Positions 1-64,000 of a stretch of 64,000 nt of DNA are shown here, in pieces (within the stretch, counting starts at the first letter, position 1; each line of letters begins with the position of its first letter). The notes under the pieces were generated by a model, which was not told where the DNA came from, searched no databases, and saw only the letters and a program-made list of their open reading frames with translations. Made by a program: the position numbers and the translations under genes. Source of the DNA: a virus; the IMG/VR virus record IMGVR_UViG_3300019776_000961, positions 62,001 to 126,000 of that record; one strand, written 5' to 3'.

Positions 1-622
1 TACACAAATTATTAACAATGCAGCTGCTACTGCAGGTGTTGCTCTTCAAATTGATGCTAGGTCAAACACAGAAGGATTTAGATTCCTACCATCTGCATCA
101 ACAGGAAGCTATAATTCACTCGTTCGATCAGGTGATCAAGCTCTTATTTATTATAGCGGTGCAGGCGCTGATGGTTCTGGTGGCCTTGTTATCGGTCAGT
201 GGAGTTCATCATCAGAAGGTATAAGAATTGATTCCAATGGTAATGTCGGTGTCGGTATTTATAACCCAAGTTATAAACTACATGTTAACGGTACATTAGG
301 TGTTTCCGGTAATACAACAATTGCCGGTACAACATATTGTACAGGTGATATTATTGCTTTCTATACTTCTGACGAACGTCTTAAGGACAATGCTAAGCCA
401 ATTGAATCAGCATTAGAAAAAGTTAAGAAAATTTCAGGCGTGGAATTTGATTGGAACGATAAGCAAAACATACATACCGGTCATGATGTCGGTGTACTCG
501 CACAACAAATTGAGGCAGTATTGCCTGAAGCGGTCACAACCCGTGAAGATGGGTATAAGGCTGTAAAATACGAAAAAATAATTCCTCTCTTGATTGAAGC
601 AATCAAAGAGCTAAGTAAATAG
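1..622 (+). CDS. Tail fibre C-terminus with S74 peptidase intramolecular chaperone (5' partial)
   Basis: The reading frame is open from base 2 to the TAG at 620-622, so this is the 3' end of a longer gene that starts outside the window. The first two thirds are Gly/Ser/Asn-rich, repetitive and beta-like, as in fibre shafts. From about base 359 the Peptidase_S74 signature appears: a SDERLK motif at 368-385, a GVEFDW segment, a GVLAQQIEAVLPEAV segment and a final IPLLIEAIKEL helix. Known S74 domains trimerise the fibre and then cut themselves off at the conserved Ser of this motif with help from the nearby Lys. The late box of the next gene overlaps the stop codon. The fibre role is firm; which fibre it is cannot be told. 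Confidence 0.85.
   Translation, partial: TQIINNAAATAGVALQIDARSNTEGFRFLPSASTGSYNSLVRSGDQALIYYSGAGADGSGGLVIGQWSSSSEGIRIDSNGNVGVGIYNPSYKLHVNGTLGVSGNTTIAGTTYCTGDIIAFYTSDERLKDNAKPIESALEKVKKISGVEFDWNDKQNIHTGHDVGVLAQQIEAVLPEAVTTREDGYKAVKYEKIIPLLIEAIKELSK
616..621 (+). promoter_or_regulatory. Late-promoter-like box TAAATA, 5 nt before ATG 627
   Basis: TAAATA followed by GGTAT and the ATG. The box overlaps the stop codon of the upstream fibre gene, so promoter and coding sequence are shared. Confidence 0.55.
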
Positions 623-626
623 GTAT

Positions 627-1199
627 ATGGCACAGTTACCATTAGATGGACAGCAAATAAGTGTAAGTCAGATTAATGCTATTCGCGGAGCTGCTAATTC
701 CAATACATCTTTAAAAACAGCTGAACTAGCAGTAATGGGTGACCCGAGTGCAACCGGTACAGCTAATATTGCAGCTGCAGGTGCTATATGTATGCCAGAA
801 GAAATTGTTGACGAAACAACGCATGCATTGGCGCAAAATACCACAGGATGGACATACTATGGCCCTGGTCAAGCAGCAGCTTGGGCACCATATAGAATAG
901 GAGAATTTCGTGCCGGTTACACCGGCAAACCAACTGTAACAGTAAAAACATTGCCATTAGGTACAATAAATAACTGCTCTGTAGTAATAACTGTAGGTGG
1001 CCAATTTGCTGGTACTAACACATATTATTATGCACTACGTGTTAATGGTGGTTCTATCGGCGCTTGGACAGCTATCGCAGGTAACGGTACAACGGTTACA
1101 TTAACCCCGAGAAGTAACGGAACATATACAGCCTTTGTAAGAGATTATCTTAACTGTGGCTCAAATTACGAATTTAGTTCAACAGCTACATACCCATAA
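627..1199 (+). CDS. Small putative tail-fibre-associated virion protein
   Basis: A 190-residue protein of low charge, rich in Gly, Thr, Asn and Ala. The first ~65 residues (PLDGQQISVSQINAIRG onward) resemble N-terminal attachment segments of phage fibre and head-decoration proteins. The rest looks like a single beta-sandwich with alternating Thr/Val strands and repeated Asn-Gly turns. ATG 627 is chosen because a late box lies 5 nt upstream. It follows the S74 fibre directly and probably contributes to the fibre tip or its adaptor. I recognise no family; virion location is inferred from composition, late box and neighbours. Confidence 0.6.
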   Translation: MAQLPLDGQQISVSQINAIRGAANSNTSLKTAELAVMGDPSATGTANIAAAGAICMPEEIVDETTHALAQNTTGWTYYGPGQAAAWAPYRIGEFRAGYTGKPTVTVKTLPLGTINNCSVVITVGGQFAGTNTYYYALRVNGGSIGAWTAIAGNGTTVTLTPRSNGTYTAFVRDYLNCGSNYEFSSTATYP

Positions 1200-1200
1200 A

Positions 1201-2862
1201 ATGATTAGTAAAGAAATATACAATAATATTCTCAAAGCACTTAATAAAATTGCTGTATTTATTACGCTCAACGAAGTCGATGGTCGACAGGTAACATATC
1301 TTGCTACACGTAATAATACCATTATTAACGACTTTAATGCAGTTTTTTCGGCATTTGAATATGGATGCAATGAGGATGAGGAATATATCGAAGTATATGA
1401 ACTACGCTACGATAAGAAAATACGTATTAGTACAGCAGATGTTTCGCATTATACGTTTTACGGCATTCCAACAGAAGTATCACCTCCGGTATATTTGAGT
1501 GAGAGATATAGTGGATTTGTAACAGATGAACAATTAGTTGATTTTCAGCGTAATAGCTTCCTTGCCAAGGTACATCAGGAGAGAGAAGCGGGACACTATC
1601 ATATCGAACAACCTCACACAATACACGATATGTGTAAATTACTAGAAATAAAATATTTCTTTGAAACGGAATTTAATATAAAGCCAGGTGATCATCCGTT
1701 GTTTGATTTTTATAACGAACTGTATCTTGACTACAATATAGCAAGTAATTCGCTTATAGCAGGTGAACTGCGTGAATTATATAAGAGTATGTTTTTCTTA
1801 CCAGCTATTATCGCTTGTCAGGGTGATGAAGGTGTAGATTTCAAGAAAATAGTTGCAAATAATATAGATAAGAGTATCTATCACGGTTTGCGTGAAAAAT
1901 GGATTTCCTATCTCTATACTCAACGTGATAAGTTCCTACAAAAGGCAACAGAGGATAAATCACAACTTGAATCTGTATGTACAAACCGTCTTATAACAGA
2001 GCTCGAACCTTATATCTCTAATGCAGGACCTGTAATAAAGAGTCTGCAAGAGAAACAAGATGAGCTTGGTTATTTTATTGCGTGGTTGGGTACAAAGTTA
2101 TATGTAGGAATGACTGACAGTGTTTCTATACTCGAACAAGCCACTCTCTTTACTACACAATATGACGCTGGCTTACAATTTGAGCATCATAAACCTGAAT
2201 GGACTGATTCGATTAAAAGTGCTTCGACAAAGCTTGAGCTTTTAAAGAGTATTATCGGTGACCGTAGTGATAAGGAAATTATTACTATATGTAATTTGTT
2301 CGTTGAAGCAACGCATGAAGCAATTGCCTTAGGCGATCAGTACGATCTAATTATAGAGACACTTAATAAAGTTGACATAGAAGCTGATCTTGAATACTAC
2401 GATGACTACAGACTCTACCTTAGATATTGGCCGGAAGTATTTCCTGAAAATGCAAGTTTTCATAGTAGCTTGAGACCATTCTCGGTACTTGAGAATAAAG
2501 TAATCAAGTGTTTGTTACAACTCGGTATTGAATTCGACTATGACAGCTTATATCGTAAAAATTACGACTACTATAATTCTTGCATAGATACATTACAAGA
2601 ACAGTGCATAGAAATTTGTAAGGTAAAACGCTTACAACAAATAAAAGATGTTGCAGGTGTAAGAGCAGAACAAATAAGAAGCGAAATGGAAGCCTTTGTT
2701 GTTAATCTTTCAGCGGAAGAAAAAACACAGCTTGATAACGTTCTACAGGAATTAGTGGATTTTGAAAAGTATTCACAAGCACTTAATGATTTAGTAAGAC
2801 TCATTGACGTATTGTCATACTGGCCTGCAGCCTTGCATCCTGCGCCCTCGACAGTATTATAA
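1201..2862 (+). CDS. Unrecognised 553-residue protein of the fibre region
   Basis: ATG 1201 is one base after the stop of the previous gene. An in-frame GTG at 1156 exists but would overlap the upstream gene by 44 bases. The protein is rich in Glu, Tyr, Leu and Ile and mostly helical by eye, with few Gly or Pro. It has no signal peptide, no clear membrane segment and no motif I recognise; the Trp/Tyr-rich YYDDYRLYLRYWPEVFPEN stretch near residue 420 stands out. It sits between fibre genes and a glycosyltransferase. It may be a fibre-region structural protein or an enzyme acting on glycans, and I cannot decide between these. Confidence 0.65.
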   Translation: MISKEIYNNILKALNKIAVFITLNEVDGRQVTYLATRNNTIINDFNAVFSAFEYGCNEDEEYIEVYELRYDKKIRISTADVSHYTFYGIPTEVSPPVYLSERYSGFVTDEQLVDFQRNSFLAKVHQEREAGHYHIEQPHTIHDMCKLLEIKYFFETEFNIKPGDHPLFDFYNELYLDYNIASNSLIAGELRELYKSMFFLPAIIACQGDEGVDFKKIVANNIDKSIYHGLREKWISYLYTQRDKFLQKATEDKSQLESVCTNRLITELEPYISNAGPVIKSLQEKQDELGYFIAWLGTKLYVGMTDSVSILEQATLFTTQYDAGLQFEHHKPEWTDSIKSASTKLELLKSIIGDRSDKEIITICNLFVEATHEAIALGDQYDLIIETLNKVDIEADLEYYDDYRLYLRYWPEVFPENASFHSSLRPFSVLENKVIKCLLQLGIEFDYDSLYRKNYDYYNSCIDTLQEQCIEICKVKRLQQIKDVAGVRAEQIRSEMEAFVVNLSAEEKTQLDNVLQELVDFEKYSQALNDLVRLIDVLSYWPAALHPAPSTVL

Positions 2863-2869
2863 GTGTAAT

Positions 2870-3637
2870 ATGTACGTACATTGCTTCTGGCATGGAGCAC
2901 CTCTGTCTCTTCTTGAACGCTTAACTTTAAAAAGTTTTGCACGCAATGGATTCAAAGTTAAGTTATGGCTATATGACACTAATTGTATAGAAGTTGATAG
3001 TTATATTGAAGGTGCAGAAGTATGTGATGCAAACGAAATAATTCCGTTTGAGCGCATATTTAGCTATAACGGTAAAGGTGATTGTCGTAAAGGTAGCTTA
3101 GGTGGGTTTTCTGATCTTTTTCGCTATTATCTAATATATAAACAGGGTGGTATGTATGTGGATATGGATTCAACATGCTTGAGTAATTTTGATACGTCAG
3201 CTGAATATATTATCAAACCACATAATAGTTGTAAAACCGTAGCTAATTTATTAAAGGCACCAGCTGGATGTCAGTTTCTTAAAAAATGTATCGAACTCAC
3301 TGAACAAAACGTAACTGCTGATAATACAAGTTGGATACTACCGGTGAAAATTTTTAATGATACAGTTGAAGAATTTAATCTGCAAAATTATATAGCTCCT
3401 ATAAATTATTTTGGTAATGATGATCCTGGTATATTGACAAAAATAAAAACTGGTAATTATATAGAGGATAAAAATATATTGCCAAAGTATGTATTACATT
3501 GGTGCAGGGAGGCGTCGTTTGGGGTATGGAATTATAAGGAATTGTTTGACTGGTATAACCCAAAGCCTCTTTCTATATATTATAATCTTCTTACAAAGAA
3601 TGATCTTATTAGATCAAGATTAAGACATTATTTTTAA
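2870..3637 (+). CDS. GT32-like glycosyltransferase with DxD motif
   Basis: A 255-residue protein. An upstream in-frame start at 2804 exists, but translation from ATG 2870 begins directly with the conserved first strand (MYVHCFWHG), as in the sugar-binding DxD family (Gly_transf_sug, GT32, OCH1-like). The key block is SDLFRYYLIYKQGG then MYVDMDS with the DxD at residues 98-100, which binds the metal and nucleotide sugar. Such enzymes transfer a hexose from a nucleotide sugar to a glycan. The neighbouring GT8, aminotransferase and acyltransferase genes suggest a cassette that builds or decorates a glycan. Its 3' end overlaps the converging aminotransferase gene by 18 bases. Confidence 0.78.
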   Translation: MYVHCFWHGAPLSLLERLTLKSFARNGFKVKLWLYDTNCIEVDSYIEGAEVCDANEIIPFERIFSYNGKGDCRKGSLGGFSDLFRYYLIYKQGGMYVDMDSTCLSNFDTSAEYIIKPHNSCKTVANLLKAPAGCQFLKKCIELTEQNVTADNTSWILPVKIFNDTVEEFNLQNYIAPINYFGNDDPGILTKIKTGNYIEDKNILPKYVLHWCREASFGVWNYKELFDWYNPKPLSIYYNLLTKNDLIRSRLRHYF

Positions 3638-4225
3638 TTGTGTACGCAAATCACCGTAAAATTCATACGGCAGATCATCGTTATTGTGATTGAGCTTTTT
3701 AAGCAATCTTAATCCCTTTACTGCAAGATCAGGATGCAGCAACATATTATATCCTTGTACAGTAAACGTTTGTTCGCACAAAGGTGTATCAATTCTTCGG
3801 CCATTATTGCGCGCAAGTTTGAACCACTCATATGCTTCGTAAGAATCGGTCAATATAGCACCGCCGCGACCTATCTTCAAATGCTTTTTGTAATGAAAGG
3901 ACAAGCACATATTTGTACCTGAGTTATACATACCACTTGTAAAGCGTTTGGCAGAATCAATAACGTTTGTAGGCTCGATTTTATATATTCCTTGCCAGTC
4001 GATATCCTTGTAACTGATAGTTATGCCAATATTCATTGCTGCCATAGCAACACCGACATACGTATTAGCAGGTAGAGTGATCTGCTTTACATTACTATAC
4101 TTTAAACTTAATAGAAGTGCACTCGTACAGCTATCTACACAAGCAACATACGGAGCACCGGTATATTCAGCGAGAGCCTTTTCAAATCGCTCGACTTTTT
4201 TATACTCTTTAAGTAGATTTATCAT
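3620..4225 (-). CDS. DegT/DnrJ/EryC1-type PLP aminotransferase, short form
   Basis: The start at 4225 is preceded by a clear AAGGA at good spacing, which decides against the longer frame starting at 4246. The protein has 201 residues; the family is usually about 370, so only the large PLP-binding domain is present. Visible motifs are DSCTSALLLSL (cofactor phosphate region), LPANTYVG, VIDSAKRF with the Asp facing the pyridine nitrogen, and SFHYKKHLKIGRGG, in which Lys114 aligns with the Schiff-base lysine. The family makes amino sugars from keto-sugar nucleotides. It is compact or truncated and may need a partner or have lost activity. It is one of the few genes here with a good Shine-Dalgarno. 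Confidence 0.75.
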   Translation of the reverse strand: MINLLKEYKKVERFEKALAEYTGAPYVACVDSCTSALLLSLKYSNVKQITLPANTYVGVAMAAMNIGITISYKDIDWQGIYKIEPTNVIDSAKRFTSGMYNSGTNMCLSFHYKKHLKIGRGGAILTDSYEAYEWFKLARNNGRRIDTPLCEQTFTVQGYNMLLHPDLAVKGLRLLKKLNHNNDDLPYEFYGDLRTQLKIMS

Positions 4226-4260
4226 TGATATTTCCTTATAATACATATAACCTCTTTTTT

Positions 4261-4761
4261 ATGCAACTTATTCCTTTCGACTCTACAAATAATCTACATG
4301 TCGACATTACGTATGAAATTTTGCAGAAAAGATTTGATACCGATTATATTAATATTCAGGATTTCGTTTTGCCCACGCGTGAACAACATATCACTAATAT
4401 ATTAAGTGATAGATACAAGTATTACTACTTAATTGAGTATGATAATTACATTATCGGTATAATTTATATTATTAATCCGAATAACGAGCTTGGCTTCTTC
4501 TTACACGCGATAAATGCAACGACAGCATATCGCAAGAATAAGCACTATCTATATAAAGAGATTGAGAATGTACAACCTGGAGATTCAAAAATTAAAAAGG
4601 TAATATACTTTTATATCAAATCAGCATTTAATAAGTTACGTGAAATGCATCCGGAGTTGACTAAGCTCACATCTAAAGTAAATGTTAATAACGAAGTAAG
4701 TCGTGAAGGTACTGAATATATAGGGTTTAAGCCAAAACATATTTACTATGAGTTTGAATAA
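4261..4761 (+). CDS. GNAT-like acyltransferase (putative)
   Basis: A 166-residue protein starting at ATG 4261; a start at 4225 would overlap the divergent aminotransferase start. The middle has the paired-strand pattern of a GNAT fold (YYYLIEYDNYIIGIIYIIN), followed by a helix. The end NNEVSREGTEYIGFKPKHIYYEF matches the common GNAT ending in which a GF motif leads into the last strand. In this setting it could acylate the amino sugar made by the adjacent aminotransferase, as in dideoxy-amino-sugar pathways. The acetyl-CoA P-loop is not obvious, so the family call is moderate. It overlaps the next gene by 14 bases. Confidence 0.55.
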   Translation: MQLIPFDSTNNLHVDITYEILQKRFDTDYINIQDFVLPTREQHITNILSDRYKYYYLIEYDNYIIGIIYIINPNNELGFFLHAINATTAYRKNKHYLYKEIENVQPGDSKIKKVIYFYIKSAFNKLREMHPELTKLTSKVNVNNEVSREGTEYIGFKPKHIYYEFE

Positions 4762-5587
4762 TATACTACCTATCTGTTACCGGTGTGATAATAAATACAA
4801 GGACTTTCTGCTCACATCTATCCGCTCGGTACTCAAATATTATAAGGGTGATAGGCTAATTAAATTCTATATATGTACGAATGATGATTTGAATCTCGAT
4901 GAACTCGTGCTTCTTAAACATAGATACACGTTTGAATATGAGATAATTAGTGTTAACAGTGATTTTCTTAACAAACACAATATTACTGGTGACCATGCTG
5001 CAGCTCTTTTGAGAAAATTTATTGGGTTTAGCTCTAATACTCTTGCAACCGGTGAGCATAATAAGATCTATACTTTTAATCCCTTTAATAGAAGTAAATT
5101 CATTGTTGCTCTTTGGGTTTTGTTTATAATAACTACAGAACACGAGAAAGTACTATTTCTTGATACTGATACCCTTGTTGTAGATGATATTACAGAGCTT
5201 TTTGAAACTGATGTCAGTAATTACTGTCTTGCGAGTTGTAAAGATTGGATAGACACGAATATTTTTAATCCTTCGGTATCTGTTATTAATATTAAGCGAG
5301 CTAAACAATTATATCTTAAATTCTGTCTACAAATTTCGAAGAAACTGTTGACAAGCGTCTTTACATCACAGAAACCGTTTTGTGATGTCTTTCAGAATGA
5401 TATTATCAATAAGGTTGTTGGTAAAGAATGGTTAGTGCTCAGTCAAGCATGGAATATGCCTGTGACACACATTGATTACTACGATGTAGAACCAAAGATC
5501 TATCATTTCTGTGAATCATGGCGCGGTCTTACCAATGTATCATCTGCTTATACAAAGCTTGTAGCTAAATATCTCACAGAAGGTTAA
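4748..5587 (+). CDS. GT8-like glycosyltransferase
   Basis: A 279-residue protein with the GT8 (LPS galactosyl/glucosyltransferase) layout: N-terminal PICYRCDNKYKDFLLTSIRSV, then KVLFLDTDTLVVDDITELF with the metal-binding DTD at residues 139-141, and a FNPSVSVINIKRAKQL segment equivalent to the family's NSGVMLINL. A C-terminal MPVTHIDYYD...IYHFCESWRG gives the His used by retaining GT8 enzymes near the active site. It likely adds a hexose to a surface or fibre glycan. Its start lies inside the end of the GNAT-like gene, suggesting co-translation. Its end overlaps the converging paralogue by 4 bases. Confidence 0.78.
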   Translation: MSLNNILPICYRCDNKYKDFLLTSIRSVLKYYKGDRLIKFYICTNDDLNLDELVLLKHRYTFEYEIISVNSDFLNKHNITGDHAAALLRKFIGFSSNTLATGEHNKIYTFNPFNRSKFIVALWVLFIITTEHEKVLFLDTDTLVVDDITELFETDVSNYCLASCKDWIDTNIFNPSVSVINIKRAKQLYLKFCLQISKKLLTSVFTSQKPFCDVFQNDIINKVVGKEWLVLSQAWNMPVTHIDYYDVEPKIYHFCESWRGLTNVSSAYTKLVAKYLTEG

Positions 5588-6438
5588 AAACCCATATATT
5601 GCTTTCTTAATCCGTAGAAATTATCTATATCGTGCTCAAGTAATTTCTCTAGATCTTCCCTACGGTATGTATGTGCAGAGCAAAACGCTTGTATTTTGTT
5701 ATAGAAAGTAAATAATTCGCTAAGTTCAATATTAGCATTAAATTTATCGTTTAGATAATTAGTAGTACGCATCATACTAACAGGGTCAGACATAAATCCA
5801 ACAAAATCATTATTACCATTTATTATATTCGTTTGTCTGTAACAATTTTCATCGGTTTCTACTTTTTCATCTATTACAAATACTCCTTTTGCTTCTATAT
5901 ATGCATCAATATATTCTTTAAGATCAACAATATGATTATCTGCGTCGTTAGATGAAAGAAGGTTTAATTGTTTACCATAATATTGAACAACTTCTTTATA
6001 TAGTCGCGGTAGAGCAACACCGCAACCGAGAGCTTTCATAAAGAAATACATTTCATAAGCACGATCTACTGGGTGAATAATCGTACTAATAATAAAGTCA
6101 TCTTGTTGCTTATAAATGCGTTCAGTATTTAAAATTCCAAGTACCATATCTGTTTCACTACGAAACTGCTCATCGAACACAATGTAATTCTTACCATTTT
6201 CATGATGCATGAGTGTTTTATTTCTTAAAGCATCGTCAAAGGATTTATGAAACTCACATTTACTATTTAAAGACTGATATGTAGCAGAGAGTGCCATATA
6301 ATACCACTCATCAGGTGTTTCTTTATAATAAAAGTCTATCGTCTTACCACGAGGTCGGTATCTCTCCGGGTTACAATTAAAGAGTTTATTAAAAAAATAC
6401 GGATAAAACCTATTAGGCTGCGCAGCGTATATAACCAT
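5584..6438 (-). CDS. Tandem paralogue C, sulfotransferase-like (tentative)
   Basis: A 284-residue protein, third in the transcription order of three tandem paralogues that share the opening IYAAQPNRFYPYFF and the ending GLRKQYMGF. Shared inner blocks are HENGKNYIVFDE, STIIHPVDRAYEMYFF and NNDFVGFMSDPVS. The IIHPVDR..E block resembles the 3'-phosphate-binding RDPxxR segment of sulfotransferase family 2, and the NDFVGF block resembles its downstream conserved segment. No normal P-loop (KTGGT) is present near the N-terminus, so activity on PAPS is doubtful. The gene begins one base from the end of the next copy. Family assignment is an inference; the paralogy is seen directly. Confidence 0.7.
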   Translation of the reverse strand: MVIYAAQPNRFYPYFFNKLFNCNPERYRPRGKTIDFYYKETPDEWYYMALSATYQSLNSKCEFHKSFDDALRNKTLMHHENGKNYIVFDEQFRSETDMVLGILNTERIYKQQDDFIISTIIHPVDRAYEMYFFMKALGCGVALPRLYKEVVQYYGKQLNLLSSNDADNHIVDLKEYIDAYIEAKGVFVIDEKVETDENCYRQTNIINGNNDFVGFMSDPVSMMRTTNYLNDKFNANIELSELFTFYNKIQAFCSAHTYRREDLEKLLEHDIDNFYGLRKQYMGF

Positions 6439-6439
6439 A

Positions 6440-7288
6440 TTAAAATCCCATATATTGTTTTCTTAGACCATAAAAATGCTCTACATCATCAGCTAAGAGT
6501 TTTTCTAATTCAGAGCGACGGTAAGTATTAGCAGCACAGAATTGTTGTATCTTTTTATAGAAAACAAATAACTCATTATGATCAATCTTGGTGCCGAATT
6601 TATTATTTAAATAAACGGTGGTACGCAATATACTTACAGGATCTGACATAAACCCGACGAAGTCATTATTACCTCCGATTATATTTGTCTGCTTGTAGCT
6701 ATTTTCATCTATCTGTACATTGTCAATAATGGAAAACACTCCCTTTGTTTCAATATATGCATCGATAAAGGTCTCAAGTGTGGCTGAATTATCATCGTCT
6801 TCATGAAGGCTTAACTGCTTCACGTAAAACTGTATAATATTTTTATGCAACAATGGAAGTGCTACACCGCTCTTTAAAGCATTTATGAAAAAGCATAGTT
6901 CATATACACGATCAATAGGATGAATGATAGTGCTTATAATGAAATCGTCTTTTTGCTTATAGATGCGTTCGGTATTCATTATACCTAAAACCATATCAGT
7001 CTTGCTACGAAACTCTTCATCGAAGTAAATGTAGTTTTTACCGTTTTCATGGTACATTAGTTCCTTATCATTAATAACATCATTATACGACCGGTGATAC
7101 TGACACACACTCTCTAGGGTTTGATAAGAACCAGTAAAGAGTGACATTGAATACCATTTTTCTGGTGATTCTTTGTAGAAAAGATCTACAGTTTTACCAC
7201 AAGGTCGATACTTTGCTGGATTACAATCAAAGAATTTTTTGAAAAAATATGGGTAAAAACGATTTGGCTGCGCTGCGTATATAATCAT
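6440..7288 (-). CDS. Tandem paralogue B, sulfotransferase-like (tentative)
   Basis: A 282-residue middle copy, closest to copy C: same N- and C-terminal signatures, the HENGKNYIYFDEEFRSKTDMV block, STIIHPIDRVYEL and NNDFVGFMSDPVSILRTT. The three genes are separated by a single base each, as expected for serial tandem duplication followed by divergence. No frameshift or stop is visible, so all copies seem kept under selection. They are flanked by glycosyltransferases on one side and small early-type genes on the other. Substrate and cellular site are unknown. Confidence 0.7.
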   Translation of the reverse strand: MIIYAAQPNRFYPYFFKKFFDCNPAKYRPCGKTVDLFYKESPEKWYSMSLFTGSYQTLESVCQYHRSYNDVINDKELMYHENGKNYIYFDEEFRSKTDMVLGIMNTERIYKQKDDFIISTIIHPIDRVYELCFFINALKSGVALPLLHKNIIQFYVKQLSLHEDDDNSATLETFIDAYIETKGVFSIIDNVQIDENSYKQTNIIGGNNDFVGFMSDPVSILRTTVYLNNKFGTKIDHNELFVFYKKIQQFCAANTYRRSELEKLLADDVEHFYGLRKQYMGF

Positions 7289-7289
7289 A

Positions 7290-8162
7290 TTAAAAACCCA
7301 TAAATTGTTTCTTTAGACCGTTATAATGTTCAATATCATTTTCCAAGAGTTTTTCTAAATCTTTACGACGGTATGTATGTTTATCGCAAAACTCCTTTAT
7401 TTTTTTTGAAAACACTAATAGCTCATCAACTCGTACTCCTAAGTTAAACTTTTGATTAAAAAAGTTCACTGTACGTAGTATGCTTACAGGGTCGGTTATA
7501 AAGCCTATGAAATCATTATTACCACCTACAACATTTACTTGTCTATAATTGTTTTCATCAGTTGTGATTTTATCATAAAGCTCGAACACACCTTTATTCT
7601 CAATATAGGCATCAATATATTCTTCTATTGTTATGAGTTGATATACTGATCTAAGTGATACATCACGATTTTTTGTTGTGACACCTAGTTTCTTACCGTA
7701 AAATTTTAAATCCTCTCTTGACATTTGTGGAAGTGCCTTTCCACATGATATTGTTGTCATAAAATAATACATTTCATAAACTCTATCTACTGGATGTATG
7801 ATTGTACTGACAATAACGTCGTCTTGTTCTTTATAAATTCTCTCTGCATTCAATATACCAATAGTCATATTATGTTCACTACGATGTCTTTCATCGAAGT
7901 AAATATAATTCTTACCATTTTTATGGAGAAGACGTTCTTTATTGTTAAATGCATCAGTAAACGATTGATGAAATGTGCATTCACTTAGATTGACATCAAC
8001 AAGGGGTTCAATAAGCGGTATGTTGTACCACTCATCAAGCTCCTTTTTATATAAAAAGTGAAGCGATTTACCACAGGGACGATATTTGTCACGTATATCA
8101 TTATAAAACTTACCGAAAAAATAAGGATAAAAACGATTCGGCTGTGCAGCGTAGATTATCAT
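7290..8162 (-). CDS. Tandem paralogue A, sulfotransferase-like (tentative)
   Basis: A 290-residue first copy and the most divergent. The start at 8162 is set by alignment: translation from there opens with MIIYAAQPNRFYPYFF as in the other copies. An open frame continues upstream to 8351 but runs antisense through the next gene and has no homology to the paralogues. Conserved blocks are HKNGKNYIYFDE, STIIHPVDRVYEMYYF, NNDFIGFITDPVSILRT and the terminal GLKKQFMGF. An insertion near residue 170 (TTKNRDVSLRSVYQL) is not in the other copies. Tentative sulfotransferase-like fold with a degenerate nucleotide-binding N-terminus. Confidence 0.68.
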   Translation of the reverse strand: MIIYAAQPNRFYPYFFGKFYNDIRDKYRPCGKSLHFLYKKELDEWYNIPLIEPLVDVNLSECTFHQSFTDAFNNKERLLHKNGKNYIYFDERHRSEHNMTIGILNAERIYKEQDDVIVSTIIHPVDRVYEMYYFMTTISCGKALPQMSREDLKFYGKKLGVTTKNRDVSLRSVYQLITIEEYIDAYIENKGVFELYDKITTDENNYRQVNVVGGNNDFIGFITDPVSILRTVNFFNQKFNLGVRVDELLVFSKKIKEFCDKHTYRRKDLEKLLENDIEHYNGLKKQFMGF

Positions 8163-8202
8163 TTCACAATTAATTATCACTTGCTGTAAGGAAATAAAGA
8201 TG

Positions 8203-8208
8203 TAAATA
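8203..8208 (+). promoter_or_regulatory. Late-promoter-like box TAAATA, 7 nt before ATG 8216
   Basis: TAAATA then seven bases (TTTTTGT) before the start codon; slightly wider than the usual 5 nt spacing. Confidence 0.4.
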
Positions 8209-8215
8209 TTTTTGT

Positions 8216-8431
8216 ATGGAGAATTTTGATAAATTTGCGGATGACTTTTTTGATGGATCGAAACCATGTCCCGATGCAATACCATTCTGCACACAACTCC
8301 GTGCCAAGTATCAAGAGGAGATATCCAAGCTCGGCAATGGATGCGCTTCATGTCAAGTTTCGCAGATTAGAGTGAAATATATTACCGATCTATGGCAAAA
8401 TTATATTAAGTCGCTCGTTAATAAAGCATGA
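8216..8431 (+). CDS. Small Cys-containing protein of unknown function
   Basis: 71 residues, hydrophilic and mostly helical by composition. It has four Cys: one in KPCPDAIPFC (two) and a CASC pair near residue 43, which could bind zinc or form disulfides. The stop overlaps the ATG of the following membrane-protein gene (ATGA overlap), so the two are probably made together. No family recognised. Confidence 0.6.
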   Translation: MENFDKFADDFFDGSKPCPDAIPFCTQLRAKYQEEISKLGNGCASCQVSQIRVKYITDLWQNYIKSLVNKA

Positions 8432-8760
8432 ACTATATCATATTATACACTCTTGGTCTCCTGTTTACATGTAATGCATGTTTAATTTGGTTTTATAGTC
8501 CCCTTAAAATTACACTCGGTCAATTTCTTTTTGATAAAGACCTGTATACAGTTGAGCAATTTGAAACACGCTTGCTTATTCGTAATGCCTTTTTAGGTAA
8601 ACTGTTGAGCTGCTATATATGCTTCTCGTTCTGGGTGTCACTCTTTATCGGTATAGTATTTGCACTCTTAAGTCTTGTACCCATTTGGTTTATAGCTGTT
8701 ACAGCAGGTACATATCCCTGTCTTTGTTATCTTTATAAAACTATTGTCGACAAATCTTAG
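8428..8760 (+). CDS. Small membrane protein with CxxC loop (DUF1360-like)
   Basis: 110 residues. An N-terminal hydrophobic stretch (residues 2-22) and two C-terminal ones (about 58-80 and 83-103) suggest three membrane passes. Between them lies LGKLLSCYICFSFWVSL, the CxxC followed by an aromatic and Trp that marks a family of small phage and bacterial membrane proteins (DUF1360-like). ATG 8428 overlaps the upstream stop. Function is unknown; inner-membrane location is inferred from the hydrophobic segments. Its 3' end overlaps the converging metallopeptidase gene by 20 bases. Confidence 0.62.
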   Translation: MNYIILYTLGLLFTCNACLIWFYSPLKITLGQFLFDKDLYTVEQFETRLLIRNAFLGKLLSCYICFSFWVSLFIGIVFALLSLVPIWFIAVTAGTYPCLCYLYKTIVDKS

Positions 8761-9277
8761 CGAAAGAAGTATAGTATTTGCAGAACTTCGTTAGATATGT
8801 GCGCACAAATTGTCTAGCATCAATTTCAAGACGGTTTCTATAATATGCGTTTGTATTATTCAATACATCGTCTTCTGTGTAGTCTATTTCTCGTACCCCG
8901 ATTTTATAGATATTAGACTGCATCCAATGTCTGAATTCATGAAGGATATGATCAAATATTTCTCTGTGTTGTCTTGTTAGACTATCGCCTGAATAGTAGG
9001 GCTTGTCGCAGAGGTAGATTTTATTAGTTCTAAAGTGATACTCGCTACTTTCTGCCTCTCTTACTTGTATTACAATATTAATAACACGCACCTTTACTGA
9101 GGGGTGTACTTCTGAGATAAGTAGAGAAAGTGCAGAGCTCAAAGCTGTTAGATCGATCTTGTGATTGCGGAGCCACTTTTTCGACTTCCTTGTTGCTGTA
9201 AGATTATAGATATTCATATAATTTGATATTGCATTTGTAAATTGCGCATGTATTATATCTTTATGTTTATCGAACAT
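8741..9277 (-). CDS. HExxH zinc metallopeptidase-like protein
   Basis: 178 residues from ATG 9277; an in-frame ATG at 9358 would run further into the divergent neighbour, and 9217 is another candidate start. Residues 113-117 read HEFRH inside the helix IFDHILHEFRHWMQ, the HExxH zinc site. A downstream YRNRLEIDARQF supplies Glu151 as likely third ligand, a layout seen in small gluzincin-type peptidases. Upstream, EYHFRTNKIYLC gives the edge strand usual before the active-site helix. It could process a phage or host protein in the cytoplasm; no signal peptide is visible. Substrate unknown. Confidence 0.62.
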   Translation of the reverse strand: MFDKHKDIIHAQFTNAISNYMNIYNLTATRKSKKWLRNHKIDLTALSSALSLLISEVHPSVKVRVINIVIQVREAESSEYHFRTNKIYLCDKPYYSGDSLTRQHREIFDHILHEFRHWMQSNIYKIGVREIDYTEDDVLNNTNAYYRNRLEIDARQFVRTYLTKFCKYYTSFAKICRQ

Positions 9278-9472
9278 TATAACGCCTACATCATCAATAG
9301 CACTACGAAAAATGTAAAAAAGGTAAAGGTTAAGGCCGATACTGCCATTATTGCTCATAAGAAGGCTATGATGGATACAAACGCAATCTCCGAGGAGATT
9401 ACCAAGATCACGGACAGTCAGGGGGTAGCAGTTTATACCCTCAAGGATGGCTTTTTAGAGCCTGCAGCATAA
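9248..9472 (+). CDS. Small conserved-type phage protein, unknown
   Basis: About 74 residues from ATG 9248; ATG 9263 (MFIEHYNAYIINS) is equally possible. The pattern of a short strand (YNAYIINSTTKNVKKVKVKADTAI split by turns) and an Ala-rich helix (IIAHKKAMMDTNAI) resembles the small alpha/beta proteins common in T4-like genomes. Its 5' end overlaps the 5' end of the divergent metallopeptidase gene unless the latter starts at 9217. No motif identifies a function. Confidence 0.55.
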   Translation: MYYIFMFIEHYNAYIINSTTKNVKKVKVKADTAIIAHKKAMMDTNAISEEITKITDSQGVAVYTLKDGFLEPAA

Positions 9473-9482
9473 TATAGTATAT

Positions 9483-9671
9483 ATGAACAAAGAAGACGAA
9501 CAGTTGTCAACTGATCTTACGGTGGCAGATCTTAAGGTTATTGTCGCTTTAATAGAAGCATGCTCCACGCGTGGTGTTTTTAAGGCGAATGAGCTTTCTA
9601 TTATCGGCAAAGTTTTTGATAAAATTGTTGCTATATTAAAGCCTCTAGAGAATGAAAATAAAGGGAATTAG
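9483..9671 (+). CDS. Small conserved protein of the marine T4-like type
   Basis: 62 residues, acidic N-terminus, then VADLKVIVALIEACSTRGVFKANELSIIGKVFDKI. That pattern (two helices around RGxFKANEL) resembles a small hypothetical protein I remember from T4-like cyanophages; this is recall, not a search. A TAGTATAT stretch lies just before the ATG and may be a promoter -10. The 3' end overlaps the next gene by 20 bases, suggesting translational coupling. Function unknown. Confidence 0.6.
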   Translation: MNKEDEQLSTDLTVADLKVIVALIEACSTRGVFKANELSIIGKVFDKIVAILKPLENENKGN

Positions 9672-9837
9672 AAACTTAGAAATAGAAGATAGAGGTAACG
9701 GTAAATATAATATTATAGTTGACTACACAACAGAGTTTGAAGATATTGTAAAGACAGCTCTAGGAAAAAAGCGTGTAACAAAAAAAGATATATTGACATT
9801 TATAACCGACGCTATTAAACTTATTAAAAATGCATAA
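9652..9837 (+). CDS. Small protein, unknown
   Basis: 61 residues. The first half forms two strands (IRNLEIEDRGNGKYNIIVDY), the second an amphipathic Lys-rich helix (KKRVTKKDILTFITDAIKLI). ATG 9652 lies inside the end of the upstream gene and the stop overlaps the next start by 8 bases, so it belongs to a tight run of four coupled small genes. No family recognised. Confidence 0.55.
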   Translation: MKIKGIRNLEIEDRGNGKYNIIVDYTTEFEDIVKTALGKKRVTKKDILTFITDAIKLIKNA

Positions 9838-10063
9838 TATAAGCCTGACAAGAACGCATACCACAGGTAACGGGTCCCTGCATGTTGAACTCTCAATTAA
9901 TGGTAAAGATGTAGGACTACTGTATCTTACTCAACAGGAAGCAAGTATTTTAGTAAATACACTCAAACACGGTATACAAGATGGTGGAGCCCGTGTTGTA
10001 TGTGATTTGAGTGAAGAAGAGTATTTTGATTACAATACTGATATTTACGACGACGAACTTTAA
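9830..10063 (+). CDS. Small acidic-tailed protein, unknown
   Basis: 77 residues. It reads as three strands (ISLTRTHTTGNGSLHVELSIN, GKDVGLLYLT) followed by a helix (QQEASILVNTLKHGI) and a very acidic tail rich in Asp, Glu and Tyr. It is the last of the run of small coupled genes before the nuclease gene, which begins 3 bases later. No family recognised. Confidence 0.55.
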   Translation: MHNISLTRTHTTGNGSLHVELSINGKDVGLLYLTQQEASILVNTLKHGIQDGGARVVCDLSEEEYFDYNTDIYDDEL

Positions 10064-10066
10064 TTA

Positions 10067-10756
10067 ATGATTACATTTGATCCAGTAAGACACCAATATA
10101 AGAACGATTTTACTGGTGAGCTATATACTTCAGTAACTACTCTTCTCGGTAAATACAAAAAGCCGTTTGATTCTGTTACTGCCGCTGAGCGTGTAGCAAA
10201 GCGTGAGGGCAAGACAGTAGAAACTGTACTTGCAGAATGGAAGACGCTTAATACTGCTAGTCAAGAATACGGTACCCTTATTCATAGTATTATAGAAGAC
10301 TATAATAAAGAGCAAAAAATTCGTAAAGGTTACGAGGATTTAATCACGTCATATAATGCCCTCGGTATCTTAGATGTTTGGAATGACACCTTGTATAGTG
10401 AGAAACTGTTACATCTACATTCTTACAAGCTAGCGGGTACTGCTGATATTATTCGCGATGAAGGTAAAGGTGGATTTAGCATCTTTGATATTAAGACAAA
10501 TAAGAAATTTAACTTCTTTAGTCAATACAATGAAAGATTGCTCTCACCTCTTGATCACCTTACAGCATGTGAATTTACTTCTTATAGTCTGCAACTTTCT
10601 CTATATGCTCTTATGTATCAAAATCTCACCGGTAGGCATTTGAATCAGTTGGGTATATTCTATTATGATCGTGAGTCTTTATCGTTTAAATACTATCCAG
10701 TTGTCTATATGAGAACTGACGTAATAAACTTACTGACTCACTATGCAAAGAGTTAA
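10067..10756 (+). CDS. PD-(D/E)XK family nuclease (Cas4/RecB-like)
   Basis: 229 residues. Active-site signatures are in the expected order: a helix with LIHSIIEDY (His73), GTADIIRD (Asp127, motif II), FDIKTNK (Asp141 and Lys143, the D-x-K of motif III) and SLQLSLYALMYQ (the Q-x3-Y helix after the core). These are typical of RecB/Cas4-like PD-(D/E)XK nucleases that cut or resect DNA with a divalent metal. The four-Cys iron-sulfur cluster of Cas4 is absent. Next to the dCMP deaminase, it may take part in host-DNA breakdown or recombination. Confidence 0.78.
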   Translation: MITFDPVRHQYKNDFTGELYTSVTTLLGKYKKPFDSVTAAERVAKREGKTVETVLAEWKTLNTASQEYGTLIHSIIEDYNKEQKIRKGYEDLITSYNALGILDVWNDTLYSEKLLHLHSYKLAGTADIIRDEGKGGFSIFDIKTNKKFNFFSQYNERLLSPLDHLTACEFTSYSLQLSLYALMYQNLTGRHLNQLGIFYYDRESLSFKYYPVVYMRTDVINLLTHYAKS

Positions 10757-11189
10757 TTGGGACGAACATGCTTTAATTCTTGCTTTTGGTGCGACGCTAA
10801 GAAGCGAGGACCCGTACAAGAAAGTTGGTGCTTGTGCTTTGGATAAAAACAACCACGTCCTTGGTGTCGCATATAACGGACTTGCTACTGGTAAAATTGT
10901 ATCAGATTCGTTCTGGCTCGATCGCGATGCTAGGCGTCCGTATATGATTCATGCTGAGTCTAATTTATTAGCACGTGTAAAAGTTGGTGAAGCGCGTACT
11001 ATCGCTGTTACACTGCAACCTTGTCTTGCTTGCGCATCAGCTATTGTTGCTCACAGAATACCACGTGTAGTTTATTGTGAAACGTATTCAAAGGACTTAA
11101 AGGGATTAGATTTGTTATATTTCTATGGGGTTGAGGTAGTGCAAATTCCTAAAGATCAAATAATTAAACGTATACATGAAATTCATTGA
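10743..11189 (+). CDS. cd: Deoxycytidylate (dCMP) deaminase
   Basis: 148 residues of the cytidine/deoxycytidylate deaminase fold. Zinc site: HAE at residues 70-72 and PCLAC at 93-97 (PCxxC), with Glu72 as proton shuttle. A further substrate-binding segment GVAYNGLATG is present. It converts dCMP to dUMP, feeding dTMP synthesis together with the dUTPase at 26.3 kb. It is slightly shorter than the T4 enzyme. The start lies inside the end of the nuclease gene (14-base overlap) and its end overlaps the next gene, so expression is probably coupled. Confidence 0.88.
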   Translation: MQRVNWDEHALILAFGATLRSEDPYKKVGACALDKNNHVLGVAYNGLATGKIVSDSFWLDRDARRPYMIHAESNLLARVKVGEARTIAVTLQPCLACASAIVAHRIPRVVYCETYSKDLKGLDLLYFYGVEVVQIPKDQIIKRIHEIH

Positions 11190-11655
11190 CATTATTTTAC
11201 AAAATAGTCAAGCTAAGGAAGCAAAATTATATGGGCCCTCGAAAAAAGCCTCAGAAAAACCAGAGACTGGTGTTGTAATACAAAATCCATCTGCATTTCA
11301 CGTTATTAAGGATTGTGCAACTCTTGCAAATAAATATCTTCCTCATTATATCTTTGGTTTGTATGCAAATCCCTTTGAAGTTCTAAAGGGTAAATTTACT
11401 AAGGCAGACGTAGAAGAATTTGTACAAAGCGCAAATTCTGATATTGTTCAATATCAACTTCTTGTTCTTATTCTCAAAAAAGCTCAGCAACTCGTAGGTG
11501 AGTCAAGTAATAGTACTGAACCAGTACCCTTTACTACTACAATATCATCTAACGATCCGTATGGTGAATATGAGTCATACTCTCAACCTGTTAATACAAC
11601 AAAATCTATGGATACAGTGACTATTATTTGTACTGCTTTCCAAGTTACTTCGTAA
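11176..11655 (+). CDS. Unknown 159-residue protein
   Basis: The N-terminus is short and Lys/Ala-rich; the middle (about 45-115) looks helical (FHVIKDCATLANKYLPHY, VEEFVQSANSDIVQYQLLVLILKKAQQL); the last 45 residues are Ser/Thr/Pro-rich and probably flexible. No enzyme motif or membrane segment is seen. It overlaps the dCMP deaminase end by 14 bases. No family recognised. Confidence 0.55.
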   Translation: MKFIDIILQNSQAKEAKLYGPSKKASEKPETGVVIQNPSAFHVIKDCATLANKYLPHYIFGLYANPFEVLKGKFTKADVEEFVQSANSDIVQYQLLVLILKKAQQLVGESSNSTEPVPFTTTISSNDPYGEYESYSQPVNTTKSMDTVTIICTAFQVTS

Positions 11656-11661
11656 TAAATA
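11656..11661 (+). promoter_or_regulatory. Late-promoter-like box TAAATA, 6 nt before ATG 11668
   Basis: TAAATA just after the stop of the upstream gene, then TTATAT and the start codon. Confidence 0.45.
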
Positions 11662-11667
11662 TTATAT

Positions 11668-12027
11668 ATGAAGCTTATTGCTCCTTTACTCAAAATACAA
11701 AACCAGCTGCGTATATATCACTGGCAGTCAGAAACATACGGACAACATAAAGCTTTTGGTAAAGCTTACGAGTCTTTAGATGACTTAATTGATTCTTTTG
11801 TAGAGGTGTATATGGGTAAAAACGGTAAGACTCATGCATCGGTTACGTATAATTTTGAACTCGGTAATTTAGATGAGAACTATCTTACTATTATTGATTC
11901 ATATATTAGCTTTCTCGTTGACCTCAATGATATTTTTGATACAGAACCTGATACTGATTTGCTCAATATACGCGATGAAATGCTCGCTGTTCTTAACAGA
12001 TTAAAATACCTTCTCACTTTACAGTAG
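11668..12027 (+). CDS. Ferritin/Dps-like small helical protein (DUF5856-like)
   Basis: 119 residues in a four-helix pattern. The first helix reads QNQLRIYHWQSETYGQHKAFG, the second SLDDLIDSFVEVYMG. The HW...H and D..DxFxE spacing resembles the metal-binding helices of Dps/ferritin-like proteins and of a small family I recall from T4-like marine phages. Whether iron is bound cannot be told. A late box upstream suggests expression late in infection and perhaps virion location. Confidence 0.6.
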   Translation: MKLIAPLLKIQNQLRIYHWQSETYGQHKAFGKAYESLDDLIDSFVEVYMGKNGKTHASVTYNFELGNLDENYLTIIDSYISFLVDLNDIFDTEPDTDLLNIRDEMLAVLNRLKYLLTLQ

Positions 12028-12028
12028 T

Positions 12029-12097
12029 ATGTTTAAATTTATTTTTAGATATATAGGTCGGTTATTACTTCGTAGTAGAGACAAATACACGTATTAA
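12029..12097 (+). CDS. Possible 22-residue basic peptide
   Basis: An ATG-to-TAA frame that fills the gap between two genes exactly. It has an N-terminal aromatic/hydrophobic part and a C-terminal Arg-rich part (RLLLRSRDKYTY). It could be a short basic peptide, a leader or simply chance; no ribosome site is seen. Very uncertain. Confidence 0.2.
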   Translation: MFKFIFRYIGRLLLRSRDKYTY

Positions 12098-12098
12098 T

Positions 12099-13049
12099 AT
12101 GTTTGGGTCTCTTTTTTTATCGGAGAAATTTTTTTCTATCGCTAAATATATTAATGCAGGGTTTCTCAAAAAAACTCTCTCTGTATTTTCTAAAAAATTA
12201 AATAATAATTTTCCAAATATTTGGAGCAATACACCTCACTGTATTGATTATGATAGAACTATAGTTTCTACTAGTAATTGGTCATGTACAGACTCTGAAG
12301 AGGCTTATAAAACACACGGACATAAAATATATGACGAAAAAAGTATTGTTTATAAATTAAACAAACAAGAATTTAGGGTGTATGAAACACCGACTACTGA
12401 TCAGAAGATAGCCTGTTTCGGTTGTAGTCAAACATTTGGAAGTGCATTACCAGATGAACACACCTGGGTGTATAAATTAAATGAAAAACTTGGGTTCGAT
12501 CAATATACATGCTACAATTATGGTCTTCAGGGTGCATCAAACGATACTATTAGTCGGTTAGTTTATAGTTTATTACAGACAGAAAAGCCAAATGCTGTAG
12601 TGTGTTTTTTTCCTGATATTTTTAGAGTTGAGTATTTTAATATGGGTAAAAGAGATGGCGATGTTCATAATTTTTGGCCTCGGGTTATACACGTTAATAA
12701 AAATATTAGCAGCGCTGAATACAATGCCTATACAACAGTTACTAATGAGTATAATGCATTTTTTAATTTTATTAAAAATTTTAAATTAATTGAAGCCCTT
12801 TGTGAGTTACACGATATACCGTTTGTGTGGTATACATGGTCGCTTGCGGTAGTTGGATTAGATGGTTGTATTATTAAAAGATATTTAAATTCAGATAGCT
12901 TAATTAAACCAGATGGTAGTTTAGTTGATCTATTAAAAGATAATCCTGAGTGTTGGAAGGATCTTGCAAGAGATAATATACACTTCGGTCCAGTGTTTAA
13001 TAACCTACTTGCAGAAGAGTTTAAAACACTATTGCTTAAAAAATTGTAA
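12099..13049 (+). CDS. SGNH/GDSL-type hydrolase
   Basis: 316 residues. From about residue 103 the SGNH core appears: ACFGCSQTFGSALPDE (block I, with nucleophile Ser in GCS), CYNYGLQGASNDTISRLVY (Gly/Asn oxyanion blocks, GxxGxSN) and near the C-terminus DNIHFGPVFNNLLAEEF (block V, Asp-x2-His). These are esterases or acyl-hydrolases; in phages they often remove acyl groups from surface glycans. The N-terminal ~100 residues are unrelated and may anchor the enzyme to a partner. It overlaps the converging carbamoyltransferase gene by 14 bases. No signal peptide is evident. Confidence 0.75.
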   Translation: MFGSLFLSEKFFSIAKYINAGFLKKTLSVFSKKLNNNFPNIWSNTPHCIDYDRTIVSTSNWSCTDSEEAYKTHGHKIYDEKSIVYKLNKQEFRVYETPTTDQKIACFGCSQTFGSALPDEHTWVYKLNEKLGFDQYTCYNYGLQGASNDTISRLVYSLLQTEKPNAVVCFFPDIFRVEYFNMGKRDGDVHNFWPRVIHVNKNISSAEYNAYTTVTNEYNAFFNFIKNFKLIEALCELHDIPFVWYTWSLAVVGLDGCIIKRYLNSDSLIKPDGSLVDLLKDNPECWKDLARDNIHFGPVFNNLLAEEFKTLLLKKL

Positions 13050-14472
13050 TACCTGTCTGTAAGTTAAACTCGTGCGCATCAGCAAATGTATTAACGAGCG
13101 GGTATCCTTTAATGTTGAGTGAGGTATTAAGTAGAAGTGGTATACCTGTTTCGCGATACCATTCTTCTAAAATAGGCCGAAGAACAGTATTACAGTCTTT
13201 ACTTACGGTTTGCACTCTAGAAGTCTTATCTCTGTGTGTAACACCGGGATACGCAAGATGTAATTTATTCTTAAACGTATAATTCATAAATCGTGATTCA
13301 TCAATACATGTATTAAAGACATTGTGAAAATGTTCTTCTAAAATTGCAGGTGCAAACGGTCTAAACTTCTCACGTCGCTTGATTAAATTAACATTCTCTC
13401 TTGTATTTTGTCCGCGTGGGTCTGCGAGTAACGATCTATTACCAAGAGCTCGCGGACCAAATTCAGCTTTTCCATTTGCTATACCCACAGCTTTACCTTT
13501 TTTCAGCGTATCTATAACTTGATCAATATTAACCCTGCGTTGAATATCATAACCTATATACGGATTGTATATATGCTTTTGTTTAAAATAAGCTAAACCA
13601 GCGCCGTAACTATTACCTGCATCGCCTGCATTAGGGAATACCCAAACATTATCAAAAAGACTTCTATAATGTGAGTTTGCAACACAATTCAATGCACAAC
13701 CTCCACTAAAACATGCATTTTTAATATCTGTGTATTGCATCTTAAAATAATTGCAAAGACCGAATGTGAGTTCTTCGTATATATCTTGTACGCTTGCTGC
13801 TAAATCAAATTTATTACTATAGTTAAATTTGACACCGGTGTGTAAATTCTCTTTCAACCGTATATCTGGATACTGTATGTCAAAAAAACGTTCATATATC
13901 TGTTTTTTATATGTTGGCTCACCATAAGCAGCCATGCCCATTAATATAAATTCTTCCTCGTTAGGTTTTAGACCGAGTAATTTCGTAAATGCACTGTAAA
14001 ACAAACCGAGGGAATGCGGGTATTGTTGGTTATATATCTTTGTTAATTCAACGCCTGATGATTTCCATACACTCATTGTATTAAATTCACCAATGCTATC
14101 AAAAACAAAAACAAGTGATTTGTCAAATGGTGCAGTATATGCAGCAGCTGCAGCATGAGAGTGATGATGATCAATATACTTGATGTCTACATCAATATCA
14201 AACTGCTTGAGATGTGTTCTCGGTAGCATATCCAATACTCTGACATCTCTTGTAAGAAGTTGACGTGCTTTTTTAATAAGTGGGCGATCTGACCATAGAA
14301 TTTGATCTGGTTTACCGTGTGTTAAAGCATATTCAATAAGCTCACTATTAAGGTGTGGGTCATTTTTAATACGACTAAATCTCTCACTGTGTGATGCGAA
14401 TATAGGTGCACCGTTCTTGAAGACTGTTAGAGATGCATCGTGGTTAAGAGCGTTAATACCCCAAGCTATCAT
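13036..14472 (-). CDS. NodU/CmcH-type carbamoyltransferase
   Basis: 478 residues from ATG 14472 (an earlier in-frame TTG at 14502 is less likely). Signatures: WGINALNHDAS at the N-terminus, IDHHHSHAAAAAY (metal-binding His cluster), the long LGLFYSAFTKLLGL and EEFILMGMAAYGEP region, FSGGCALNCVAN, and a YrdC-like part with EFGPRALGNRSLLADP and KFRPFAPAI. The family forms carbamoyl-adenylate from carbamoyl phosphate and ATP and moves the carbamoyl group to a hydroxyl. In a phage the acceptor could be a modified nucleotide or a glycan. The C-terminus is about 10-20 residues shorter than usual. Tail-to-tail overlap with the SGNH gene. Confidence 0.85.
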   Translation of the reverse strand: MIAWGINALNHDASLTVFKNGAPIFASHSERFSRIKNDPHLNSELIEYALTHGKPDQILWSDRPLIKKARQLLTRDVRVLDMLPRTHLKQFDIDVDIKYIDHHHSHAAAAAYTAPFDKSLVFVFDSIGEFNTMSVWKSSGVELTKIYNQQYPHSLGLFYSAFTKLLGLKPNEEEFILMGMAAYGEPTYKKQIYERFFDIQYPDIRLKENLHTGVKFNYSNKFDLAASVQDIYEELTFGLCNYFKMQYTDIKNACFSGGCALNCVANSHYRSLFDNVWVFPNAGDAGNSYGAGLAYFKQKHIYNPYIGYDIQRRVNIDQVIDTLKKGKAVGIANGKAEFGPRALGNRSLLADPRGQNTRENVNLIKRREKFRPFAPAILEEHFHNVFNTCIDESRFMNYTFKNKLHLAYPGVTHRDKTSRVQTVSKDCNTVLRPILEEWYRETGIPLLLNTSLNIKGYPLVNTFADAHEFNLQTGITIF

Positions 14473-14549
14473 AATAACGTAATTATTTAAACATTTTTTC
14501 AAATAATCATAGGAAAAAAGTTCCTTAAAGCTTAATTATTTAAACATAT

Positions 14550-14732
14550 ATGGTCAAGCTTATAAAAAAGATTGCAGGTGAATTTTTTGATTTCACGGGA
14601 AAGAGCAAGACCGAAGCAAATAGTGAGGCTGAGCCGGTATTAAAAACCCGCGCACAATTAATACAAGAGGGTAAGAGTGCTTACTTACCGAAGCGTGTGA
14701 AACATGGCCACCCTTTAAATATAAAGCTCTAG
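14550..14732 (+). CDS. Small basic protein, unknown
   Basis: 60 residues, Lys-rich, with an N-terminal amphipathic helix (VKLIKKIAGEFFDF) and a polar remainder. A TAAACA, a variant of the late box, precedes the ATG by three bases. Its stop shares the four bases CTAG with the stop of the converging virion gene. No family recognised. Confidence 0.5.
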   Translation: MVKLIKKIAGEFFDFTGKSKTEANSEAEPVLKTRAQLIQEGKSAYLPKRVKHGHPLNIKL

Positions 14733-15673
14733 CCGAGATCTTTTATACCCACTGCTAGAAACGCACCAGCTCCCGATGAGCCGTTAAGGTGTTGTAATGC
14801 TAATACTAGTACAGGGGGTGTTGCTCCACCCGATAGTGTAATAACACTTGCACCTTCGTCGTTTGCTGCGTTTTTGCCAGCAAAGACACCGGAATGTTTA
14901 ATAGTTGAAAGAGCTCCCTGTATAGTACTACTGGTTGGGCTTCCGGATAAGAAGCAATACTGTATGTCTGTGGTGAGGTCACCCCAATTAGTAGTAGCAG
15001 ATAATATTGGATTCAAATACCACCTATACCCGCATATATGAGCAGTATCAGTGTTAATTATTGAATATTCATCAATGATAATAGAACGTGTACTGTTGGG
15101 TTTTACTCTTAGTGCGAACATTGGTCTTTCTGCATTTGTGAAATCAAATCCGCCTGTACCGTAAACATCAAAACTATCAATACTGTAATATGTACCTGTC
15201 GGTTCTTTTATTGAAACTTCAAGTGACGTTATAGCTTGATTAAAGCTTTGATTAAACATATTTACAGCAGTTATTGTATCAAAAGTATTAAGATCGATAG
15301 CACTTAAAGCTATAAAACTCTGTGTCTCTTGCGCAAGCAAAGCCTGATTATTAGCTAATAAACTTGCAAGAGTAGCGTTTGTTGCTGTGAGTGGTGCAAG
15401 ATTAATAGCTACATTGCTGCCTGATATATTAACAACTTGACTAATATCACTAGGGTTAGTAATATGAGATAGTATAGCGTATTTAGGATATATATCCGTT
15501 GTTGTGAGTGGTGCAGCAAATGTATTTTCTGGAAATGCTTGTGATCTATCAGGGTATTCAACTCTAGTAACAGAAATAGCAGGAAAATCGCTACTTGTTA
15601 GCTGTAAAAATTTACCGTATTCAGCTGTTTGATAATTACTTACTACATTAGTTATGCCTTCATATATCGACAT
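14729..15673 (-). CDS. Virion structural protein, baseplate/fibre region
   Basis: 314 residues, last gene of the minus-strand baseplate run. Low charge, many Thr, Ser, Asn and Ile, with predicted beta-rich C-terminal half (VITLSGGATPPVLVLALQHLNG) typical of phage structural proteins. A central Ala/Leu/Asn-rich helix covers about 105-160. A full TATAAATA lies 5 nt before the ATG. Position after gp6 and two giant proteins suggests an outer baseplate or fibre-connector protein (comparable to the place of T4 gp8-gp10), but no sequence match is claimed. Confidence 0.6.
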   Translation of the reverse strand: MSIYEGITNVVSNYQTAEYGKFLQLTSSDFPAISVTRVEYPDRSQAFPENTFAAPLTTTDIYPKYAILSHITNPSDISQVVNISGSNVAINLAPLTATNATLASLLANNQALLAQETQSFIALSAIDLNTFDTITAVNMFNQSFNQAITSLEVSIKEPTGTYYSIDSFDVYGTGGFDFTNAERPMFALRVKPNSTRSIIIDEYSIINTDTAHICGYRWYLNPILSATTNWGDLTTDIQYCFLSGSPTSSTIQGALSTIKHSGVFAGKNAANDEGASVITLSGGATPPVLVLALQHLNGSSGAGAFLAVGIKDLG

Positions 15674-15678
15674 ACGTA

Positions 15679-15686
15679 TATTTATA
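15679..15686 (-). promoter_or_regulatory. T4-type late promoter box TATAAATA, 5 nt before ATG
   Basis: Perfect T4 late consensus on the minus strand; TAAATA ends 5 nt before the start codon of the gene beginning at 15673. Confidence 0.65.
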
Positions 15687-15715
15687 CAAATGCGCGTATA
15701 TTTCCAATAAAGTAA

Positions 15716-18700
15716 TTATGTACACACTGTGCCGAATGTATATACCTCGTTGTTAATATAACCTGCAGCTGAGCCTAATATAGTGTATGTTTCAAAATAC
15801 GGGCTTGTTCTCGGATTACTGAAATTGATATCGTATACGTCAGATCCTGGTTTATAAACTGTACTATCTATTACTGTTAAAACACCGTTTATGTATTTAA
15901 ACTGTATAGTAAAGATATAAAAACATTTAGCAAGATCTTTACCTGTATAGGTAATCTTGTATATACTGTCATTATTATTATAAGTTAATAATGGTTTATC
16001 TATCTCTACAATATTGAGTTCGATATTTCTACCTGATAATGAGAACATACTAATATCATTAAATGTAAGAGCTTCATCAGCAATTAAAGGATAAATCTGT
16101 TTGAGTCTAAGATTTTGTAGATTAAACGAGAATATTTTTGGATATATAATCTTATAATTAGATCCGCTATATTGATTGAATATCGTGGTTTTACAAACTA
16201 GTAATTCATTATTTGCTTCATCAAACCATACTGTTGAATTTTTTTCAAGTAACTGATAATCCCCGCGATAGATAAAATTAATACCTGCACCACCGCCAGC
16301 AACAGTATTGGTACCGTAATCAAATATTATCTGTTCAAAAACTGTATAATTAGTTGTCTCAAATTGCACAACATCATAATAAACATCGATATTAATTATA
16401 TTATTGTTTAATTCGTTACGTATATCGGTTGGGTATTTAGCAAATACTGCGCTAAGTGCTGCAGAGGCAGGCAACAAGGAAGAGCTGTTAGAATTACGAT
16501 AGTAAAGATCGCCGTTAATTGTATTTTTACTATCATAAATAGATACACGATCCGGAATTCCTGAAAGTGTGTTATCGACAATTGTCGATCTGCCGGGTAT
16601 ATGTATATCTGCAAAATTTGTTGGCTCTACATACAGACTTATATTTCCTACTGTTATAGTCTTGCAAGGCTCTTCGCCATTTACTGTAAACAAATAGCCA
16701 TCACAATCTGAAATTACAGAAGCAGGTGGTGTGAATGTAAAATTAGGAGGATTAGCAAATGTTGCGTTATAATACGGTGGATTGGTACCAGGACCGGAGC
16801 TACTCCCCGTGCCTGCATCTACAAGAATATTATAATAAAGAGTATTGTCTATTGGATTATAATTAGATGTATCGGAACCTACGTCTGGTAGCAATGTACC
16901 ATCCGGTAAGGTGAACGTCTGGCCATCATATGATATACAGTTATAGTCAGTAACAACGGTATCTGTGCAAAAGATCTCCGGTTGATAAGGATAAGAGAAT
17001 AAATTAGCAGCATCAGCTGTTAGTCTGAATGATGCGGTAACATTTGAAACTTCCTTACCGTTTCTAAAAATCGGTACAGGTACTTCATTAGTTACAGTCT
17101 TAAGAGTTACACCTGAATAATTTTTGTCGACGTTTACCTCACTATAGTCGAAATTATATCCTGATACTGGATCTTTAAAAGCATATCCGTCAATAATTTG
17201 ACAAAACGCTGATTTAATTGTATCACCTTGTTGTTGTGCAAAAGTGTATTGCGGGGTTATTTCCTTATAAAGACCGTATTCATTACCGTAAACGTCATTT
17301 TTGTATTGTACAAGAGTTTTATTAACAGAGAGCAATCTCTGAGCTCTTTCTTGAATAGGGAATAAACCGTGCTGTATAAGCGGGAATACGTCCTGGTTAT
17401 TCCAGGTAGTACGCTTCGGGTCAGTAAAGAAGTCTTGTGCATCTACATATCTTGAAATACCGAAATTAGAAATATTAAGAGTTTGTTCTCTTGATTGATA
17501 TGCTCGAAATGTTTGAAAATAAAGATCTGTTGCTACATCACCAAAAGCATAACCGTTACCGAAATTTATCTTATTAAAATAGTTATGTTCCTTAAAAGTG
17601 AACGGTGTCTTAAATGTTAAATTTGTATTGCTTGTTACATTACCGTATTTTGTTGGGTCAGGAAAATAATAAACAGTATTAGGAATAAGATTCTGTCTAT
17701 CTATTACAGGGAAGAAATTGAAATTAGTAAAATTAGAGATACCTATCTTTGATGGTTTGAAGAAAAGACCTATTTCTTTTTCTGTTTTAAGGTATTCCGT
17801 ACTCGGTACTGCTGCAACGGTAGGAAAGCGCTTATTTAAAAAGTTTGCAGGTTCGTTTGTTGCAGTGAATAGTAAACCTGAGATATATTGTGTACCTGTT
17901 GAGTCTGTCTGCACATAATAAAAGTCTGATCCAATATAACTTTGTATTTCTTGTAATTGTAGAGAGAGATTAAGCGCAGCAACAGCTGATGTTGCGATTA
18001 AATTTGTATAGTCACTATCTTTTAAGTATTGAAGATCGGTAATGCGTACTGCAGGGTTTATTAGAAGATCGGGACCGAGTTCCTTTAAGTAAAACGGATA
18101 TGAAAGTATAGCACGTAAGAGTGAAAAATTTACGTTACGTGCAAGATCCGGATCTACTGTATATTGATTAAGTGAAAAATATTCAGCTCGTGTATCATTA
18201 TAGCTACCATACTCGCTTGCAGATGCGGTGGGGTTAATATCATAGTATGATGGATATAGATCGTATATATCTTCAATTTCAAATGTGGTATTGTTCTTAA
18301 TTGAAGAAATTGATAGATTAAGAGTAGCAATATCTGTTGTTATGTCATTTGCATTAAGAGAATTTACAAAAAGGTTGTAGAGTGTTGTTTCTATACCGTA
18401 ATTTGATCCCTTGAGATTATATTGTACAACAGCGGTTTTTGCAGTTGATCGTAAATTGACAAAGTAAAGACATACGTCCTTTATTTTTTTAGCAAAAAAC
18501 GGTACTACAAGTGTTAAATCACGTTGATTATTATAATCGAGATTGGAAATGTATCTTTGTTCATCAACTGTTGAATAGTTAAGAATAATTTCATGTAATA
18601 AACTTACATAATATTGTTGTACAATTTTTTCGCTATTTTCCTGTGATGTATTTGTAGTTTGAAACCAGTTATTAAGATATGACTGATATCTAACGAGAAA

Positions 18701-18850
18701 CTCTTGAGTATTCGAATAAAACGAACTGTTATATTGAACCCATTCAGTAAATGTAAGTGGCGCGTATTTATCCACCGGATTAGCTGGTGGATTAAGAGCA
18801 GTTATCGAATTTGCCAGTCGTTCATCGACGTATCTAGATAGTTCTGACAT
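15716..18850 (-). CDS. Large baseplate/tail structural protein (1044 aa, gp7 position)
   Basis: Very rich in Tyr, Asn, Thr, Ser and Ile with little charge, as in T4-like wedge and fibre-anchor proteins. The N-terminal 200 residues are helical; after about residue 500 the protein alternates long beta segments and Gly/Pro turns (for example near GTGSSSGPGTNPPYY). No enzymatic motif. By order (gp25, gp6, a giant protein, this) and size it takes the place of T4 gp7 (1032 aa), but the residues do not prove homology. A late box lies 5 nt before its ATG. Its end is about 40 bases from the next gene's box. Confidence 0.6.
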   Translation of the reverse strand: MSELSRYVDERLANSITALNPPANPVDKYAPLTFTEWVQYNSSFYSNTQEFLVRYQSYLNNWFQTTNTSQENSEKIVQQYYVSLLHEIILNYSTVDEQRYISNLDYNNQRDLTLVVPFFAKKIKDVCLYFVNLRSTAKTAVVQYNLKGSNYGIETTLYNLFVNSLNANDITTDIATLNLSISSIKNNTTFEIEDIYDLYPSYYDINPTASASEYGSYNDTRAEYFSLNQYTVDPDLARNVNFSLLRAILSYPFYLKELGPDLLINPAVRITDLQYLKDSDYTNLIATSAVAALNLSLQLQEIQSYIGSDFYYVQTDSTGTQYISGLLFTATNEPANFLNKRFPTVAAVPSTEYLKTEKEIGLFFKPSKIGISNFTNFNFFPVIDRQNLIPNTVYYFPDPTKYGNVTSNTNLTFKTPFTFKEHNYFNKINFGNGYAFGDVATDLYFQTFRAYQSREQTLNISNFGISRYVDAQDFFTDPKRTTWNNQDVFPLIQHGLFPIQERAQRLLSVNKTLVQYKNDVYGNEYGLYKEITPQYTFAQQQGDTIKSAFCQIIDGYAFKDPVSGYNFDYSEVNVDKNYSGVTLKTVTNEVPVPIFRNGKEVSNVTASFRLTADAANLFSYPYQPEIFCTDTVVTDYNCISYDGQTFTLPDGTLLPDVGSDTSNYNPIDNTLYYNILVDAGTGSSSGPGTNPPYYNATFANPPNFTFTPPASVISDCDGYLFTVNGEEPCKTITVGNISLYVEPTNFADIHIPGRSTIVDNTLSGIPDRVSIYDSKNTINGDLYYRNSNSSSLLPASAALSAVFAKYPTDIRNELNNNIINIDVYYDVVQFETTNYTVFEQIIFDYGTNTVAGGGAGINFIYRGDYQLLEKNSTVWFDEANNELLVCKTTIFNQYSGSNYKIIYPKIFSFNLQNLRLKQIYPLIADEALTFNDISMFSLSGRNIELNIVEIDKPLLTYNNNDSIYKITYTGKDLAKCFYIFTIQFKYINGVLTVIDSTVYKPGSDVYDINFSNPRTSPYFETYTILGSAAGYINNEVYTFGTVCT

Positions 18851-18855
18851 GAAAA

Positions 18856-18861
18856 TATTTA
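18856..18861 (-). promoter_or_regulatory. Late-promoter-like box TAAATA, 5 nt before ATG 18850
   Basis: TAAATA-TTTTC-ATG on the minus strand, lying in the 8-base gap and the end of the upstream gene. Confidence 0.6.
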
Positions 18862-21800
18862 ATTGTTATATGTGATGTCAGCAGCAGATGTGAACAGTCT
18901 TAACCCTTTTGTTAGCTCATAACTAATAATGTTCTGCATTATACCATTATCTATTGACCAAGTGCTATAAGCACTATTATAAGGAGATAATGTGGTAAGT
19001 GGGTTCTTCCAATCAATAATATTATTATAATACCATGCTGTTGTTGGTGGTATATATGTATAGAAATTATAATACGCGTCAATATCAACACCTGATACAG
19101 TAGATGGTGCTACTAATCCCCAGCCCCAATTATAATTATAGGAGGATAACGGAAGAGGTGTATAGAACGCTGTTACCCCCGGTATACCGGAGAAATTAAC
19201 AATAGAATAAATTCCTGAAAATAACTCATATGCAACAACCGGGACACCGGTGCTTATAATACCAGTTACAGTAGAGATTTGTTCGCCTAAATTAACACCA
19301 TAATTGCTTGTTGGTTGTGGCGGATACGTACCGTAATTTTTAAAATTTTCATTAAATGAATTTTTATCACCCCATAATCTCTTATGGCTTATAGATAACA
19401 TATCTACAACACGTTTAAATTGAGGAGGGAACGGGTAATTGTATTGCTCGTATTGAATAGAAAGTTCGTTACAGAGTGAAACAAGAGCATCAATATTACA
19501 TGTTTCGATATTCGCTCTATTATCAACAAAATTAGCTACTCTCTCGTATATTTCCTTTCCAAGTTCGTATGGCTGAGCCTTTATATCACCAACAATACTC
19601 TTTAAGAATTGATCAAAGAAAATTTGCTTATCGAGTAATACTTCTTGAAAGCGTAATGAGTTGTAGAAAGAATGTGCATCAAAATCTTCATTAATTTTCA
19701 TTACACCGTAATGGCCGCCAGAAGGGTATATATTAAATGTAGCAGATGAGCCAGTAATAGTTCTAATAATAGAAGTAACTTGCATGTATTTGTTAATCCA
19801 GCGTGTGCCAAACCAGTCACCATAGGCTTGAAATTGATTTAATTCAAAATCAGAAAGCGGATAGTTTGTGGTATTTGGTGGAAGCGCTAGTGGCAATTGG
19901 TTAACTATATATGGTTTATTAGAGTCGGGATCACCTAACGTATCAACAACATAAATTTGTTTATCGTAGTTATTGATTGCCCATAGATAGCCTGCTGTAT
20001 CACATGCAATACCATTTAAACTACAAATATAATCGGTTTGATTGTGACCAGAGCCTGCTATGAAATCGGTTTTATTATTGGTAAAATGATCGACTTTAGT
20101 TATTGTCTCCCTATCATGTGATATCCATGCATTTTGTGAACCATCAATAGTAATATTGTCAATCATTCTAAAACCACCTATTGGATAACCAGGGTAAATA
20201 TTACCATCTTTATCGAACTTATATAGATAATCATTTCTTCCTGCAAATGATGCTGATGATGCGTTGTGATTAAACGTAGTTACATATATATAACCGTTTC
20301 TATCGATACAAGTTTCAATAGGTGCAATAACCGGTGGAAAAGGTATTACTGTGAGTAATGTTCCATATGTATCATATTTTACAAGTATATTAGAGACAGG
20401 ATGTGAGTATGTAGCCCAGACGTTATTTGTTAAGTCAGTATCAACTGATGAAGGTAGGAATAAGCCTTCGCCTGCAAAACCACTTAAAGCTGGCGCAAAA
20501 CCATAGCTACTCAGAAAATAATGAACATTAGATGTAGGAGAATTAGCGATAGATATAACGTTTCCGTTTATACCATCTATCTTTATTAGGTAACCTGAAT
20601 CACATAATGCAACCCATATATTACTATCGCTATCAAGAGCGATATTGCTCGGCGATGCGCATTGAAGCTCAGGATCACGGTAGTCAACAATAGACACCGT
20701 ACCAACATTGTTAATTAATGTTTTAGCTGCTGATAGCGAGATAGAGGATAATGTTTGTCCATATACGTCAATTTTAAATACTGTGTCATTTATACTATCC
20801 GCAAACCACGTTTGAAAATCGTTACCTTTTCCAGCTCCTGATGGAGCAACACAAATAGCAAGTGTATTATTATTGCCAGATGAGTTAGTATATAAGCTAC
20901 TACTTGTTAATGTTTCTGTTAGTGTACCGTAACAACTACTAAAGATTTGTTCTTTAAATATTCTATAGAGATAACCGTATTGAGGTATAGAGACCCACCC
21001 TACAAGACTATCTTTAGGGAAATTTGCTTGCTCTACAACGGTGACAGAAGCAGTAAGCGTACAGAAATTTGTAGCTTGATTAGATATAAAATAACCTTTA
21101 TAAAACCCACCAACTGACTGCGGAATATCGCTTGAAAAATCGTCATAGAATTTAACATCAGTGAGTGTATTTACATTTCCATCATCATCAGTGTAAATAA
21201 TGCCCATATTGACATTAAGTGCTGTAACACTGCTTAATATTGACCCGGTTGTGGATGAAGAAAGTGGTGGATATGTCTTTGTTGTAAAATTTTGATCATC
21301 TTTAAACTTAATAACAAAAGGAATCTCTGTACACTGCCAACTGATTGATGGTATATCAAAAGCGGTAGAGGAGAGAGTACCTTCGCCATCAATACCTGTT
21401 GTTGTTATTGATAGGTACGCAGCAGGGTCCTGTCTTATTTTAATAATAGGCAATACAGAGGGTTGGAAATTCTGTACACCGTAAGGCGGGTAATCAATAT
21501 AGTTAAATATATGCCTTCTTTCTGAAAAAGAGTCTTCAAAGAGTGCATTATCAAAAGTTGCAAAAAGGAAAATAGGAGGTTCTCTCGATGTAAAGTTTTT
21601 AGCTCTATCATCTACATAATAGATTTGATTAGCTCCTGTAGTACCAACAAAGAAGCTGCCTGTATCTGCTTGATTACAGATTTGTAATTTATTATCTGCA
21701 ATGCGTGCGAAAATTTCGTCAATATTTGCAGAAATAGATTCTACTTGTACGTATTGAAGGTTACCGTTTATAAATTGCTTCTCATAAAAACGACTCAAAA

Positions 21801-22356
21801 GACGTAAGTGTGACCATTTGTCTTGATCTAGTTGTTGCTTATAAACATAATCACCTGCGGCACCAGAAGCGTAGAGATTTATAGTGATACCACCGCTAGC
21901 ACTCAGTGCACTATATGATTGCCAACTATTGCGTGAGAAGATAGTAAGAGGATCGCCTATTTTACTCGCTGGTACGTCATAGACAAACTTTCCATATGTA
22001 TCCCATTGTAAGGTATCTGCAATAAAATCATAAATTTTTATTTCAGGCGAATATGTACTGTCATATGCCTTACCTGTATCATCAAAAATTGTTAGTGTTA
22101 CATTATAACTACCAGGAAAAACATAATTATGTACAGCGGTAAGTTCAGAGGAAAACGTACCGTCACCGAAGTTCCATTTTATAAGCTTATTACTGATAGA
22201 ACCGGCAGAAGAAAGAATATCTGATGTAGTTAAATCAGGAACAAACGTTAGCGGTGTTTGCGGAAGTGTATAAGAAGAAAGAACACGGCTTCCTGTGTAA
22301 TCTAACACATTAAAATAGATATATGTTGTATTGAGTGTGTTAGCTTTAGTAGCCAT
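18859..22356 (-). CDS. Giant baseplate protein with PKD domain and NHL/Vgb-like beta-propeller
   Basis: 1165 residues. Residues about 57-108 form a PKD domain: IKWNFGDGTF, then VHNYVFPGSYNVTLTIFDD. Residues about 495-806 show repeating propeller blades of the NHL/Vgb kind: NIALDSDSNIWVALCDSGYL, DTDLTNNVWATYS, CIDRNGYIYVTTF, TIDGSQNAWISHD, ACDTAGYLWAINN, each with the Asp-x-x-Gly/Asn-x-hydrophobic-Trp/Tyr pattern. The C-terminal 300 residues are helical then Tyr/Gly-rich, similar in texture to the next gene. Both modules often bind proteins or sugars. Located after gp6, it is probably a peripheral baseplate or fibre-mount protein; host contact is an inference. Confidence 0.65.
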   Translation of the reverse strand: MATKANTLNTTYIYFNVLDYTGSRVLSSYTLPQTPLTFVPDLTTSDILSSAGSISNKLIKWNFGDGTFSSELTAVHNYVFPGSYNVTLTIFDDTGKAYDSTYSPEIKIYDFIADTLQWDTYGKFVYDVPASKIGDPLTIFSRNSWQSYSALSASGGITINLYASGAAGDYVYKQQLDQDKWSHLRLLSRFYEKQFINGNLQYVQVESISANIDEIFARIADNKLQICNQADTGSFFVGTTGANQIYYVDDRAKNFTSREPPIFLFATFDNALFEDSFSERRHIFNYIDYPPYGVQNFQPSVLPIIKIRQDPAAYLSITTTGIDGEGTLSSTAFDIPSISWQCTEIPFVIKFKDDQNFTTKTYPPLSSSTTGSILSSVTALNVNMGIIYTDDDGNVNTLTDVKFYDDFSSDIPQSVGGFYKGYFISNQATNFCTLTASVTVVEQANFPKDSLVGWVSIPQYGYLYRIFKEQIFSSCYGTLTETLTSSSLYTNSSGNNNTLAICVAPSGAGKGNDFQTWFADSINDTVFKIDVYGQTLSSISLSAAKTLINNVGTVSIVDYRDPELQCASPSNIALDSDSNIWVALCDSGYLIKIDGINGNVISIANSPTSNVHYFLSSYGFAPALSGFAGEGLFLPSSVDTDLTNNVWATYSHPVSNILVKYDTYGTLLTVIPFPPVIAPIETCIDRNGYIYVTTFNHNASSASFAGRNDYLYKFDKDGNIYPGYPIGGFRMIDNITIDGSQNAWISHDRETITKVDHFTNNKTDFIAGSGHNQTDYICSLNGIACDTAGYLWAINNYDKQIYVVDTLGDPDSNKPYIVNQLPLALPPNTTNYPLSDFELNQFQAYGDWFGTRWINKYMQVTSIIRTITGSSATFNIYPSGGHYGVMKINEDFDAHSFYNSLRFQEVLLDKQIFFDQFLKSIVGDIKAQPYELGKEIYERVANFVDNRANIETCNIDALVSLCNELSIQYEQYNYPFPPQFKRVVDMLSISHKRLWGDKNSFNENFKNYGTYPPQPTSNYGVNLGEQISTVTGIISTGVPVVAYELFSGIYSIVNFSGIPGVTAFYTPLPLSSYNYNWGWGLVAPSTVSGVDIDAYYNFYTYIPPTTAWYYNNIIDWKNPLTTLSPYNSAYSTWSIDNGIMQNIISYELTKGLRLFTSAADITYNN

Positions 22357-22366
22357 CTTTGTTTAA

Positions 22367-24214
22367 TTAATACGATTGCTGGGCAGTTACAACAATCTTG
22401 TTTACAAAAGCCGATGCTTCATTTAAATAAGGAAACTTAAAATAGGGAAGGTGAATATTCTGTGTAACAATTTGTATATCGTTATATGGATATACAGGAT
22501 TATAAAGCACAAAACTAACACCAGGTACGGTGTATGTATTACCGTCTAGACCAACAGTTGTAGTTGCAATATTAACGACACCAGGAATCGCGAGAATATT
22601 ATTTGTAATATCAGAAATATTAACAAGTAGACCAAGGTTATTATTTAAAGTAGAGAAGTAATCTGTAAAAACTGCAGCAACCTGTTGTGCAATACTATTT
22701 GGATTTACTTTTGATGTAATATCACGTGTAATATTAAGAGTTGTATTTGATGCAATTGATGGTGATAAGGTTTGATCAGGTATAGAAACGCCTAGATCAA
22801 ATGCAATATAAACCGGATCATTTATTATGATATCAGACGTTGTTAATTTGACTTGTGCAAGATCATTAATGATTAATTGTTTCTGAGCTGAATTGAGATA
22901 ATTAGCACGAGTTGAAAGAGAGTTAGTTAGTTCAAGCTTTGGTACTGCATACACATATACATTATTTGCATTACTTGAGCTTGAAAAATTAACCTGGTTC
23001 AATAAAACTCTTGATTCATAGTTTGGCTTAGTTATACCTAGATCAAAATAGTATTTTAAATGACCGTTAATATAATCATGATTATTAACAGTAGTAGCGG
23101 ATGCAAGAATATTACTATAATTTTTTAAAATATAATTAGTGAAATCGCTTGCTGTAATTAATCTAAACTGGCTCTTGAATGAATTCTGTGCATTAGCACG
23201 AATACTGTCAGCTGACTCTACATCAACAAATACAGTAGATGGGTTACTATTAGTAAAAGTTAGACTACCTGACTGTCTCTGTGTGAGTAGTCTTACATTA
23301 ACAGGGGTTGTATCAGGTTGTATTGCATTAAATTGTGGTGTCGTATAAAAGAATAGTTTATTACCGTCCAAAACACCTGGACCAATTTCACCTGCTTTAC
23401 CAGATGATTGCAAGTAGTATATAGCTACCTGATCACCAGGATTTAATTGTTTACCTGTAACATTATTACCAAATTTAAATTCATAGCGTAAGTTTTCATT
23501 TAAACGCTTTTCGTAGACTTTAGAATCTGCTCTTTCCAGGAAAACAGATGGTGTAGTGGAATACAGCTCCCACTTTGGATTCGATACAGTATTATCCTTT
23601 ACATAGATATCAATATTAAAGTGATCTATTGTTGGGTTACCACCTTGTAGATTAATGTTTGTGAGCGTTATTGTTTCAAACGGTTCACCTGTTGCAGTAT
23701 AGATAGGGTATTCACGATAGATGCCCTGAAATAAAAGATTATTATTAGAAAAATCGGTCAGTGTCTCATATTGACCATCGAGTGTTTTTACAAACGTTAC
23801 ATCAGTATTAAACGAATAGTACGTACCATTTACTGTAAAGTAGGTATATCGTGGTATTGTGTATGTACCAGATGGTAGTGTTGTATCAGCAGCCGCGTTA
23901 AATGAAAGAGTAGGTGTCTGGTAACCGACGGGAGAGTATCCTATTAAGTTAACAATTTTATTAATATTTTCATAAAGCTCAGCTGTAGTGAAAGTACTCT
24001 CCGAACCTGTACGGTTTAAATAGAATAAAAGAACATGATATGCATAACCAATAATATCGATAATAGAGGATAGGTTGCTACCCTCATAATTCTGATCAGT
24101 AAAAATATTATTAGCATTGAGACGAGCAATAATAAGATTTTTAAGACTCAAAGCATCGAATGCTGCGTAGCCGTCTATTGGTATATTGAAATCGTCAAAT
24201 TCTGTTGTTGCCAT
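22367..24214 (-). CDS. gp6: Baseplate wedge protein gp6 (gpJ-like)
   Basis: 615 residues. The N-terminus (FDALSLKNLIIARLNANNIF, then SSIIDIIGYAYHVLLFYLNRTGSESTF) is the conserved helical start of the gp6/gpJ family, followed by NINKIVNLIGYSP and a beta domain. The C-terminal half contains the DFTNYILKNY..I.A. segment and a NDPVYIAFDLGVSIP domain repeated in wedge proteins. In T4, gp6 dimers form the baseplate ring with gp25 and gp53. Slightly shorter than T4 gp6 (660). It follows gp25 by 5 bases, the T4-like order. No late box of its own; it likely reads from the gp25 promoter. Confidence 0.85.
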   Translation of the reverse strand: MATTEFDDFNIPIDGYAAFDALSLKNLIIARLNANNIFTDQNYEGSNLSSIIDIIGYAYHVLLFYLNRTGSESTFTTAELYENINKIVNLIGYSPVGYQTPTLSFNAAADTTLPSGTYTIPRYTYFTVNGTYYSFNTDVTFVKTLDGQYETLTDFSNNNLLFQGIYREYPIYTATGEPFETITLTNINLQGGNPTIDHFNIDIYVKDNTVSNPKWELYSTTPSVFLERADSKVYEKRLNENLRYEFKFGNNVTGKQLNPGDQVAIYYLQSSGKAGEIGPGVLDGNKLFFYTTPQFNAIQPDTTPVNVRLLTQRQSGSLTFTNSNPSTVFVDVESADSIRANAQNSFKSQFRLITASDFTNYILKNYSNILASATTVNNHDYINGHLKYYFDLGITKPNYESRVLLNQVNFSSSSNANNVYVYAVPKLELTNSLSTRANYLNSAQKQLIINDLAQVKLTTSDIIINDPVYIAFDLGVSIPDQTLSPSIASNTTLNITRDITSKVNPNSIAQQVAAVFTDYFSTLNNNLGLLVNISDITNNILAIPGVVNIATTTVGLDGNTYTVPGVSFVLYNPVYPYNDIQIVTQNIHLPYFKFPYLNEASAFVNKIVVTAQQSY

Positions 24215-24219
24215 ATATG

Positions 24220-24702
24220 TTAATTATTATTAAAGTAAAACCCTGAAGTACTTAATGTACCAACTAGTTGAAAGCTATTAGGGCCAATTTGTGGGACTGA
24301 AATAACAAGCGTAATACTAAATGTCTGGGTGTCAGTATATGCAATAACATTAATTTGTAGTATCTTGATACGTGGCTCCCACTTAGTAAGACCTGCTTGT
24401 ATTTCCTGTCCAATTAAAGTTGCGGTTACGGTATCACAAGGTCTAAAGAGATACTGCATAAGATTTAAACCAAAGGCCGGGTTTAATATCTTTTGCCCGG
24501 GTAGAGTTGTAAAAATATTGAAGATTGAATTCTTTATTGCAGCATAATCATAATCTCCAACTATATCCTTGACCTCTGGTCGCTTGAGAAGTTGATTATT
24601 ACGAGTATATGAGTACTTTAGATCAAGATGAAGATCCTTATATGTAAAGCCATCAGCGTTTTTTGGTGGTGCAGCCAACGATTGAATTGCAATACTTGCC
24701 AT
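24220..24702 (-). CDS. gp25: Baseplate wedge protein gp25
   Basis: 160 residues with the GPW/gp25 pattern: DLKYSYTRNNQLL, DIVGDYDYAAIKNSIFNIFTTLPGQ, ILNPAFGLNLMQYLFRPCDTVT, and LTKWEPRIKILQINV with the conserved EPR triplet. In T4 and other contractile systems gp25 is the sheath-initiating wedge subunit. Length fits the family (T4 132) with a short C-terminal extension. It heads the transcript gp25-gp6-giant proteins and has a late box 5 nt before its ATG, facing a divergent late gene. Confidence 0.9.
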   Translation of the reverse strand: MASIAIQSLAAPPKNADGFTYKDLHLDLKYSYTRNNQLLKRPEVKDIVGDYDYAAIKNSIFNIFTTLPGQKILNPAFGLNLMQYLFRPCDTVTATLIGQEIQAGLTKWEPRIKILQINVIAYTDTQTFSITLVISVPQIGPNSFQLVGTLSTSGFYFNNN

Positions 24703-24707
24703 ATAAA

Positions 24708-24713
24708 TATTTA
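24708..24713 (-). promoter_or_regulatory. Late-promoter-like box (CA)TAAATA, 5 nt before gp25 ATG
   Basis: CATAAATA-TTTAT-ATG on the minus strand; one half of a divergent late promoter pair with the box at 24760. Confidence 0.6.
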
Positions 24714-24759
24714 TGAGGTTTTTGATGTTTCAATCAACAGTTCTAACACCCTAAATTAA

Positions 24760-24765
24760 TAAATA
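24760..24765 (+). promoter_or_regulatory. Late-promoter-like box TAAATA, 6 nt before ATG 24772
   Basis: TAATAAATA then ATTACG and the ATG; plus-strand partner of the gp25 box. Confidence 0.55.
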
Positions 24766-24771
24766 ATTACG

Positions 24772-25371
24772 ATGAATAAAAGGTTTTTAAAATTATACGA
24801 GAGTACATTAACAAGATACAATCATAGTGGTTTTCTTGCTGGCGATGTAGTTAAATTCGTAGATAACGCTCTTAATGATCCTTGCTTCAAGCAGGTACAA
24901 GATGAATACAAGAAACAAGTAGAAGATCTTATCAAGAGTGGTAAAAACCTTCGTGTTGTAAATGTTAAGTCAACAATACCTGCTGTAATGGGTGCAGGTA
25001 ATCCGGATGACAATGGTTTTTCCTTCTATGTTGAAGTTGGTGAAGATCAGGGTGGTGCACGCATTACCGGTACAGTAACAGTACCACAAAATCTTCTAGT
25101 TCGTGTTAACGACTACCCAAACCTCCCTAAGGTACCTGATCAGTTTAAGTATCAGGATAAGTCACATATCGATCCCAAGGAAGTAAAGGATGAAGCTGAA
25201 GAAACACCGTTCTATTCACCAGGTAGAACACGTACAGCAGACCTTGGCAATAAGAAAGATACTAAGTCAGAAACATCACTCGGTAATAAGAACGTAGTAA
25301 TCCCAAGTTCACCCGCTGTTGGACATAAAGACCCAGCGAATTACGTAGCAAATTACCTACCTAAGCACTAA
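24772..25371 (+). CDS. Late virion protein with capsid-targeting-like N-terminus
   Basis: 199 residues. The N-terminus MNKRFLKLYE-S places a Leu-Tyr-Glu at residues 8-10, the same position as the cleavage Glu in T4 internal-protein leaders (MKTYQEFIAE). Residues 20-120 look folded (FLAGDVVKFV, FSFYVEVGEDQGGARITGTVTVP); the last 70 are polar and disordered. It is an isolated plus-strand gene in a minus-strand region with its own late box. A virion or capsid-internal role is inferred, not shown. Its stop shares CTAA with the clamp loader stop. Confidence 0.6.
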   Translation: MNKRFLKLYESTLTRYNHSGFLAGDVVKFVDNALNDPCFKQVQDEYKKQVEDLIKSGKNLRVVNVKSTIPAVMGAGNPDDNGFSFYVEVGEDQGGARITGTVTVPQNLLVRVNDYPNLPKVPDQFKYQDKSHIDPKEVKDEAEETPFYSPGRTRTADLGNKKDTKSETSLGNKNVVIPSSPAVGHKDPANYVANYLPKH

Positions 25372-26294
25372 ACCTTGCTTAGAAGAATTAAGCATGTATA
25401 GCAGTTGATCTCTTGATCGACTACAAAACTTGACCTATAGATATATTCTGCTATCGTTATTAAGCAGTATTTTTTATACTCTACATCCTGTTCTTCCTTG
25501 TCGATAAAGTTAAAAAGATTACGAAGCAATGAAACATAATCAGCATTAAAAAGATGCTCGTTTTCAATTAATGCCTTACGTAATGTAATAACATTCTTAT
25601 TCTTAATTTCTTTGTAAATAAGTTTCAGAGTATCGTCGTTTTTTACGTCAATTAGATTAAGTCCTCCTGTGGAGGAATACTTTTGAAGTTCATTGATACA
25701 TTTTCTAAGATCAGGGTAGTTGGCTTTAATAAGCTCTATGAACTTTACTTTCTGATCATTAGGTATATCTATACCTTCATGCTTTAATATCAAAGCACAA
25801 CGCTTTACTACTGCTTCAAGAGGTGGTGTTAAATCAAAGCTCTGACAGCGACTCTGTAGAGCAGGAATAACTCTATACTTGTAGTTTGCAGTCAGAATAA
25901 AGCGGGTAATCTTTGCGAATTCTTCCATTGTATTACGAAGTACGCGTTGTGCATCAATAGATAGACCGTCTGCTTCGTCGAGAATAATAACCTTAACTTT
26001 ACCGTCAATACTCTTTGTCTGCGCAAAGCTTGTTACCTTAGTGCGGATAGTATCAATACCGTTTTCATCAGATGCGTTAATATAAAGATACTGGCAACCA
26101 AGAAGATCATTAACAATAATCTTTGCAAGAGAAGTCTTACCGAGACCGGGTGTACCAATAAAGAGAAGATTAGGTATTTCTTCCTTTATCTTAAAAGTAG
26201 CGAAGAGCTCCTTATTAGTTTCCGTACCAATAAAGTCTTCAAGAGTCTTAGGTCGGTATTTTTCGACCCATAGTGAATTAAAATCGTTACTCAT
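25368..26294 (-). CDS. gp44: Clamp loader large subunit gp44 (AAA+ ATPase)
   Basis: 309 residues from ATG 26294, one base after the dUTPase stop; a longer frame overlaps the dUTPase and is rejected. Motifs: WVEKYRPKTLEDFIG at the start, Walker A GTPGLGKT (47-54), Walker B IILDEAD (about 102-108), sensor 1 FILTANYKYRVIPAL and the SRC arginine-finger motif (LQSRCQSF). It loads the gp45 sliding clamp using ATP. T4 gp44 has 319 residues. Unusually, it is far from gp45 (27 kb away) and sits among tail genes; the gp62 partner is not seen in this window. Confidence 0.93.
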   Translation of the reverse strand: MSNDFNSLWVEKYRPKTLEDFIGTETNKELFATFKIKEEIPNLLFIGTPGLGKTSLAKIIVNDLLGCQYLYINASDENGIDTIRTKVTSFAQTKSIDGKVKVIILDEADGLSIDAQRVLRNTMEEFAKITRFILTANYKYRVIPALQSRCQSFDLTPPLEAVVKRCALILKHEGIDIPNDQKVKFIELIKANYPDLRKCINELQKYSSTGGLNLIDVKNDDTLKLIYKEIKNKNVITLRKALIENEHLFNADYVSLLRNLFNFIDKEEQDVEYKKYCLITIAEYIYRSSFVVDQEINCYTCLILLSKV

Positions 26295-26295
26295 A

Positions 26296-26757
26296 TTATT
26301 TGCCTGAAGAACCGAAGCCTTTTTCTCCTCGATCTGATTCTTCAACCTTACCCCATTCAACAGGCATATGTATATTAAAGTAGATTACAAATTGTGCAAT
26401 ACGATCACCTGCTTTTACCTCGTAATCAACATCAGTATGATTGTATAGCTTGATACCTGCATCGCCACGATACCCGCTATCGATAATACCAGGGTGAGCT
26501 GAAATACCGTGCTTAAAGCCTAGACCGGATCTTGATTCTACCTTAACCCAATAACCTTCAGGTATATATGCGAACTTAAGCCCAACACTCACAACCTTAC
26601 TACCACGTGCAGGTACAACAGCATCCTCAACGCTATATACATCATAGCCTGTATCGGATTCATGATTCTTTGAAGGAAGCTTGGCTAGATCATGCGTCTT
26701 TTCAAATTTAAGAGTAGGCATATATTGCGGAGTTACGAAAGGCGTGTTTTGATACAT
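26296..26757 (-). CDS. dut: dUTP diphosphatase (dUTPase)
   Basis: 153 residues with all five trimeric-dUTPase motifs in order: SDTGYDVYS (I), ESRSGLGFKHGI (II), GIIDSGYRGDAGIKLYNH (III, with catalytic Asp and Tyr), AGDRIAQFVI (IV) and RGEKGFGSSGK (V). Converts dUTP to dUMP, lowering uracil in DNA and feeding thymidylate synthesis with the dCMP deaminase. Complete length. It is the first gene of a dUTPase-gp44 pair; no late box precedes it, which fits early expression. Confidence 0.95.
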   Translation of the reverse strand: MYQNTPFVTPQYMPTLKFEKTHDLAKLPSKNHESDTGYDVYSVEDAVVPARGSKVVSVGLKFAYIPEGYWVKVESRSGLGFKHGISAHPGIIDSGYRGDAGIKLYNHTDVDYEVKAGDRIAQFVIYFNIHMPVEWGKVEESDRGEKGFGSSGK

Positions 26758-26799
26758 ATAACATATAATAAATAGACTTTATAAAAAATCAACCGGGAT

Positions 26800-26805
26800 T
26801 AAATA
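26800..26805 (+). promoter_or_regulatory. Late-promoter-like box TAAATA, 9 nt before ATG 26815
   Basis: ATTAAATA then nine bases to the start; wider than usual. Confidence 0.35.
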
Positions 26806-26814
26806 TTTTTTACA

Positions 26815-27282
26815 ATGGACGAAAATATAAATGATACGATAGGTGATATTATAGAGCAGCTGCAGAGCAATAATAAGCAAGTTGTTGAAGCACGTGTAGA
26901 ACGCGATCCTCTTAAAAAAGAGGAATTAGAAGACTTTGTTATTAAGAAGGGCGGTGAGCTAATACAAGACGCATTGGAGATGGTACAGACTATACGTAAT
27001 GACGTTGCTGCAGCACCAGATGATAAAAATATAGAAGCATTTGCCTCTTTAATATCAGCAACCGCTAATGCTATTGATACTTTAAATAGAAATCTAATTT
27101 CTGCTAAAAAGAACGAAACTACTGTTGCTGTAAAAAAGATGGATATTGACTCAAGAAAAGAACTACAAGCGGCAGAAAGTGAGACCAAGCTCGCACTCAC
27201 ACGTGAAGAAATTTTTAAGATGCTTATTAATAATGCTAAGCCAATAGAGGCAGAGATTGTAAGCAATAAACGTATTGAGTAG
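26815..27282 (+). CDS. Candidate terminase small subunit (gp16-like)
   Basis: 155 residues, nearly all helical. The central segment ELIQDALEMVQTIRNDVAAAPDDKNIEAFASLISATANAI (shown here in part) follows the T4 gp16 pattern in which a helix of [29 protein letters not shown] leads into a coiled coil; here it continues DTLNRNLISAKKNE. In T4, gp16 forms rings that guide packaging initiation by gp17. The similarity is by pattern of small and hydrophobic residues, so moderate. It is an isolated plus-strand late gene, 15 kb from the large subunit. A long open frame on the opposite strand is a shadow. Confidence 0.5.
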   Translation: MDENINDTIGDIIEQLQSNNKQVVEARVERDPLKKEELEDFVIKKGGELIQDALEMVQTIRNDVAAAPDDKNIEAFASLISATANAIDTLNRNLISAKKNETTVAVKKMDIDSRKELQAAESETKLALTREEIFKMLINNAKPIEAEIVSNKRIE

Positions 27283-27286
27283 ACTA

Positions 27287-30200
27287 TTATTTAAATAACT
27301 GTGGTACTCCTTTAATCGGTTTACCGTTTTTCTTCTGCTGATTAACAGCATTACAGGTAAGAATTTCATTCCAAATCTTAGCCCAATAAGCCTGAATTTC
27401 CATTTCAATTTGTTTAATAAGTGCTTTAATTAGCTTCTCAGGATTAAATTTATCAACAAGATCAGTGAAGAATTTCTTTATAGATCTCCATAACTTACTT
27501 GGTAGATCCTTAATATTAAACTTTGTCTTATAAAGCAACATAATTTCATTGATTAACGGCCAGGCAAATGTTGGTAATTGGAAGTCACATATTATCTGGT
27601 TAATCTGTTTTGCTATATCTTGTATAGTGTTTAATGAACTAATAGACAGACGGTCACCTGTTGAAGCAATTGATCCTGCTAACTTTGCAATATCACCGAG
27701 TGATCCTAGATTTACACTCGGTATTATACCAGATATATTGATATCAATATCATTAAGAGGATTAACGGCATTGAGAAGACTACCTGTACTCAATCCGCCT
27801 AATCCAAGATTACTTACAGCAGAGTTATAAATGCCTGTTGCACCATTAGCGGCACCTAAAATATTTATAGGTAGACGCGATGCTGCAATACTCACTAATG
27901 AACCAAGACCTGAAGTGAGTGTACTCGTTGTTAGAGCGTTCTGTGATGCTACTTGCTGGAGCTGTTGTAGTGCAACAGCAGCGAGTTTATTGTTAGCAAT
28001 GCTACCACCGCCTAGACTATTAATAATTCCAGTAAAATTGCTAGCTAGGAAATTACTATTATTAATATTTGGTAATAATTTACCTGCAGCTTGTAGTGTA
28101 AGTATAAATGCATTTAATGACTGACCTGGTGTACCACTTGTTAATCTTAATTTGCTTATTGAAGAATTAGCTACGAGATTAATCATAGCTTTGTTTAAGT
28201 CATAATTTGACTTGACAATTTTCTTTAACAAGTAATCAACATCAATAAAATTAGGCCTACCATTGATATCCTCAACACGAATTCTAAATGCAACTGGTTT
28301 AACAAGTTGTCTATTACTATATGGTTTAGCGGATGATGCAATAGGTGTAGGTGTAATGGGGGTAATAGGTTGAAGTGAACCTGCGAGTCCCGCAGCAACT
28401 AAGGCTGCACCTTGTGCTGTACCTCCTGTAGGTGCTGGTGGATTTAAACTAGCAACAGGATTAGTTATACCTTGTCCTATCGGTTGTAAGTTTGATGCTG
28501 TAGGTGTAAATGATTGTGAAGCTTGTGCAGTAGCCGTGGTTTGTGAAACAGTAGGTGCTACAGCTGTTGCTGTACCGTTCTGTATATTAGCAAGATTTTG
28601 GGCTGATTGACCTGTGACATTAACAGGTTGAAAATTTAATATAGTACCGCTACTATTTAGTGATTTAAAATAATTAGTCAGTGTAGGATCATTACCTGAA
28701 TAAAAATCAACAGCTCCAGCTGAACTCTGTCCCTTGATAAGAGCAGACTGACCTGTATCTGCTACGCGGAAATAGCCATTATTATTACCTATAGGGTTAC
28801 CTTGTGAGTCGGTAACATATATGATAGAACGAGGCGGGTAATTGTATGAACCATTACTCGGTACACCTATATCAAATCCTGGTACTAGCGAACCTACATA
28901 TGCACCTTGTGTAGTATTTGCGAGTGTTAATGGAGAATTATTACCCGCAGCAGTAAATTTAATACCATATAAATTAAAAAGCGAACCTGTATTGGCAGGA
29001 TTAGCATATGTATTAGAAATACTATCAAGTTGATCTTGTGTTAAATTATATTTTTGTAACCAATACGCTGTTGCATCCGCAGGTCTTTCTGTTGGCTTTG
29101 TATCAAGATATGTTGTAAAATCAGTATACACAGAGCCATATATGGAAACTGTGTGTTGTGAAGGACTGCCGACATTATTTGTATCTCCAGAATTAATAGT
29201 CGGTGCTGTAGGTGTAACACCTGCAGGGAGAGTTGGTATCACACCGGAAAAACCGCTGCGAGCAAGAGCTGTACTTGCTACACTGCCACCCTGCAGGGCA
29301 AGCGCACTATTTAAAGAATAGAGTTCATTGGTACTCTTATATAATTGATTGGCAATATTTGCATCCTGGAGTGCAGCAGTATTAACAGTATCAATTTGTT
29401 TCTGAATTGCATCAACATTAAGATTGCCTGCATTAATATCTGTACTACCTGGTGTCACAGTAAAGTCACGGTCGTAACCATTAATAGGTGCATAGATATC
29501 ACGTAAATTCATTGCACATTTATTACCAATATTACTAATAAAATTAACAAACTGTAACAGCTTACCGCCGTATGCAGATATAATACCACCGAGAGCTGCA
29601 GTACGTGCACCGACAGATACTTTTTTTGCAAAATCAACAAAAAATGCAATATCATTTACAAGATTTTGACCATGAGCTACTCTTGAACTAATTTTTAAAT
29701 TTTCTTGATATGTAGGGTTATAATAAGCAACACCCATTAAATTTCTTCTATAGATAGCTGTATTATGCTTACTAAGATTATAAATTAAATTACGGGCAGT
29801 TGGTCCAATTTTATTTTCCATATTAGCACTAAATGGAATCGGTACACCGTAGAATTGTTGCGCGACATCAAAAATAGGTTGCGTAGAATCTAGCTGGTGA
29901 TATTTGCTATTTGCCAATAAACCAATACTATCACTTACACAAGTAAAAAATGAATTAAGATTTGTCTTGTATTTACTAACTGCAGATTTAACAGATGGCT
30001 GTGATTGAATAGAGGTACTAGTATAACGCGATGCGGCAGAAGCACCGAGCGATGCAAAATCGGTTATCTCTGGAATCTGCATATGTTTTCTAACCCAGTA
30101 CCAAATTGAATCAACAGAAAAACCACCGCCTGGGGCACCAGTAAAGAATTTTTCTTCTACACCTCTGTAAAATTGTATTAAATCATTTAAAGGTGTTCCG

Positions 30201-30928
30201 CCCTTAAATGCATTTCGATATTGTATGGCGGCACTAACTTCATATGTTGTAACAGATGGAAGAACAGCAAAATATGATGTAGAATTTGGATCGGATAAGC
30301 GTGTAGTTTTATTAGTGATATTAATATCAGCTAAATCAGGAATCGATGTTACAACATTATAGTTAAAAGGTCGTGTTGTTTGTTCTTGTGCGTTTACAGC
30401 GCCGCTTACTATAGCGTTTTGTAATGTGGCAATATCACTCTGTGTGATATTAGGATTAATATTAGTATCGGTTAGCTGTTGTACAGCTCCTGCATCTGTC
30501 TGCGCAGTAGAATTAGGAACCGGTGCTACCGTTGGATCAGCTGCTCCTGTTGTATCACTATTGGGTACAGGGGGTGTTGGTAGAATAGGTGGAGGAACCG
30601 GTATAACCGCTGTATTATCAGCAGATTGCGGTGTATCGCTTTGATTAGGTAAGTCAGAAACCGGTGTATCGGCTGGAAATCCTGGTTCTGTTGGCAGACT
30701 ACCGGTTATGATTCCATTGCTCGTAGGAGGTGTTAATGTAAAACTATTATTAAAAGGTGCTACGGGAGTAGGAACTGGTTGTGTGCCTGTACCGTCTTTA
30801 TTTACATTCTCAAGATTTGTAACAGGGACACCTGCACCAAATACACTCACAACACCCTGACCGGTAGGATCAGGTGTATTTAACGGAGGATAAAACGGTG
30901 GAATTAAAGGTTGTTCTTTGTCAGCCAT
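27287..30928 (-). CDS. Giant hub-region protein with 3D-type (MltA-like) domain
   Basis: 1213 residues. Residues 1-160 are Pro/Thr/Val-rich and likely flexible; 190-480 is a folded helical part; 690-760 carries YFRVADTGQSALIKGQ and AVDFYSG (Asp724, Asp741), the spacing of the 3D domain of MltA-like lytic transglycosylases and related barrels. The C-terminal ~380 residues contain a helical region ending in a Lys/Trp-rich PSKLWRSIKKFFTDLVDKF segment. Following a gp27-like gene, it may be the cell-wall-piercing hub component that replaces T4 gp5 lysozyme. The enzymatic assignment is an inference from the short motif. Confidence 0.6.
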   Translation of the reverse strand: MADKEQPLIPPFYPPLNTPDPTGQGVVSVFGAGVPVTNLENVNKDGTGTQPVPTPVAPFNNSFTLTPPTSNGIITGSLPTEPGFPADTPVSDLPNQSDTPQSADNTAVIPVPPPILPTPPVPNSDTTGAADPTVAPVPNSTAQTDAGAVQQLTDTNINPNITQSDIATLQNAIVSGAVNAQEQTTRPFNYNVVTSIPDLADINITNKTTRLSDPNSTSYFAVLPSVTTYEVSAAIQYRNAFKGGTPLNDLIQFYRGVEEKFFTGAPGGGFSVDSIWYWVRKHMQIPEITDFASLGASAASRYTSTSIQSQPSVKSAVSKYKTNLNSFFTCVSDSIGLLANSKYHQLDSTQPIFDVAQQFYGVPIPFSANMENKIGPTARNLIYNLSKHNTAIYRRNLMGVAYYNPTYQENLKISSRVAHGQNLVNDIAFFVDFAKKVSVGARTAALGGIISAYGGKLLQFVNFISNIGNKCAMNLRDIYAPINGYDRDFTVTPGSTDINAGNLNVDAIQKQIDTVNTAALQDANIANQLYKSTNELYSLNSALALQGGSVASTALARSGFSGVIPTLPAGVTPTAPTINSGDTNNVGSPSQHTVSIYGSVYTDFTTYLDTKPTERPADATAYWLQKYNLTQDQLDSISNTYANPANTGSLFNLYGIKFTAAGNNSPLTLANTTQGAYVGSLVPGFDIGVPSNGSYNYPPRSIIYVTDSQGNPIGNNNGYFRVADTGQSALIKGQSSAGAVDFYSGNDPTLTNYFKSLNSSGTILNFQPVNVTGQSAQNLANIQNGTATAVAPTVSQTTATAQASQSFTPTASNLQPIGQGITNPVASLNPPAPTGGTAQGAALVAAGLAGSLQPITPITPTPIASSAKPYSNRQLVKPVAFRIRVEDINGRPNFIDVDYLLKKIVKSNYDLNKAMINLVANSSISKLRLTSGTPGQSLNAFILTLQAAGKLLPNINNSNFLASNFTGIINSLGGGSIANNKLAAVALQQLQQVASQNALTTSTLTSGLGSLVSIAASRLPINILGAANGATGIYNSAVSNLGLGGLSTGSLLNAVNPLNDIDINISGIIPSVNLGSLGDIAKLAGSIASTGDRLSISSLNTIQDIAKQINQIICDFQLPTFAWPLINEIMLLYKTKFNIKDLPSKLWRSIKKFFTDLVDKFNPEKLIKALIKQIEMEIQAYWAKIWNEILTCNAVNQQKKNGKPIKGVPQLFK

Positions 30929-30930
30929 AA

Positions 30931-32667
30931 TTATATATTTGTCTGTGTTTCAATATTTTCATTATCAAGTCCTACTTGATCCTTGAGAATTTGAAACTCT
31001 GTATATGTTTTCATTGCGATTAATTCATTTGAATATGAATTATTTTCAAAAATATGCTTTACACCTGTCAATAGATATATACCTAATGCTTTTGCATCGT
31101 AATTACTAAAAGGAGATGACCCATCCCTATCTACACCGATAAATCGACCAGCTTGACGGAAGGTAGAACCACGAAGTTTTATATTAATTACGTTATTTGC
31201 AAAAATGGAAGCATATAATGCTTTATTTCTACCCTGAGAAATTCTTTGCTCACTATCCTGTTCTATTACACTGAACCGGTGTTCAACGTTGGTATTTGAA
31301 GTTCTAAATGTACCAGGTGTTAGATTGGTCCATAAACTAGGCTTTATGGTATTCACATAGTTATTAAAATATGAAGCTACAATTTGTCTAATATTATTAT
31401 AATACAAGTCAACCTGAAATTGTTTGCTCTCATAATCATAGCTATGTACCATTTTAGTATTAAACTCTTTCTGCATAATACCGCCTACAGAAGGTTCGAG
31501 TGTAAAGTTATCTGCTGTACCTGTTTGTTGTAACTGAATTACATATTTGTTAGGTGTATATACGTTTTTATATTGAGGTACTGAAGAATCAGTATTAGCA
31601 TCAGAATAGTATCCACCGAGTTTGATTGTTTCTAGATAAAACTTACCCCCGGTTTCAAGTTTGGTATTACCGGTCTTATCATTCGGATCGGGTACACCAA
31701 TAAATGCATTACTAAAATATTTTGTAAGTGGTATGAATGTAAAGCATCTTGGAAATCTATTAATACGTAAAATTGCTTGATCGTATAGATTATCAACTGT
31801 GCTTACGTGTCTGCTTAGTAAGTAGTTAAGTGAATCCACGGCTTTATACTGTGCAGGTGTTGAAAAGAATATATTTGTTGCACCGATGTCCCAGTACCTA
31901 TCGTCTGGTATAATTTGTACTTTTGATGTATCGGTACCTATAATGCATGATGGTGAAGTTACATCTTCAAATGTTGCAGAGGGAAAATATGCAGGTATCT
32001 CGTAACCAGTGCCAGGAAAGGCAGCTCCTATAAATGCCTTAATAGCAGCTCCTGTTGGTATAGCGCGGTCAATATCAGAATATTCGTCTACTGTTTGTAC
32101 ACTATATCCGCCGACAGCTCCCGCTGATGTTATTGGTGTATTAAGACCTTGCAAGCCATTTTCTATAACATCTGATGTGCTCCAATATACATTTTTCTCT
32201 CTTAAATATTCGTAATATTTGTCCCAAAAATATAATTTTTTAAACTTAACGTCAGGTGTATCAGATACAATTTCCTCTACATTATAAATAGTAGCTTGAA
32301 GATAAATAGCTGAATGTCTTAATACGCTTGGGTCTTCAAGATTACCAATACCTGAACCGGTATCTTGACCTTTAGGGTAAATTAAGATAAAGATCTGATC
32401 TCTACTATCTCCTTGTAAGATATAGTTTAGTGACTTTATCTCTTGACCTGTTTCATTGATTGTAGGTGCTGCTTGACGCTCAATAGCATCATATCTATTA
32501 TCGACAACTATGAATCCCTTGTGAAAAAAGGAATCGAGTTGATCTTCGATAACAAGAGATTTAATTGCTGTGGGTGTAAGAATCTGTGACACACCAGCAG
32601 TTATTAATTCCACTTGAAAGTGAAATATATCATTATTAATCTGATGTTCTACTTGACTGGAACCCAT
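30931..32667 (-). CDS. Baseplate hub protein gp27-like
   Basis: 578 residues. The C-terminal signature (INIKLRGSTFRQAGRFIGVD, then GIYLLTGVKHIFENNSYSNEL) is the final domain of gp27/gpD-type hub proteins, where a beta-barrel ends with the loop that carries returning strands. The N-terminal part shows FHFQVELITAGVSQI...SLVIEDQLDSFFHKGFIVVDN, a tube-like fold expected of gp27. T4 gp27 has 391 residues, so there are insertions. It forms the trimeric hub on which the spike sits. ATG 32667 lies 4 bases after the upstream gene. Confidence 0.7.
   Translation of the reverse strand: MGSSQVEHQINNDIFHFQVELITAGVSQILTPTAIKSLVIEDQLDSFFHKGFIVVDNRYDAIERQAAPTINETGQEIKSLNYILQGDSRDQIFILIYPKGQDTGSGIGNLEDPSVLRHSAIYLQATIYNVEEIVSDTPDVKFKKLYFWDKYYEYLREKNVYWSTSDVIENGLQGLNTPITSAGAVGGYSVQTVDEYSDIDRAIPTGAAIKAFIGAAFPGTGYEIPAYFPSATFEDVTSPSCIIGTDTSKVQIIPDDRYWDIGATNIFFSTPAQYKAVDSLNYLLSRHVSTVDNLYDQAILRINRFPRCFTFIPLTKYFSNAFIGVPDPNDKTGNTKLETGGKFYLETIKLGGYYSDANTDSSVPQYKNVYTPNKYVIQLQQTGTADNFTLEPSVGGIMQKEFNTKMVHSYDYESKQFQVDLYYNNIRQIVASYFNNYVNTIKPSLWTNLTPGTFRTSNTNVEHRFSVIEQDSEQRISQGRNKALYASIFANNVINIKLRGSTFRQAGRFIGVDRDGSSPFSNYDAKALGIYLLTGVKHIFENNSYSNELIAMKTYTEFQILKDQVGLDNENIETQTNI
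30936..30941 (-). promoter_or_regulatory. Variant late box CAAATA, 7 nt before ATG 30928
   Basis: CAAATA then TATAATT and the start of the giant hub gene; first base differs from the consensus. Confidence 0.3.
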
Positions 32668-32671
32668 ATTT

Positions 32672-33037
32672 TTATGATGAAGCTTTGCCGATTTCCTGTA
32701 ACACCGCTGGTATATATTCAGGGCGTATGCATGTTAAATTAGTACTATTGGTAATACCTTTAATAGGATTATAAATTTTATTAGTAAGGGCGATTAACCA
32801 CCAGAGGTCGGTAGTACCGTAAGCGTTATAACTAATAATAGACCAAGGTTGATTCTTTGTAACACTCATAATGAATACCTTGTTAGGATCTATTGCACCG
32901 TTTATATAGAGTGATTGTAGAAGATTATAATAATACTGATTACCTTGTGTCTTATACATACGAAAGATATTTTCGTATCTATTAGGTGAGATATTAGATA
33001 ACTGATTAATTTGATTTCTATATGAACCTAGAATCAT
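32672..33037 (-). CDS. Baseplate wedge protein gp53-like
   Basis: 121 residues. The C-terminal half reads SVTKNQPWSIISYNAYGTTDLWWLIALTNKI in the sequence (here cut short), then PIKGI and a YIPAVLQEI helix. The order Pro-x-x-Ile-x-Tyr-x-x-Tyr-Gly...Trp-Trp-Leu-Ile-x-x-x-Asn is the hallmark of gp53-type wedge proteins that bind the hub. T4 gp53 is longer (196). A late box lies 5 nt before the ATG. Confidence 0.7.
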   Translation of the reverse strand: MILGSYRNQINQLSNISPNRYENIFRMYKTQGNQYYYNLLQSLYINGAIDPNKVFIMSVTKNQPWSIISYNAYGTTDLWWLIALTNKIYNPIKGITNSTNLTCIRPEYIPAVLQEIGKASS

Positions 33038-33042
33038 ATAGA

Positions 33043-33048
33043 TATTTA
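33043..33048 (-). promoter_or_regulatory. Late-promoter-like box TAAATA, 5 nt before ATG 33037
   Basis: CATTAAATA-TCTAT-ATG on the minus strand. Confidence 0.6.
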
Positions 33049-33073
33049 ATGCCTAATAACGGTTTATAAACTG

Positions 33074-34393
33074 TTACCCACCTGGTGTATAGTTAAATGT
33101 AGGTTCAGGGCTTGTCGCTATTTGAGCAACTGTTGGACCAGTAACGTTACTTACAGCTGTATTTAATGCTGGTGATGCACCGCCAGCGTTAGCAGCGGTT
33201 ATATTTGGAGCTGCTTTTGCAGTTATAATATTACCCTGATCAATAAGCTGATACATAAAGTTTTTTGTATTACCAAGCATACTCTTTAATGTAATAGTGA
33301 CCATATATGCGTCAGGCACGATAGTATTGAACGTTCTTTTACCGTTAAATGCATTGACTTGTGCTGCACCACCTGTAGTGCTTATAATCTGATCGCTGTA
33401 GGGTACTGTAATAGGAAGTGTACGTCTTGCACCTTGAAATTTAACATCTATAGATGAGATATAACAGAAAGGAAAGAATTTAACACCAGGAATAGTTACC
33501 TCATATATAACAGGTTGATCAATTGTTGTACCTGAAGTACGACCGGGTCTATTATTGTAGAGTAATAGAAACACTAACTGCCAATTATTAATAACATCAG
33601 CATAGTCGATACTACCTGTATTTATTAGAGGAAAAGAAAACGTTATATCTTCACCATCTGTTGGGTAGTTATAAAATTTAGCTCGTTCTATATACGTTAT
33701 TTGTGGTTTACCGCTTATAAAATCACGAACCGCTCCGGTAAATTCACTTGCCTCTGTTCCGAGATTAACTGCTGTCTGCAGTAGACCTTGACCGGGGCCT
33801 ATACTACCTTCCTGTGAAAATTGATTTGTTTGTGTACTGAACGAATCATCAAAATATGGAAACAAAAATTGCCATGGTGTTGGTTTAGTAATGTATAAAT
33901 TGCGGTACGGCTGAAGCCATTGACTCTGTGCTAGGGTTGGGTTATTATCACTTCCTGGAAGAGAATTTCCGAGTGTGTTTATAGCCTGATCAAGCATCGT
34001 ACCGACATCTTTAATTAGACTACTATTCAATAGACTCTGTAATGCAGGAGCAGATATCTTATCTTTAATAGCTTTGCCTGTTGAATCAATTGTACCTGGT
34101 AACAAACCAAGTGTGTATTTTAGTTGACTTACAAGAGCGTTAACCTGTAATTGTTTTTCAGATAATTGAATTGTTGGTACTTCAATGCGTGAACTCTTTG
34201 GTGAATATGTCCAATAAAAATTATTCACTACATCTACAAAATTAGATGATGAAGATATTCCTGCTGCTTGGCCGGCTGCAGTAGATGCAGTAGTACTAGC
34301 TTTATCTTGTGTTGGTACTAAAGTTGGTAGTTGTATAGGTGCACCGGGATCAGGCGCAGCAGCAGCTTGTAAACTTTGAATACCCCAAATCAT
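33074..34393 (-). CDS. Tail tube/baseplate cap protein gp48-like
   Basis: 439 residues. N-terminal 60 residues are Ala/Ser/Thr-rich; then FVDVVNNFYWTYSPKSSRIEVPTI; the C-terminal domain (from ~255) shows FSFPLINTGSIDYADVINNWQLVFLLLYNNRPG and PYSDQIISTTGG, PDAYMVTITLKSML, as in gp48/gp54-type tube initiators that share the tail-tube fold. In T4, gp48 and gp54 cap the baseplate and start tube growth. The family call rests on position next to the tape measure and this fold pattern. Late box 5 nt before the ATG. Confidence 0.62.
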   Translation of the reverse strand: MIWGIQSLQAAAAPDPGAPIQLPTLVPTQDKASTTASTAAGQAAGISSSSNFVDVVNNFYWTYSPKSSRIEVPTIQLSEKQLQVNALVSQLKYTLGLLPGTIDSTGKAIKDKISAPALQSLLNSSLIKDVGTMLDQAINTLGNSLPGSDNNPTLAQSQWLQPYRNLYITKPTPWQFLFPYFDDSFSTQTNQFSQEGSIGPGQGLLQTAVNLGTEASEFTGAVRDFISGKPQITYIERAKFYNYPTDGEDITFSFPLINTGSIDYADVINNWQLVFLLLYNNRPGRTSGTTIDQPVIYEVTIPGVKFFPFCYISSIDVKFQGARRTLPITVPYSDQIISTTGGAAQVNAFNGKRTFNTIVPDAYMVTITLKSMLGNTKNFMYQLIDQGNIITAKAAPNITAANAGGASPALNTAVSNVTGPTVAQIATSPEPTFNYTPGG

Positions 34394-34398
34394 ATGTA

Positions 34399-34404
34399 TA
34401 TTTA
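34399..34404 (-). promoter_or_regulatory. Late-promoter-like box CTAAATA, 5 nt before ATG 34393
   Basis: CTAAATA-TACAT-ATG on the minus strand. Confidence 0.6.
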
Positions 34405-36612
34405 GTTAAGCTTCCAGCGGCCGCCTCGTAGTCCGCCTTGTGTATTTGCACCAAAAATAGTAGTAGGATTGCTTATACTATTAAATGTATTATTAGTATT
34501 TTTTAGAGAAAAATCTTTTTGTGAAGTTGCTTCAGTAAAATCCTTAATATTATCTAAATGATCGTTTGCTTGCTTTTGATTAGTTACAAGCTGAGCGAGC
34601 TTATCATTCATCTGCTGCAGCTGTGTTGTCATACTATCAAGCGTTTTAGAGGCAGGTGAATTTTCAAGTAAGCTAGGTGGTGTAGCAAGATCAACAGGAG
34701 CTGGAGCTATTAATTTAGCAGAGCTTGATAGGCTAATTTTTGTATTATCTGTATCTTTTAATTGTTCACTAATTTCATCCTTCCGCGTCTTGAGTCCCTC
34801 AATTTCTTGTTTTAAGCGTTCACGTTCTGCTGCTAAATCATCATACAACTCGCCCAAAATATGATCAAATGACGCATTGGTACGTGAACCCTTAAGTGTA
34901 CTCTCCGGGGCATTGCCAAATTGCTTACTAAGACCTGCTATCTTTTCATTTATTTTGTCAATTTTACTCTGTGCAATACCTATATCAATATCTTGTTTTT
35001 CTACTCTTAATTCCTTTCGACGTTTATCGAGTTTTACTTGTTCAGCTGGACTTGTAGCAGCCTGACGTGCTTTAAGAATACGGTCTTGCTCTTCTGTATT
35101 AGTATTTGTCTGACTATATCTTTTGTTAATAACGGCTGTGGTTGCAGCACCTGCAATAGCGCGTTGCTTTTCCATTAACGTCATATTATCAGTGATATGC
35201 AGATCTTTAAACGCATCGGTTACATTTAATACAGTTCTTAACATTCCACTAAAGCCTGGACTAATTTTATCAAGCTTATTAAGACCAGCAGACTGCTTAC
35301 CATAATCACTACTAAAGATATCACCGATACAGCTTATTAAGTCAACTGCCTGACCAATTATCTCACCTATACGAGCAAAAAATGATGTAACCTTTTCAAT
35401 AATGTTTTTAATTGCTACTTTTGCAATATCACCAAGATTAACTTTCTCACCTGGTGCGAGATTCTTTGCAGCTTCCTGAGCAAAAGATGATTCAAAAATA
35501 TTACCTGTAAGTGCTGTAAGTGTGTCAGATATTGGACTGAAGATTGGAAAATATTTAGATAAGATCTCAAATCCTTTTATCATGCCGTCTCTGTCACCGG
35601 CTGATACAAGCCCAAACACTTCTGTAATATGTTTGAATGTATCACTAATACCTGAAAAGGAATCGGTCACCATTTGTTTTATATTACTCCATACAGACTG
35701 AAAAGAAATATTTTTAAAGGTAGAAGTTAATCCACCAGGTGCAAGTATTTTCTGCTTTGCACCTTTACCTCCTAATATTTCTGCGATAAATTCTGAACCC
35801 GGTATTGCAAAAGCAAGATGCTTAAACCCTTCTTTCCAGTGTCCGCTTGTAAATGCCTTAAATGCATCATACACATCAAAGAACCTTCCAATAAATGGTA
35901 ACCCTCTAAGCCATTCACTAATCGTTTTATCTTGTGGTTTAATTTTGCTTACCAAACCTAAAAGTGTGTTTTTGATACCACCTTTTTTAATACTTTCAAA
36001 AAGATTGCGTACACCGGGTAGCTTCATAGCACCATATGTAAGTGCTGTTATACCACCAAATAATAATAAGAATGGGGTAAGAAATTTAAATATACCACCT
36101 TGACTCTGTTTATCAGATTTTTGACTTTGTACTTCCTTAAGAAGTGATCCAATCTTATTATCAGTACTTGTTATTCTTTGTAGCATTAGCTTTTGCTGCT
36201 TAAGCTGTAGCTGTTGTGCCATCAAAGGTGCAGGATCTCTTAGCTCTTTCTTACTTACGGCATCTGATCCTGTCTTAGTAAGAAAAGTGTCCTGTAAAGC
36301 TCTAAATCCACTAGTTACATTTTTTGAGAGTAATGTTGTCGCTCTTGCTTGTTCCTTTTGACTATTGTTGAGCTGTTCGGTTGACTCTGCAACTCTTTCA
36401 GCGGATTTTGTATTAGTTGATGCATCAGATGCAAATTGATCAGAAATTACCTTTAAACGATCTTTTATCGTTTTAAGATAGGTATCGGATAACGTGTTAA
36501 GCCTATCGCCGATAACGCGTTCTAATTCAGCTATAGCACTTATTTGCTTATCTTGCTTGCTAGCAAGATCGCCGAACACACCATTTAACTGATCATAGGT
36601 AATGCCGTCCAT
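34402..36612 (-). CDS. Tape measure protein (gp29 role)
   Basis: 736 residues, the longest helical protein in the tail module. Residues 1-165 are coiled-coil-like (many Gln, Lys, Asp heptads); about 177-197 is a hydrophobic membrane-type segment (FLTPFLLLFGGITALTYGAM); further amphipathic helices follow, and residues 500-680 again form coiled coil with charged heptads. These are the hallmarks of tape measure proteins, which set tail length and enter the host membrane. T4 gp29 is 590 residues. It lies between gp26-like and gp48-like genes. Late box 6 nt before the ATG. Confidence 0.75.
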   Translation of the reverse strand: MDGITYDQLNGVFGDLASKQDKQISAIAELERVIGDRLNTLSDTYLKTIKDRLKVISDQFASDASTNTKSAERVAESTEQLNNSQKEQARATTLLSKNVTSGFRALQDTFLTKTGSDAVSKKELRDPAPLMAQQLQLKQQKLMLQRITSTDNKIGSLLKEVQSQKSDKQSQGGIFKFLTPFLLLFGGITALTYGAMKLPGVRNLFESIKKGGIKNTLLGLVSKIKPQDKTISEWLRGLPFIGRFFDVYDAFKAFTSGHWKEGFKHLAFAIPGSEFIAEILGGKGAKQKILAPGGLTSTFKNISFQSVWSNIKQMVTDSFSGISDTFKHITEVFGLVSAGDRDGMIKGFEILSKYFPIFSPISDTLTALTGNIFESSFAQEAAKNLAPGEKVNLGDIAKVAIKNIIEKVTSFFARIGEIIGQAVDLISCIGDIFSSDYGKQSAGLNKLDKISPGFSGMLRTVLNVTDAFKDLHITDNMTLMEKQRAIAGAATTAVINKRYSQTNTNTEEQDRILKARQAATSPAEQVKLDKRRKELRVEKQDIDIGIAQSKIDKINEKIAGLSKQFGNAPESTLKGSRTNASFDHILGELYDDLAAERERLKQEIEGLKTRKDEISEQLKDTDNTKISLSSSAKLIAPAPVDLATPPSLLENSPASKTLDSMTTQLQQMNDKLAQLVTNQKQANDHLDNIKDFTEATSQKDFSLKNTNNTFNSISNPTTIFGANTQGGLRGGRWKLN

Positions 36613-36618
36613 TCAAAA

Positions 36619-36624
36619 TATTTA
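36619..36624 (-). promoter_or_regulatory. Late-promoter-like box TAAATA, 6 nt before ATG 36612
   Basis: GAATAAATA-TTTTGA-ATG on the minus strand. Confidence 0.55.
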
Positions 36625-36635
36625 TTCAAAATATT

Positions 36636-37394
36636 TTAAACTGTAAAAAAGCTTCCGTCTATATCAATATTAATATCTTCAATCGCTGTGAATCTAGCTT
36701 CAAATTCTCGATGTGTTTTAATGAATTCGAGAATCTTATTAATTAAAGTAGATGGTAATTTTTCTACAATAGCGATTCTATCTGATGCTTTCGTCTGAAA
36801 GAAATTAATTGTAGTATTATTTTCACCGTTAGTAATTTCTATATTACTAATGAACTTAGTAAGTTCATATACAAATAATTCACTAATAACTGTTTTAAAA
36901 TCATCTGTACTTGTACCAGTCTTGTTAAGAGCGAATGTATTTAGCTCATTGTCAGCTATAAGCGTCGGGGCAGTAACTGTTACTCTTATATTATTATCTT
37001 CATAGACTGCATTGAGAGGCTGTAATGCTGTGTCTATTGAAGGGATGTCGTTAAGTTTGTTTGTTAAATCGTATGTCTTATCATTAACCTTGTATTGACT
37101 ATCAAGACTACGGGCTCGAAAAGCTAAGGCAATAGCTGACCGGTCAAAAGTATAGAGTAATTCTGTACTGACGGTATCGAGAATATTTTCCTTTATTACG
37201 CTAAAGAAGAATGTATTAAAAGAAAGCTTAGTAAGACTTTCGTCGATAGACGACTTAAGAAGTCCTTTTTGTTGCTTTAAATTTAAAGGTTTGAATTTGA
37301 CTGTACGCTTTAAGGATGGCACAAATACGTCAAAACCATTCTCTGTATTGAGTGTATCTAATTGCTTTAGTACATCGCTGATATTACTGCTCAT
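36636..37394 (-). CDS. Baseplate hub assembly protein gp26-like
   Basis: 252 residues. N-terminal VFVPSLKRTVKFKPLNLKQQKGLLKS is the conserved opening of gp26/gp51-type hub assembly proteins of T4-like phages, followed by helices and a NIEITNGENNTTIN beta portion. In T4, gp26 and gp51 help build the central hub. The next upstream gene has the same opening, so this pair looks duplicated. No late box; likely read through from the tube/sheath operon. Confidence 0.6.
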   Translation of the reverse strand: MSSNISDVLKQLDTLNTENGFDVFVPSLKRTVKFKPLNLKQQKGLLKSSIDESLTKLSFNTFFFSVIKENILDTVSTELLYTFDRSAIALAFRARSLDSQYKVNDKTYDLTNKLNDIPSIDTALQPLNAVYEDNNIRVTVTAPTLIADNELNTFALNKTGTSTDDFKTVISELFVYELTKFISNIEITNGENNTTINFFQTKASDRIAIVEKLPSTLINKILEFIKTHREFEARFTAIEDINIDIDGSFFTV

Positions 37395-37420
37395 ATTATT
37401 ATATATACACTATATATCGG

Positions 37421-38308
37421 TTAGCCAGTTCTTGGTGCAAGTGGATTAGGATTTCTTGCTGATTGTTTTTCTGCTTTTTCTTTTGCTGCTTGCTCCTCTT
37501 TGTATAGATTAATATAGATCGTCAATTCGGCTAATGTAGAGTTGGATATCAATTCATACGGTATTTTAAGCTTAGATGAAAGGTAGTACTCTAATTCATA
37601 CATTGAATTCAAATCGCGCTTAAAACATAGCTTAAGAAACTCAAGTACAGAATTGCTAAACAAATCGGTATTTATTTTAATATTTTTATTGTCGTCAGTA
37701 GATGAGAATGTAACCGATAGAAGTGTTAGCTCACTTATCTTATCATTTATTTTATTAATATGTTCATTAGCATCTTTAAAAACTGCTGCAGGTAGTAGTT
37801 CTATTAACTCATTTTTCTTATCTGTAACATCAACGTCTTTAATACGAATTTTTCGTATTGTGGATATAATAGCGTCTTCTCTGTTAGTAAAGAAAAATTC
37901 ATCAGGTATTCCGTATGTAATCTTAATGTCATTAAGGTAAGTCACTGTTATACTGTTAAGCTCTGTAAATAAACTCAGCTTATCAATTTTATCAATTACA
38001 TCAAGTATATTAAAAGATAAATTAATTGAATTCTCTGTCTCTGGATGCTTTACAACTAGTTCGAGAAATGGCGATACACAGACTGCTCGTATGGTTAATA
38101 ATATTATTAGTTTGTCTAAAAACGTAATATCACTAATACTATTTTTACAACAACTAGTTATTATTTCATTAAATGCAGTGATTATATACTCATCATTGTT
38201 ATTGAGTATAAGTTTAGCAAGCTGCTTGTAACTACTAAAAGGTACTTCAGTTAACCTAACGGTCTTATTTAAACTCGGCAAAAAAGCGGAGTATAAAAAT
38301 TTCTGCAT
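37421..38308 (-). CDS. gp26/gp51-like hub assembly protein, second copy
   Basis: 295 residues. The opening FLPSLNKTVRLTEVPFSSYKQLAKLI parallels the VPSLKRTVKFKPL of the neighbouring gene (PSL-K/N-K/R-TV core). The middle is Ile/Leu/Asn-rich with a TYGIPDEFFF segment; the C-terminus is helical with a Lys/Ala/Glu tail. It could be an assembly chaperone for the tape measure or hub, since it lies just upstream of both. No late box. Paralogy with the next gene is inferred from the opening motif only. Confidence 0.55.
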   Translation of the reverse strand: MQKFLYSAFLPSLNKTVRLTEVPFSSYKQLAKLILNNNDEYIITAFNEIITSCCKNSISDITFLDKLIILLTIRAVCVSPFLELVVKHPETENSINLSFNILDVIDKIDKLSLFTELNSITVTYLNDIKITYGIPDEFFFTNREDAIISTIRKIRIKDVDVTDKKNELIELLPAAVFKDANEHINKINDKISELTLLSVTFSSTDDNKNIKINTDLFSNSVLEFLKLCFKRDLNSMYELEYYLSSKLKIPYELISNSTLAELTIYINLYKEEQAAKEKAEKQSARNPNPLAPRTG

Positions 38309-38322
38309 GTATATAATTATGC

Positions 38323-39231
38323 TTAACCCCCGACAGGGCTATATGGAGGACCAAAGGTACCGACACCAGAAGTAATATTAGGGAACCCGCTCTTGACGTA
38401 ATTTGATATAATTGCTCCAATAGGTAGATACAAGTTGTCAGCAACAGTATAATTAGAGTAAGTCCAACGAGTAGGTATTGTGGCAAGATGCTCTTCTGTA
38501 TACTCAAGTGTTTGTTCACCTACGTTAAAAGGAGCACAATTAAAGAATTGCCATACTTTTCTAGGTATCATTGAAGTGTTTTGCAATGATCTTGTATATT
38601 GAAGAATAGAAATATTAGTTTTAATATTTTTTGGATCTTTTACAGCTATTAAATTTGTAGCGGAATCACCAGGTCTCGATGCAAGACCATAGTGTGCTGT
38701 AAGAATTGACCACGGTCTAATGACAGAATCAACAAACGATGTATTTGTTTCTCTAAATGTTATTGCGAGTGTTGGTGGTTCAGTAGATCTACCATTGGCA
38801 ACAACACCAGGTAGAAAGCCTCTATTGTTAGCAACAGTGACAGAACCAATATCTAATTGTTCAGATGGAATCGTGACTTCGTGTGCAAATAAGCAACCTA
38901 TTACACTTTGAAATGGATAAGATCCAAGAGCTGCAACGGCTGATGAAATATCAAATCCGTGCTTACTTCCGTCGGTGCGCTCAAGAGATTGAAGAATATT
39001 TGAATTAAGAGCGGACGGAAAGCGTTGAATGACGATTATCCATTGAGTCGTCATGGGGATCGTGGTTAACCACGAATCCATTTGTGTTAAAAAATACTCC
39101 TGTGTGCTTACGAGAGGCTTACCGGGGATATTGAATCCGATAAGCTGTGTTATCTGAGGAGCAAACGGCGGGTTTGTACCGTTTAATAACCCGCCGATGT
39201 TTGTTAGTGCCTCTGTAAATGGATCATTCAC
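38323..39231 (-). CDS. Tube initiator / baseplate cap gp54-like
   Basis: 302 residues. The start is GTG at 39231: a late box sits exactly 5 nt upstream and translation reads MNDPFTEAL. The tube fold appears from residue ~70: RTDGSKHGFDISSAV, EPPTLAITFRETNTSFVDSVIRPWSIL, and a final IPTRWTYSNYTVADN segment. This is the pattern of gp54 and gp19 relatives. T4 gp54 is 320 residues and starts tube and sheath growth on the baseplate. It lies directly after gp19 as a tube-related gene should. Confidence 0.65.
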   Translation of the reverse strand: MNDPFTEALTNIGGLLNGTNPPFAPQITQLIGFNIPGKPLVSTQEYFLTQMDSWLTTIPMTTQWIIVIQRFPSALNSNILQSLERTDGSKHGFDISSAVAALGSYPFQSVIGCLFAHEVTIPSEQLDIGSVTVANNRGFLPGVVANGRSTEPPTLAITFRETNTSFVDSVIRPWSILTAHYGLASRPGDSATNLIAVKDPKNIKTNISILQYTRSLQNTSMIPRKVWQFFNCAPFNVGEQTLEYTEEHLATIPTRWTYSNYTVADNLYLPIGAIISNYVKSGFPNITSGVGTFGPPYSPVGG

Positions 39232-39236
39232 CTAAT

Positions 39237-39242
39237 TATTTA
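39237..39242 (-). promoter_or_regulatory. Late-promoter-like box TAAATA, 5 nt before GTG 39231
   Basis: ATTAAATA-ATTAG-GTG on the minus strand. The same 5 nt spacing is kept with a GTG start, which helps fix the start. Confidence 0.6.
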
Positions 39243-39258
39243 ATTAAGTGAATGTTAT

Positions 39259-39825
39259 TTAAGCGCTTCTTGTAAAGTAGTGGTAAGAAACGGTAGCAGT
39301 AAACTCTACTGTCTCACCTGTACCGCCTGCAATGTTGTATGTTAATGCACCAACGTTACGTGGTGATACACCGACAAGATTGTATTGTGCTATAGCATTC
39401 ATCTGGTTATCAAGCTGTACGAGACTAATAACTGATGTAGGACCGGGTGTAAAATAATAACCTGTACTATTCTGGTCGTTAAATACGTAACGTGACCAGT
39501 CTTCAAACTTCTGTCTAATCTGCGACTTAGCATCGCAATAGAATGTTAACGTATAAGCATTACTATTTGGATATACAGCATTACCTGGGACATTGAAATT
39601 AAGACCCATATATGGTACAGGTACGTTTGTAATTTCACGCTCTGGTAGTGCAGCACTCTTTACATAAACGAGATCTGATGTCTCACTAAATGTAAGAGGC
39701 TGACCGGCAGCATTGGTTACACCCGGAGTACTAATTGAAAGTACTCGGAAGTTGTAATCACGTGCGAAATCGCGCGCTTGTGCTGCTGTGTAGAAGTCTT
39801 GAATTAATTGATTTACGGATGCCAT
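39259..39825 (-). CDS. gp19: Tail tube protein gp19
   Basis: 188 residues. Conserved tube features: an N-terminal helix (DFYTAAQARDFARDYNFRVLSI), SAALPEREITNVPVPYMGLNFNVPG (the loop and strand of the tube core), YTLTFYCDAKSQIRQKFEDWSRYVFN and a closing VEFTATVSYHYF strand. T4 gp19 is 163 residues. It polymerises as hexamer rings inside the sheath. Immediately downstream of the sheath gene, as in T4. Late box 5 nt before the ATG. Confidence 0.9.
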   Translation of the reverse strand: MASVNQLIQDFYTAAQARDFARDYNFRVLSISTPGVTNAAGQPLTFSETSDLVYVKSAALPEREITNVPVPYMGLNFNVPGNAVYPNSNAYTLTFYCDAKSQIRQKFEDWSRYVFNDQNSTGYYFTPGPTSVISLVQLDNQMNAIAQYNLVGVSPRNVGALTYNIAGGTGETVEFTATVSYHYFTRSA

Positions 39826-39830
39826 AAAAT

Positions 39831-39836
39831 TATTTA
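39831..39836 (-). promoter_or_regulatory. Late-promoter-like box CTAAATA, 5 nt before gp19 ATG
   Basis: GACTAAATA-ATTTT-ATG on the minus strand. Confidence 0.6.
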
Positions 39837-39840
39837 GTCG

Positions 39841-42357
39841 TTATGCTACAAGTTCAGTGAAGTTCTGATTTGTTCTAGTTGCGTAGAAGTTCACCAAGAT
39901 GAACTCTGCAGATCTTACTGGCTTGAGGTAGATATCAACTACAAGTGAGTTATCATCAATTACAGCAGGTGTATTATTACGTTCATCACAAATGATGAGG
40001 TAGTCATATAGACCCTGTGTATTCTTAGCGACATCAAAGATCGGTGTAAGAACGTTGATGATGTTTGTTCTTGTGAAGAGTGTGTTTGGCTCGAATACGT
40101 AGTAACGTACTGTCTGCTTAACTTGTGTCTCAAGTGTGAGGAACAAGCGACGTACATTAATACGATCGAATGCACTTGGAAGCTTCTGTGCTGTCTTCTG
40201 ACCGAAGATTACGAAACCTTCGTTCGGGAAATATGCAACAGGGTTGAGTGAGATCGAATAGAGTTGATCGCGTTCCTTTTGATTTGCATAGTAACCGAGA
40301 TCTGTTACGTTGTTTATGACACCGCGTGTGAATCCTGCTGGTGCGTACCAAGGGTAGAAGTTTGAATCTGTATTACCCATTGCTGCAGCCGCAAAGCCAG
40401 AGAACGGAACCCAGACCTGACTATTTGATACTGAGTCATAAACCTGTGCAATATTTGCATATGCGCAAGCATAACTTGTATTGATAGTTGAGAATTGATT
40501 ACGTAGCGGCCAGTAGATGTTCTGTGAGAAACTCTTGTTTGGATCGGCTAGTGTTTTGAGATTGTTACCCTCTACGAAGATATTGGTAATAGGATCTGCA
40601 ATAAAGAGGTGATCTCTACGTGTTGCACTTGCAAATGTAACAAACGGCTGAACTGCAGCAAGATAGTTTGCTACCATTGCAGGTTGTGATCCGATTTGCT
40701 GTGCTGTAAGAGCGTATAGCTGACTGTCGAAAGGTACAGTATCATCAAAATAACCTGATGTTGCAGGATTTAAGGAATTGACGAAAATTGTACCTAGACC
40801 AGCTTCTGTTACAATCGAAAGCGGATAGATATCCGAATTTGAAATGTAGTTAAGCATGTTTGTAACCTTGCCGGGCACGTCGCCAATTACCTTTGTTGAG
40901 AGATTTGTCTGTGCATATACACCAAGCGGCATTAACTTACTTGTAGTACCAAGTGAATTCATTAGACCTGCTACAACACCTGATGGTGCACCGATACGTG
41001 TTTCATACGAACCAGCGACATATTGGAAGTTACCGAAGTCAGCAGAAAGCGATACGTTATATGCAGTAACCGTGGCTATTGCTGTTTTATTAAGAACGGT
41101 GTTAAGACTGATACCGTTAGGATATAAAGCTGAAAGTGTATTTGAGTTAGTAAATACACCAGCAGAAACTGCAGATGTACATGTACCTGTTGTAATACTG
41201 TCAGACTCACCGGTTATTGGAAGATCTTTATCAGAACTTAAGAAACGTACTGTCTTTGTAGGATTACCGGAAAGATCAAGCCATGAAGTACCAACATTAC
41301 GGTTTGAAATATATGGGTTAACGAGTGAGACAATATTTTGTGAAGTATTATCTACATTTTCTAAGAAGAAGCTTACTGGCTGACCACCTGTTGTAACACT
41401 CTGCTGTCTGTAATAGTCAAGTGATGCAACATAACTTTCCTGAAGAACATAATCAAGTGCAATTGTATCAGGTGAGAAGACAGATTGACGTAGCTTAAAG
41501 AGACCTAATGAAATTGTATCATTCCACTTTGGTGTAGATGTTGTGAATGTCGGAATATTTTCGAGTACCTCAGAAACACTGCCAGCTGGTGATGTTGGTG
41601 TTGCAGATAACGGGAAGTTGAGGCGTGCATTCGGTATAGAGATGTATGATGTGCCGTTTGTTGTTGAACCACCAGCATATTGAGCTGTTGCAGTACTGTT
41701 GACTGTGAATACAGCGTTTATATCGTTATAATTGATAGCAGGGTTATGGTTGGTATTATCGATAACACCGAGATACAGACCTTCAAAACGTTGATTAATG
41801 GTGGACTGTGAATTGTTGAGAACGATGAGACCAGCTTGACCGAGCTGTGAAACATCGGTAAATGTTGTAATACCCTGTGTATCGGTCTGCCATGTAAAGG
41901 CATTGCCCGATTGAATAGCGAGGTACTGATTTTGTGAAAGTGTAATATGGGTTGGCTGACCAAAGAAAATTGTACTTGCAGATAGTGCAGTAGCAGAGAG
42001 ACTTGTTGATGTTAGGCCGTTAGTATAAGAAACAACAGGATAAACAAGGGCACTGTACTGATTTGATGTACCAATACCAAGAGCACTGCCATAAGCTAAT
42101 CTAAAAACTTGAATATTTGAATTCGATGTAAAGGCTGCCTTTACAGTATAGTAAAAATATCTTTCTGCAGCATTAGTTGGCTGACCGAAAATTTGTTCAA
42201 ATTCAGAAAGACTACTTACCTGTATAGGTTCAGCAACGGGACCCTTAGGAGCGAAGCCTGGAATAAAAATTGTTGTAGGAGGTGCACCAACTGCTCTTAA
42301 TGAAAGATCAACCTCGTTGATCTGTACACCTGGACTCTGAATTGTACGATTTGCCAT
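39841..42357 (-). CDS. gp18: Contractile tail sheath protein gp18
   Basis: 838 residues. N-terminal SPGVQINEVDLSLRAVGAPPTTIFIPGFAPKGP (shown in part) with the conserved PGV..E.D start of sheath proteins; FEQIFGQPTNAAERYFYYTVKAAF; the C-terminal domain GYYANQKERDQLYSISLNPVAYFPNEGFVIFGQKTA and RLFLTLETQVKQTVRYYVFEPN is the part that links neighbouring subunits. Longer than T4 gp18 (659), mainly through inserted surface domains (about 110-330). Full TATAAATA 6 nt before ATG. It contracts to drive the tube through the host envelope. Confidence 0.93.
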   Translation of the reverse strand: MANRTIQSPGVQINEVDLSLRAVGAPPTTIFIPGFAPKGPVAEPIQVSSLSEFEQIFGQPTNAAERYFYYTVKAAFTSNSNIQVFRLAYGSALGIGTSNQYSALVYPVVSYTNGLTSTSLSATALSASTIFFGQPTHITLSQNQYLAIQSGNAFTWQTDTQGITTFTDVSQLGQAGLIVLNNSQSTINQRFEGLYLGVIDNTNHNPAINYNDINAVFTVNSTATAQYAGGSTTNGTSYISIPNARLNFPLSATPTSPAGSVSEVLENIPTFTTSTPKWNDTISLGLFKLRQSVFSPDTIALDYVLQESYVASLDYYRQQSVTTGGQPVSFFLENVDNTSQNIVSLVNPYISNRNVGTSWLDLSGNPTKTVRFLSSDKDLPITGESDSITTGTCTSAVSAGVFTNSNTLSALYPNGISLNTVLNKTAIATVTAYNVSLSADFGNFQYVAGSYETRIGAPSGVVAGLMNSLGTTSKLMPLGVYAQTNLSTKVIGDVPGKVTNMLNYISNSDIYPLSIVTEAGLGTIFVNSLNPATSGYFDDTVPFDSQLYALTAQQIGSQPAMVANYLAAVQPFVTFASATRRDHLFIADPITNIFVEGNNLKTLADPNKSFSQNIYWPLRNQFSTINTSYACAYANIAQVYDSVSNSQVWVPFSGFAAAAMGNTDSNFYPWYAPAGFTRGVINNVTDLGYYANQKERDQLYSISLNPVAYFPNEGFVIFGQKTAQKLPSAFDRINVRRLFLTLETQVKQTVRYYVFEPNTLFTRTNIINVLTPIFDVAKNTQGLYDYLIICDERNNTPAVIDDNSLVVDIYLKPVRSAEFILVNFYATRTNQNFTELVA

Positions 42358-42363
42358 ATAAAG

Positions 42364-42371
42364 TATTTATA
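42364..42371 (-). promoter_or_regulatory. T4-type late promoter box TATAAATA, 6 nt before gp18 ATG
   Basis: Perfect T4 late consensus on the minus strand, then CTTTAT and the start codon of the sheath gene. Confidence 0.65.
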
Positions 42372-42396
42372 TTTTTTTGATTGAACTTTTTAAAGT

Positions 42397-42996
42397 TTAG
42401 AAACTTTCTATATCAGAAGTCACAAGAGACACTAATAATTGCGAGTAGCTATATGTAAAAGATGATTCTATCTCAGTACCGTCCCTGTAACTGTACTCTA
42501 TGCCACCGAGAGACGTAGGAAATGCGTCAGTGTACTTAAATTCTACTACTCTCTTATTGTATTCATCGAGTGCAAAAATAGAAATATTAGTTCTATATTC
42601 GAAGTTTGATGACTTACCTGATGTTATATTATTGGCGTCATAAACACCTGTTTTATCATGATTAAGCAGATTAAGCCAGCTGTAAATAGTCCAATAATTA
42701 TTGAATCTATTATCAACAGTAAAACTTACAGTATTAGGTGCAAAGACGTTACGGGTATGGCTTGAAGCAGCAAGAGTCTGACCAGAATATCTTATATCAA
42801 CAGGAGGTATTTCAATAGACGGCACTATTGCACCGAAAACAGAAAACTTAATACTATCAGGTATGACGGTATTATTGTTACGGTTGAAATTTGATTCATG
42901 GTTTTTGAAACATTTCGGTAGATCAAAAGCCATGAGAAATTTATCTTTTCTCGACTTATTGAATGGACTCTGTGTATAGACTGCAGCGTTTGACAT
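42397..42996 (-). CDS. Tail-tube-fold protein between terminase and sheath
   Basis: 199 residues. TVSFTVDNRFNNYWTIYSWLNLL and the final SSFTYSYSQLLVSLV parallel the gp19 strands (TLTFYCDAKSQIRQKFEDW and the final beta strand), so it is a tube-fold paralogue. The segment VPSIEIPPVDIRYSGQTLAASSH resembles the inner-loop region of tube proteins. Candidates are a tube variant or a tail terminator (gp3/gp15 role). Its ATG overlaps the terminase stop (TAATG), so it is probably made from the terminase message. T4 has no gene at this place. Confidence 0.6.
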   Translation of the reverse strand: MSNAAVYTQSPFNKSRKDKFLMAFDLPKCFKNHESNFNRNNNTVIPDSIKFSVFGAIVPSIEIPPVDIRYSGQTLAASSHTRNVFAPNTVSFTVDNRFNNYWTIYSWLNLLNHDKTGVYDANNITSGKSSNFEYRTNISIFALDEYNKRVVEFKYTDAFPTSLGGIEYSYRDGTEIESSFTYSYSQLLVSLVTSDIESF

Positions 42997-44549
42997 TAGT
43001 ATTGGGAGTTGTTAAAGAATTGCCACCCTTGTGATTCAAGATCCTTAACTTCAGAAAACTCATTTGAGTCATCAGCTGGAAATAAAATCGGCAAGGGCAT
43101 TGATGCATCTCCATTCGATCTTTCGTTAGAGTAAATCGAAGTTGGATTTACAAAATATTTAATGCCATAATCGAGTGGTCTTAACTTTAATGGCTTTTTA
43201 TTATCATCATACTGTTCAATTTCAAAGTATTTTTCAACTATTTCATCATCAAGAATCATAAGAGCCCATATAAGACTCATGACTCTATCATCCCAGTTAC
43301 TTGCACCAGGTCTTGCAGCCCAAGTACCGTTTGGGTATCTAACAAAGTTTTTGAGTTCGTTTAATGTATTTAAATTACGTATCTTCAAGCATTTTAACTC
43401 ATTAACCCAGTATCTCATGTTAGTTACACCTTTATATTTGGTGTTTGTGTGTGCAATAACACCTGGTTTATTAAAGGCTAATTTACCTGCTTTTGCACCA
43501 TAAGAAACAATATTTTCATATTGATGTGTTTGCTTAAGTTGGTCGACAACTTGTGCACCACAGTTATTACGCTCAATTAATGCAAGTGGATTACCCCAGT
43601 GTTGAAGAATCTCGTAAAGTTTTGTAGTGAAATTAATAGGACTAATATTTCTATTATGATACTCAGCTACTTGTTTTATGCTTCTTAAATCGGTTATATC
43701 AAGAATCTGTACTACAGAAGCAGCCTCACCGACACCTTCACTTATATCAACTCCTGCTACATATATTTTTTCTTGATTTGGTTCTTCCCATAAGAGATAG
43801 TGTCCTTCATCAAAAACAAATGTAGGTTCAGCACACTCGGTCTTTAGTTCATCAAAAAGATGTTCATTTACGGCACTTTCACCTGTCTCAAGAAACACGT
43901 TTCCAAACTCTTGATCAAACGCATCCCTACTTCCGAGCTCTCTTATAGTATTCTTCTTCCATTTTTCATCTCTACCAGGGACCTCCCACCAGTCGACCTT
44001 TTCAGCATGCCATCCATTATGTTTCTCCGGATCAGGCTCAAGTGCACCAGTATAAAGTTCGTGAAAGAGGTTTCCGGTGCCGTTAGGTGTTGATGCGACA
44101 AAGATTTTTGATTTTTTAGATGATGAAATAATAGGGTAAACAGATTTCCAGAAATCTTGTACCATATGATTATCAATAAATGCCAACTCATCAAGAATAA
44201 GGCATTGATGACTCAATATATCATTTGCAAAATATCTATGATTATCCTTGACCTCTAGCAGTTCATAGACAGGTTCATTGTTTGTATATACATCAACAGT
44301 GTTAACTTTAATACCTGAAAACAAAACATCACCTTTTTTTATATCCTTTGCGTATACCCACTCGTACGTATTGTTTTTTATAATTTTATGTTTAGAGGTA
44401 CATACTAATTCCTTACCATTCGATAGAGTGAATTTAATTTTATTCTCATTTGTACCTACGATAATACCCTTAAAGTCCTTAAATCCCTCATCAGTCAATA
44501 CTTCGAAGGTATTATTTTTAAAAATTTTATAATTTGTAATATCAGCCAT
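42996..44549 (-). CDS. terL: Terminase large subunit, C-terminal half with IntC of a split intein
   Basis: 517 residues: 115 of intein followed by 402 of terminase. The intein part has block B (KELVCTSKHKII, TxxH) and block F/G (VYELLEVKDNHRYFANDILSHQ), then Cys+1. The exteins continue LILDELAFID (Walker B, catalytic Glu), FVASTPNGTGNLF (coupling motif) and the RNase H-type nuclease with Asp in AGVDISEGVG, Glu in LIERNNCGAQVV and Asp-Asp in NWDDRVMSL. The last intein residue is Gln instead of the usual Asn. ATG 44549 overlaps the endonuclease stop (ATGGCTGA). After trans-splicing to the upstream half it should give a 578-residue packaging motor; T4 gp17 has 610. Confidence 0.88.
   Translation of the reverse strand: MADITNYKIFKNNTFEVLTDEGFKDFKGIIVGTNENKIKFTLSNGKELVCTSKHKIIKNNTYEWVYAKDIKKGDVLFSGIKVNTVDVYTNNEPVYELLEVKDNHRYFANDILSHQCLILDELAFIDNHMVQDFWKSVYPIISSSKKSKIFVASTPNGTGNLFHELYTGALEPDPEKHNGWHAEKVDWWEVPGRDEKWKKNTIRELGSRDAFDQEFGNVFLETGESAVNEHLFDELKTECAEPTFVFDEGHYLLWEEPNQEKIYVAGVDISEGVGEAASVVQILDITDLRSIKQVAEYHNRNISPINFTTKLYEILQHWGNPLALIERNNCGAQVVDQLKQTHQYENIVSYGAKAGKLAFNKPGVIAHTNTKYKGVTNMRYWVNELKCLKIRNLNTLNELKNFVRYPNGTWAARPGASNWDDRVMSLIWALMILDDEIVEKYFEIEQYDDNKKPLKLRPLDYGIKYFVNPTSIYSNERSNGDASMPLPILFPADDSNEFSEVKDLESQGWQFFNNSQY
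44205..44549 (-). other. Split intein, C-terminal part (IntC, 115 residues)
   Basis: Runs from the ATG to the Gln before Cys+1 (TGC at 44202-44204). Contains blocks B, F and G; block A is encoded at the other gene. The split lies after block A, the atypical layout with short IntN and long IntC, as in the AceL-TerL intein rather than the DnaE type. Confidence 0.85.
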
Positions 44550-45264
44550 TTTGTTTCTTTATTGCTCTTGTACCTGTGCCGCGGAACCAACCGAGCGGTA
44601 TACATGTACTAGAATTCACACGCTTTATTTCTTTAGTTACTGGATTATGTATATAGATACATCCTATCCCGCTGCGCAGTTTTTTAACTTCATGTGAAGC
44701 ATTAAGCGCTGCATCTGACATCTTTTTTCTTGCATGTTCTGAACGCTTCATCCCTGTGTGGGTAGTAGCGGTTTTACGGATCTTATTCGGATTTTTGTTT
44801 TGTGGATTTACTCTTGAACGTCCACGAAGTGATTCAGATATTTTTTTAGCTCTTTCTTCTGTATATACTTCTTTAAGCATTTTTTGCTTCCATTCGATAT
44901 TCTGCCATTGTTTCTTCTTAAAGGATGAAAAATCTTTACGATGTTGATCCGACCATTCACATCTACCGTACCCACCTTCACGTAAATTATATGTATCTGG
45001 TCTATTAATATACTCTTTAGTTACCAGACGACGCTCTTCTTCAAGAGCTTCAATATAGGTATTAAATTGAGAAAGTATTTCTTTTTTAAACGCGTCTCTA
45101 CCATATTTTTGTATAGCGTGTTTAATAATCTTACCTGAGCCCATGTAACCATCATCCAAATTATCTGTTCTATGTACACCTATATATTCCATTCTAGTTA
45201 CCATATTTGTTAATCGGTAAATATAATTATATGTTCTGTTTATATTAGGATTATTAGGGCCCAT
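44542..45264 (-). CDS. GIY-YIG homing endonuclease with NUMOD3 motifs
   Basis: 240 residues from ATG 45264; an in-frame TTG upstream is less likely. The GIY-YIG module is seen as YNYIYRLTNMVTRMEYIGVHRT (strand pair with Tyr..Tyr-Ile-Gly), GYMGSGKIIKHAIQKYGRDAFKKEIL and the Glu-containing EALEEERRLV helix, then TYNLREGGYG. Downstream repeats ISESLRGRSRVNP and GMKRSEHARKKMSDAAL are NUMOD3-type DNA-binding motifs. Such enzymes cut intein- or intron-free alleles to spread their element. It is placed between the two halves of the terminase gene, 48 bases after the first half and overlapping the second by 8, so all three are probably on one transcript. Confidence 0.9.
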   Translation of the reverse strand: MGPNNPNINRTYNYIYRLTNMVTRMEYIGVHRTDNLDDGYMGSGKIIKHAIQKYGRDAFKKEILSQFNTYIEALEEERRLVTKEYINRPDTYNLREGGYGRCEWSDQHRKDFSSFKKKQWQNIEWKQKMLKEVYTEERAKKISESLRGRSRVNPQNKNPNKIRKTATTHTGMKRSEHARKKMSDAALNASHEVKKLRSGIGCIYIHNPVTKEIKRVNSSTCIPLGWFRGTGTRAIKKQNG

Positions 45265-45312
45265 ATTAATACTTATGTATAACAATTAATTCTGGAGGAA
45301 TTTGCATTACTT

Positions 45313-45972
45313 TTATTCATCTACAATTTCTAAAAACATTTCACCGTTATCTTTGAGTATCTCTGTAAGATCGTGCATACTAATTTGAAATTCTAATAAT
45401 GTTTTTTTGTCTCTCAGTGTCACCGTTGTGTTACCACCCACGCAATTACAACTATCACCACGACCAGCATCACTACTTGTAGTGCTAATACCTATACTTG
45501 AACCATTGGCAAGTGACATTGATGTCTTGCCGTATTCTAAAACACCAGGCTTAAGGTAGTTTGGTAGCTTCTCATAAGCCATACGCACACGCTTAAAAAT
45601 ATTAATAGCGGTTTGCTCTTTGTTAGCGACAATTAATATACGCTGATCTTCTTGAAAGCATGCGACCCAAAGTGCATATATCGTCATTAATGTTGTTTTA
45701 CCAATCTGACGTGAAGCTAATAAACATACGAATCTATTGTCTCTTAAGCTTCTTAAAATCTTTTTCTGGAAAGAATGTAATCTAATTTTTATCTTACCTT
45801 CATCAAGGTTTGTAATGAAGAAGAAGTTTTCAGCAAAGTATAAAATGTTTTTTGTACATTTTTTAATGTCTTCAACCCACTCCGGGTTATCAATATAATT
45901 GAATGTCGCGTCCTGTGTAGGGAGTGACTCATTACCCAGATAATAACCTGTTTTCTGCTTTTTAGTAGGCAT
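45313..45972 (-). CDS. terL: Terminase large subunit, N-terminal half with IntN of a split intein
   Basis: 219 residues: 176 of terminase and 43 of intein. The ATPase part has FQKKILRSLRDNRFVCLLASRQIGKTT (Walker A, residues 86-94), the RILIVANKEQTA strand and SIGISTTSSDAGRGDSCN, matching T4 gp17 STSPDAVRGNSFA. Then comes the intein start CVGGNTTVTLRDKK (block A, Cys1 at residue 177). The stop follows after MFLEIVDE. It lacks Walker B and the nuclease, which are on the downstream gene, so it cannot work alone. Upstream lies a divergent late gene. Confidence 0.88.
   Translation of the reverse strand: MPTKKQKTGYYLGNESLPTQDATFNYIDNPEWVEDIKKCTKNILYFAENFFFITNLDEGKIKIRLHSFQKKILRSLRDNRFVCLLASRQIGKTTLMTIYALWVACFQEDQRILIVANKEQTAINIFKRVRMAYEKLPNYLKPGVLEYGKTSMSLANGSSIGISTTSSDAGRGDSCNCVGGNTTVTLRDKKTLLEFQISMHDLTEILKDNGEMFLEIVDE
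45316..45444 (-). other. Split intein, N-terminal part (IntN, 43 residues)
   Basis: Cys1 codon at 45444-45442 follows RGDSCN. Block A only (CVGGNTTVTL), then a short Leu/Ile-rich segment and the stop codon. Short IntN of this size is typical of atypically split inteins. Confidence 0.83.
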
Positions 45973-45978
45973 TTATAA

Positions 45979-45984
45979 TAAATA
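45979..45984 (+). promoter_or_regulatory. Late-promoter-like box TAAATA, 7 nt before ATG 45992
   Basis: AATAAATA then CTTATGC and ATG. It lies in the 19-base gap between the two divergent genes. Confidence 0.45.
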
Positions 45985-45991
45985 CTTATGC

Positions 45992-46816
45992 ATGAACTTA
46001 ACACGTACAATGAATGAACTCGGTGATTTATATCTCGAGAAGATGACAATTCCTAATGATACCTTTGAAGTACAGACAGAGAAAAAGGTAAAGCTAGCAA
46101 AAGGCGACAAGAAAGCTTTTGTTGGTAAGAAGTCAGGTCCTGAAGATGCTGATGGCTTTAAAAAAGACATCATTGATCCGAAAACAGCAAAAGCTGACAA
46201 TTATTATGAGCCTAAGAAATTCTCACAAAATAATGAAAAAACAGAAACACAGAAGATAAATACTTTTATGAACAAATCTATTTTTGACAGACTTTACGAA
46301 GAGGTAATGCTCGAAAACGACATGCATCTTCCCAATCAAGACGATTCAACAGACGCTGAAGCTCTCGGTCTTCCAGGTGAAGCCGGTGGTGCAGAGGTTG
46401 ATGGAGAAGAGGTAACAATTACACTTTCACGTGATCTCGCAGAAAAGCTTCATGAAGTTCTCATGGGTGTTCTCGAAGCACACGACGATTCAGCAGCAGC
46501 TGATGAAGACCTCGATGTTGAGGGTACAGAAGATGAAGAGTGTGATGAAGATAATCAGACTTTCGGAGAGGCTACAGATATCGAGCCACTTTCAGATGAG
46601 CACGGTAAGAAGCTCATCGCTAAGGGCAGCCAGAAGGTCCCTGGTACAGTAACATCAGAAGTAGATAGCAAAGAAGGTAAGGGCGATACACAGGGTATCG
46701 TTAACGACGGTAAGCCACAGCCTCTTAAGAAGGTAGTAGGTGGCGGTGTTCCATCAAACAAGGTTGCAGGTAATGCAAGTAAGGTTGGTAAGACACTCTT
46801 CGGTGCAGCTAAGTAA
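45992..46816 (+). CDS. Acidic late protein; likely two proteins in one frame
   Basis: 274 residues. The first 92 (MNELGDLYLEKMTIPNDTFEV onward, if begun at the second Met 46010) form a basic, polar module with VKLAKGDKKAFVGKKSG. Residue 93 (ATG 46268) starts a second module MNKSIFDRLYEEVMLENDMH, followed by a very acidic low-complexity part and VTITLSRDLAEKLHEVLMGVLEAHDD. A complete late box TAAATA-CTTTT-ATG precedes 46268, inside the coding sequence. Both modules open with a hydrophobic-x-Glu leader. It may make a long fusion and a short 182-residue form. Likely capsid-internal or scaffold, by inference. A strong terminator follows. Confidence 0.65.
   Translation: MNLTRTMNELGDLYLEKMTIPNDTFEVQTEKKVKLAKGDKKAFVGKKSGPEDADGFKKDIIDPKTAKADNYYEPKKFSQNNEKTETQKINTFMNKSIFDRLYEEVMLENDMHLPNQDDSTDAEALGLPGEAGGAEVDGEEVTITLSRDLAEKLHEVLMGVLEAHDDSAAADEDLDVEGTEDEECDEDNQTFGEATDIEPLSDEHGKKLIAKGSQKVPGTVTSEVDSKEGKGDTQGIVNDGKPQPLKKVVGGGVPSNKVAGNASKVGKTLFGAAK
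46257..46262 (+). promoter_or_regulatory. Internal late-promoter-like box TAAATA, 5 nt before in-frame ATG 46268
   Basis: TAAATA-CTTTT-ATG within the coding sequence of the 45992-46816 frame. Spacing is the same as at true gene starts, so a separate late transcript is likely. Confidence 0.5.
46268..46816 (+). CDS. Possible nested gene: in-frame shorter form (182 residues)
   Basis: In-frame product of the same sequence starting at MNKSIFDRLYEEV. It carries its own late box and a leader-like N-terminus with Leu-Tyr-Glu-Glu at residues 9-12. Residues ~50-75 form a short folded segment (EVTITLSRDLAEKLHEVLMGVLEA); the rest is acidic and then Gly/Lys/Val-rich. Listed apart because the upstream part may be a different, fused gene. 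Confidence 0.45.
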   Translation: MNKSIFDRLYEEVMLENDMHLPNQDDSTDAEALGLPGEAGGAEVDGEEVTITLSRDLAEKLHEVLMGVLEAHDDSAAADEDLDVEGTEDEECDEDNQTFGEATDIEPLSDEHGKKLIAKGSQKVPGTVTSEVDSKEGKGDTQGIVNDGKPQPLKKVVGGGVPSNKVAGNASKVGKTLFGAAK

Positions 46817-46839
46817 GTTCAAAAAATAGATTATAGATT

Positions 46840-46869
46840 AAGGGCCTTCGCAAGAAGGCCCTTTTTTTT
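46840..46869 (+). terminator. Rho-independent terminator
   Basis: A perfect 10-bp stem AAGGGCCTTC / GAAGGCCCTT with a GCAA (GNRA) loop, followed by a run of T. The strongest terminator in the window, directly after the acidic late gene. Confidence 0.9.
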
Positions 46870-46872
46870 GCT

Positions 46873-46878
46873 TAAATA
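46873..46878 (+). promoter_or_regulatory. Late-promoter-like box TAAATA, 5 nt before GTG 46884
   Basis: CTTAAATA-ATATT-GTG. It restarts transcription right after the terminator. Confidence 0.6.
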
Positions 46879-46883
46879 ATATT

Positions 46884-47222
46884 GTGAATAGCTTTAAAAG
46901 TCATTTTAATCTTAACAATAACAAAGGTGATATAGTCAAAAAGCGTAGACACATGGGATTAGTTCCCGATGTTTCAACACATACAAAAACAGGTGGTAAA
47001 ACAGTACCTGAAATGTGGAAAGCTAAGCACTCTAATCAAAAAGTAAAATCATTACTCAATAATGGTAGCGGTCACTTCACGCTTAATGATGCAGAATTAA
47101 AGCAAATAGAAAAAGAGTTCCCTCCTGTTAAATATGATCCACATCATCCTAAGAAGCTCGGTAATACTGGCATTACGCTTTATTATGATGAAACATCACA
47201 AGCGCCAGCTATAAAGATATAA
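46884..47222 (+). CDS. Unknown late protein
   Basis: 112 residues from a GTG set by the late box 5 nt upstream. Basic N-terminal half (GDIVKKRRHMGLVPDVSTHTKTGGKTVPEMWKA, shown cut), then KQIEKEFPPVKYDPHHPKKLG and a short strand ending. His and Lys rich. It precedes the neck gene by one base and is probably co-expressed with it. A head-neck accessory role is possible but unproven. Confidence 0.55.
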   Translation: MNSFKSHFNLNNNKGDIVKKRRHMGLVPDVSTHTKTGGKTVPEMWKAKHSNQKVKSLLNNGSGHFTLNDAELKQIEKEFPPVKYDPHHPKKLGNTGITLYYDETSQAPAIKI

Positions 47223-47223
47223 T

Positions 47224-47952
47224 ATGGATGTAAAGGATTTCTACACAGGTGGTGGTACTACAGGTATTTACCCGCAGACATTTCAAGATAATGAATGCTT
47301 TAGAATAACAGATAAAGCAAATAACGGCGCCGAGCGCTTGCTTCAATCTAATTACTGGAGAGAGCAAATAAACCTATATGGTCAAAAAGCTAACTATTAT
47401 GTTAATAACACGACATTATCTGGCTCGGATATGCTCTATGGTGAGCATCCAACTCAACGATTTTCACCTCCACAAGCTATAACAGTGGCTCTTAATCTTA
47501 ATGAAAATGCTTTAATGCTTAGTAAATATGGCTTGTTATCAGAAGATGAGGTTACAGCTTTTGTACATATAAGTGCATTTTATGAAACATTTGGACCCGG
47601 TGCAGAGCCAAAATCAGGTGATGTATTTCAATTATCTGAATACGGTAATGATAGACCGGGTGATAGAAACGGTAAAATGTTTGAGATAACAGAACGTCTG
47701 GACGAAGATGCAGCGACTATTAATGTATTAGCTGGTCACTATGTATGGTTAATTAAGGCTAAGCGTTTTGAATACTCCTTTGAGCCAGGTATTCCACAAG
47801 AAGCGGGTAATAATCAAGTTTTTGACGATACACAAAATACAACGGTATCAGGTGCTAATAAACCGTACACAAATAGCGTTGATATAGATTCAAAACAGAT
47901 CTTTGATTATAGTCTTACTGACTATTCAAATGTCTACGGTGGGTACTATTAA
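47224..47952 (+). CDS. Head-to-tail neck protein, gp14-like
   Basis: 242 residues. The T4 gp14-type pattern is visible: SGSDMLYGEHPTQRF (LxGE), ITVALNLNENALMLSKYGLLSEDEVTAFV (lsKFGL..DE), EPKSGDVFQLSEYG (the P-x-GD strand), GKMFEITERLDED and YVWLIKAKRFEYSFEPGI (the phi-x-YS ending). In T4, gp13 and gp14 form the collar that joins head and tail. Length 242 against 256 in T4. It starts with no late box, one base after the preceding late gene. Confidence 0.68.
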   Translation: MDVKDFYTGGGTTGIYPQTFQDNECFRITDKANNGAERLLQSNYWREQINLYGQKANYYVNNTTLSGSDMLYGEHPTQRFSPPQAITVALNLNENALMLSKYGLLSEDEVTAFVHISAFYETFGPGAEPKSGDVFQLSEYGNDRPGDRNGKMFEITERLDEDAATINVLAGHYVWLIKAKRFEYSFEPGIPQEAGNNQVFDDTQNTTVSGANKPYTNSVDIDSKQIFDYSLTDYSNVYGGYY

Positions 47953-48263
47953 TCAGCTCGATTCTTATAAATCGACTCATAATCGGGTAGTTGTTCTTTA
48001 CGGAACTTTGCTATAACAGCATCCGCATCTCTTGTAGATGGAAACTTTATCTGATGTTGTGTCATGTCTGATCTATTGAAGTGGTATACAAACACATCAT
48101 CTTCCTTTGTTATACGTTGAAGCTGATAAATGTGCCCAGCTTCAAATAACAACTCATATGGGGAACGCGATTGACGTGGTGTTGAAGAGCTTATTACCCT
48201 CTGCTGACCAGGTTGTATACCACGATGGTCTACCGTAAAGCTGGTTCCAATAATGTAATGCAT
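47949..48263 (-). CDS. Unknown 104-residue protein
   Basis: The N-terminus (MHYIIGTSFTVDHRGIQPGQQRV) leads to a compact beta part (YELLFEAGHIYQLQRI, DDVFVYHFNRSDMTQHQIKF), then a helix (TRDADAVIAKFRKEQL). It resembles the small beta-barrel hypothetical proteins of T4-like phages. It begins 34 bases inside the end of the upstream gene and ends sharing TTAA with the neck gene stop. No function recognised. Confidence 0.5.
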   Translation of the reverse strand: MHYIIGTSFTVDHRGIQPGQQRVISSSTPRQSRSPYELLFEAGHIYQLQRITKEDDVFVYHFNRSDMTQHQIKFPSTRDADAVIAKFRKEQLPDYESIYKNRAD

Positions 48264-48523
48264 TTCTTTTGTGGTATGATGTTAAACTCAGCGTATTCTG
48301 TATTGTTTTCAAGATCATTAAGATCTGCCTTCATTGTTTCAAACCTCTCGTCGATATATTTTTGAAATGCTAATGACTTGATCCAATCGATTTCCTTATT
48401 TTGTAGACGGTGACCGAATTGATTCATCTTATTGCTTACGTGCTCAATTGCTTCTAGCAAACAAAGCCAGCGTGTATATTCGTCACTCGTCATGTCAGTG
48501 ACTTTCTTACCATTCGCGAGCAT
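48230..48523 (-). CDS. Unknown helical protein
   Basis: 97 residues from ATG 48523; an ATG at 48553 would give 107 and a larger overlap with the upstream gene. Almost all helical: DEYTRWLCLLEAIEHVSNKMNQFGHRL, then IDERFETMKADLNDLE, ending IIPQKKCITLLEPALR. The helix-loop-helix pattern could be a small coiled-coil adaptor. It sits in a coupled run of four overlapping minus-strand genes. No family recognised. Confidence 0.5.
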   Translation of the reverse strand: MLANGKKVTDMTSDEYTRWLCLLEAIEHVSNKMNQFGHRLQNKEIDWIKSLAFQKYIDERFETMKADLNDLENNTEYAEFNIIPQKKCITLLEPALR

Positions 48524-48965
48524 TGTTAATTTTCTTGATTGTTTCAATTGCATATCCGAGTATTATGTATGAAATCTCCTCAACGTCAATAACTTTTTTA
48601 TGTTTGTTTAATGCAGACAATAGTTCGACCTGTGAGTCGTAAAGGTTAATAATTGACTTAAAATAAACTGCGTAAAGATTAATAATTTCTTTTTTATAAT
48701 TGTCGTCAATATCTGATTTTTTTATTGACCTTGCAACTACTTCTGAAAGTTGATTGAAGAGGCCTTTAAGAAAGGTTGCTTCAGATGCAACAGGCTTTAG
48801 ACACATTAATCCTTCATCGAACTGTCTAACAGCTTCAAAAGGTAATCTTTGTTTTATAAAATAGATGATACTATCTATATCAGGTTTTACAGGCTTCGAC
48901 AGATTTATCAAACTATCCGCCTGTCCGTCTGTTGTTAACTGTTTAATACTATCAGGTAGATTCAT
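48507..48965 (-). CDS. Unknown helical protein
   Basis: 152 residues, Ile/Leu/Ser/Lys-rich, predicted helical throughout, for example IKQRLPFEAVRQFDEGLMCL and YKKEIINLYAVYFKSIINLYDSQVELLSAL. No metal or nucleotide motif. Its ends overlap both neighbours, so it is probably a component made with them. No family recognised. Confidence 0.5.
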   Translation of the reverse strand: MNLPDSIKQLTTDGQADSLINLSKPVKPDIDSIIYFIKQRLPFEAVRQFDEGLMCLKPVASEATFLKGLFNQLSEVVARSIKKSDIDDNYKKEIINLYAVYFKSIINLYDSQVELLSALNKHKKVIDVEEISYIILGYAIETIKKINNAREW

Positions 48966-49386
48966 TGATTTTTGATTTAATTAATTCGTCAATACCACTA
49001 AGACTTGTATCGGCAATAGGTTCTGTTACTAACACGGTTTCTGTTTGAACGTATACCCTTACCTGTTTTGAGCATGCATTGCATTTATAAACTGTAGGTT
49101 CGTTCAAGCGTAACGGTACAATTTCCTTTGTCTTTTGCGCGCATGGACATGTGACTTCAGCTACCTGATAAGAAAGCTCTTTTATTTTTTCATTTTCAAG
49201 CTTCTTAGCTTTTAGTATAGTATATGTTTCGAGTGAGTATACAAATACGTTATAGATACCATATTGTATAATAATACCAGCTATAGCACCGAGTATATAA
49301 TTAACTCCAAGAGTATGAAGTATTACAGCTATAACACCTGTTACTATAAACAGTAAGCTTAGCTGCACAAATAATTTGTTAAGCAT
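48952..49386 (-). CDS. Membrane protein with zinc-ribbon-like C-terminus
   Basis: 144 residues. Two hydrophobic segments (about 4-27 and 29-52, LFVQLSLLFIVTGVIAVIL and YILGAIAGIIIQYGIYNVFV) would place it in the inner membrane. The rest is cytoplasmic with TCPC near residue 79 and CNAC near 102, a four-Cys zinc ribbon. A TAGTATAAT sequence overlaps its ATG and could be a promoter -10. Function unknown; the zinc ribbon suggests a nucleic acid or protein partner. Confidence 0.55.
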   Translation of the reverse strand: MLNKLFVQLSLLFIVTGVIAVILHTLGVNYILGAIAGIIIQYGIYNVFVYSLETYTILKAKKLENEKIKELSYQVAEVTCPCAQKTKEIVPLRLNEPTVYKCNACSKQVRVYVQTETVLVTEPIADTSLSGIDELIKSKINEST

Positions 49387-49393
49387 TATACTA
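49385..49393 (-). promoter_or_regulatory. TAGTATAAT motif overlapping ATG 49386
   Basis: Minus-strand TAGTATAAT, the last bases of which are the AT of the start codon. Too close to drive this ATG by itself as a -10; it may serve the downstream genes or be chance. Confidence 0.2.
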
Positions 49394-49409
49394 TTTTAAT
49401 GTCAAGATA

Positions 49410-49796
49410 CTATCTTTCAACTCTTTTCTGTAAATCAACAAACATTTCGTTTATCTCTTGTGATGCACGTAAAAGAGCATTTATAACTGTTGTTACCTCG
49501 GCCTTTGTCTCAGGGTGTTCTTGAACAGTAGGATTTTTAAGAGCTGCTCTAAAGAGACCTAATGTATTAGAAAGTGAAATTGAAACTTCACCTAGAGCTG
49601 TTACAGCATTAGGAATAGGATATGGTAGAACAGGTTCTGCTTTTGCACCGTTAGGTGATTGTTCTGAATGTTCTTCATTCTTCTTAACAATATCTTTTAA
49701 GCTTACTTTCTGTGTGGCAAACTCACGAGCTGCCTGCCCTGATACCCACTTATTATAATAAGATGTGGCATCTTCAAATAAGATACGCTTTTTCAC
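49410..49796 (-). CDS. Late protein with capsid-targeting-like N-terminus
   Basis: 128 residues from GTG 49796, fixed by a late box 5 nt upstream. The N-terminus reads MKKRILFE-D, with Leu-Phe-Glu at 6-8, like a prohead protease site. Then WVSGQAAREFATQKVSLKDI, a Pro-rich linker and a long helix (TALGEVSISLSNTLGLF, VTTVINALLRASQEINEMFVDL). Probably a virion or core protein. It is divergent from the next gene, which has the same kind of N-terminus and box. Confidence 0.55.
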   Translation of the reverse strand: MKKRILFEDATSYYNKWVSGQAAREFATQKVSLKDIVKKNEEHSEQSPNGAKAEPVLPYPIPNAVTALGEVSISLSNTLGLFRAALKNPTVQEHPETKAEVTTVINALLRASQEINEMFVDLQKRVER

Positions 49797-49801
49797 TAAA
49801 T

Positions 49802-49807
49802 TATTTA
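49802..49807 (-). promoter_or_regulatory. Late-promoter-like box TAAATA, 5 nt before GTG 49796
   Basis: ATTAAATA-ATTTA-GTG on the minus strand; half of a divergent pair. Confidence 0.6.
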
Positions 49808-49817
49808 ATTAAAGCAA

Positions 49818-49823
49818 TAAATA
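49818..49823 (+). promoter_or_regulatory. Late-promoter-like box TAAATA, 5 nt before ATG 49829
   Basis: CAATAAATA-ATTAC-ATG; plus-strand partner of the box at 49802, 10 bases apart. Confidence 0.6.
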
Positions 49824-49828
49824 ATTAC

Positions 49829-50236
49829 ATGAATTTGTTTAGCAAAAAGTTTAAGTATGTGCTCGAAGCTGATGATACCGAGCAGCAGCAGCCAGCGCCA
49901 GAAACAGATCGCGATGCAATGGCTCAACAGCTTGATACAGCAAAGCCAGAAGATTTCGATGTACAGCAACAGTCAGAAAGACAGAAGCAAGTTGATCATA
50001 ATAAGCTCGCTCAAATACAGCAACTAAACGAATGGATTAAGCAAATTGATGCGTTTATTGAATTTTTAAATGGTACAACACAAGACTCTGTGCAGACAAA
50101 ATTACACGTAGCTCCCTGTGATACGCTTTTCGTTGATATTGCAAGAAGTGAGAAAAAGAAAATCTCAAGACTTGCAGCAGAACTCAGTTCCTTGAGTGAG
50201 TCCTTTAAGGGTTATCTAATTTCTGCTAACGACTAA
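49829..50236 (+). CDS. Late protein with capsid-targeting-like N-terminus
   Basis: 135 residues from ATG 49829. N-terminus MNLFSKKFKYVLE-ADD, with Val-Leu-Glu at 11-13. A Gln/Asp/Glu/Pro-rich linker follows (20-60), then a coiled-coil-like region KLAQIQQLNEWIKQIDAFIEFL and a helical C-terminus KKISRLAAELSSLSESFKGYL. It resembles small core/internal proteins by layout. Isolated plus-strand late gene. Its end overlaps the converging primase gene by 11 bases. Confidence 0.55.
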   Translation: MNLFSKKFKYVLEADDTEQQQPAPETDRDAMAQQLDTAKPEDFDVQQQSERQKQVDHNKLAQIQQLNEWIKQIDAFIEFLNGTTQDSVQTKLHVAPCDTLFVDIARSEKKKISRLAAELSSLSESFKGYLISAND

Positions 50237-51266
50237 TACCCGATAGCATTAATTTAGCTTTTAGGCCTGTATAACTATTCTTTATAAAGAATTCAGGTTC
50301 TATAAAATCTCTACCTACTGCTAAACACAAATCGTTTATATCTTTAAACTTTTTACCAACCTTTTCAGGCCATATAAACACTGTTTCGCCTGTCTCTATT
50401 AGCTTGATAGTCTTCTCTCTACTAGCCTTATCTAGCCACTGACTGTCTAGAACCCATATCTTTTCATACAATCTAAACGTCGCTAATTGTTCTTCCTGTA
50501 AAGTTGTAAAGTTCTTATTACTGCGTTCTTGTATACCTGCTACCGCTGTACCATTTTGTACAAAGAAAGCATCAATAGGGCCTTCAAAAATAAAAATATA
50601 ATCAAGGTCAGGTGTTATTTTATTAAGGTTAAATAGAGCTCGCTCTCCGTTTACTTTACCGAGATACTTTGGATATAGTTTTGTATCTCTTTCATAGATA
50701 GCTCTTGATTGATAGAATACGATATCACCGTGTTCATTATAAAAGGGTATAATAATGCGGTTTTTATGTATTTTATCAGTAAGTGATAACCAAAGAGTAT
50801 CTGGTTTATTAATTGCATGATTCATTCGTCTTCTACTGATTAAAGATAATGCATCCTGAACCACTGTATTATCTTTATAATAGCTAACCTGATTTTCATC
50901 AAAAAGATTAATACAATCAAGAGGTAAGCTGTGAGGATTAACAGTAACAGCAGGTATGTTTTGCTGCTGCTCCTGCATAAGATCAAGAGGTAGTATATCA
51001 TACTGGCTTACCTCTTTATATATTTCAGCAGGTGTTTGACCTGATACTTGCTTAATCCAATTAAATGGAGAACTAAACCACCCACAATTATGACAGCAAA
51101 TCACACCGTCACTTACAATAAAATAACAACGCTTCTTTTTACCCCATGACCTGCCTTCACGGCAAATTGGACAACTCGCCTCATATACGTTGGATAGCTT
51201 TTTAAATTTAGGAAACCCTGCGTACTGATAGAATTTTTGTACAATATAATCTTGCGGGAGTATCAC
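50226..51266 (-). CDS. gp61: DNA primase gp61 (DnaG-type)
   Basis: 346 residues from GTG 51266. The zinc-binding module is CPIC at 32-35 and ICCHNCGW at about 56-62, as in phage primases. Then follow LSLISRRRMNHAINKPDTLWLSL, NRIIIPFYNEHGDIVFYQSR (a nucleotide-binding strand region) and the TOPRIM Glu in YIFIFEGPIDAFFV, with KIWVLDSQWLDK as the following strand. T4 gp61 is 342 residues. It makes the RNA primers with gp41. The TAGTATACTA palindrome lies 11 bases upstream of the GTG. Confidence 0.9.
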   Translation of the reverse strand: MILPQDYIVQKFYQYAGFPKFKKLSNVYEASCPICREGRSWGKKKRCYFIVSDGVICCHNCGWFSSPFNWIKQVSGQTPAEIYKEVSQYDILPLDLMQEQQQNIPAVTVNPHSLPLDCINLFDENQVSYYKDNTVVQDALSLISRRRMNHAINKPDTLWLSLTDKIHKNRIIIPFYNEHGDIVFYQSRAIYERDTKLYPKYLGKVNGERALFNLNKITPDLDYIFIFEGPIDAFFVQNGTAVAGIQERSNKNFTTLQEEQLATFRLYEKIWVLDSQWLDKASREKTIKLIETGETVFIWPEKVGKKFKDINDLCLAVGRDFIEPEFFIKNSYTGLKAKLMLSGISR

Positions 51267-51276
51267 TACTATAGTG

Positions 51277-51286
51277 TAGTATACTA
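51277..51286 (-). promoter_or_regulatory. TAGTATACT(A) motif, 11 nt before the primase start
   Basis: A palindromic TAGTATACTA. The same sequence is found before gp41 and uvsX. Read as a -10 box (TATACT), it lies close to the start codon. Confidence 0.4.
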
Positions 51287-51303
51287 GTTAGAGGAAAACA
51301 AGA

Positions 51304-51489
51304 TTATTTCTCTGGCTGTCTGAGATCTCTAACTGATACTACACCCTTTCTTATAAACGCACCAGAGGCAGGATCCGTATAATGAGCTTCTGTAATCTCC
51401 TTACCATCTCTAATATACTTTGAGATAGTGGGACGCACAGGCTGACCACTAATAGGCGATTGAATAATTTTTGGCTGAATAAAGTCCAT
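51304..51489 (-). CDS. Small protein, unknown
   Basis: 61 residues from ATG 51489; a longer frame up to 51549 overlaps the upstream gene. MDFIQPKIIQSPISGQPVRPTIS and then KYIRDGKEITEAHYTDPASGAFI form a compact beta unit with basic and aromatic residues. No family recognised. Confidence 0.55.
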   Translation of the reverse strand: MDFIQPKIIQSPISGQPVRPTISKYIRDGKEITEAHYTDPASGAFIRKGVVSVRDLRQPEK

Positions 51490-51503
51490 GTTATTACTTA
51501 TGA

Positions 51504-51791
51504 CTATGTTGATGGATTTGCTATGCTTTTTGCATGTTGCTTTAAACACACTGCATATACGTCTTTTGGTATCTTTTGTACAACTTCAACAATATGTTCT
51601 TTAAGAGCAAAATTAAATTTATCTTTTGGAATAATTCGATTTTGCATATCAGGCAGAGTAAGGAAACATAAATCATTTCCGTCGTTCTTTGCTAATACAA
51701 GTAACTCCCCTAGATACTTACCACCAGTTACAGCATAAACATACCGAGGCTTAGGATGTCTATTTGTAATCTTAGTTATTATATCCGCCAT
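51504..51791 (-). CDS. Small protein, unknown
   Basis: 95 residues. MADIITKITNRHPKPRYVYAVTGGKYLGELLVL gives a beta strand start typical of Sm/SH3-like small proteins (the G-x-Y-x-G-E-hydrophobic pattern), followed by DLCFLTLPDMQNRIIP and a helix (KFNFALKEHIVEVV). It could be a nucleic-acid-binding adaptor. Start inside the end of the upstream gene by 20 bases. Confidence 0.5.
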   Translation of the reverse strand: MADIITKITNRHPKPRYVYAVTGGKYLGELLVLAKNDGNDLCFLTLPDMQNRIIPKDKFNFALKEHIVEVVQKIPKDVYAVCLKQHAKSIANPST

Positions 51792-52122
51792 TTTCGTCAT
51801 CATCTTTTGCAATCGAATTTTGAAAAAACTTATTGACCAATGTGGCGAGAGAATCGGCTTGTTGCTGATTATGTGCGCAAATATACTGTACAGGTTGCCC
51901 TTCAAACGTATAGCCGAGAAGAATAAAGCTATTAAGAAATTCCTCTACAACACCAATTAATGCCTCATAGTTGTTACGTGTGCTATTTTTCTCGTTAAGC
52001 TTTTCTTTTAGATAAGCAACGAGAGCACTCTGTATCATTTCTTTTGTAGAAGAATCAGAATTAGGTACAAATGATTCATCTGTCTTATTCTGTTCATTCG
52101 GAATTTTCTTGTCCTTCATCAT
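51772..52122 (-). CDS. Unknown, polar N-terminus
   Basis: 116 residues. The first 35 are polar (Asn, Glu, Ser, Lys); then helices EMIQSALVAYLKEKLNEK and NYEALIGVVEEFLNSFILLGY; then a short VQYICAHNQQQADSLATLVNKFF helix. No motif recognised. It overlaps both its neighbours, downstream of the sliding clamp. Confidence 0.5.
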   Translation of the reverse strand: MMKDKKIPNEQNKTDESFVPNSDSSTKEMIQSALVAYLKEKLNEKNSTRNNYEALIGVVEEFLNSFILLGYTFEGQPVQYICAHNQQQADSLATLVNKFFQNSIAKDDDENGGYNN

Positions 52123-52483
52123 GATTATTTAATCTTTTTGACATATAGCGGTTACGCCCATGGTAATTGCTATCATTACTAACACCATGAGTAATTAGAT
52201 AATCAATAATAACCTCAATACTAGAAGTACTAATGCAAAGATTTTTCTGCATATTGTAACCGCCGTCATTTAATTCAAAAACTACGTCCCCGAGAGCTTC
52301 CTTATTATTGTAACAAGTTATCATAACAGAACGTTCACTAGGATTAACCATAACAGTCCAACGACGTGAGTCTGCCTTGCCATAGACAGAGAATAGCTTT
52401 ATTACGATAAAGCCATTATCACGCAAGCGCTTTATAAAATAACTTGGTGTTTTAAGTTTATTACGGCTAATTTGTGTTTTCAT
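52094..52483 (-). CDS. Unknown protein next to the clamp gene
   Basis: 129 residues. FIKRLRDNGFIVIKLFSVYGKADSRRWTVMVNPSERSVM (shown cut into parts in the sequence) then ITCYNNKEALGDVVFELNDGG and SSIEVIIDYLITHGV. This strand-helix pattern with a RRW...V-x-P segment is, from memory, common in marine T4-like phages. It begins 6 bases after the clamp stop, so the two are co-transcribed. Role in clamp control is possible but unproven. Confidence 0.55.
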   Translation of the reverse strand: MKTQISRNKLKTPSYFIKRLRDNGFIVIKLFSVYGKADSRRWTVMVNPSERSVMITCYNNKEALGDVVFELNDGGYNMQKNLCISTSSIEVIIDYLITHGVSNDSNYHGRNRYMSKRLNNHDEGQENSE

Positions 52484-52488
52484 ATAAA

Positions 52489-53220
52489 TTAATTTGCAAG
52501 AGCTGAAAGAATAAACCGCACATCAGCTTTACCGAGCTGCATATTTAAAATGATTACCCCCATCGAAGAAACTAGCTTTCCTTTTACGGTATTAAATTTC
52601 ATAGAAGAAATTATTCTAAATATTTCAAAGTTCAAGGGTATTGCATTGGTAAACTTATTACCGGTATAGGTTTCTGTTAACTTTAACCCATAAGAGTCAG
52701 TATTAGCTCTCGCTCTATCTGTCAACTCACCAAATAAACAATCATCTTTTATAGTGAGATAAATCTTATTTGCATCCGTAGCAATAGTACTACCTTTGAT
52801 AAGAGCAATTACTGCATTATGTGTGAAGCTAAATTCGCCATCAAATGTTAACTTATCAAGCTTAGCTAGGTTCAGCTTAGGTACAGAGATAATATTATCA
52901 TCGTAAAGATGGTATTTAAATCTTATTGTCTTTGATTCGTAGCTAATATTATTAGAAGATATATTAAGATCAAATGCTTTTTCCTCTATGCATTGAAGAA
53001 CTCTACATAATTTCTTTACATCAGGTATATTAAGCTTTGTCTCAGTATTGATTGCTTCATCAGTATAAACAGCTTCAACAATAACCGTGTTATCATTTGT
53101 AGCAATTAACGTTCTAATAGAACCTTTCTTTATTTCTAATACTACACTATCAACAACCTTACTTATAGGTGTTAAAAAGTTATTAAGTATATCATCCTTA
53201 TCTGTAATAGTTAAAGTCAT
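52489..53220 (-). CDS. gp45: Sliding clamp gp45
   Basis: 243 residues from ATG 53220 (a GTG one codon earlier is possible). Two repeated domains of the PCNA fold: TITDKDDILNNFLTPISKVVDS, SVVLEIKKGSIRTLIATND, and a central linker; then LCRVLQCIEEKAFDLNISSN, FRIISSMKFNTVKGKLVSSMGVIILNMQLGKADVRFILSAL. Those repeats match T4 gp45 (228 residues). It tethers the polymerase and, in T4, stimulates late transcription through gp33 and gp55. Two small hairpins lie just upstream. Confidence 0.9.
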   Translation of the reverse strand: MTLTITDKDDILNNFLTPISKVVDSVVLEIKKGSIRTLIATNDNTVIVEAVYTDEAINTETKLNIPDVKKLCRVLQCIEEKAFDLNISSNNISYESKTIRFKYHLYDDNIISVPKLNLAKLDKLTFDGEFSFTHNAVIALIKGSTIATDANKIYLTIKDDCLFGELTDRARANTDSYGLKLTETYTGNKFTNAIPLNFEIFRIISSMKFNTVKGKLVSSMGVIILNMQLGKADVRFILSALAN

Positions 53221-53225
53221 CACAA

Positions 53226-53258
53226 TAATGATATACTCATTACTCGCTTAAACAAGCG
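53226..53258 (-). promoter_or_regulatory. Two small hairpins upstream of the clamp gene
   Basis: TAATGA-GTATA-TCATTA and CGCTT-GTTT-AAGCG (as read on the minus strand) lie next to each other in the 43-base gap before the clamp ATG, just after the upstream stop. They may shape the 5' end of the clamp message. Confidence 0.3.
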
Positions 53259-53263
53259 GTAAA

Positions 53264-53764
53264 TCAATCCTTTTTTTTAGTATGATTCAAAAATGAATCA
53301 ATCTTTTCCTCAAAGCGCTTAATGTCACTTTGAAGATCAGCGATTACAAGAAGTCTGTCTTCAATGCGCTTTAATGCATCAAATACTTCAACTGTATATG
53401 GACTCGAATTAAAATTAAATTCAAGTTGATCTTTATCAAGAGCTGGTTCAACCTGTACAGGTGCTTGCTGCTGTACTATAACAGGCTCGAGTAAAGGTAA
53501 AGCAGGTTGTGGTACAGGAATAGGTTGCAGCACATGTTGAACATGTGTCTCCTGTACAGTAGGTGCAGGCGTTACGTTATTAGGTAACGCCTGAGCAACT
53601 GACTTTAAAACGTTCTCAGGCCTGATAGTCATACCATTAAGAGTTTGATTTCTAGATACAAGATTACTCTCAAGCATCTTTAAATCACCTGTTAGGTGCT
53701 GACCCATGAATTGAAGCACAGCGAACTGTGCTTCTTCAGGTGTAGGCTCTCTAAACGTATCCAT
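53264..53764 (-). CDS. Unknown protein with clamp-binding-like motif
   Basis: 166 residues. Residues 1-60 are helical (FREPTPEEAQFAVLQFMGQHL), 60-110 form a Pro/Val/Gln linker, and QLEFNF at 113-118 is a Q-L-x-F-x-F motif resembling clamp-binding peptides. The final 45 residues make a helix (YTVEVFDALKRIEDRLLVIADLQSDIKRFEEKI). It lies between gp32 and the clamp, so a role linking the SSB-coated strand to the clamp is conceivable. No family recognised. Starts two bases after the gp32 stop. Confidence 0.55.
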   Translation of the reverse strand: MDTFREPTPEEAQFAVLQFMGQHLTGDLKMLESNLVSRNQTLNGMTIRPENVLKSVAQALPNNVTPAPTVQETHVQHVLQPIPVPQPALPLLEPVIVQQQAPVQVEPALDKDQLEFNFNSSPYTVEVFDALKRIEDRLLVIADLQSDIKRFEEKIDSFLNHTKKKD

Positions 53765-53766
53765 GT

Positions 53767-54636
53767 TTATTCGTCAAGACCAGCGAGCAAGTCTTCAATA
53801 GACTCATCAACCGTTGATTTAGGAGCAGGTTCTGCAGCCTTCTCCTGACGAGGTGCAGGGGCAGGAACTGCACTCTTTACTGCTGCGAGTACCGGATCTG
53901 CTGTCTCTGTCTCCTCTACATCCTTCTTGCAATGGTAGTGAGTATCGAGGATTTCTTTGATCTCATCGTAAGACTTACATGTTACATATGATTCGAGATC
54001 AAATGCACTATCAAGAACCTTATCATAATCATCCTCATCAAGGCCTTCAATCTCCTTAGGAAGAGCAAACTTAGATGAAACATAGGTTGGATAATCACCC
54101 TGCTTCTCAACCTTAATACGGAAGTTACAACCCTTAGGAGATAGATCAAAGATACGTGGGCCGAAATCTACTGACTCTTCACCTGTAATCGCATCGACGA
54201 TAATCTTGTGTAGCTGCTTACCATAACGTAGAATCTTTACGGTACCATTATTCTCAGGATTAACAGGATCATTGACTACGTAAACATTGGCAAGCCAATT
54301 CTCACGACGGATAAGAGCTGAGGCTTTTGCCTTCTCTTCTTCAGTTCCATTACGTCTGACACGATAGCTCTCCTCTGCAATAGGGTCGCGCTGATTCCAA
54401 GTAGCGGGGCTTACAACAGTGGTAAGCTGTCCGTTTGCATGACTATTCCAGGTATAGGAATAATAATGGAAAAACGTCTTATCGGGGTTCTTCTTAAAAG
54501 GAAGAAGACGTACGGTGTAGGTATTACCAGCAGCTGTACGGAGGTAGTCCTTAAATTTAGAAGACTGCGCCTCGTTCTGCTTGGTGAGTGCGGATTTGAT
54601 ACTTTCGAACATATTAGATGTGAATGCGGTTGTCAT
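53767..54636 (-). CDS. gp32: Single-stranded DNA-binding protein gp32, lacking the zinc site
   Basis: 289 residues. The basic N-terminal cooperative arm and the LASTKK-like segment are diverged; the OB-fold core is recognised by KFKDYLRTAAGNTYTVRLLPFKKNPDKTFFHYYSYTWNS and RENWLANVYVVNDPVNPENNGTVKILRYGKQLHKII, which match T4 gp32 ([28 protein letters not shown]). The region that holds His64, Cys77, Cys87 and Cys90 in T4 has no Cys here. The acidic C-terminal tail (ESIEDLLAGLDE) is present; in T4 it binds gp59, gp43 and UvsY. It coats ssDNA during replication and recombination. Confidence 0.9.
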   Translation of the reverse strand: MTTAFTSNMFESIKSALTKQNEAQSSKFKDYLRTAAGNTYTVRLLPFKKNPDKTFFHYYSYTWNSHANGQLTTVVSPATWNQRDPIAEESYRVRRNGTEEEKAKASALIRRENWLANVYVVNDPVNPENNGTVKILRYGKQLHKIIVDAITGEESVDFGPRIFDLSPKGCNFRIKVEKQGDYPTYVSSKFALPKEIEGLDEDDYDKVLDSAFDLESYVTCKSYDEIKEILDTHYHCKKDVEETETADPVLAAVKSAVPAPAPRQEKAAEPAPKSTVDESIEDLLAGLDE

Positions 54637-54664
54637 AATTAGTTATTTGTGATGTTATATTTTG

Positions 54665-55345
54665 CTAGGGTTGAATGCAAGTGTTTTGTTGTAATTTAGT
54701 TTGTATTTTTTGTAGACCTTGCGATACCAGTAAGGATGCTTTCTTAGAGGCAAATAGTTTTGTTCTCAAAGAATCTATCTGATTGTAGAGGTCATCTCCT
54801 ATTATAAAACGAATTGTTTCTAAATCAAGCTGAAAAGCTTCTTTTCCAAAAGATCTAAATCCGAAAAGAGTGTATATGTTGATATTATGCTCCTTAAGAT
54901 GAAGAAGGAAGGAAGGTGTGATACCTGTCATGTGTTCTAAATACTTGTCAAGGGTCAAATTATTCTCGCGACAAAACGAAAGTATAAACTGTAATGATGA
55001 CTGTATGTTTAGCAGCTGTTCATTACTATCAGGGTCGAGAGTAAGCAGCTTTTTTTGATATAATGTATAGGCTTTAACCGCTTTAAGAGAATTATAATAG
55101 CTGAGATCAAAATAATTTTCATCTGCATATAATGAATACGGTGCAATGAGGAATTCCTCAGGTTTTATGTGTTTAAACCGAGAAAAGAACAAAGACAGTT
55201 TTTTTAGCTGTAATAACTTTTCCGCATCTAAATTATTAAAATCCTTCCTATACTTGAAAGGTTGATTCAAGCGCTGACGAGATGTTCGTAAATGAATATT
55301 GTACAGATTCTTCTCAAAATCAGTCAATTCCTCAATATCTGGCAT
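54665..55345 (-). CDS. Helicase loader gp59-like
   Basis: 226 residues, entirely helical and rich in Leu, Lys, Tyr and Phe. The stretch FKYRKDFNN...LLQLKKLSLFFSRFKHIKPEEFL resembles T4 gp59 (KRRDKYFFQKL...LKELALIFISNLVANQDAW), and YYNSLKAVKAYTLYQKKL resembles the YREYIGRLKQIKF segment. Position directly upstream of gp32 is the T4 order (33-59-32). T4 gp59 (217 residues) loads gp41 on gp32-coated DNA. Call rests on both similarity by eye and order. Confidence 0.6.
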   Translation of the reverse strand: MPDIEELTDFEKNLYNIHLRTSRQRLNQPFKYRKDFNNLDAEKLLQLKKLSLFFSRFKHIKPEEFLIAPYSLYADENYFDLSYYNSLKAVKAYTLYQKKLLTLDPDSNEQLLNIQSSLQFILSFCRENNLTLDKYLEHMTGITPSFLLHLKEHNINIYTLFGFRSFGKEAFQLDLETIRFIIGDDLYNQIDSLRTKLFASKKASLLVSQGLQKIQTKLQQNTCIQP

Positions 55346-55347
55346 TT

Positions 55348-55635
55348 TTAAATTATAATCTTCTTTTTTGAATTATTCAAGAACTTCATTACATATTTGC
55401 TCTTATAAAGGCTCGGATCATATTTTAAAAATGTCTGCACTACTGTGAAATCACTAGGAATATCACAGTATATTTTAAAAAACGAACGTAATTCTTTATT
55501 TTGTAGTAGAAGTAAAAAAATGTTGGCGATGTTGAGCTTTTTAGCACTCGTAAGGGTTGCAAAGGAGCAAAACGAAAGAAACAAATGGTTTAATTCATAC
55601 TCTTGAAGTGTATGATCTCTGTCTTCTATGTTCAT
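55348..55635 (-). CDS. Small helical protein at the gp33 position
   Basis: 95 residues. Helical and Leu/Phe/Lys-rich (LNIANIFLLLLQNKELRSFFKIYCDIPSD) with a basic tail. By position (just before gp59-like and gp32) it takes the place of T4 gp33, the late-transcription co-activator, but the sequence does not show the gp33 clamp-binding ending LDFLL, so the identity is only positional. A hairpin overlaps its start codon. Confidence 0.4.
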   Translation of the reverse strand: MNIEDRDHTLQEYELNHLFLSFCSFATLTSAKKLNIANIFLLLLQNKELRSFFKIYCDIPSDFTVVQTFLKYDPSLYKSKYVMKFLNNSKKKIII

Positions 55636-55651
55636 TAGTCTTACGACTAAT
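55634..55651 (-). promoter_or_regulatory. Hairpin with GUAA tetraloop covering the start codon
   Basis: A 7-bp perfect stem ATTAGTC / GACTAAT with a GTAA (GNRA) loop on the minus strand. The stem ends in the A and T of the ATG at 55635, so folding would hide the start of the small gene. Confidence 0.4.
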
Positions 55652-55680
55652 TAATGCTAAATATAAAGAAGTCAACACCT

Positions 55681-57003
55681 TTACTGTGAGAGAGTTGAGA
55701 GCAGATTGGCAGACGATGAGCTTGCAGCTGTATCGTTGATATGCTCATCTTCAGTGATGGAAAGCGTAGAATAGTCGATTCTCATAAGACAATTACCAAA
55801 CGCAGCACCGAAGCGATTCTTCATTGCACCCATGCGAATAATTCCGAGCTCCCTATCTGTATCCTCTTGCCATATGCTCATAATGACGTCAGCAGTCTGT
55901 GCAAGACCGATGGATTCTGAGATAGTATTCATGCCTGGCTCAGAAACCGAGTAGCCTGATCGGTTGAGCTGTGTTGCTGTAATAACCGGGCAACTAAACT
56001 CGTAACTCAATGCTCGTAGCTGCTCTGTCGCGTGCTTGACTCTTTCGTAACTATTGGTGCCAATCGGTGAATTAAGCAGATTTACATAGTCTACCACAAT
56101 TGCATCGAATTTATGTCCGGCATTTTTTAATTTCTTAATATAAGATTTTAAGAAGAGAGGTGTTATAGTTGAGGGAGGAAATTCCTTAATCAGAATTTGT
56201 GCATTAGGGTTATCAGAATGGTATTCCTCAAGCTGATTCTTAAGAGTCAGTACTTCTGACTTGAGCTTACTGAGAGGAATTTTTGTAATGCTTGAACTCA
56301 GACGCTGAGCGTAAATTAACTCAGGCATTTCAAGAGACACAAGAAGCACACTCTTACCCTGATTAGCGATATTTGTGGCAATATTTCCTAAAAATATACT
56401 TTTTCCAATGTTTGTTTCGCCAGTAAAAATATACATTGCTCGACCACTCTCAAGAAAGCCTCCACCAATTTTTTCATCCAGCCAACTCCATCCTGTGGAG
56501 ATGTGCCTGTGTTCAGAATTAATACTTTCTACCAGTGGATCAACATCTTCGAACAGATTTAAGCCTGTTTCAGTAGTGAGTGAGATATTACATGCAGACT
56601 CAAACTTCTCTAGTACAACAGATGTGTTGACAGTGTTTTTGTTAATGTCATCTACAACTTCCATCATTGTATGGAAGATAGCTTTTTCCTTCAAAAACGT
56701 CTCGGTATTTGCAAAAAGCTCGTCATTATTGAATTTTTTATCTAAATCGGTAAAACTCTTAACAACAGTAGTAAAGGAGGCTTTAAGCTCTGCAGAGGTG
56801 AGGTGTGACTTTACCTCAGTAAGGGTTGGCACTGTACCACGTGCCTCAAAAAACTCCTTTATAATAAGAAAAACTGCTTTGATATCCTTATTTTTGAAGT
56901 ATATAGGCTTTATGTAATCAACGATTGACGATAGGTATGATTCATCGGTAATCGCTTTATACGCGATAATATTTTCAAAAAAATCTAAATCGAGCTTGGA
57001 CAT
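55681..57003 (-). CDS. gp41: Replicative DNA helicase gp41
   Basis: 440 residues. DnaB-like: N-terminal helical domain to ~150, then ISTGWSWLDEKIGGG, Walker A GETNIGKS at 195-202, LLVSLEMPELIYAQRL, Walker B DAIVVDYVNLLN, and ATQLNRSGYS (the sensor/Q motif), then ADVIMSIWQED. It forms a hexamer that unwinds DNA 5' to 3' and works with primase gp61. T4 gp41 has 475 residues. The TAGTATACT motif lies 10 bases upstream of the ATG. No intein is present in this gene. Confidence 0.94.
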   Translation of the reverse strand: MSKLDLDFFENIIAYKAITDESYLSSIVDYIKPIYFKNKDIKAVFLIIKEFFEARGTVPTLTEVKSHLTSAELKASFTTVVKSFTDLDKKFNNDELFANTETFLKEKAIFHTMMEVVDDINKNTVNTSVVLEKFESACNISLTTETGLNLFEDVDPLVESINSEHRHISTGWSWLDEKIGGGFLESGRAMYIFTGETNIGKSIFLGNIATNIANQGKSVLLVSLEMPELIYAQRLSSSITKIPLSKLKSEVLTLKNQLEEYHSDNPNAQILIKEFPPSTITPLFLKSYIKKLKNAGHKFDAIVVDYVNLLNSPIGTNSYERVKHATEQLRALSYEFSCPVITATQLNRSGYSVSEPGMNTISESIGLAQTADVIMSIWQEDTDRELGIIRMGAMKNRFGAAFGNCLMRIDYSTLSITEDEHINDTAASSSSANLLSTLSQ

Positions 57004-57013
57004 TTATTAACCG

Positions 57014-57022
57014 AGTATACTA
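57014..57022 (-). promoter_or_regulatory. TAGTATACT motif, 10 nt before gp41
   Basis: Minus-strand TAGTATACT then CGGTTAATAA and the ATG. Same sequence as before uvsX and primase. Confidence 0.45.
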
Positions 57023-57037
57023 GCAAAAATTCTTATT

Positions 57038-57718
57038 TCAATAGGTTTTATACTCATTTAGAAAAATACTCTGACTTTCGAGAAATGATGTATCATCAAA
57101 TGATTTTAACCCTGGAGATCTATGATTAATATGAATGTTTGCAACGCCAAGCTTAAGCTTAAGTTTGTTAGCATCCAGGCAACTTGCAATATCATAGTGG
57201 TGGAATTTGTAATTTTCGTTAAATTTCCATCCCGTCCGTCTCACGCTTTCCATTTTTACAGAAAGTAAAACACCATCGAGAATCGCTACACGAGCAGGCG
57301 CATAACCGAAATTTGTTATTGCAGTCAAGGTGTCATTTAAGTAGTGACCTGCTGCACCTCTTAGGTTTGGACCAAAACCTCCACACATAATATGCCAAAG
57401 TGCAGGAGCTTTAATGATAGGATTCAATCCACCTGCTACTCCGACAATGTCATATGTATTATGCGCTTCAATAAGCTTGGGTATAAATAGACCATCATCA
57501 ATAGAAACATCATCATGCACAAAAACCATAATGTCAGATTCAGTATTCTCGCTCATAGCCTTATTATAGCATGTTGAAAGACCGTCCTTGTTTGATGTAA
57601 AGACGCGAACGTAATCGGGTATTACCTTTACGTACTCTTTAATAGTGTTTAAGCTCTTAACGAGTAATGTATTTTCGGCTGTTTCTTCCTGTGAACAAGA
57701 GATGATTGCAATTTTCAT
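57038..57718 (-). CDS. Glycosyltransferase, StrF/GT2-like
   Basis: 226 residues. KIAIISCSQEETAEN at the start, then TSNKDGLSTCYNKAMSE and SDIMVFVHDDVSIDDGLF with the His-Asp-Asp motif, VAGGLNPIIKAP, LDGVLLSVKMESVRRTGWKFNENYKFHHYDIASCLDANK (shown in part). These are marks of the Glyco_tranf_2_5 (StrF-like) family, in which the DD pair binds the nucleotide sugar. It lies between gp41 and the glutamine amidotransferase and overlaps the latter by 4 bases (ATGA). The acceptor is unknown; a phage-DNA or protein sugar is possible. Confidence 0.75.
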   Translation of the reverse strand: MKIAIISCSQEETAENTLLVKSLNTIKEYVKVIPDYVRVFTSNKDGLSTCYNKAMSENTESDIMVFVHDDVSIDDGLFIPKLIEAHNTYDIVGVAGGLNPIIKAPALWHIMCGGFGPNLRGAAGHYLNDTLTAITNFGYAPARVAILDGVLLSVKMESVRRTGWKFNENYKFHHYDIASCLDANKLKLKLGVANIHINHRSPGLKSFDDTSFLESQSIFLNEYKTY

Positions 57719-58410
57719 AGTGTAAAGAACGGAGAGTTAACAGCGAAATATCCGACTGTTGTTAGACCTTCGCTTGTAATTAGATAAAGGGAGCCCTCTT
57801 CAAGAGGGGTAAATTTCTTGTATTGAAGAGATGAAAAATTGTTAGTAAGAAAATCAGCATAAAGCGTGCTGCCTGATCTAGCAAGATAGATATGACCAGT
57901 TGGCTTGTGAAATATCCAAAGACCAAATGTACCTTTTAATTTAGAAAGAGCCCCTGTTATAACATCAATTTCTTCATTACCTTCATTTGATAATTGATTC
58001 AAAAGTGCTGGTATAACTGAACTATCAACTTCATTAAATGACTGCTTATTGGGTAGACTTTTCTGTATTTCTAAGTAATTTGTCAATACACCGTTATGTG
58101 CTACAATCCAATCACCATATGAAAATGGATGTGATGTAGAGGGGTCAAACTCGCGTACACTACTCGTCGGGGCTTGAGTATGTCCGAGAAAGAATTTAAT
58201 ATCATCTATACCAATCTCACACTCATCACTGGTAAAAGATTCGTTTTTGTTTAAAACAATTTCACCCGACGATCTTATTGTTATTAAATTTTTAGCTACC
58301 TTAGGATCGCATACATAAAGTGAACCGTAAGCAAAATTTCCTCTTTGCTTACATTCATCATATAGCTTCTTATACGTACCAAATTCACTGGACCCAAATA
58401 TTGCGCACAT
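57715..58410 (-). CDS. Class II glutamine amidotransferase
   Basis: 231 residues. Catalytic Cys2 follows the initiator Met (MCAIFGSSEFG). The family features are GHTQAPTSSVREFDPSTSHPF (R for glutamine carboxylate), WIVAHNGVLTNY (oxyanion Asn-Gly) and EVDSSVIPALLNQL (Asp for the amide). It is the glutaminase domain of the GlmS/PurF/AsnB type alone, without a synthase domain. It could donate ammonia to another phage or host enzyme. A TAGTATAAT motif and an AGAGGAG Shine-Dalgarno lie upstream. Overlaps the glycosyltransferase start. Confidence 0.82.
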   Translation of the reverse strand: MCAIFGSSEFGTYKKLYDECKQRGNFAYGSLYVCDPKVAKNLITIRSSGEIVLNKNESFTSDECEIGIDDIKFFLGHTQAPTSSVREFDPSTSHPFSYGDWIVAHNGVLTNYLEIQKSLPNKQSFNEVDSSVIPALLNQLSNEGNEEIDVITGALSKLKGTFGLWIFHKPTGHIYLARSGSTLYADFLTNNFSSLQYKKFTPLEEGSLYLITSEGLTTVGYFAVNSPFFTL

Positions 58411-58421
58411 TTTATTATACT

Positions 58422-58427
58422 CTCCTC
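58422..58427 (-). promoter_or_regulatory. Shine-Dalgarno GAGGAG before the amidotransferase gene
   Basis: GAGGAG 11 bases before the ATG at 58410. One of only a few canonical ribosome sites in the window. Confidence 0.5.
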
Positions 58428-58433
58428 TGATAT

Positions 58434-58442
58434 ATTATACTA
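58434..58442 (-). promoter_or_regulatory. TAGTATAAT motif upstream of the amidotransferase gene
   Basis: Minus-strand TAGTATAAT 23 bases before the ATG, with a Shine-Dalgarno between. Variant of the TAGTATACT motif. Confidence 0.4.
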
Positions 58443-58448
58443 AGAGAA

Positions 58449-58454
58449 TAAATA
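58449..58454 (+). promoter_or_regulatory. Late-promoter-like box TAAATA, 10 nt before ATG 58465
   Basis: AATAAATA followed by ten bases to the ATG. Same core as the others but wider spacing. Confidence 0.35.
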
Positions 58455-58464
58455 ATTCAAGCAT

Positions 58465-59385
58465 ATGAATCGTGATATCCACCTTATTTTTGAAGCATAC
58501 CGCCAGAAGCGCATAGATGAAATGGCTCTTCGTGTAAAAGGCGAGGGAGACCCAGTACAGGCATTAGTAGCTGCCATCAAGCAAGGTCTAGAAGAGAGAG
58601 GTAAGAACAACGATACATATCTCTTTAAAGGACTCACAGGTGAGGCATTAGACAAGCGCATAAGTGAGCTCGTTGTACCTATCATTAATGATCTATTCCC
58701 AAATGGGACATATGAAGGTAAAGGTATAGAAAAAGATTTAGTAAAACTTGAGCGTGATATCATGGAAAAACTTGCTGCAAGTAATCCAAGAGCAAAATCA
58801 CAATATACAGCAAGAATTCTTAGAAGTTTTATTGCAGCGGTTGTAGATGAAGTGGAGAGCAATGTAGAGAGCGGTGAAACAATTGAAGCAGCTGCAGATG
58901 ATATCGCTGATGCGGTATCTGATGCTACAGATAAATCAGAAGAAGTAGCGCAAACAGCTCCTTCAGGTGAAGCAGCGCCAGCGAGTGATGCAGGTGCAGC
59001 TACAAGTGGTGATAAGCTTACAGTAAGAATAGAGCAGTTGCTAGCTAACGGTGTTGACGATAGTGGTATTTTAACAAAGTATCTCGTTGATGACGTTGTT
59101 CAAGAAATTCGTGACAGTGGAGGTCTTGGTCTCAAGGAAGGTGAAGATAAGAGAAAAGTGGAAATTGTTCTCAAGGATCTTGTTAATAAGCAAATTTTTG
59201 AAAAGAAGGGTGATTACGTAAAGCTCGGTAAAAACTTTGAAAAGTTTGAAGCTGGTGGTAGTGATTCCTCCACTCTTTCAGATGAAGATGTAATAAGGCA
59301 TTATACTGGTCTCGGTACAGCAAACAAGACAAGCAGACAGGCCTGGGGCGGTGAAGGTAGTGCGATGAGTAGCTACTTCGGTTAA
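58465..59385 (+). CDS. Late protein with capsid-targeting-like N-terminus
   Basis: 306 residues. N-terminus MNRDIHLIFE-AYR, with Ile-Phe-Glu at 8-10, the same place as in T4 internal proteins. Residues 1-145 are folded helices (ALVAAIKQGLEERGK, RAKSQYTARILRSFIAAVVDEV); 145-185 is an Ala/Asp/Ser-rich acidic linker; 185-260 again folds (TVRIEQLLANGVDDSGILTKYL, a helix-turn-helix-like region); the tail is Gly/Ser-rich. Late box upstream. Likely packaged with the head, by inference. Its stop shares TTAA with queC. Confidence 0.6.
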   Translation: MNRDIHLIFEAYRQKRIDEMALRVKGEGDPVQALVAAIKQGLEERGKNNDTYLFKGLTGEALDKRISELVVPIINDLFPNGTYEGKGIEKDLVKLERDIMEKLAASNPRAKSQYTARILRSFIAAVVDEVESNVESGETIEAAADDIADAVSDATDKSEEVAQTAPSGEAAPASDAGAATSGDKLTVRIEQLLANGVDDSGILTKYLVDDVVQEIRDSGGLGLKEGEDKRKVEIVLKDLVNKQIFEKKGDYVKLGKNFEKFEAGGSDSSTLSDEDVIRHYTGLGTANKTSRQAWGGEGSAMSSYFG

Positions 59386-60101
59386 ACCTTACCAAGTAAG
59401 TGATCCCAGGGAATCGCTCTTGAATATTTGACAGGATCCTCTATACCTGCATCGATAAATCCTTTTAGTCTCAATGCACAAGCAGTGCATTCGCCACATG
59501 CTTCCTCTTTTCCTTCGTAGCATGTCCACGTCCTACTGAAGTCAACACCAAGAGATTGACCAAGTTCAATAATCTCTTTCTTTGATTTATCAATGAGAGG
59601 TGCTTCAACTGTAATCTTATTGCGACGGTTCAGAGATGTAACTTTGTTAATTACATCCATAAACTCCGGTGAACCGTCCCAGAACCCAGCTACGCTATCT
59701 GCTTGTGCAGCTCCATGATACACAGTATTAGCGCCAACACTTTCAGCAAATGAACATGCAATACTAAGTAGCATCATATTCCTAAACGGAACATAATTAA
59801 CTGTTTGTGGGTCACCCATTACATCTTTTGCCTTCGCAACATCGATATTTCTATCAAGAAGAGCTGAATTCTTTATAAGACTAAAGAATGGTAACTGCAT
59901 GGTTGTATTAAAACAAACATTTTGCTCATCTTCTTTTTCTCTTATAGAGTTAATTTGATATTCAGCACATTCAAGTTCTTTAATATGTCTTTGACCGTAA
60001 TCAAAAGATAATGCATACACATCCTTAAACTTCGATGCTGCAAGGTGAAGCAGAACGGTAGAGTCCATTCCACCTGAGATCGGTACAACTACTTTACTCA
60101 T
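59382..60101 (-). CDS. queC: 7-cyano-7-deazaguanine synthase QueC
   Basis: 239 residues. PP-loop SGGMDSTVLLHL binds ATP; FDYGQRH is the second conserved motif; YVPFRNMMLLSIA and HGAAQADS are family segments; the zinc site is CYEG...ACGECTACALR with four Cys. QueC converts 7-carboxy-7-deazaguanine to preQ0 using ATP and ammonia. In many phages this feeds 7-deazaguanine DNA modification, in bacteria queuosine in tRNA. FolE, QueD, QueE and DpdA are not in this window. It overlaps uvsX by 8 bases and is on the same transcript. Confidence 0.93.
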   Translation of the reverse strand: MSKVVVPISGGMDSTVLLHLAASKFKDVYALSFDYGQRHIKELECAEYQINSIREKEDEQNVCFNTTMQLPFFSLIKNSALLDRNIDVAKAKDVMGDPQTVNYVPFRNMMLLSIACSFAESVGANTVYHGAAQADSVAGFWDGSPEFMDVINKVTSLNRRNKITVEAPLIDKSKKEIIELGQSLGVDFSRTWTCYEGKEEACGECTACALRLKGFIDAGIEDPVKYSRAIPWDHLLGKV

Positions 60102-61230
60102 TTGTAGTTAATTCTTCAAGCTCATCCTGCTCAGTAACCTGTTGATTACTCGCGTATTTGTAATCATTTTCAAGATGCTTATCGATCTCTGGTATCAGGA
60201 AATCTTCAAAGAATGAAAGATCTTTTACGAAGTTCTTTGCATAACCGAGCTTATCACCTTTCTTATATTTGCCGCTATCAATACCTACTACATAGGTGGA
60301 TCCGGTTTGTTCGATAATACCGCGTGCAGTTGCCATTTGTAGAAGACCGCTGTATTTGTTTAGGCCTGACTTAAATGATAGATACATCTCTGCTTCGAGG
60401 AAAGGTGGTACAAAGCGATTCTTAACAGTAAGAGCTCTAATAGTAGTACCAGAGTATTTGTTAGCCTCAGCAAGCTTAGATGTATCTACAGCACCTGCAT
60501 CACCCTCGCCTTCCTTTTCATTCCTCTTTGCAAGCTGAACGAGAATACTTGCCATATAAACAGGTCCTGATCCACCTGATTGTGTCTTAACAAGAGATGG
60601 GAACATTGCTCCTGGATCTGCGTATGTGTGATTGGTGAATATAATAGTAACACCAGCCTTACCTGCCTTATATGTAAGAGTACGCAGCATCGACTTAAGA
60701 GACTTAGCTCTTAATCCCATATCAGCTGCAGACTTATCTTTTGCAATATCATCGATTTCCTTCTGTGAAGAAAGGTTACCAAGACTATCAATACTAATAA
60801 TGAACTTACCGTTTTGTTTCGACTCTATTACACTATCAAGAAATGCGGATATTTGATTACGACATTGATCTACAGTATAGACAGGTACATACTTTGTCTT
60901 GCTTGCATCGAGACCAACGCCTTTTGTTGAGCTCTCATCAATAGCGAACTCTGTATCAAAGATAACTGGATACACACCTTGCTTTTGAGCATTAGCAAGA
61001 ATCTTATTAACAATAAACGTCTTACCTGTCATAGACTCTCCTGAGAATCCTACAATACGCCCTTTAGGAATCCCACCCTTACGGCAGCTGCCGCCGAGAA
61101 TTGCATTAAGTGCATAACAACCTGTATCGTACCAGGTATCAACATTAGATAGAGCGTTTTCATCTAGCATTGATGCTTCGCTATTCATTGCATCAAGCTT
61201 CTTAAAAATATTATCAATTTCTTTACTCAT
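60094..61230 (-). CDS. uvsX: UvsX recombinase (RecA-like)
   Basis: 378 residues. Walker A GESMTGKT at 64-71, PVIFDTEFAIDESSTKGVG (the RecA MAW-like and Glu region), FIISIDSLGNLSSQKE (Walker B, IISIDS), TIIFTNHTYADPGAMFPSLVKTQSGGSGPVYMAS (loop 2 with DNA contact; shown in part). T4 UvsX is 391 residues. It pairs homologous DNA to start recombination-dependent replication. The TAGTATACT motif lies 8 bases before the ATG, with no Shine-Dalgarno. A bidirectional terminator lies upstream. Confidence 0.93.
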   Translation of the reverse strand: MSKEIDNIFKKLDAMNSEASMLDENALSNVDTWYDTGCYALNAILGGSCRKGGIPKGRIVGFSGESMTGKTFIVNKILANAQKQGVYPVIFDTEFAIDESSTKGVGLDASKTKYVPVYTVDQCRNQISAFLDSVIESKQNGKFIISIDSLGNLSSQKEIDDIAKDKSAADMGLRAKSLKSMLRTLTYKAGKAGVTIIFTNHTYADPGAMFPSLVKTQSGGSGPVYMASILVQLAKRNEKEGEGDAGAVDTSKLAEANKYSGTTIRALTVKNRFVPPFLEAEMYLSFKSGLNKYSGLLQMATARGIIEQTGSTYVVGIDSGKYKKGDKLGYAKNFVKDLSFFEDFLIPEIDKHLENDYKYASNQQVTEQDELEELTTNE

Positions 61231-61238
61231 ATATAAAG

Positions 61239-61247
61239 AGTATACTA
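61239..61247 (-). promoter_or_regulatory. TAGTATACT motif, 8 nt before uvsX
   Basis: Minus-strand TAGTATACT then CTTTATAT and ATG. Placed just after the terminator of the upstream gene, as a promoter should be. Confidence 0.5.
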
Positions 61248-61266
61248 CCTAGATTTTAATTATCAA

Positions 61267-61298
61267 TAAAAAAAAGCGGTGAATATATTCACCGCTTT
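61267..61298 (-). terminator. Palindromic terminator between small protein gene and uvsX
   Basis: A perfect 26-base palindrome AAAGCGGTGAATA/TATTCACCGCTTT (61273-61298) followed on the minus strand by a T-run. It can also stop plus-strand transcription. Confidence 0.8.
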
Positions 61299-61329
61299 AA
61301 AAAACGCAGATGTTTTTGTAATTTTTTTT

Positions 61330-61704
61330 CTACTCGTCAAAAAGCTTGACAACCTTTTGATCGTTAGCTGCAGCTGCTGGCTGAATTACAGAAGGCTCAG
61401 CAAAGAGCTTTGAGTACTGATCAACGAGTCGTTGATCGTTTTCAATATTAAGACCGACGACAACTGAGGCATAATGGAACTTCCACTTCGTACCCTCTGT
61501 CTTATTCTTCTCGCTAACAAAGTCACGGAAGTAAAGAGGTATAGTCTGAACGTTAAGCTGACCCTGCTGGGTAGGCTGTACGTGAATGATTGCTGGATTC
61601 TTAACGACAAAAGAAGCACCATTGTCTACGTCCTCAACGAACTCGGCAAGAAGGGTGCGACCAATGTGATCAACGAATGTAATGATGTTAGGTGTATCGC
61701 TCAT
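61330..61704 (-). CDS. Small Sm/SH3-like protein upstream of uvsX
   Basis: 124 residues. Alternating strands: ITFVDHIGRTLLAEFVEDV, SFVVKNPAIIHVQPT, TIPLYFRDFVSE, WKFHYASVVVGLN, which look like a small beta-barrel of Sm/SH3 type. I recall similar small proteins in T4-like marine phages but cannot name a function. A short C-terminal tail VVKLFDE could be a clamp- or partner-binding peptide. No late box. Bordered by the terminator. Confidence 0.55.
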   Translation of the reverse strand: MSDTPNIITFVDHIGRTLLAEFVEDVDNGASFVVKNPAIIHVQPTQQGQLNVQTIPLYFRDFVSEKNKTEGTKWKFHYASVVVGLNIENDQRLVDQYSKLFAEPSVIQPAAAANDQKVVKLFDE

Positions 61705-61742
61705 ATTTCTTATATATTACTATTATTTTTATAAAAATCAAC

Positions 61743-64000
61743 TTATATACCAAGTAAATCAAATAAATCTGTTTGTAATTGCTGACTAGGTGCTTTAATA
61801 CGCCATCCGACAGTATCATAGAGCCTTTCTACTGCAGAAAGAACAATCTTATCAAAGATAAGTTCATAATCAGGTTCAAATATCTCAGCGAACTCTTTAG
61901 GGTATTCGTACTTGTAAGCAATTTCTGATATACCGTATTTGTTCGGTTTACGTACAGCAAAAGATTTTAACTTATCACCTGAACCGAGCTTTTCATATTT
62001 GCGCTCAATATTAAATTTATCGACAAGTAGATTGTAAAAATAAGCAGCCTTTACATGATGTGGCATTCTTTTAACTGTCTGAAAGCCATTGCAATGGCGT
62101 GCGTATTTTTCATAATCAGTAATACCTGATACTGATGCAATATCGTCGACAGATAGTGATTTGAATTCTTCATATGTCTTCATGAAGGCCTTATCCGTCT
62201 CCTCTTTAGACTTTGTCAGTAGCATCGTTTCAACAATATTTTTTACATGCACCTTAATTGTAGCAGGCATTGTTGTGCGTACTACTTCCACACCTGTATA
62301 CTTAAACTTACTACATGGTATACCTTCATCATCTAATACATGCAGGATATAGCGTTTCTTCTTTAAAAAGACACCCACATCAGCGATCTTCTCTCGCTTA
62401 AAGTTTAACCTGCAGTCATTAGAGCCGAGCGATCGTGTACCCCACTCCTGAATATTCTTATTGAGATATTGTTCTATCTCCTTTACTGCATCATAATATT
62501 CAGACGTAATCTTACCATCCTTTCCAACCATCTTAATACCAAGCTTGTTAACAAGATGCTTTACTGAGATGTATGAGCTATCGGTGTCGTTATAGATAAC
62601 AGGGTTGTCCTTCTGAATATCATCATCTGTTAATTGTGCCTTATCCTTGATGTAATCAATAAGCAATTTGTTGGATTGTTTGATAGCAGCCTGACCAGTT
62701 AAAGTAATAGACTCAGCAAGCTCATCGTCACCGAGAGGGCTATGCTTGTTACCAAAGTATCCATAAATTGTATTAATTAGAATCTTAATTGTATGCTGTG
62801 TGATATTAAGATAGTCGATTTGATCTTCTAAATCTTTATACTCAGCTGTACCCTTAGTAAGGGTAAGAATCTTTCTTTTCGCTTTGGATAGTTGTGTTTT
62901 TACTTCAACACGCTTTTTATAAAAGTGATCAACAGCTTCAGGAATGATACCTCTTTCTTTCTGTGAAAAAAGAACATATGCTCTCGAAACTGCTACATTT
63001 TCTTGCTTAATAAATGATGCAAACTTCTCTTTCGTGAGAGTGTATTCTGATCCATTTACATGCCTGATAGTAAGCTTACCGTCATCTGTATATTCAATCT
63101 CTCTCCTATCATTATTATTCTCATCTTTCCATTTACTGTGAACAATAGTACCGATTTTTGTCTCAGGAGAAAGATTGAGAGTAATCATCACGTTTGGGTA
63201 CAGACTATTAGCATCGAACGATACAATATGTTCCTGGAATCCAGGCTGCGGGTCACCAACGTATGCACCTGCATTCTGCTCTCCGCCTTCTATTACATCT
63301 TTCTTAAATGTAGGTATTCGTTGCCCTCTTCCACGAGCTCTAATAGCAGCAAGACCGGTAATAACACTTAGTGATCCTAGTGCTCCCTCAAACGTTGTGA
63401 GACCAGCATATGCAATAAAACGAAGCAATTGTATATATTTTAACTTTCGCTCCATCTTAACAAGAAGGTTAACGTCCTGAATGTTATATTCAATAAACAG
63501 ATCCCAGTTATCATCAGACAGTGTTGCGAGGTCTGTATCACCGTAATCAATCTTTGTTTCTTCAAGCTCAATCTCACCGATATAGCCTAATTTATATGAC
63601 TCACGCAATACAGGACAAAAACGTCTGTAGATTTGCATATAGTCAACACACGATACACCTTCAATATGCCATCGTGTTTGCTCACGACCGAACTTACCCA
63701 TAAACTTACGAGAACGGATTCTACCTATAGGTGATAGCCTTTTTGCTGCATCTTCACCGAGTATGCGTGTAATTCGATTAATGATATACGGCATATCGAA
63801 GAACTCACTATTCCATCCAGATAGAATATCAGGGTAATCATTGCAAAAATAATCGAGAAATTTATTAAGCAAGTCTTTTTCTGTTTTACATGCAATATAT
63901 GTTACATTGTCAAAGCTTTTCTTGCATTGCTTTGATCCCCAGGTTATAAATTTTTCAGTTAATGTATCATAAATTGTGATAACGTTAATAGGATGATTAG
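61743..64000 (-). CDS. gp43: DNA polymerase gp43, family B (5' partial)
   Basis: At least 752 residues; the frame is still open at the right edge (NHPINVITIYDT is still readable there), so the 5' end is missing. Exonuclease: SGWNSEFFDMPYIINRI (Exo II) and IEYNIQDVNLLVKM (Exo III, YxxxD). Polymerase: motif A VSFDANSLYPNVM, motif B KILINTIYGYFGN, motif C YNDTDSSYI. The C-terminus (LQTDLFDLLGI) is a clamp-binding peptide of the Q-x-x-L-F type. T4 gp43 is 898 residues. It replicates the phage genome with gp45. No intein is seen in the visible part. Confidence 0.95.
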   Translation of the reverse strand, partial: NHPINVITIYDTLTEKFITWGSKQCKKSFDNVTYIACKTEKDLLNKFLDYFCNDYPDILSGWNSEFFDMPYIINRITRILGEDAAKRLSPIGRIRSRKFMGKFGREQTRWHIEGVSCVDYMQIYRRFCPVLRESYKLGYIGEIELEETKIDYGDTDLATLSDDNWDLFIEYNIQDVNLLVKMERKLKYIQLLRFIAYAGLTTFEGALGSLSVITGLAAIRARGRGQRIPTFKKDVIEGGEQNAGAYVGDPQPGFQEHIVSFDANSLYPNVMITLNLSPETKIGTIVHSKWKDENNNDRREIEYTDDGKLTIRHVNGSEYTLTKEKFASFIKQENVAVSRAYVLFSQKERGIIPEAVDHFYKKRVEVKTQLSKAKRKILTLTKGTAEYKDLEDQIDYLNITQHTIKILINTIYGYFGNKHSPLGDDELAESITLTGQAAIKQSNKLLIDYIKDKAQLTDDDIQKDNPVIYNDTDSSYISVKHLVNKLGIKMVGKDGKITSEYYDAVKEIEQYLNKNIQEWGTRSLGSNDCRLNFKREKIADVGVFLKKKRYILHVLDDEGIPCSKFKYTGVEVVRTTMPATIKVHVKNIVETMLLTKSKEETDKAFMKTYEEFKSLSVDDIASVSGITDYEKYARHCNGFQTVKRMPHHVKAAYFYNLLVDKFNIERKYEKLGSGDKLKSFAVRKPNKYGISEIAYKYEYPKEFAEIFEPDYELIFDKIVLSAVERLYDTVGWRIKAPSQQLQTDLFDLLGI

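Follow-up and report, generated by a model that had tools for sequence, protein, structure and literature searches.

A conserved late-promoter box and in-frame start inside a late gene of uncultured T4-like phages point to a long and a short protein with a common C-terminus

Two proposed nested start points in one late gene

Judged from its sequence, one late gene found across a large group of uncultured T4-like phages very probably encodes two proteins, a long one and a short one with the same C-terminus. The gene was studied in a 64,000-nucleotide stretch of DNA (the window) taken from the 193,220-bp record of an uncultured virus (G000), whose T4-like assignment is based on its tail sheath, large terminase, gp23, gp21 and gp55-like late sigma. 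In all likelihood, the locus represents a monocistronic late gene in which two start points are nested, and where an outer and an inner promoter would give rise to a long and a short protein (Table 1). From features of the DNA itself, i.e., an in-frame ATG, the promoter-ATG spacing, conservation at the DNA level, a terminator, a separate promoter of the next gene and a late sigma in the genome, we infer the existence of both RNAs and both proteins.

The inner ATG represents codon 93 of the 274-codon ORF, in the same frame, and follows TAAATA and CTTTT, giving a spacing of exactly N5. This arrangement, claimed in an earlier note on this DNA, was confirmed from the sequence, and its conservation in relatives is far above chance. 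The outer start box, which was found in 74 of 83 relatives, has a spacer of 7, unlike the 5 at the inner start.

It is proposed that the gp55-like late sigma of the phage would read both the outer box and the inner TAAATA, and that both transcripts would stop at one terminator, making them 3'-coterminal. The outer transcript would yield the 274-aa protein, while the inner transcript would begin on or beside the A of the inner ATG (and be leaderless) and yield the 182-aa C-terminal part. The short form would thereby be made in excess over the long form, or independently of it.

Table 1. Features of the nested late gene and its surroundings (window coordinates)
Feature	Position	Strand	Description
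Long ORF (N-module + C-module)	45992..46816	+	274 aa; homologous long ORF in all intact relatives
Short in-frame ORF (C-module)	46268..46816	+	182 aa; begins MNKSIFDRLYEEV
Inner late-promoter box TAAATA	46257..46262	+	Within coding sequence, codons ATA AAT A..; predicted +1 at 46268
Outer late-promoter box TAAATA	45979..45984	+	Spacer 7 to ATG 45992; predicted +1 at 45990
Intrinsic terminator	46840..46871	+	10-bp stem, 4-nt loop, T run, directly after stop codon; fold -19.5 kcal/mol
Late start of next gene, TAAATA-N5-GTG	46873..46886	+	Next gene 46884-47222, 112 aa; similar element in 114/129 relatives
Large terminase gp17, N-terminal piece	45313..45972	-	Divergent neighbour; gp17 divergent in 120/125 relatives
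Head-closure Hc2 (gp14-like) gene	47224..47952	+	phrog_679, E 1.3e-12; downstream in 111/124 relatives

Conservation of the inner box at the DNA level

Relatives were collected in four IMG/VR scans, the last two with queries holding little or nothing before the inner Met, and these yielded 139 distinct relatives. The scan patterns were degenerate peptide back-translations outside the box, so that the box codons should not be biased. A long upstream open frame followed by the inner box and ATG is present in 135 of the 139 distinct relatives, with an inner spacer of exactly 5 nt in 122 of the 139. The inner box and ATG also occur in three further relatives that the motif filter had passed over.

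A codon alignment of 57 clustered divergent relatives, comprising 275 columns, is near saturation at synonymous sites, with a median ratio of observed to expected synonymous diversity of 0.92, as against ratios of 0.00, 0.00, 0.09 and 0.07 at the four box and spacer codons. Near-zero values were found only at the box codons and at two nearby sites. Within the box, Ile is always encoded by ATA (54/54), Leu by CTA (3/3), Asn by AAT (57/57) and Thr by ACT (15/15), and the constant use of CTA in Ile-to-Leu replacements keeps TAAATA intact. In contrast, a nearby Ile (in SIFDKLY) is mostly ATT, while the Leu after it (FDxLY) uses all six codons. Such invariant box codons amid near-saturated synonymous sites indicate selection on the DNA and not on the peptide alone, and the alignment argues that the inner TAAATA-N5-ATG is not a chance occurrence. 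The second start is thus conserved, in the same frame and equipped with a putative promoter of its own, as defines a nested in-frame gene. The proposal of a second late promoter within the gene, put forward in the earlier note, gains support from the DNA-level conservation of the box and the exact promoter-ATG spacing.

Two further codons in this region are constant: a Lys located 10 codons before the inner Met (46238-46240), which is part of an A-run, is AAA in 56/56 relatives, and the Phe of FDxLY (46283-46285) is TTT in 57/57. Other late starts are without such an upstream A-run. Further apparent nested boxes in the fetched loci were set aside, as they looked like spurious overlapping frames.

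The late start signature of the phage

In this T4-like phage, TAAATA-N5-ATG serves as a true start signature. The window contains 11 copies where 2.7 would be expected, and none of 100 shuffles attained 11, while the N4 and N6 versions (1 and 5 copies) are not enriched. Over the 193-kb genome 28 copies were counted, as compared to 3 for the reversed control pattern. Among 716 box-ATG pairs of at most 40 nt in related contigs, a count that includes near-duplicate loci, spacing 5 accounts for 275 and spacing 6 for 122. The box also precedes gp21 and the tail sheath gene, and box starts are found in 11 of 22 genes of structural blocks versus 2 of 22 in replication/metabolism blocks (p 0.007).

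The inner start conforms to this pattern, its logo being in agreement with the generic late-start logo of these phages, WTAAATANTTWW-ATG. Both starts carry TAAATA (logo WTAAATA), matching the T4-type late promoter consensus (TATAAATA, or an NTAAATA box at -13 to -6). The inner hexamer is the same as the late box of T4 and cyanophages, C variant included; the late box of Aeh1 in its C variant is CTAAATA (PMC1524935) and that of S-PM2 is NATAAATA (PMC2984593). A gp55-like late sigma is encoded at G000:130624-130935 (E 1.3e-17; 42% identity over ~113 aa to the HTVC008M late sigma). No match to gp33 was found in the phage, in a search that was uninformative for this protein.

The T4 late box occupies -13 to -6 (PMC1524935), and the N5 spacer would therefore make the A of the inner ATG the +1 position. 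In T4, most late boxes lie 24-28 nt before the ATG, and a ribosome site separates the two. Unlike this, late starts in the window and in relatives have TAAATA 5-7 nt before ATG or GTG, without a Shine-Dalgarno sequence. Such sites precede 0/18 box starts and 2/47 other starts of the phage, and are nearly absent from the window, as is known for Bacteroidota. With a box some 5 nt before the ATG and 0/18 Shine-Dalgarno sites, the late mRNAs of this lineage look leaderless, and they are predicted to be leaderless or near-leaderless. In some relatives the inner spacer is 8, 11, 14 or 20 nt, so that not every relative's inner transcript would be leaderless.

An even chance is given to a broader proposal, whereby the late programme would be largely leaderless, with the box and not a Shine-Dalgarno sequence fixing the start codon, and the nested gene would be achieved by embedding a box-plus-ATG of ~14 bp in coding sequence, setting the ratio of a long to a short head protein.

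Alternative readings of the inner start

The inner TAAATA-N5-ATG might instead act as a translation-initiation signal on the long mRNA, two proteins being made by internal initiation from one transcript. The scarcity of Shine-Dalgarno sites is in keeping with this, since AT-rich start regions must then matter, as does the preference of Flavobacterium starts for A at -3, -6 and -14 to -11, where U at -3 is disfavoured (PMC6847099). However, T predominates in the conserved spacer and also stands at -3 (0.82), contrary to the A favoured there, and internal initiation is rendered improbable also by the identity of the hexamer to the late box, C variant included, and by the concentration of box starts in structural blocks. 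A real promoter that serves downstream head genes, with the in-frame ATG being incidental, is less probable again. While this phage does have late promoters located in the 3' ends of preceding genes, and the neck gene lies downstream, a strong terminator intervenes (70 of 129 relatives have a comparable hairpin after the stop codon, where 0.1 would be expected), the next gene starts from a TAAATA-N5-GTG of its own, and most relatives keep a constant 5 nt between box and ATG. The inner promoter is thus not needed by downstream genes, and the short protein is the most likely purpose of the inner box. The same two features, terminator and separate box, support the claim of a short product with the same C-terminus. 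It is hardly credible that the box is a by-product of conserved residues at the joint (Ile-Asn-Asn/Thr): I/L-N-N/T before the Met is indeed conserved at the protein level, but the synonymous codons are invariant there while those of other conserved residues, such as the FDxLY Leu, vary freely, Leu in place of Ile is always CTA, and no ATT/ATC or AAC was found at the box codons with the same peptide in 57 clusters.

The earlier note had viewed the gene as a fusion of two neighbouring genes that retained the promoter of the second. Two leader-like starts and two promoters would suit a recent fusion, which nevertheless appears unlikely, as every intact relative has one continuous ORF; relatives with two separate genes, which had been suggested as a check, were not encountered, and no ORF with the N-module but without the C-module was present in the fetched loci. 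The single-ORF state is common to very divergent relatives, and any fusion must therefore be ancient. The supposed difference in composition of the N-module holds only loosely, both parts being of low complexity and predicted to be mostly disordered.

A clade without the inner promoter

Relatives with the continuous ORF but no inner box had been named as telling against a nested gene. One small clade (L023/L134-L141) is of this kind, as an exception and not the rule: its members keep the long ORF and have neither Met nor box at the joint, which implies that the short form is not universally needed. An apparent nested box in L023 was dismissed as a chance TAAATA close to the C-terminus. The N-part of L137, the member tested, was not recognised by the N-module profile, and gp17 was not found adjoining the long ORF in L134 and L141, the two members tested; the clade seems to reside in another genomic context. 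Its state may represent either loss or the ancestral condition. L023 and L134-L141 also carry a separate conserved gene of 158-168 aa just upstream (MRSKDQILLENAYSS...), which follows a late box and opens with a leader-like segment.

Genome context

In the window, gp17 is split into two ORFs (42996-45972, minus strand) whose facing ends, from translations read by eye, look like intein halves, and a GIY-YIG-like endonuclease ORF (44542-45264) lies between the pieces, a possible split-intein 'fractured gene'. Beyond these, three tail-tube-like proteins (phrog_45) are encoded at 38323-42996 (minus strand) and two baseplate-hub-like paralogues (phrog_150) at 36636-38308. A search for the small terminase gp16 using PF11053 gave no match in G000, the control being without a match anywhere as well. 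At 163-168 kb of the genome are located gp21, a gp22-like scaffold gene and gp23, and between the first two a 443-aa Gly/Ala-rich protein with glycine-zipper-like stretches is encoded (L291:2111-3442; genome ~163.7-165.0 kb).

Possible function of the two products

Pfam and PHROGs gave no assignment of function to the family, with only single weak matches among 64 members. A tblastn search of 50,697 phage records with three family members returned no match, and bacterial and archaeal genome contigs contained no family member. The protein is acidic and, by prediction, mostly disordered. An AlphaFold2 model based on 64 relatives places helices at residues 3-17 and 97-107, where the two products begin; it is otherwise of low confidence (mean pLDDT 55.5). 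The leader-like segment noted earlier at both starts is thereby borne out.

The T4 capsid-targeting sequence (CTS) is 10 residues long, is processed at residues 8 and 10 and has the motif L/I-x-E (PMC9026906). Each product would open with a short helix resembling this sequence, with a gp21-type L/I-x-E site in many relatives. In the N-leader, L/I-x-E ending at residues 12-24 is found in 43 of 64 relatives, as compared to a shuffled mean of 12 and maximum of 23, although the window protein's own N-leader is without it. For the C-leader the count at residues 12-24 equals that of shuffled sequences (14 versus 12.3); most relatives have L-Y-E at residue 11, which is lost in a marine group (LYN). 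Given a capsid-targeting-like helix on each, the two products could both reach the prohead core, and cleavage of the long form at the internal L/I-x-E site would be conceivable. A role of both products as internal head or prohead-core proteins is the likeliest function, though at somewhat less than even odds. No homology to gp67, gp68, IPs or gp22 was detected by PHROG or Pfam, and identity as the gp22 scaffold was rejected on account of the position of gp21, the gp22-like scaffold gene and gp23 elsewhere in the genome. A small gene at 49829-50236 (plus strand) with TAAATA-N5-ATG has a similar leader, MNLFSKKFKYVLEADD, relatives carrying MSLFEQKFRVVIEADE, and is another candidate for a capsid-targeted protein.

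Comparison with known systems

Nested in-frame genes are a known principle, with precedents in T4 gene 17 and CMV UL80. T4 gene 17 (gp17', gp17''), together with nested starts in genes 21 and 49, gives shorter in-frame products with the same C-terminus, and the T4 record speaks of 'internal transcription and in-frame translation of gene 17'. Like the present gene, it is a phage late gene in a T4-like virus, but the protein differs, the one described here being an unassigned acidic protein adjoining gp17. Furthermore, the three nested starts of gene 17 are without TAAATA close upstream; in the present gene, by contrast, box and ATG are conserved together as a unit. The lambda C/Nu3 pair is a nested in-frame head-assembly gene encoding protease and scaffold with a common C-terminus, in which the inner product has an internal translation start and not its own promoter. 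In contrast to Nu3, the C-module is not a known scaffold, and the phage has a separate gp22-like scaffold gene.

In CMV UL80/UL80.5, 3'-coterminal transcripts encode in-frame overlapping assembly proteins, probably setting their stoichiometry, according to the account in PMC9732275, which cites Welch 1991. Only the layout is shared, by analogy and not homology; the present gene has no protease domain and a putative phage late-sigma promoter. The internal or prohead-core proteins of T4 (IPIII, gp67, gp68) resemble the present gene in its predicted late expression, short targeting-like N-terminal helix and acidic, probably disordered body, and L/I-x-E occurs in many relatives of the present gene. 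The gene lies outside the head-gene cluster, and no sequence homology to these proteins was found.

Significance

No prior description of this nested gene was found in the open-access literature. What is new, as far as sequence data reveal, is the protein family, the wide conservation at the DNA level and the putative leaderless box-ATG unit. The gene appears to hold an internal phage promoter within a coding frame by DNA-level selection, across a wide set of uncultured T4-like viruses and in a protein family with no entry in Pfam or PHROGs. Gene callers would log one product for what is probably a two-product gene. Leaderless late mRNA is pointed to as the rule in these phages, whose genes would then have to be called differently, and the box-ATG unit would provide a clean test system for start selection by the late sigma.
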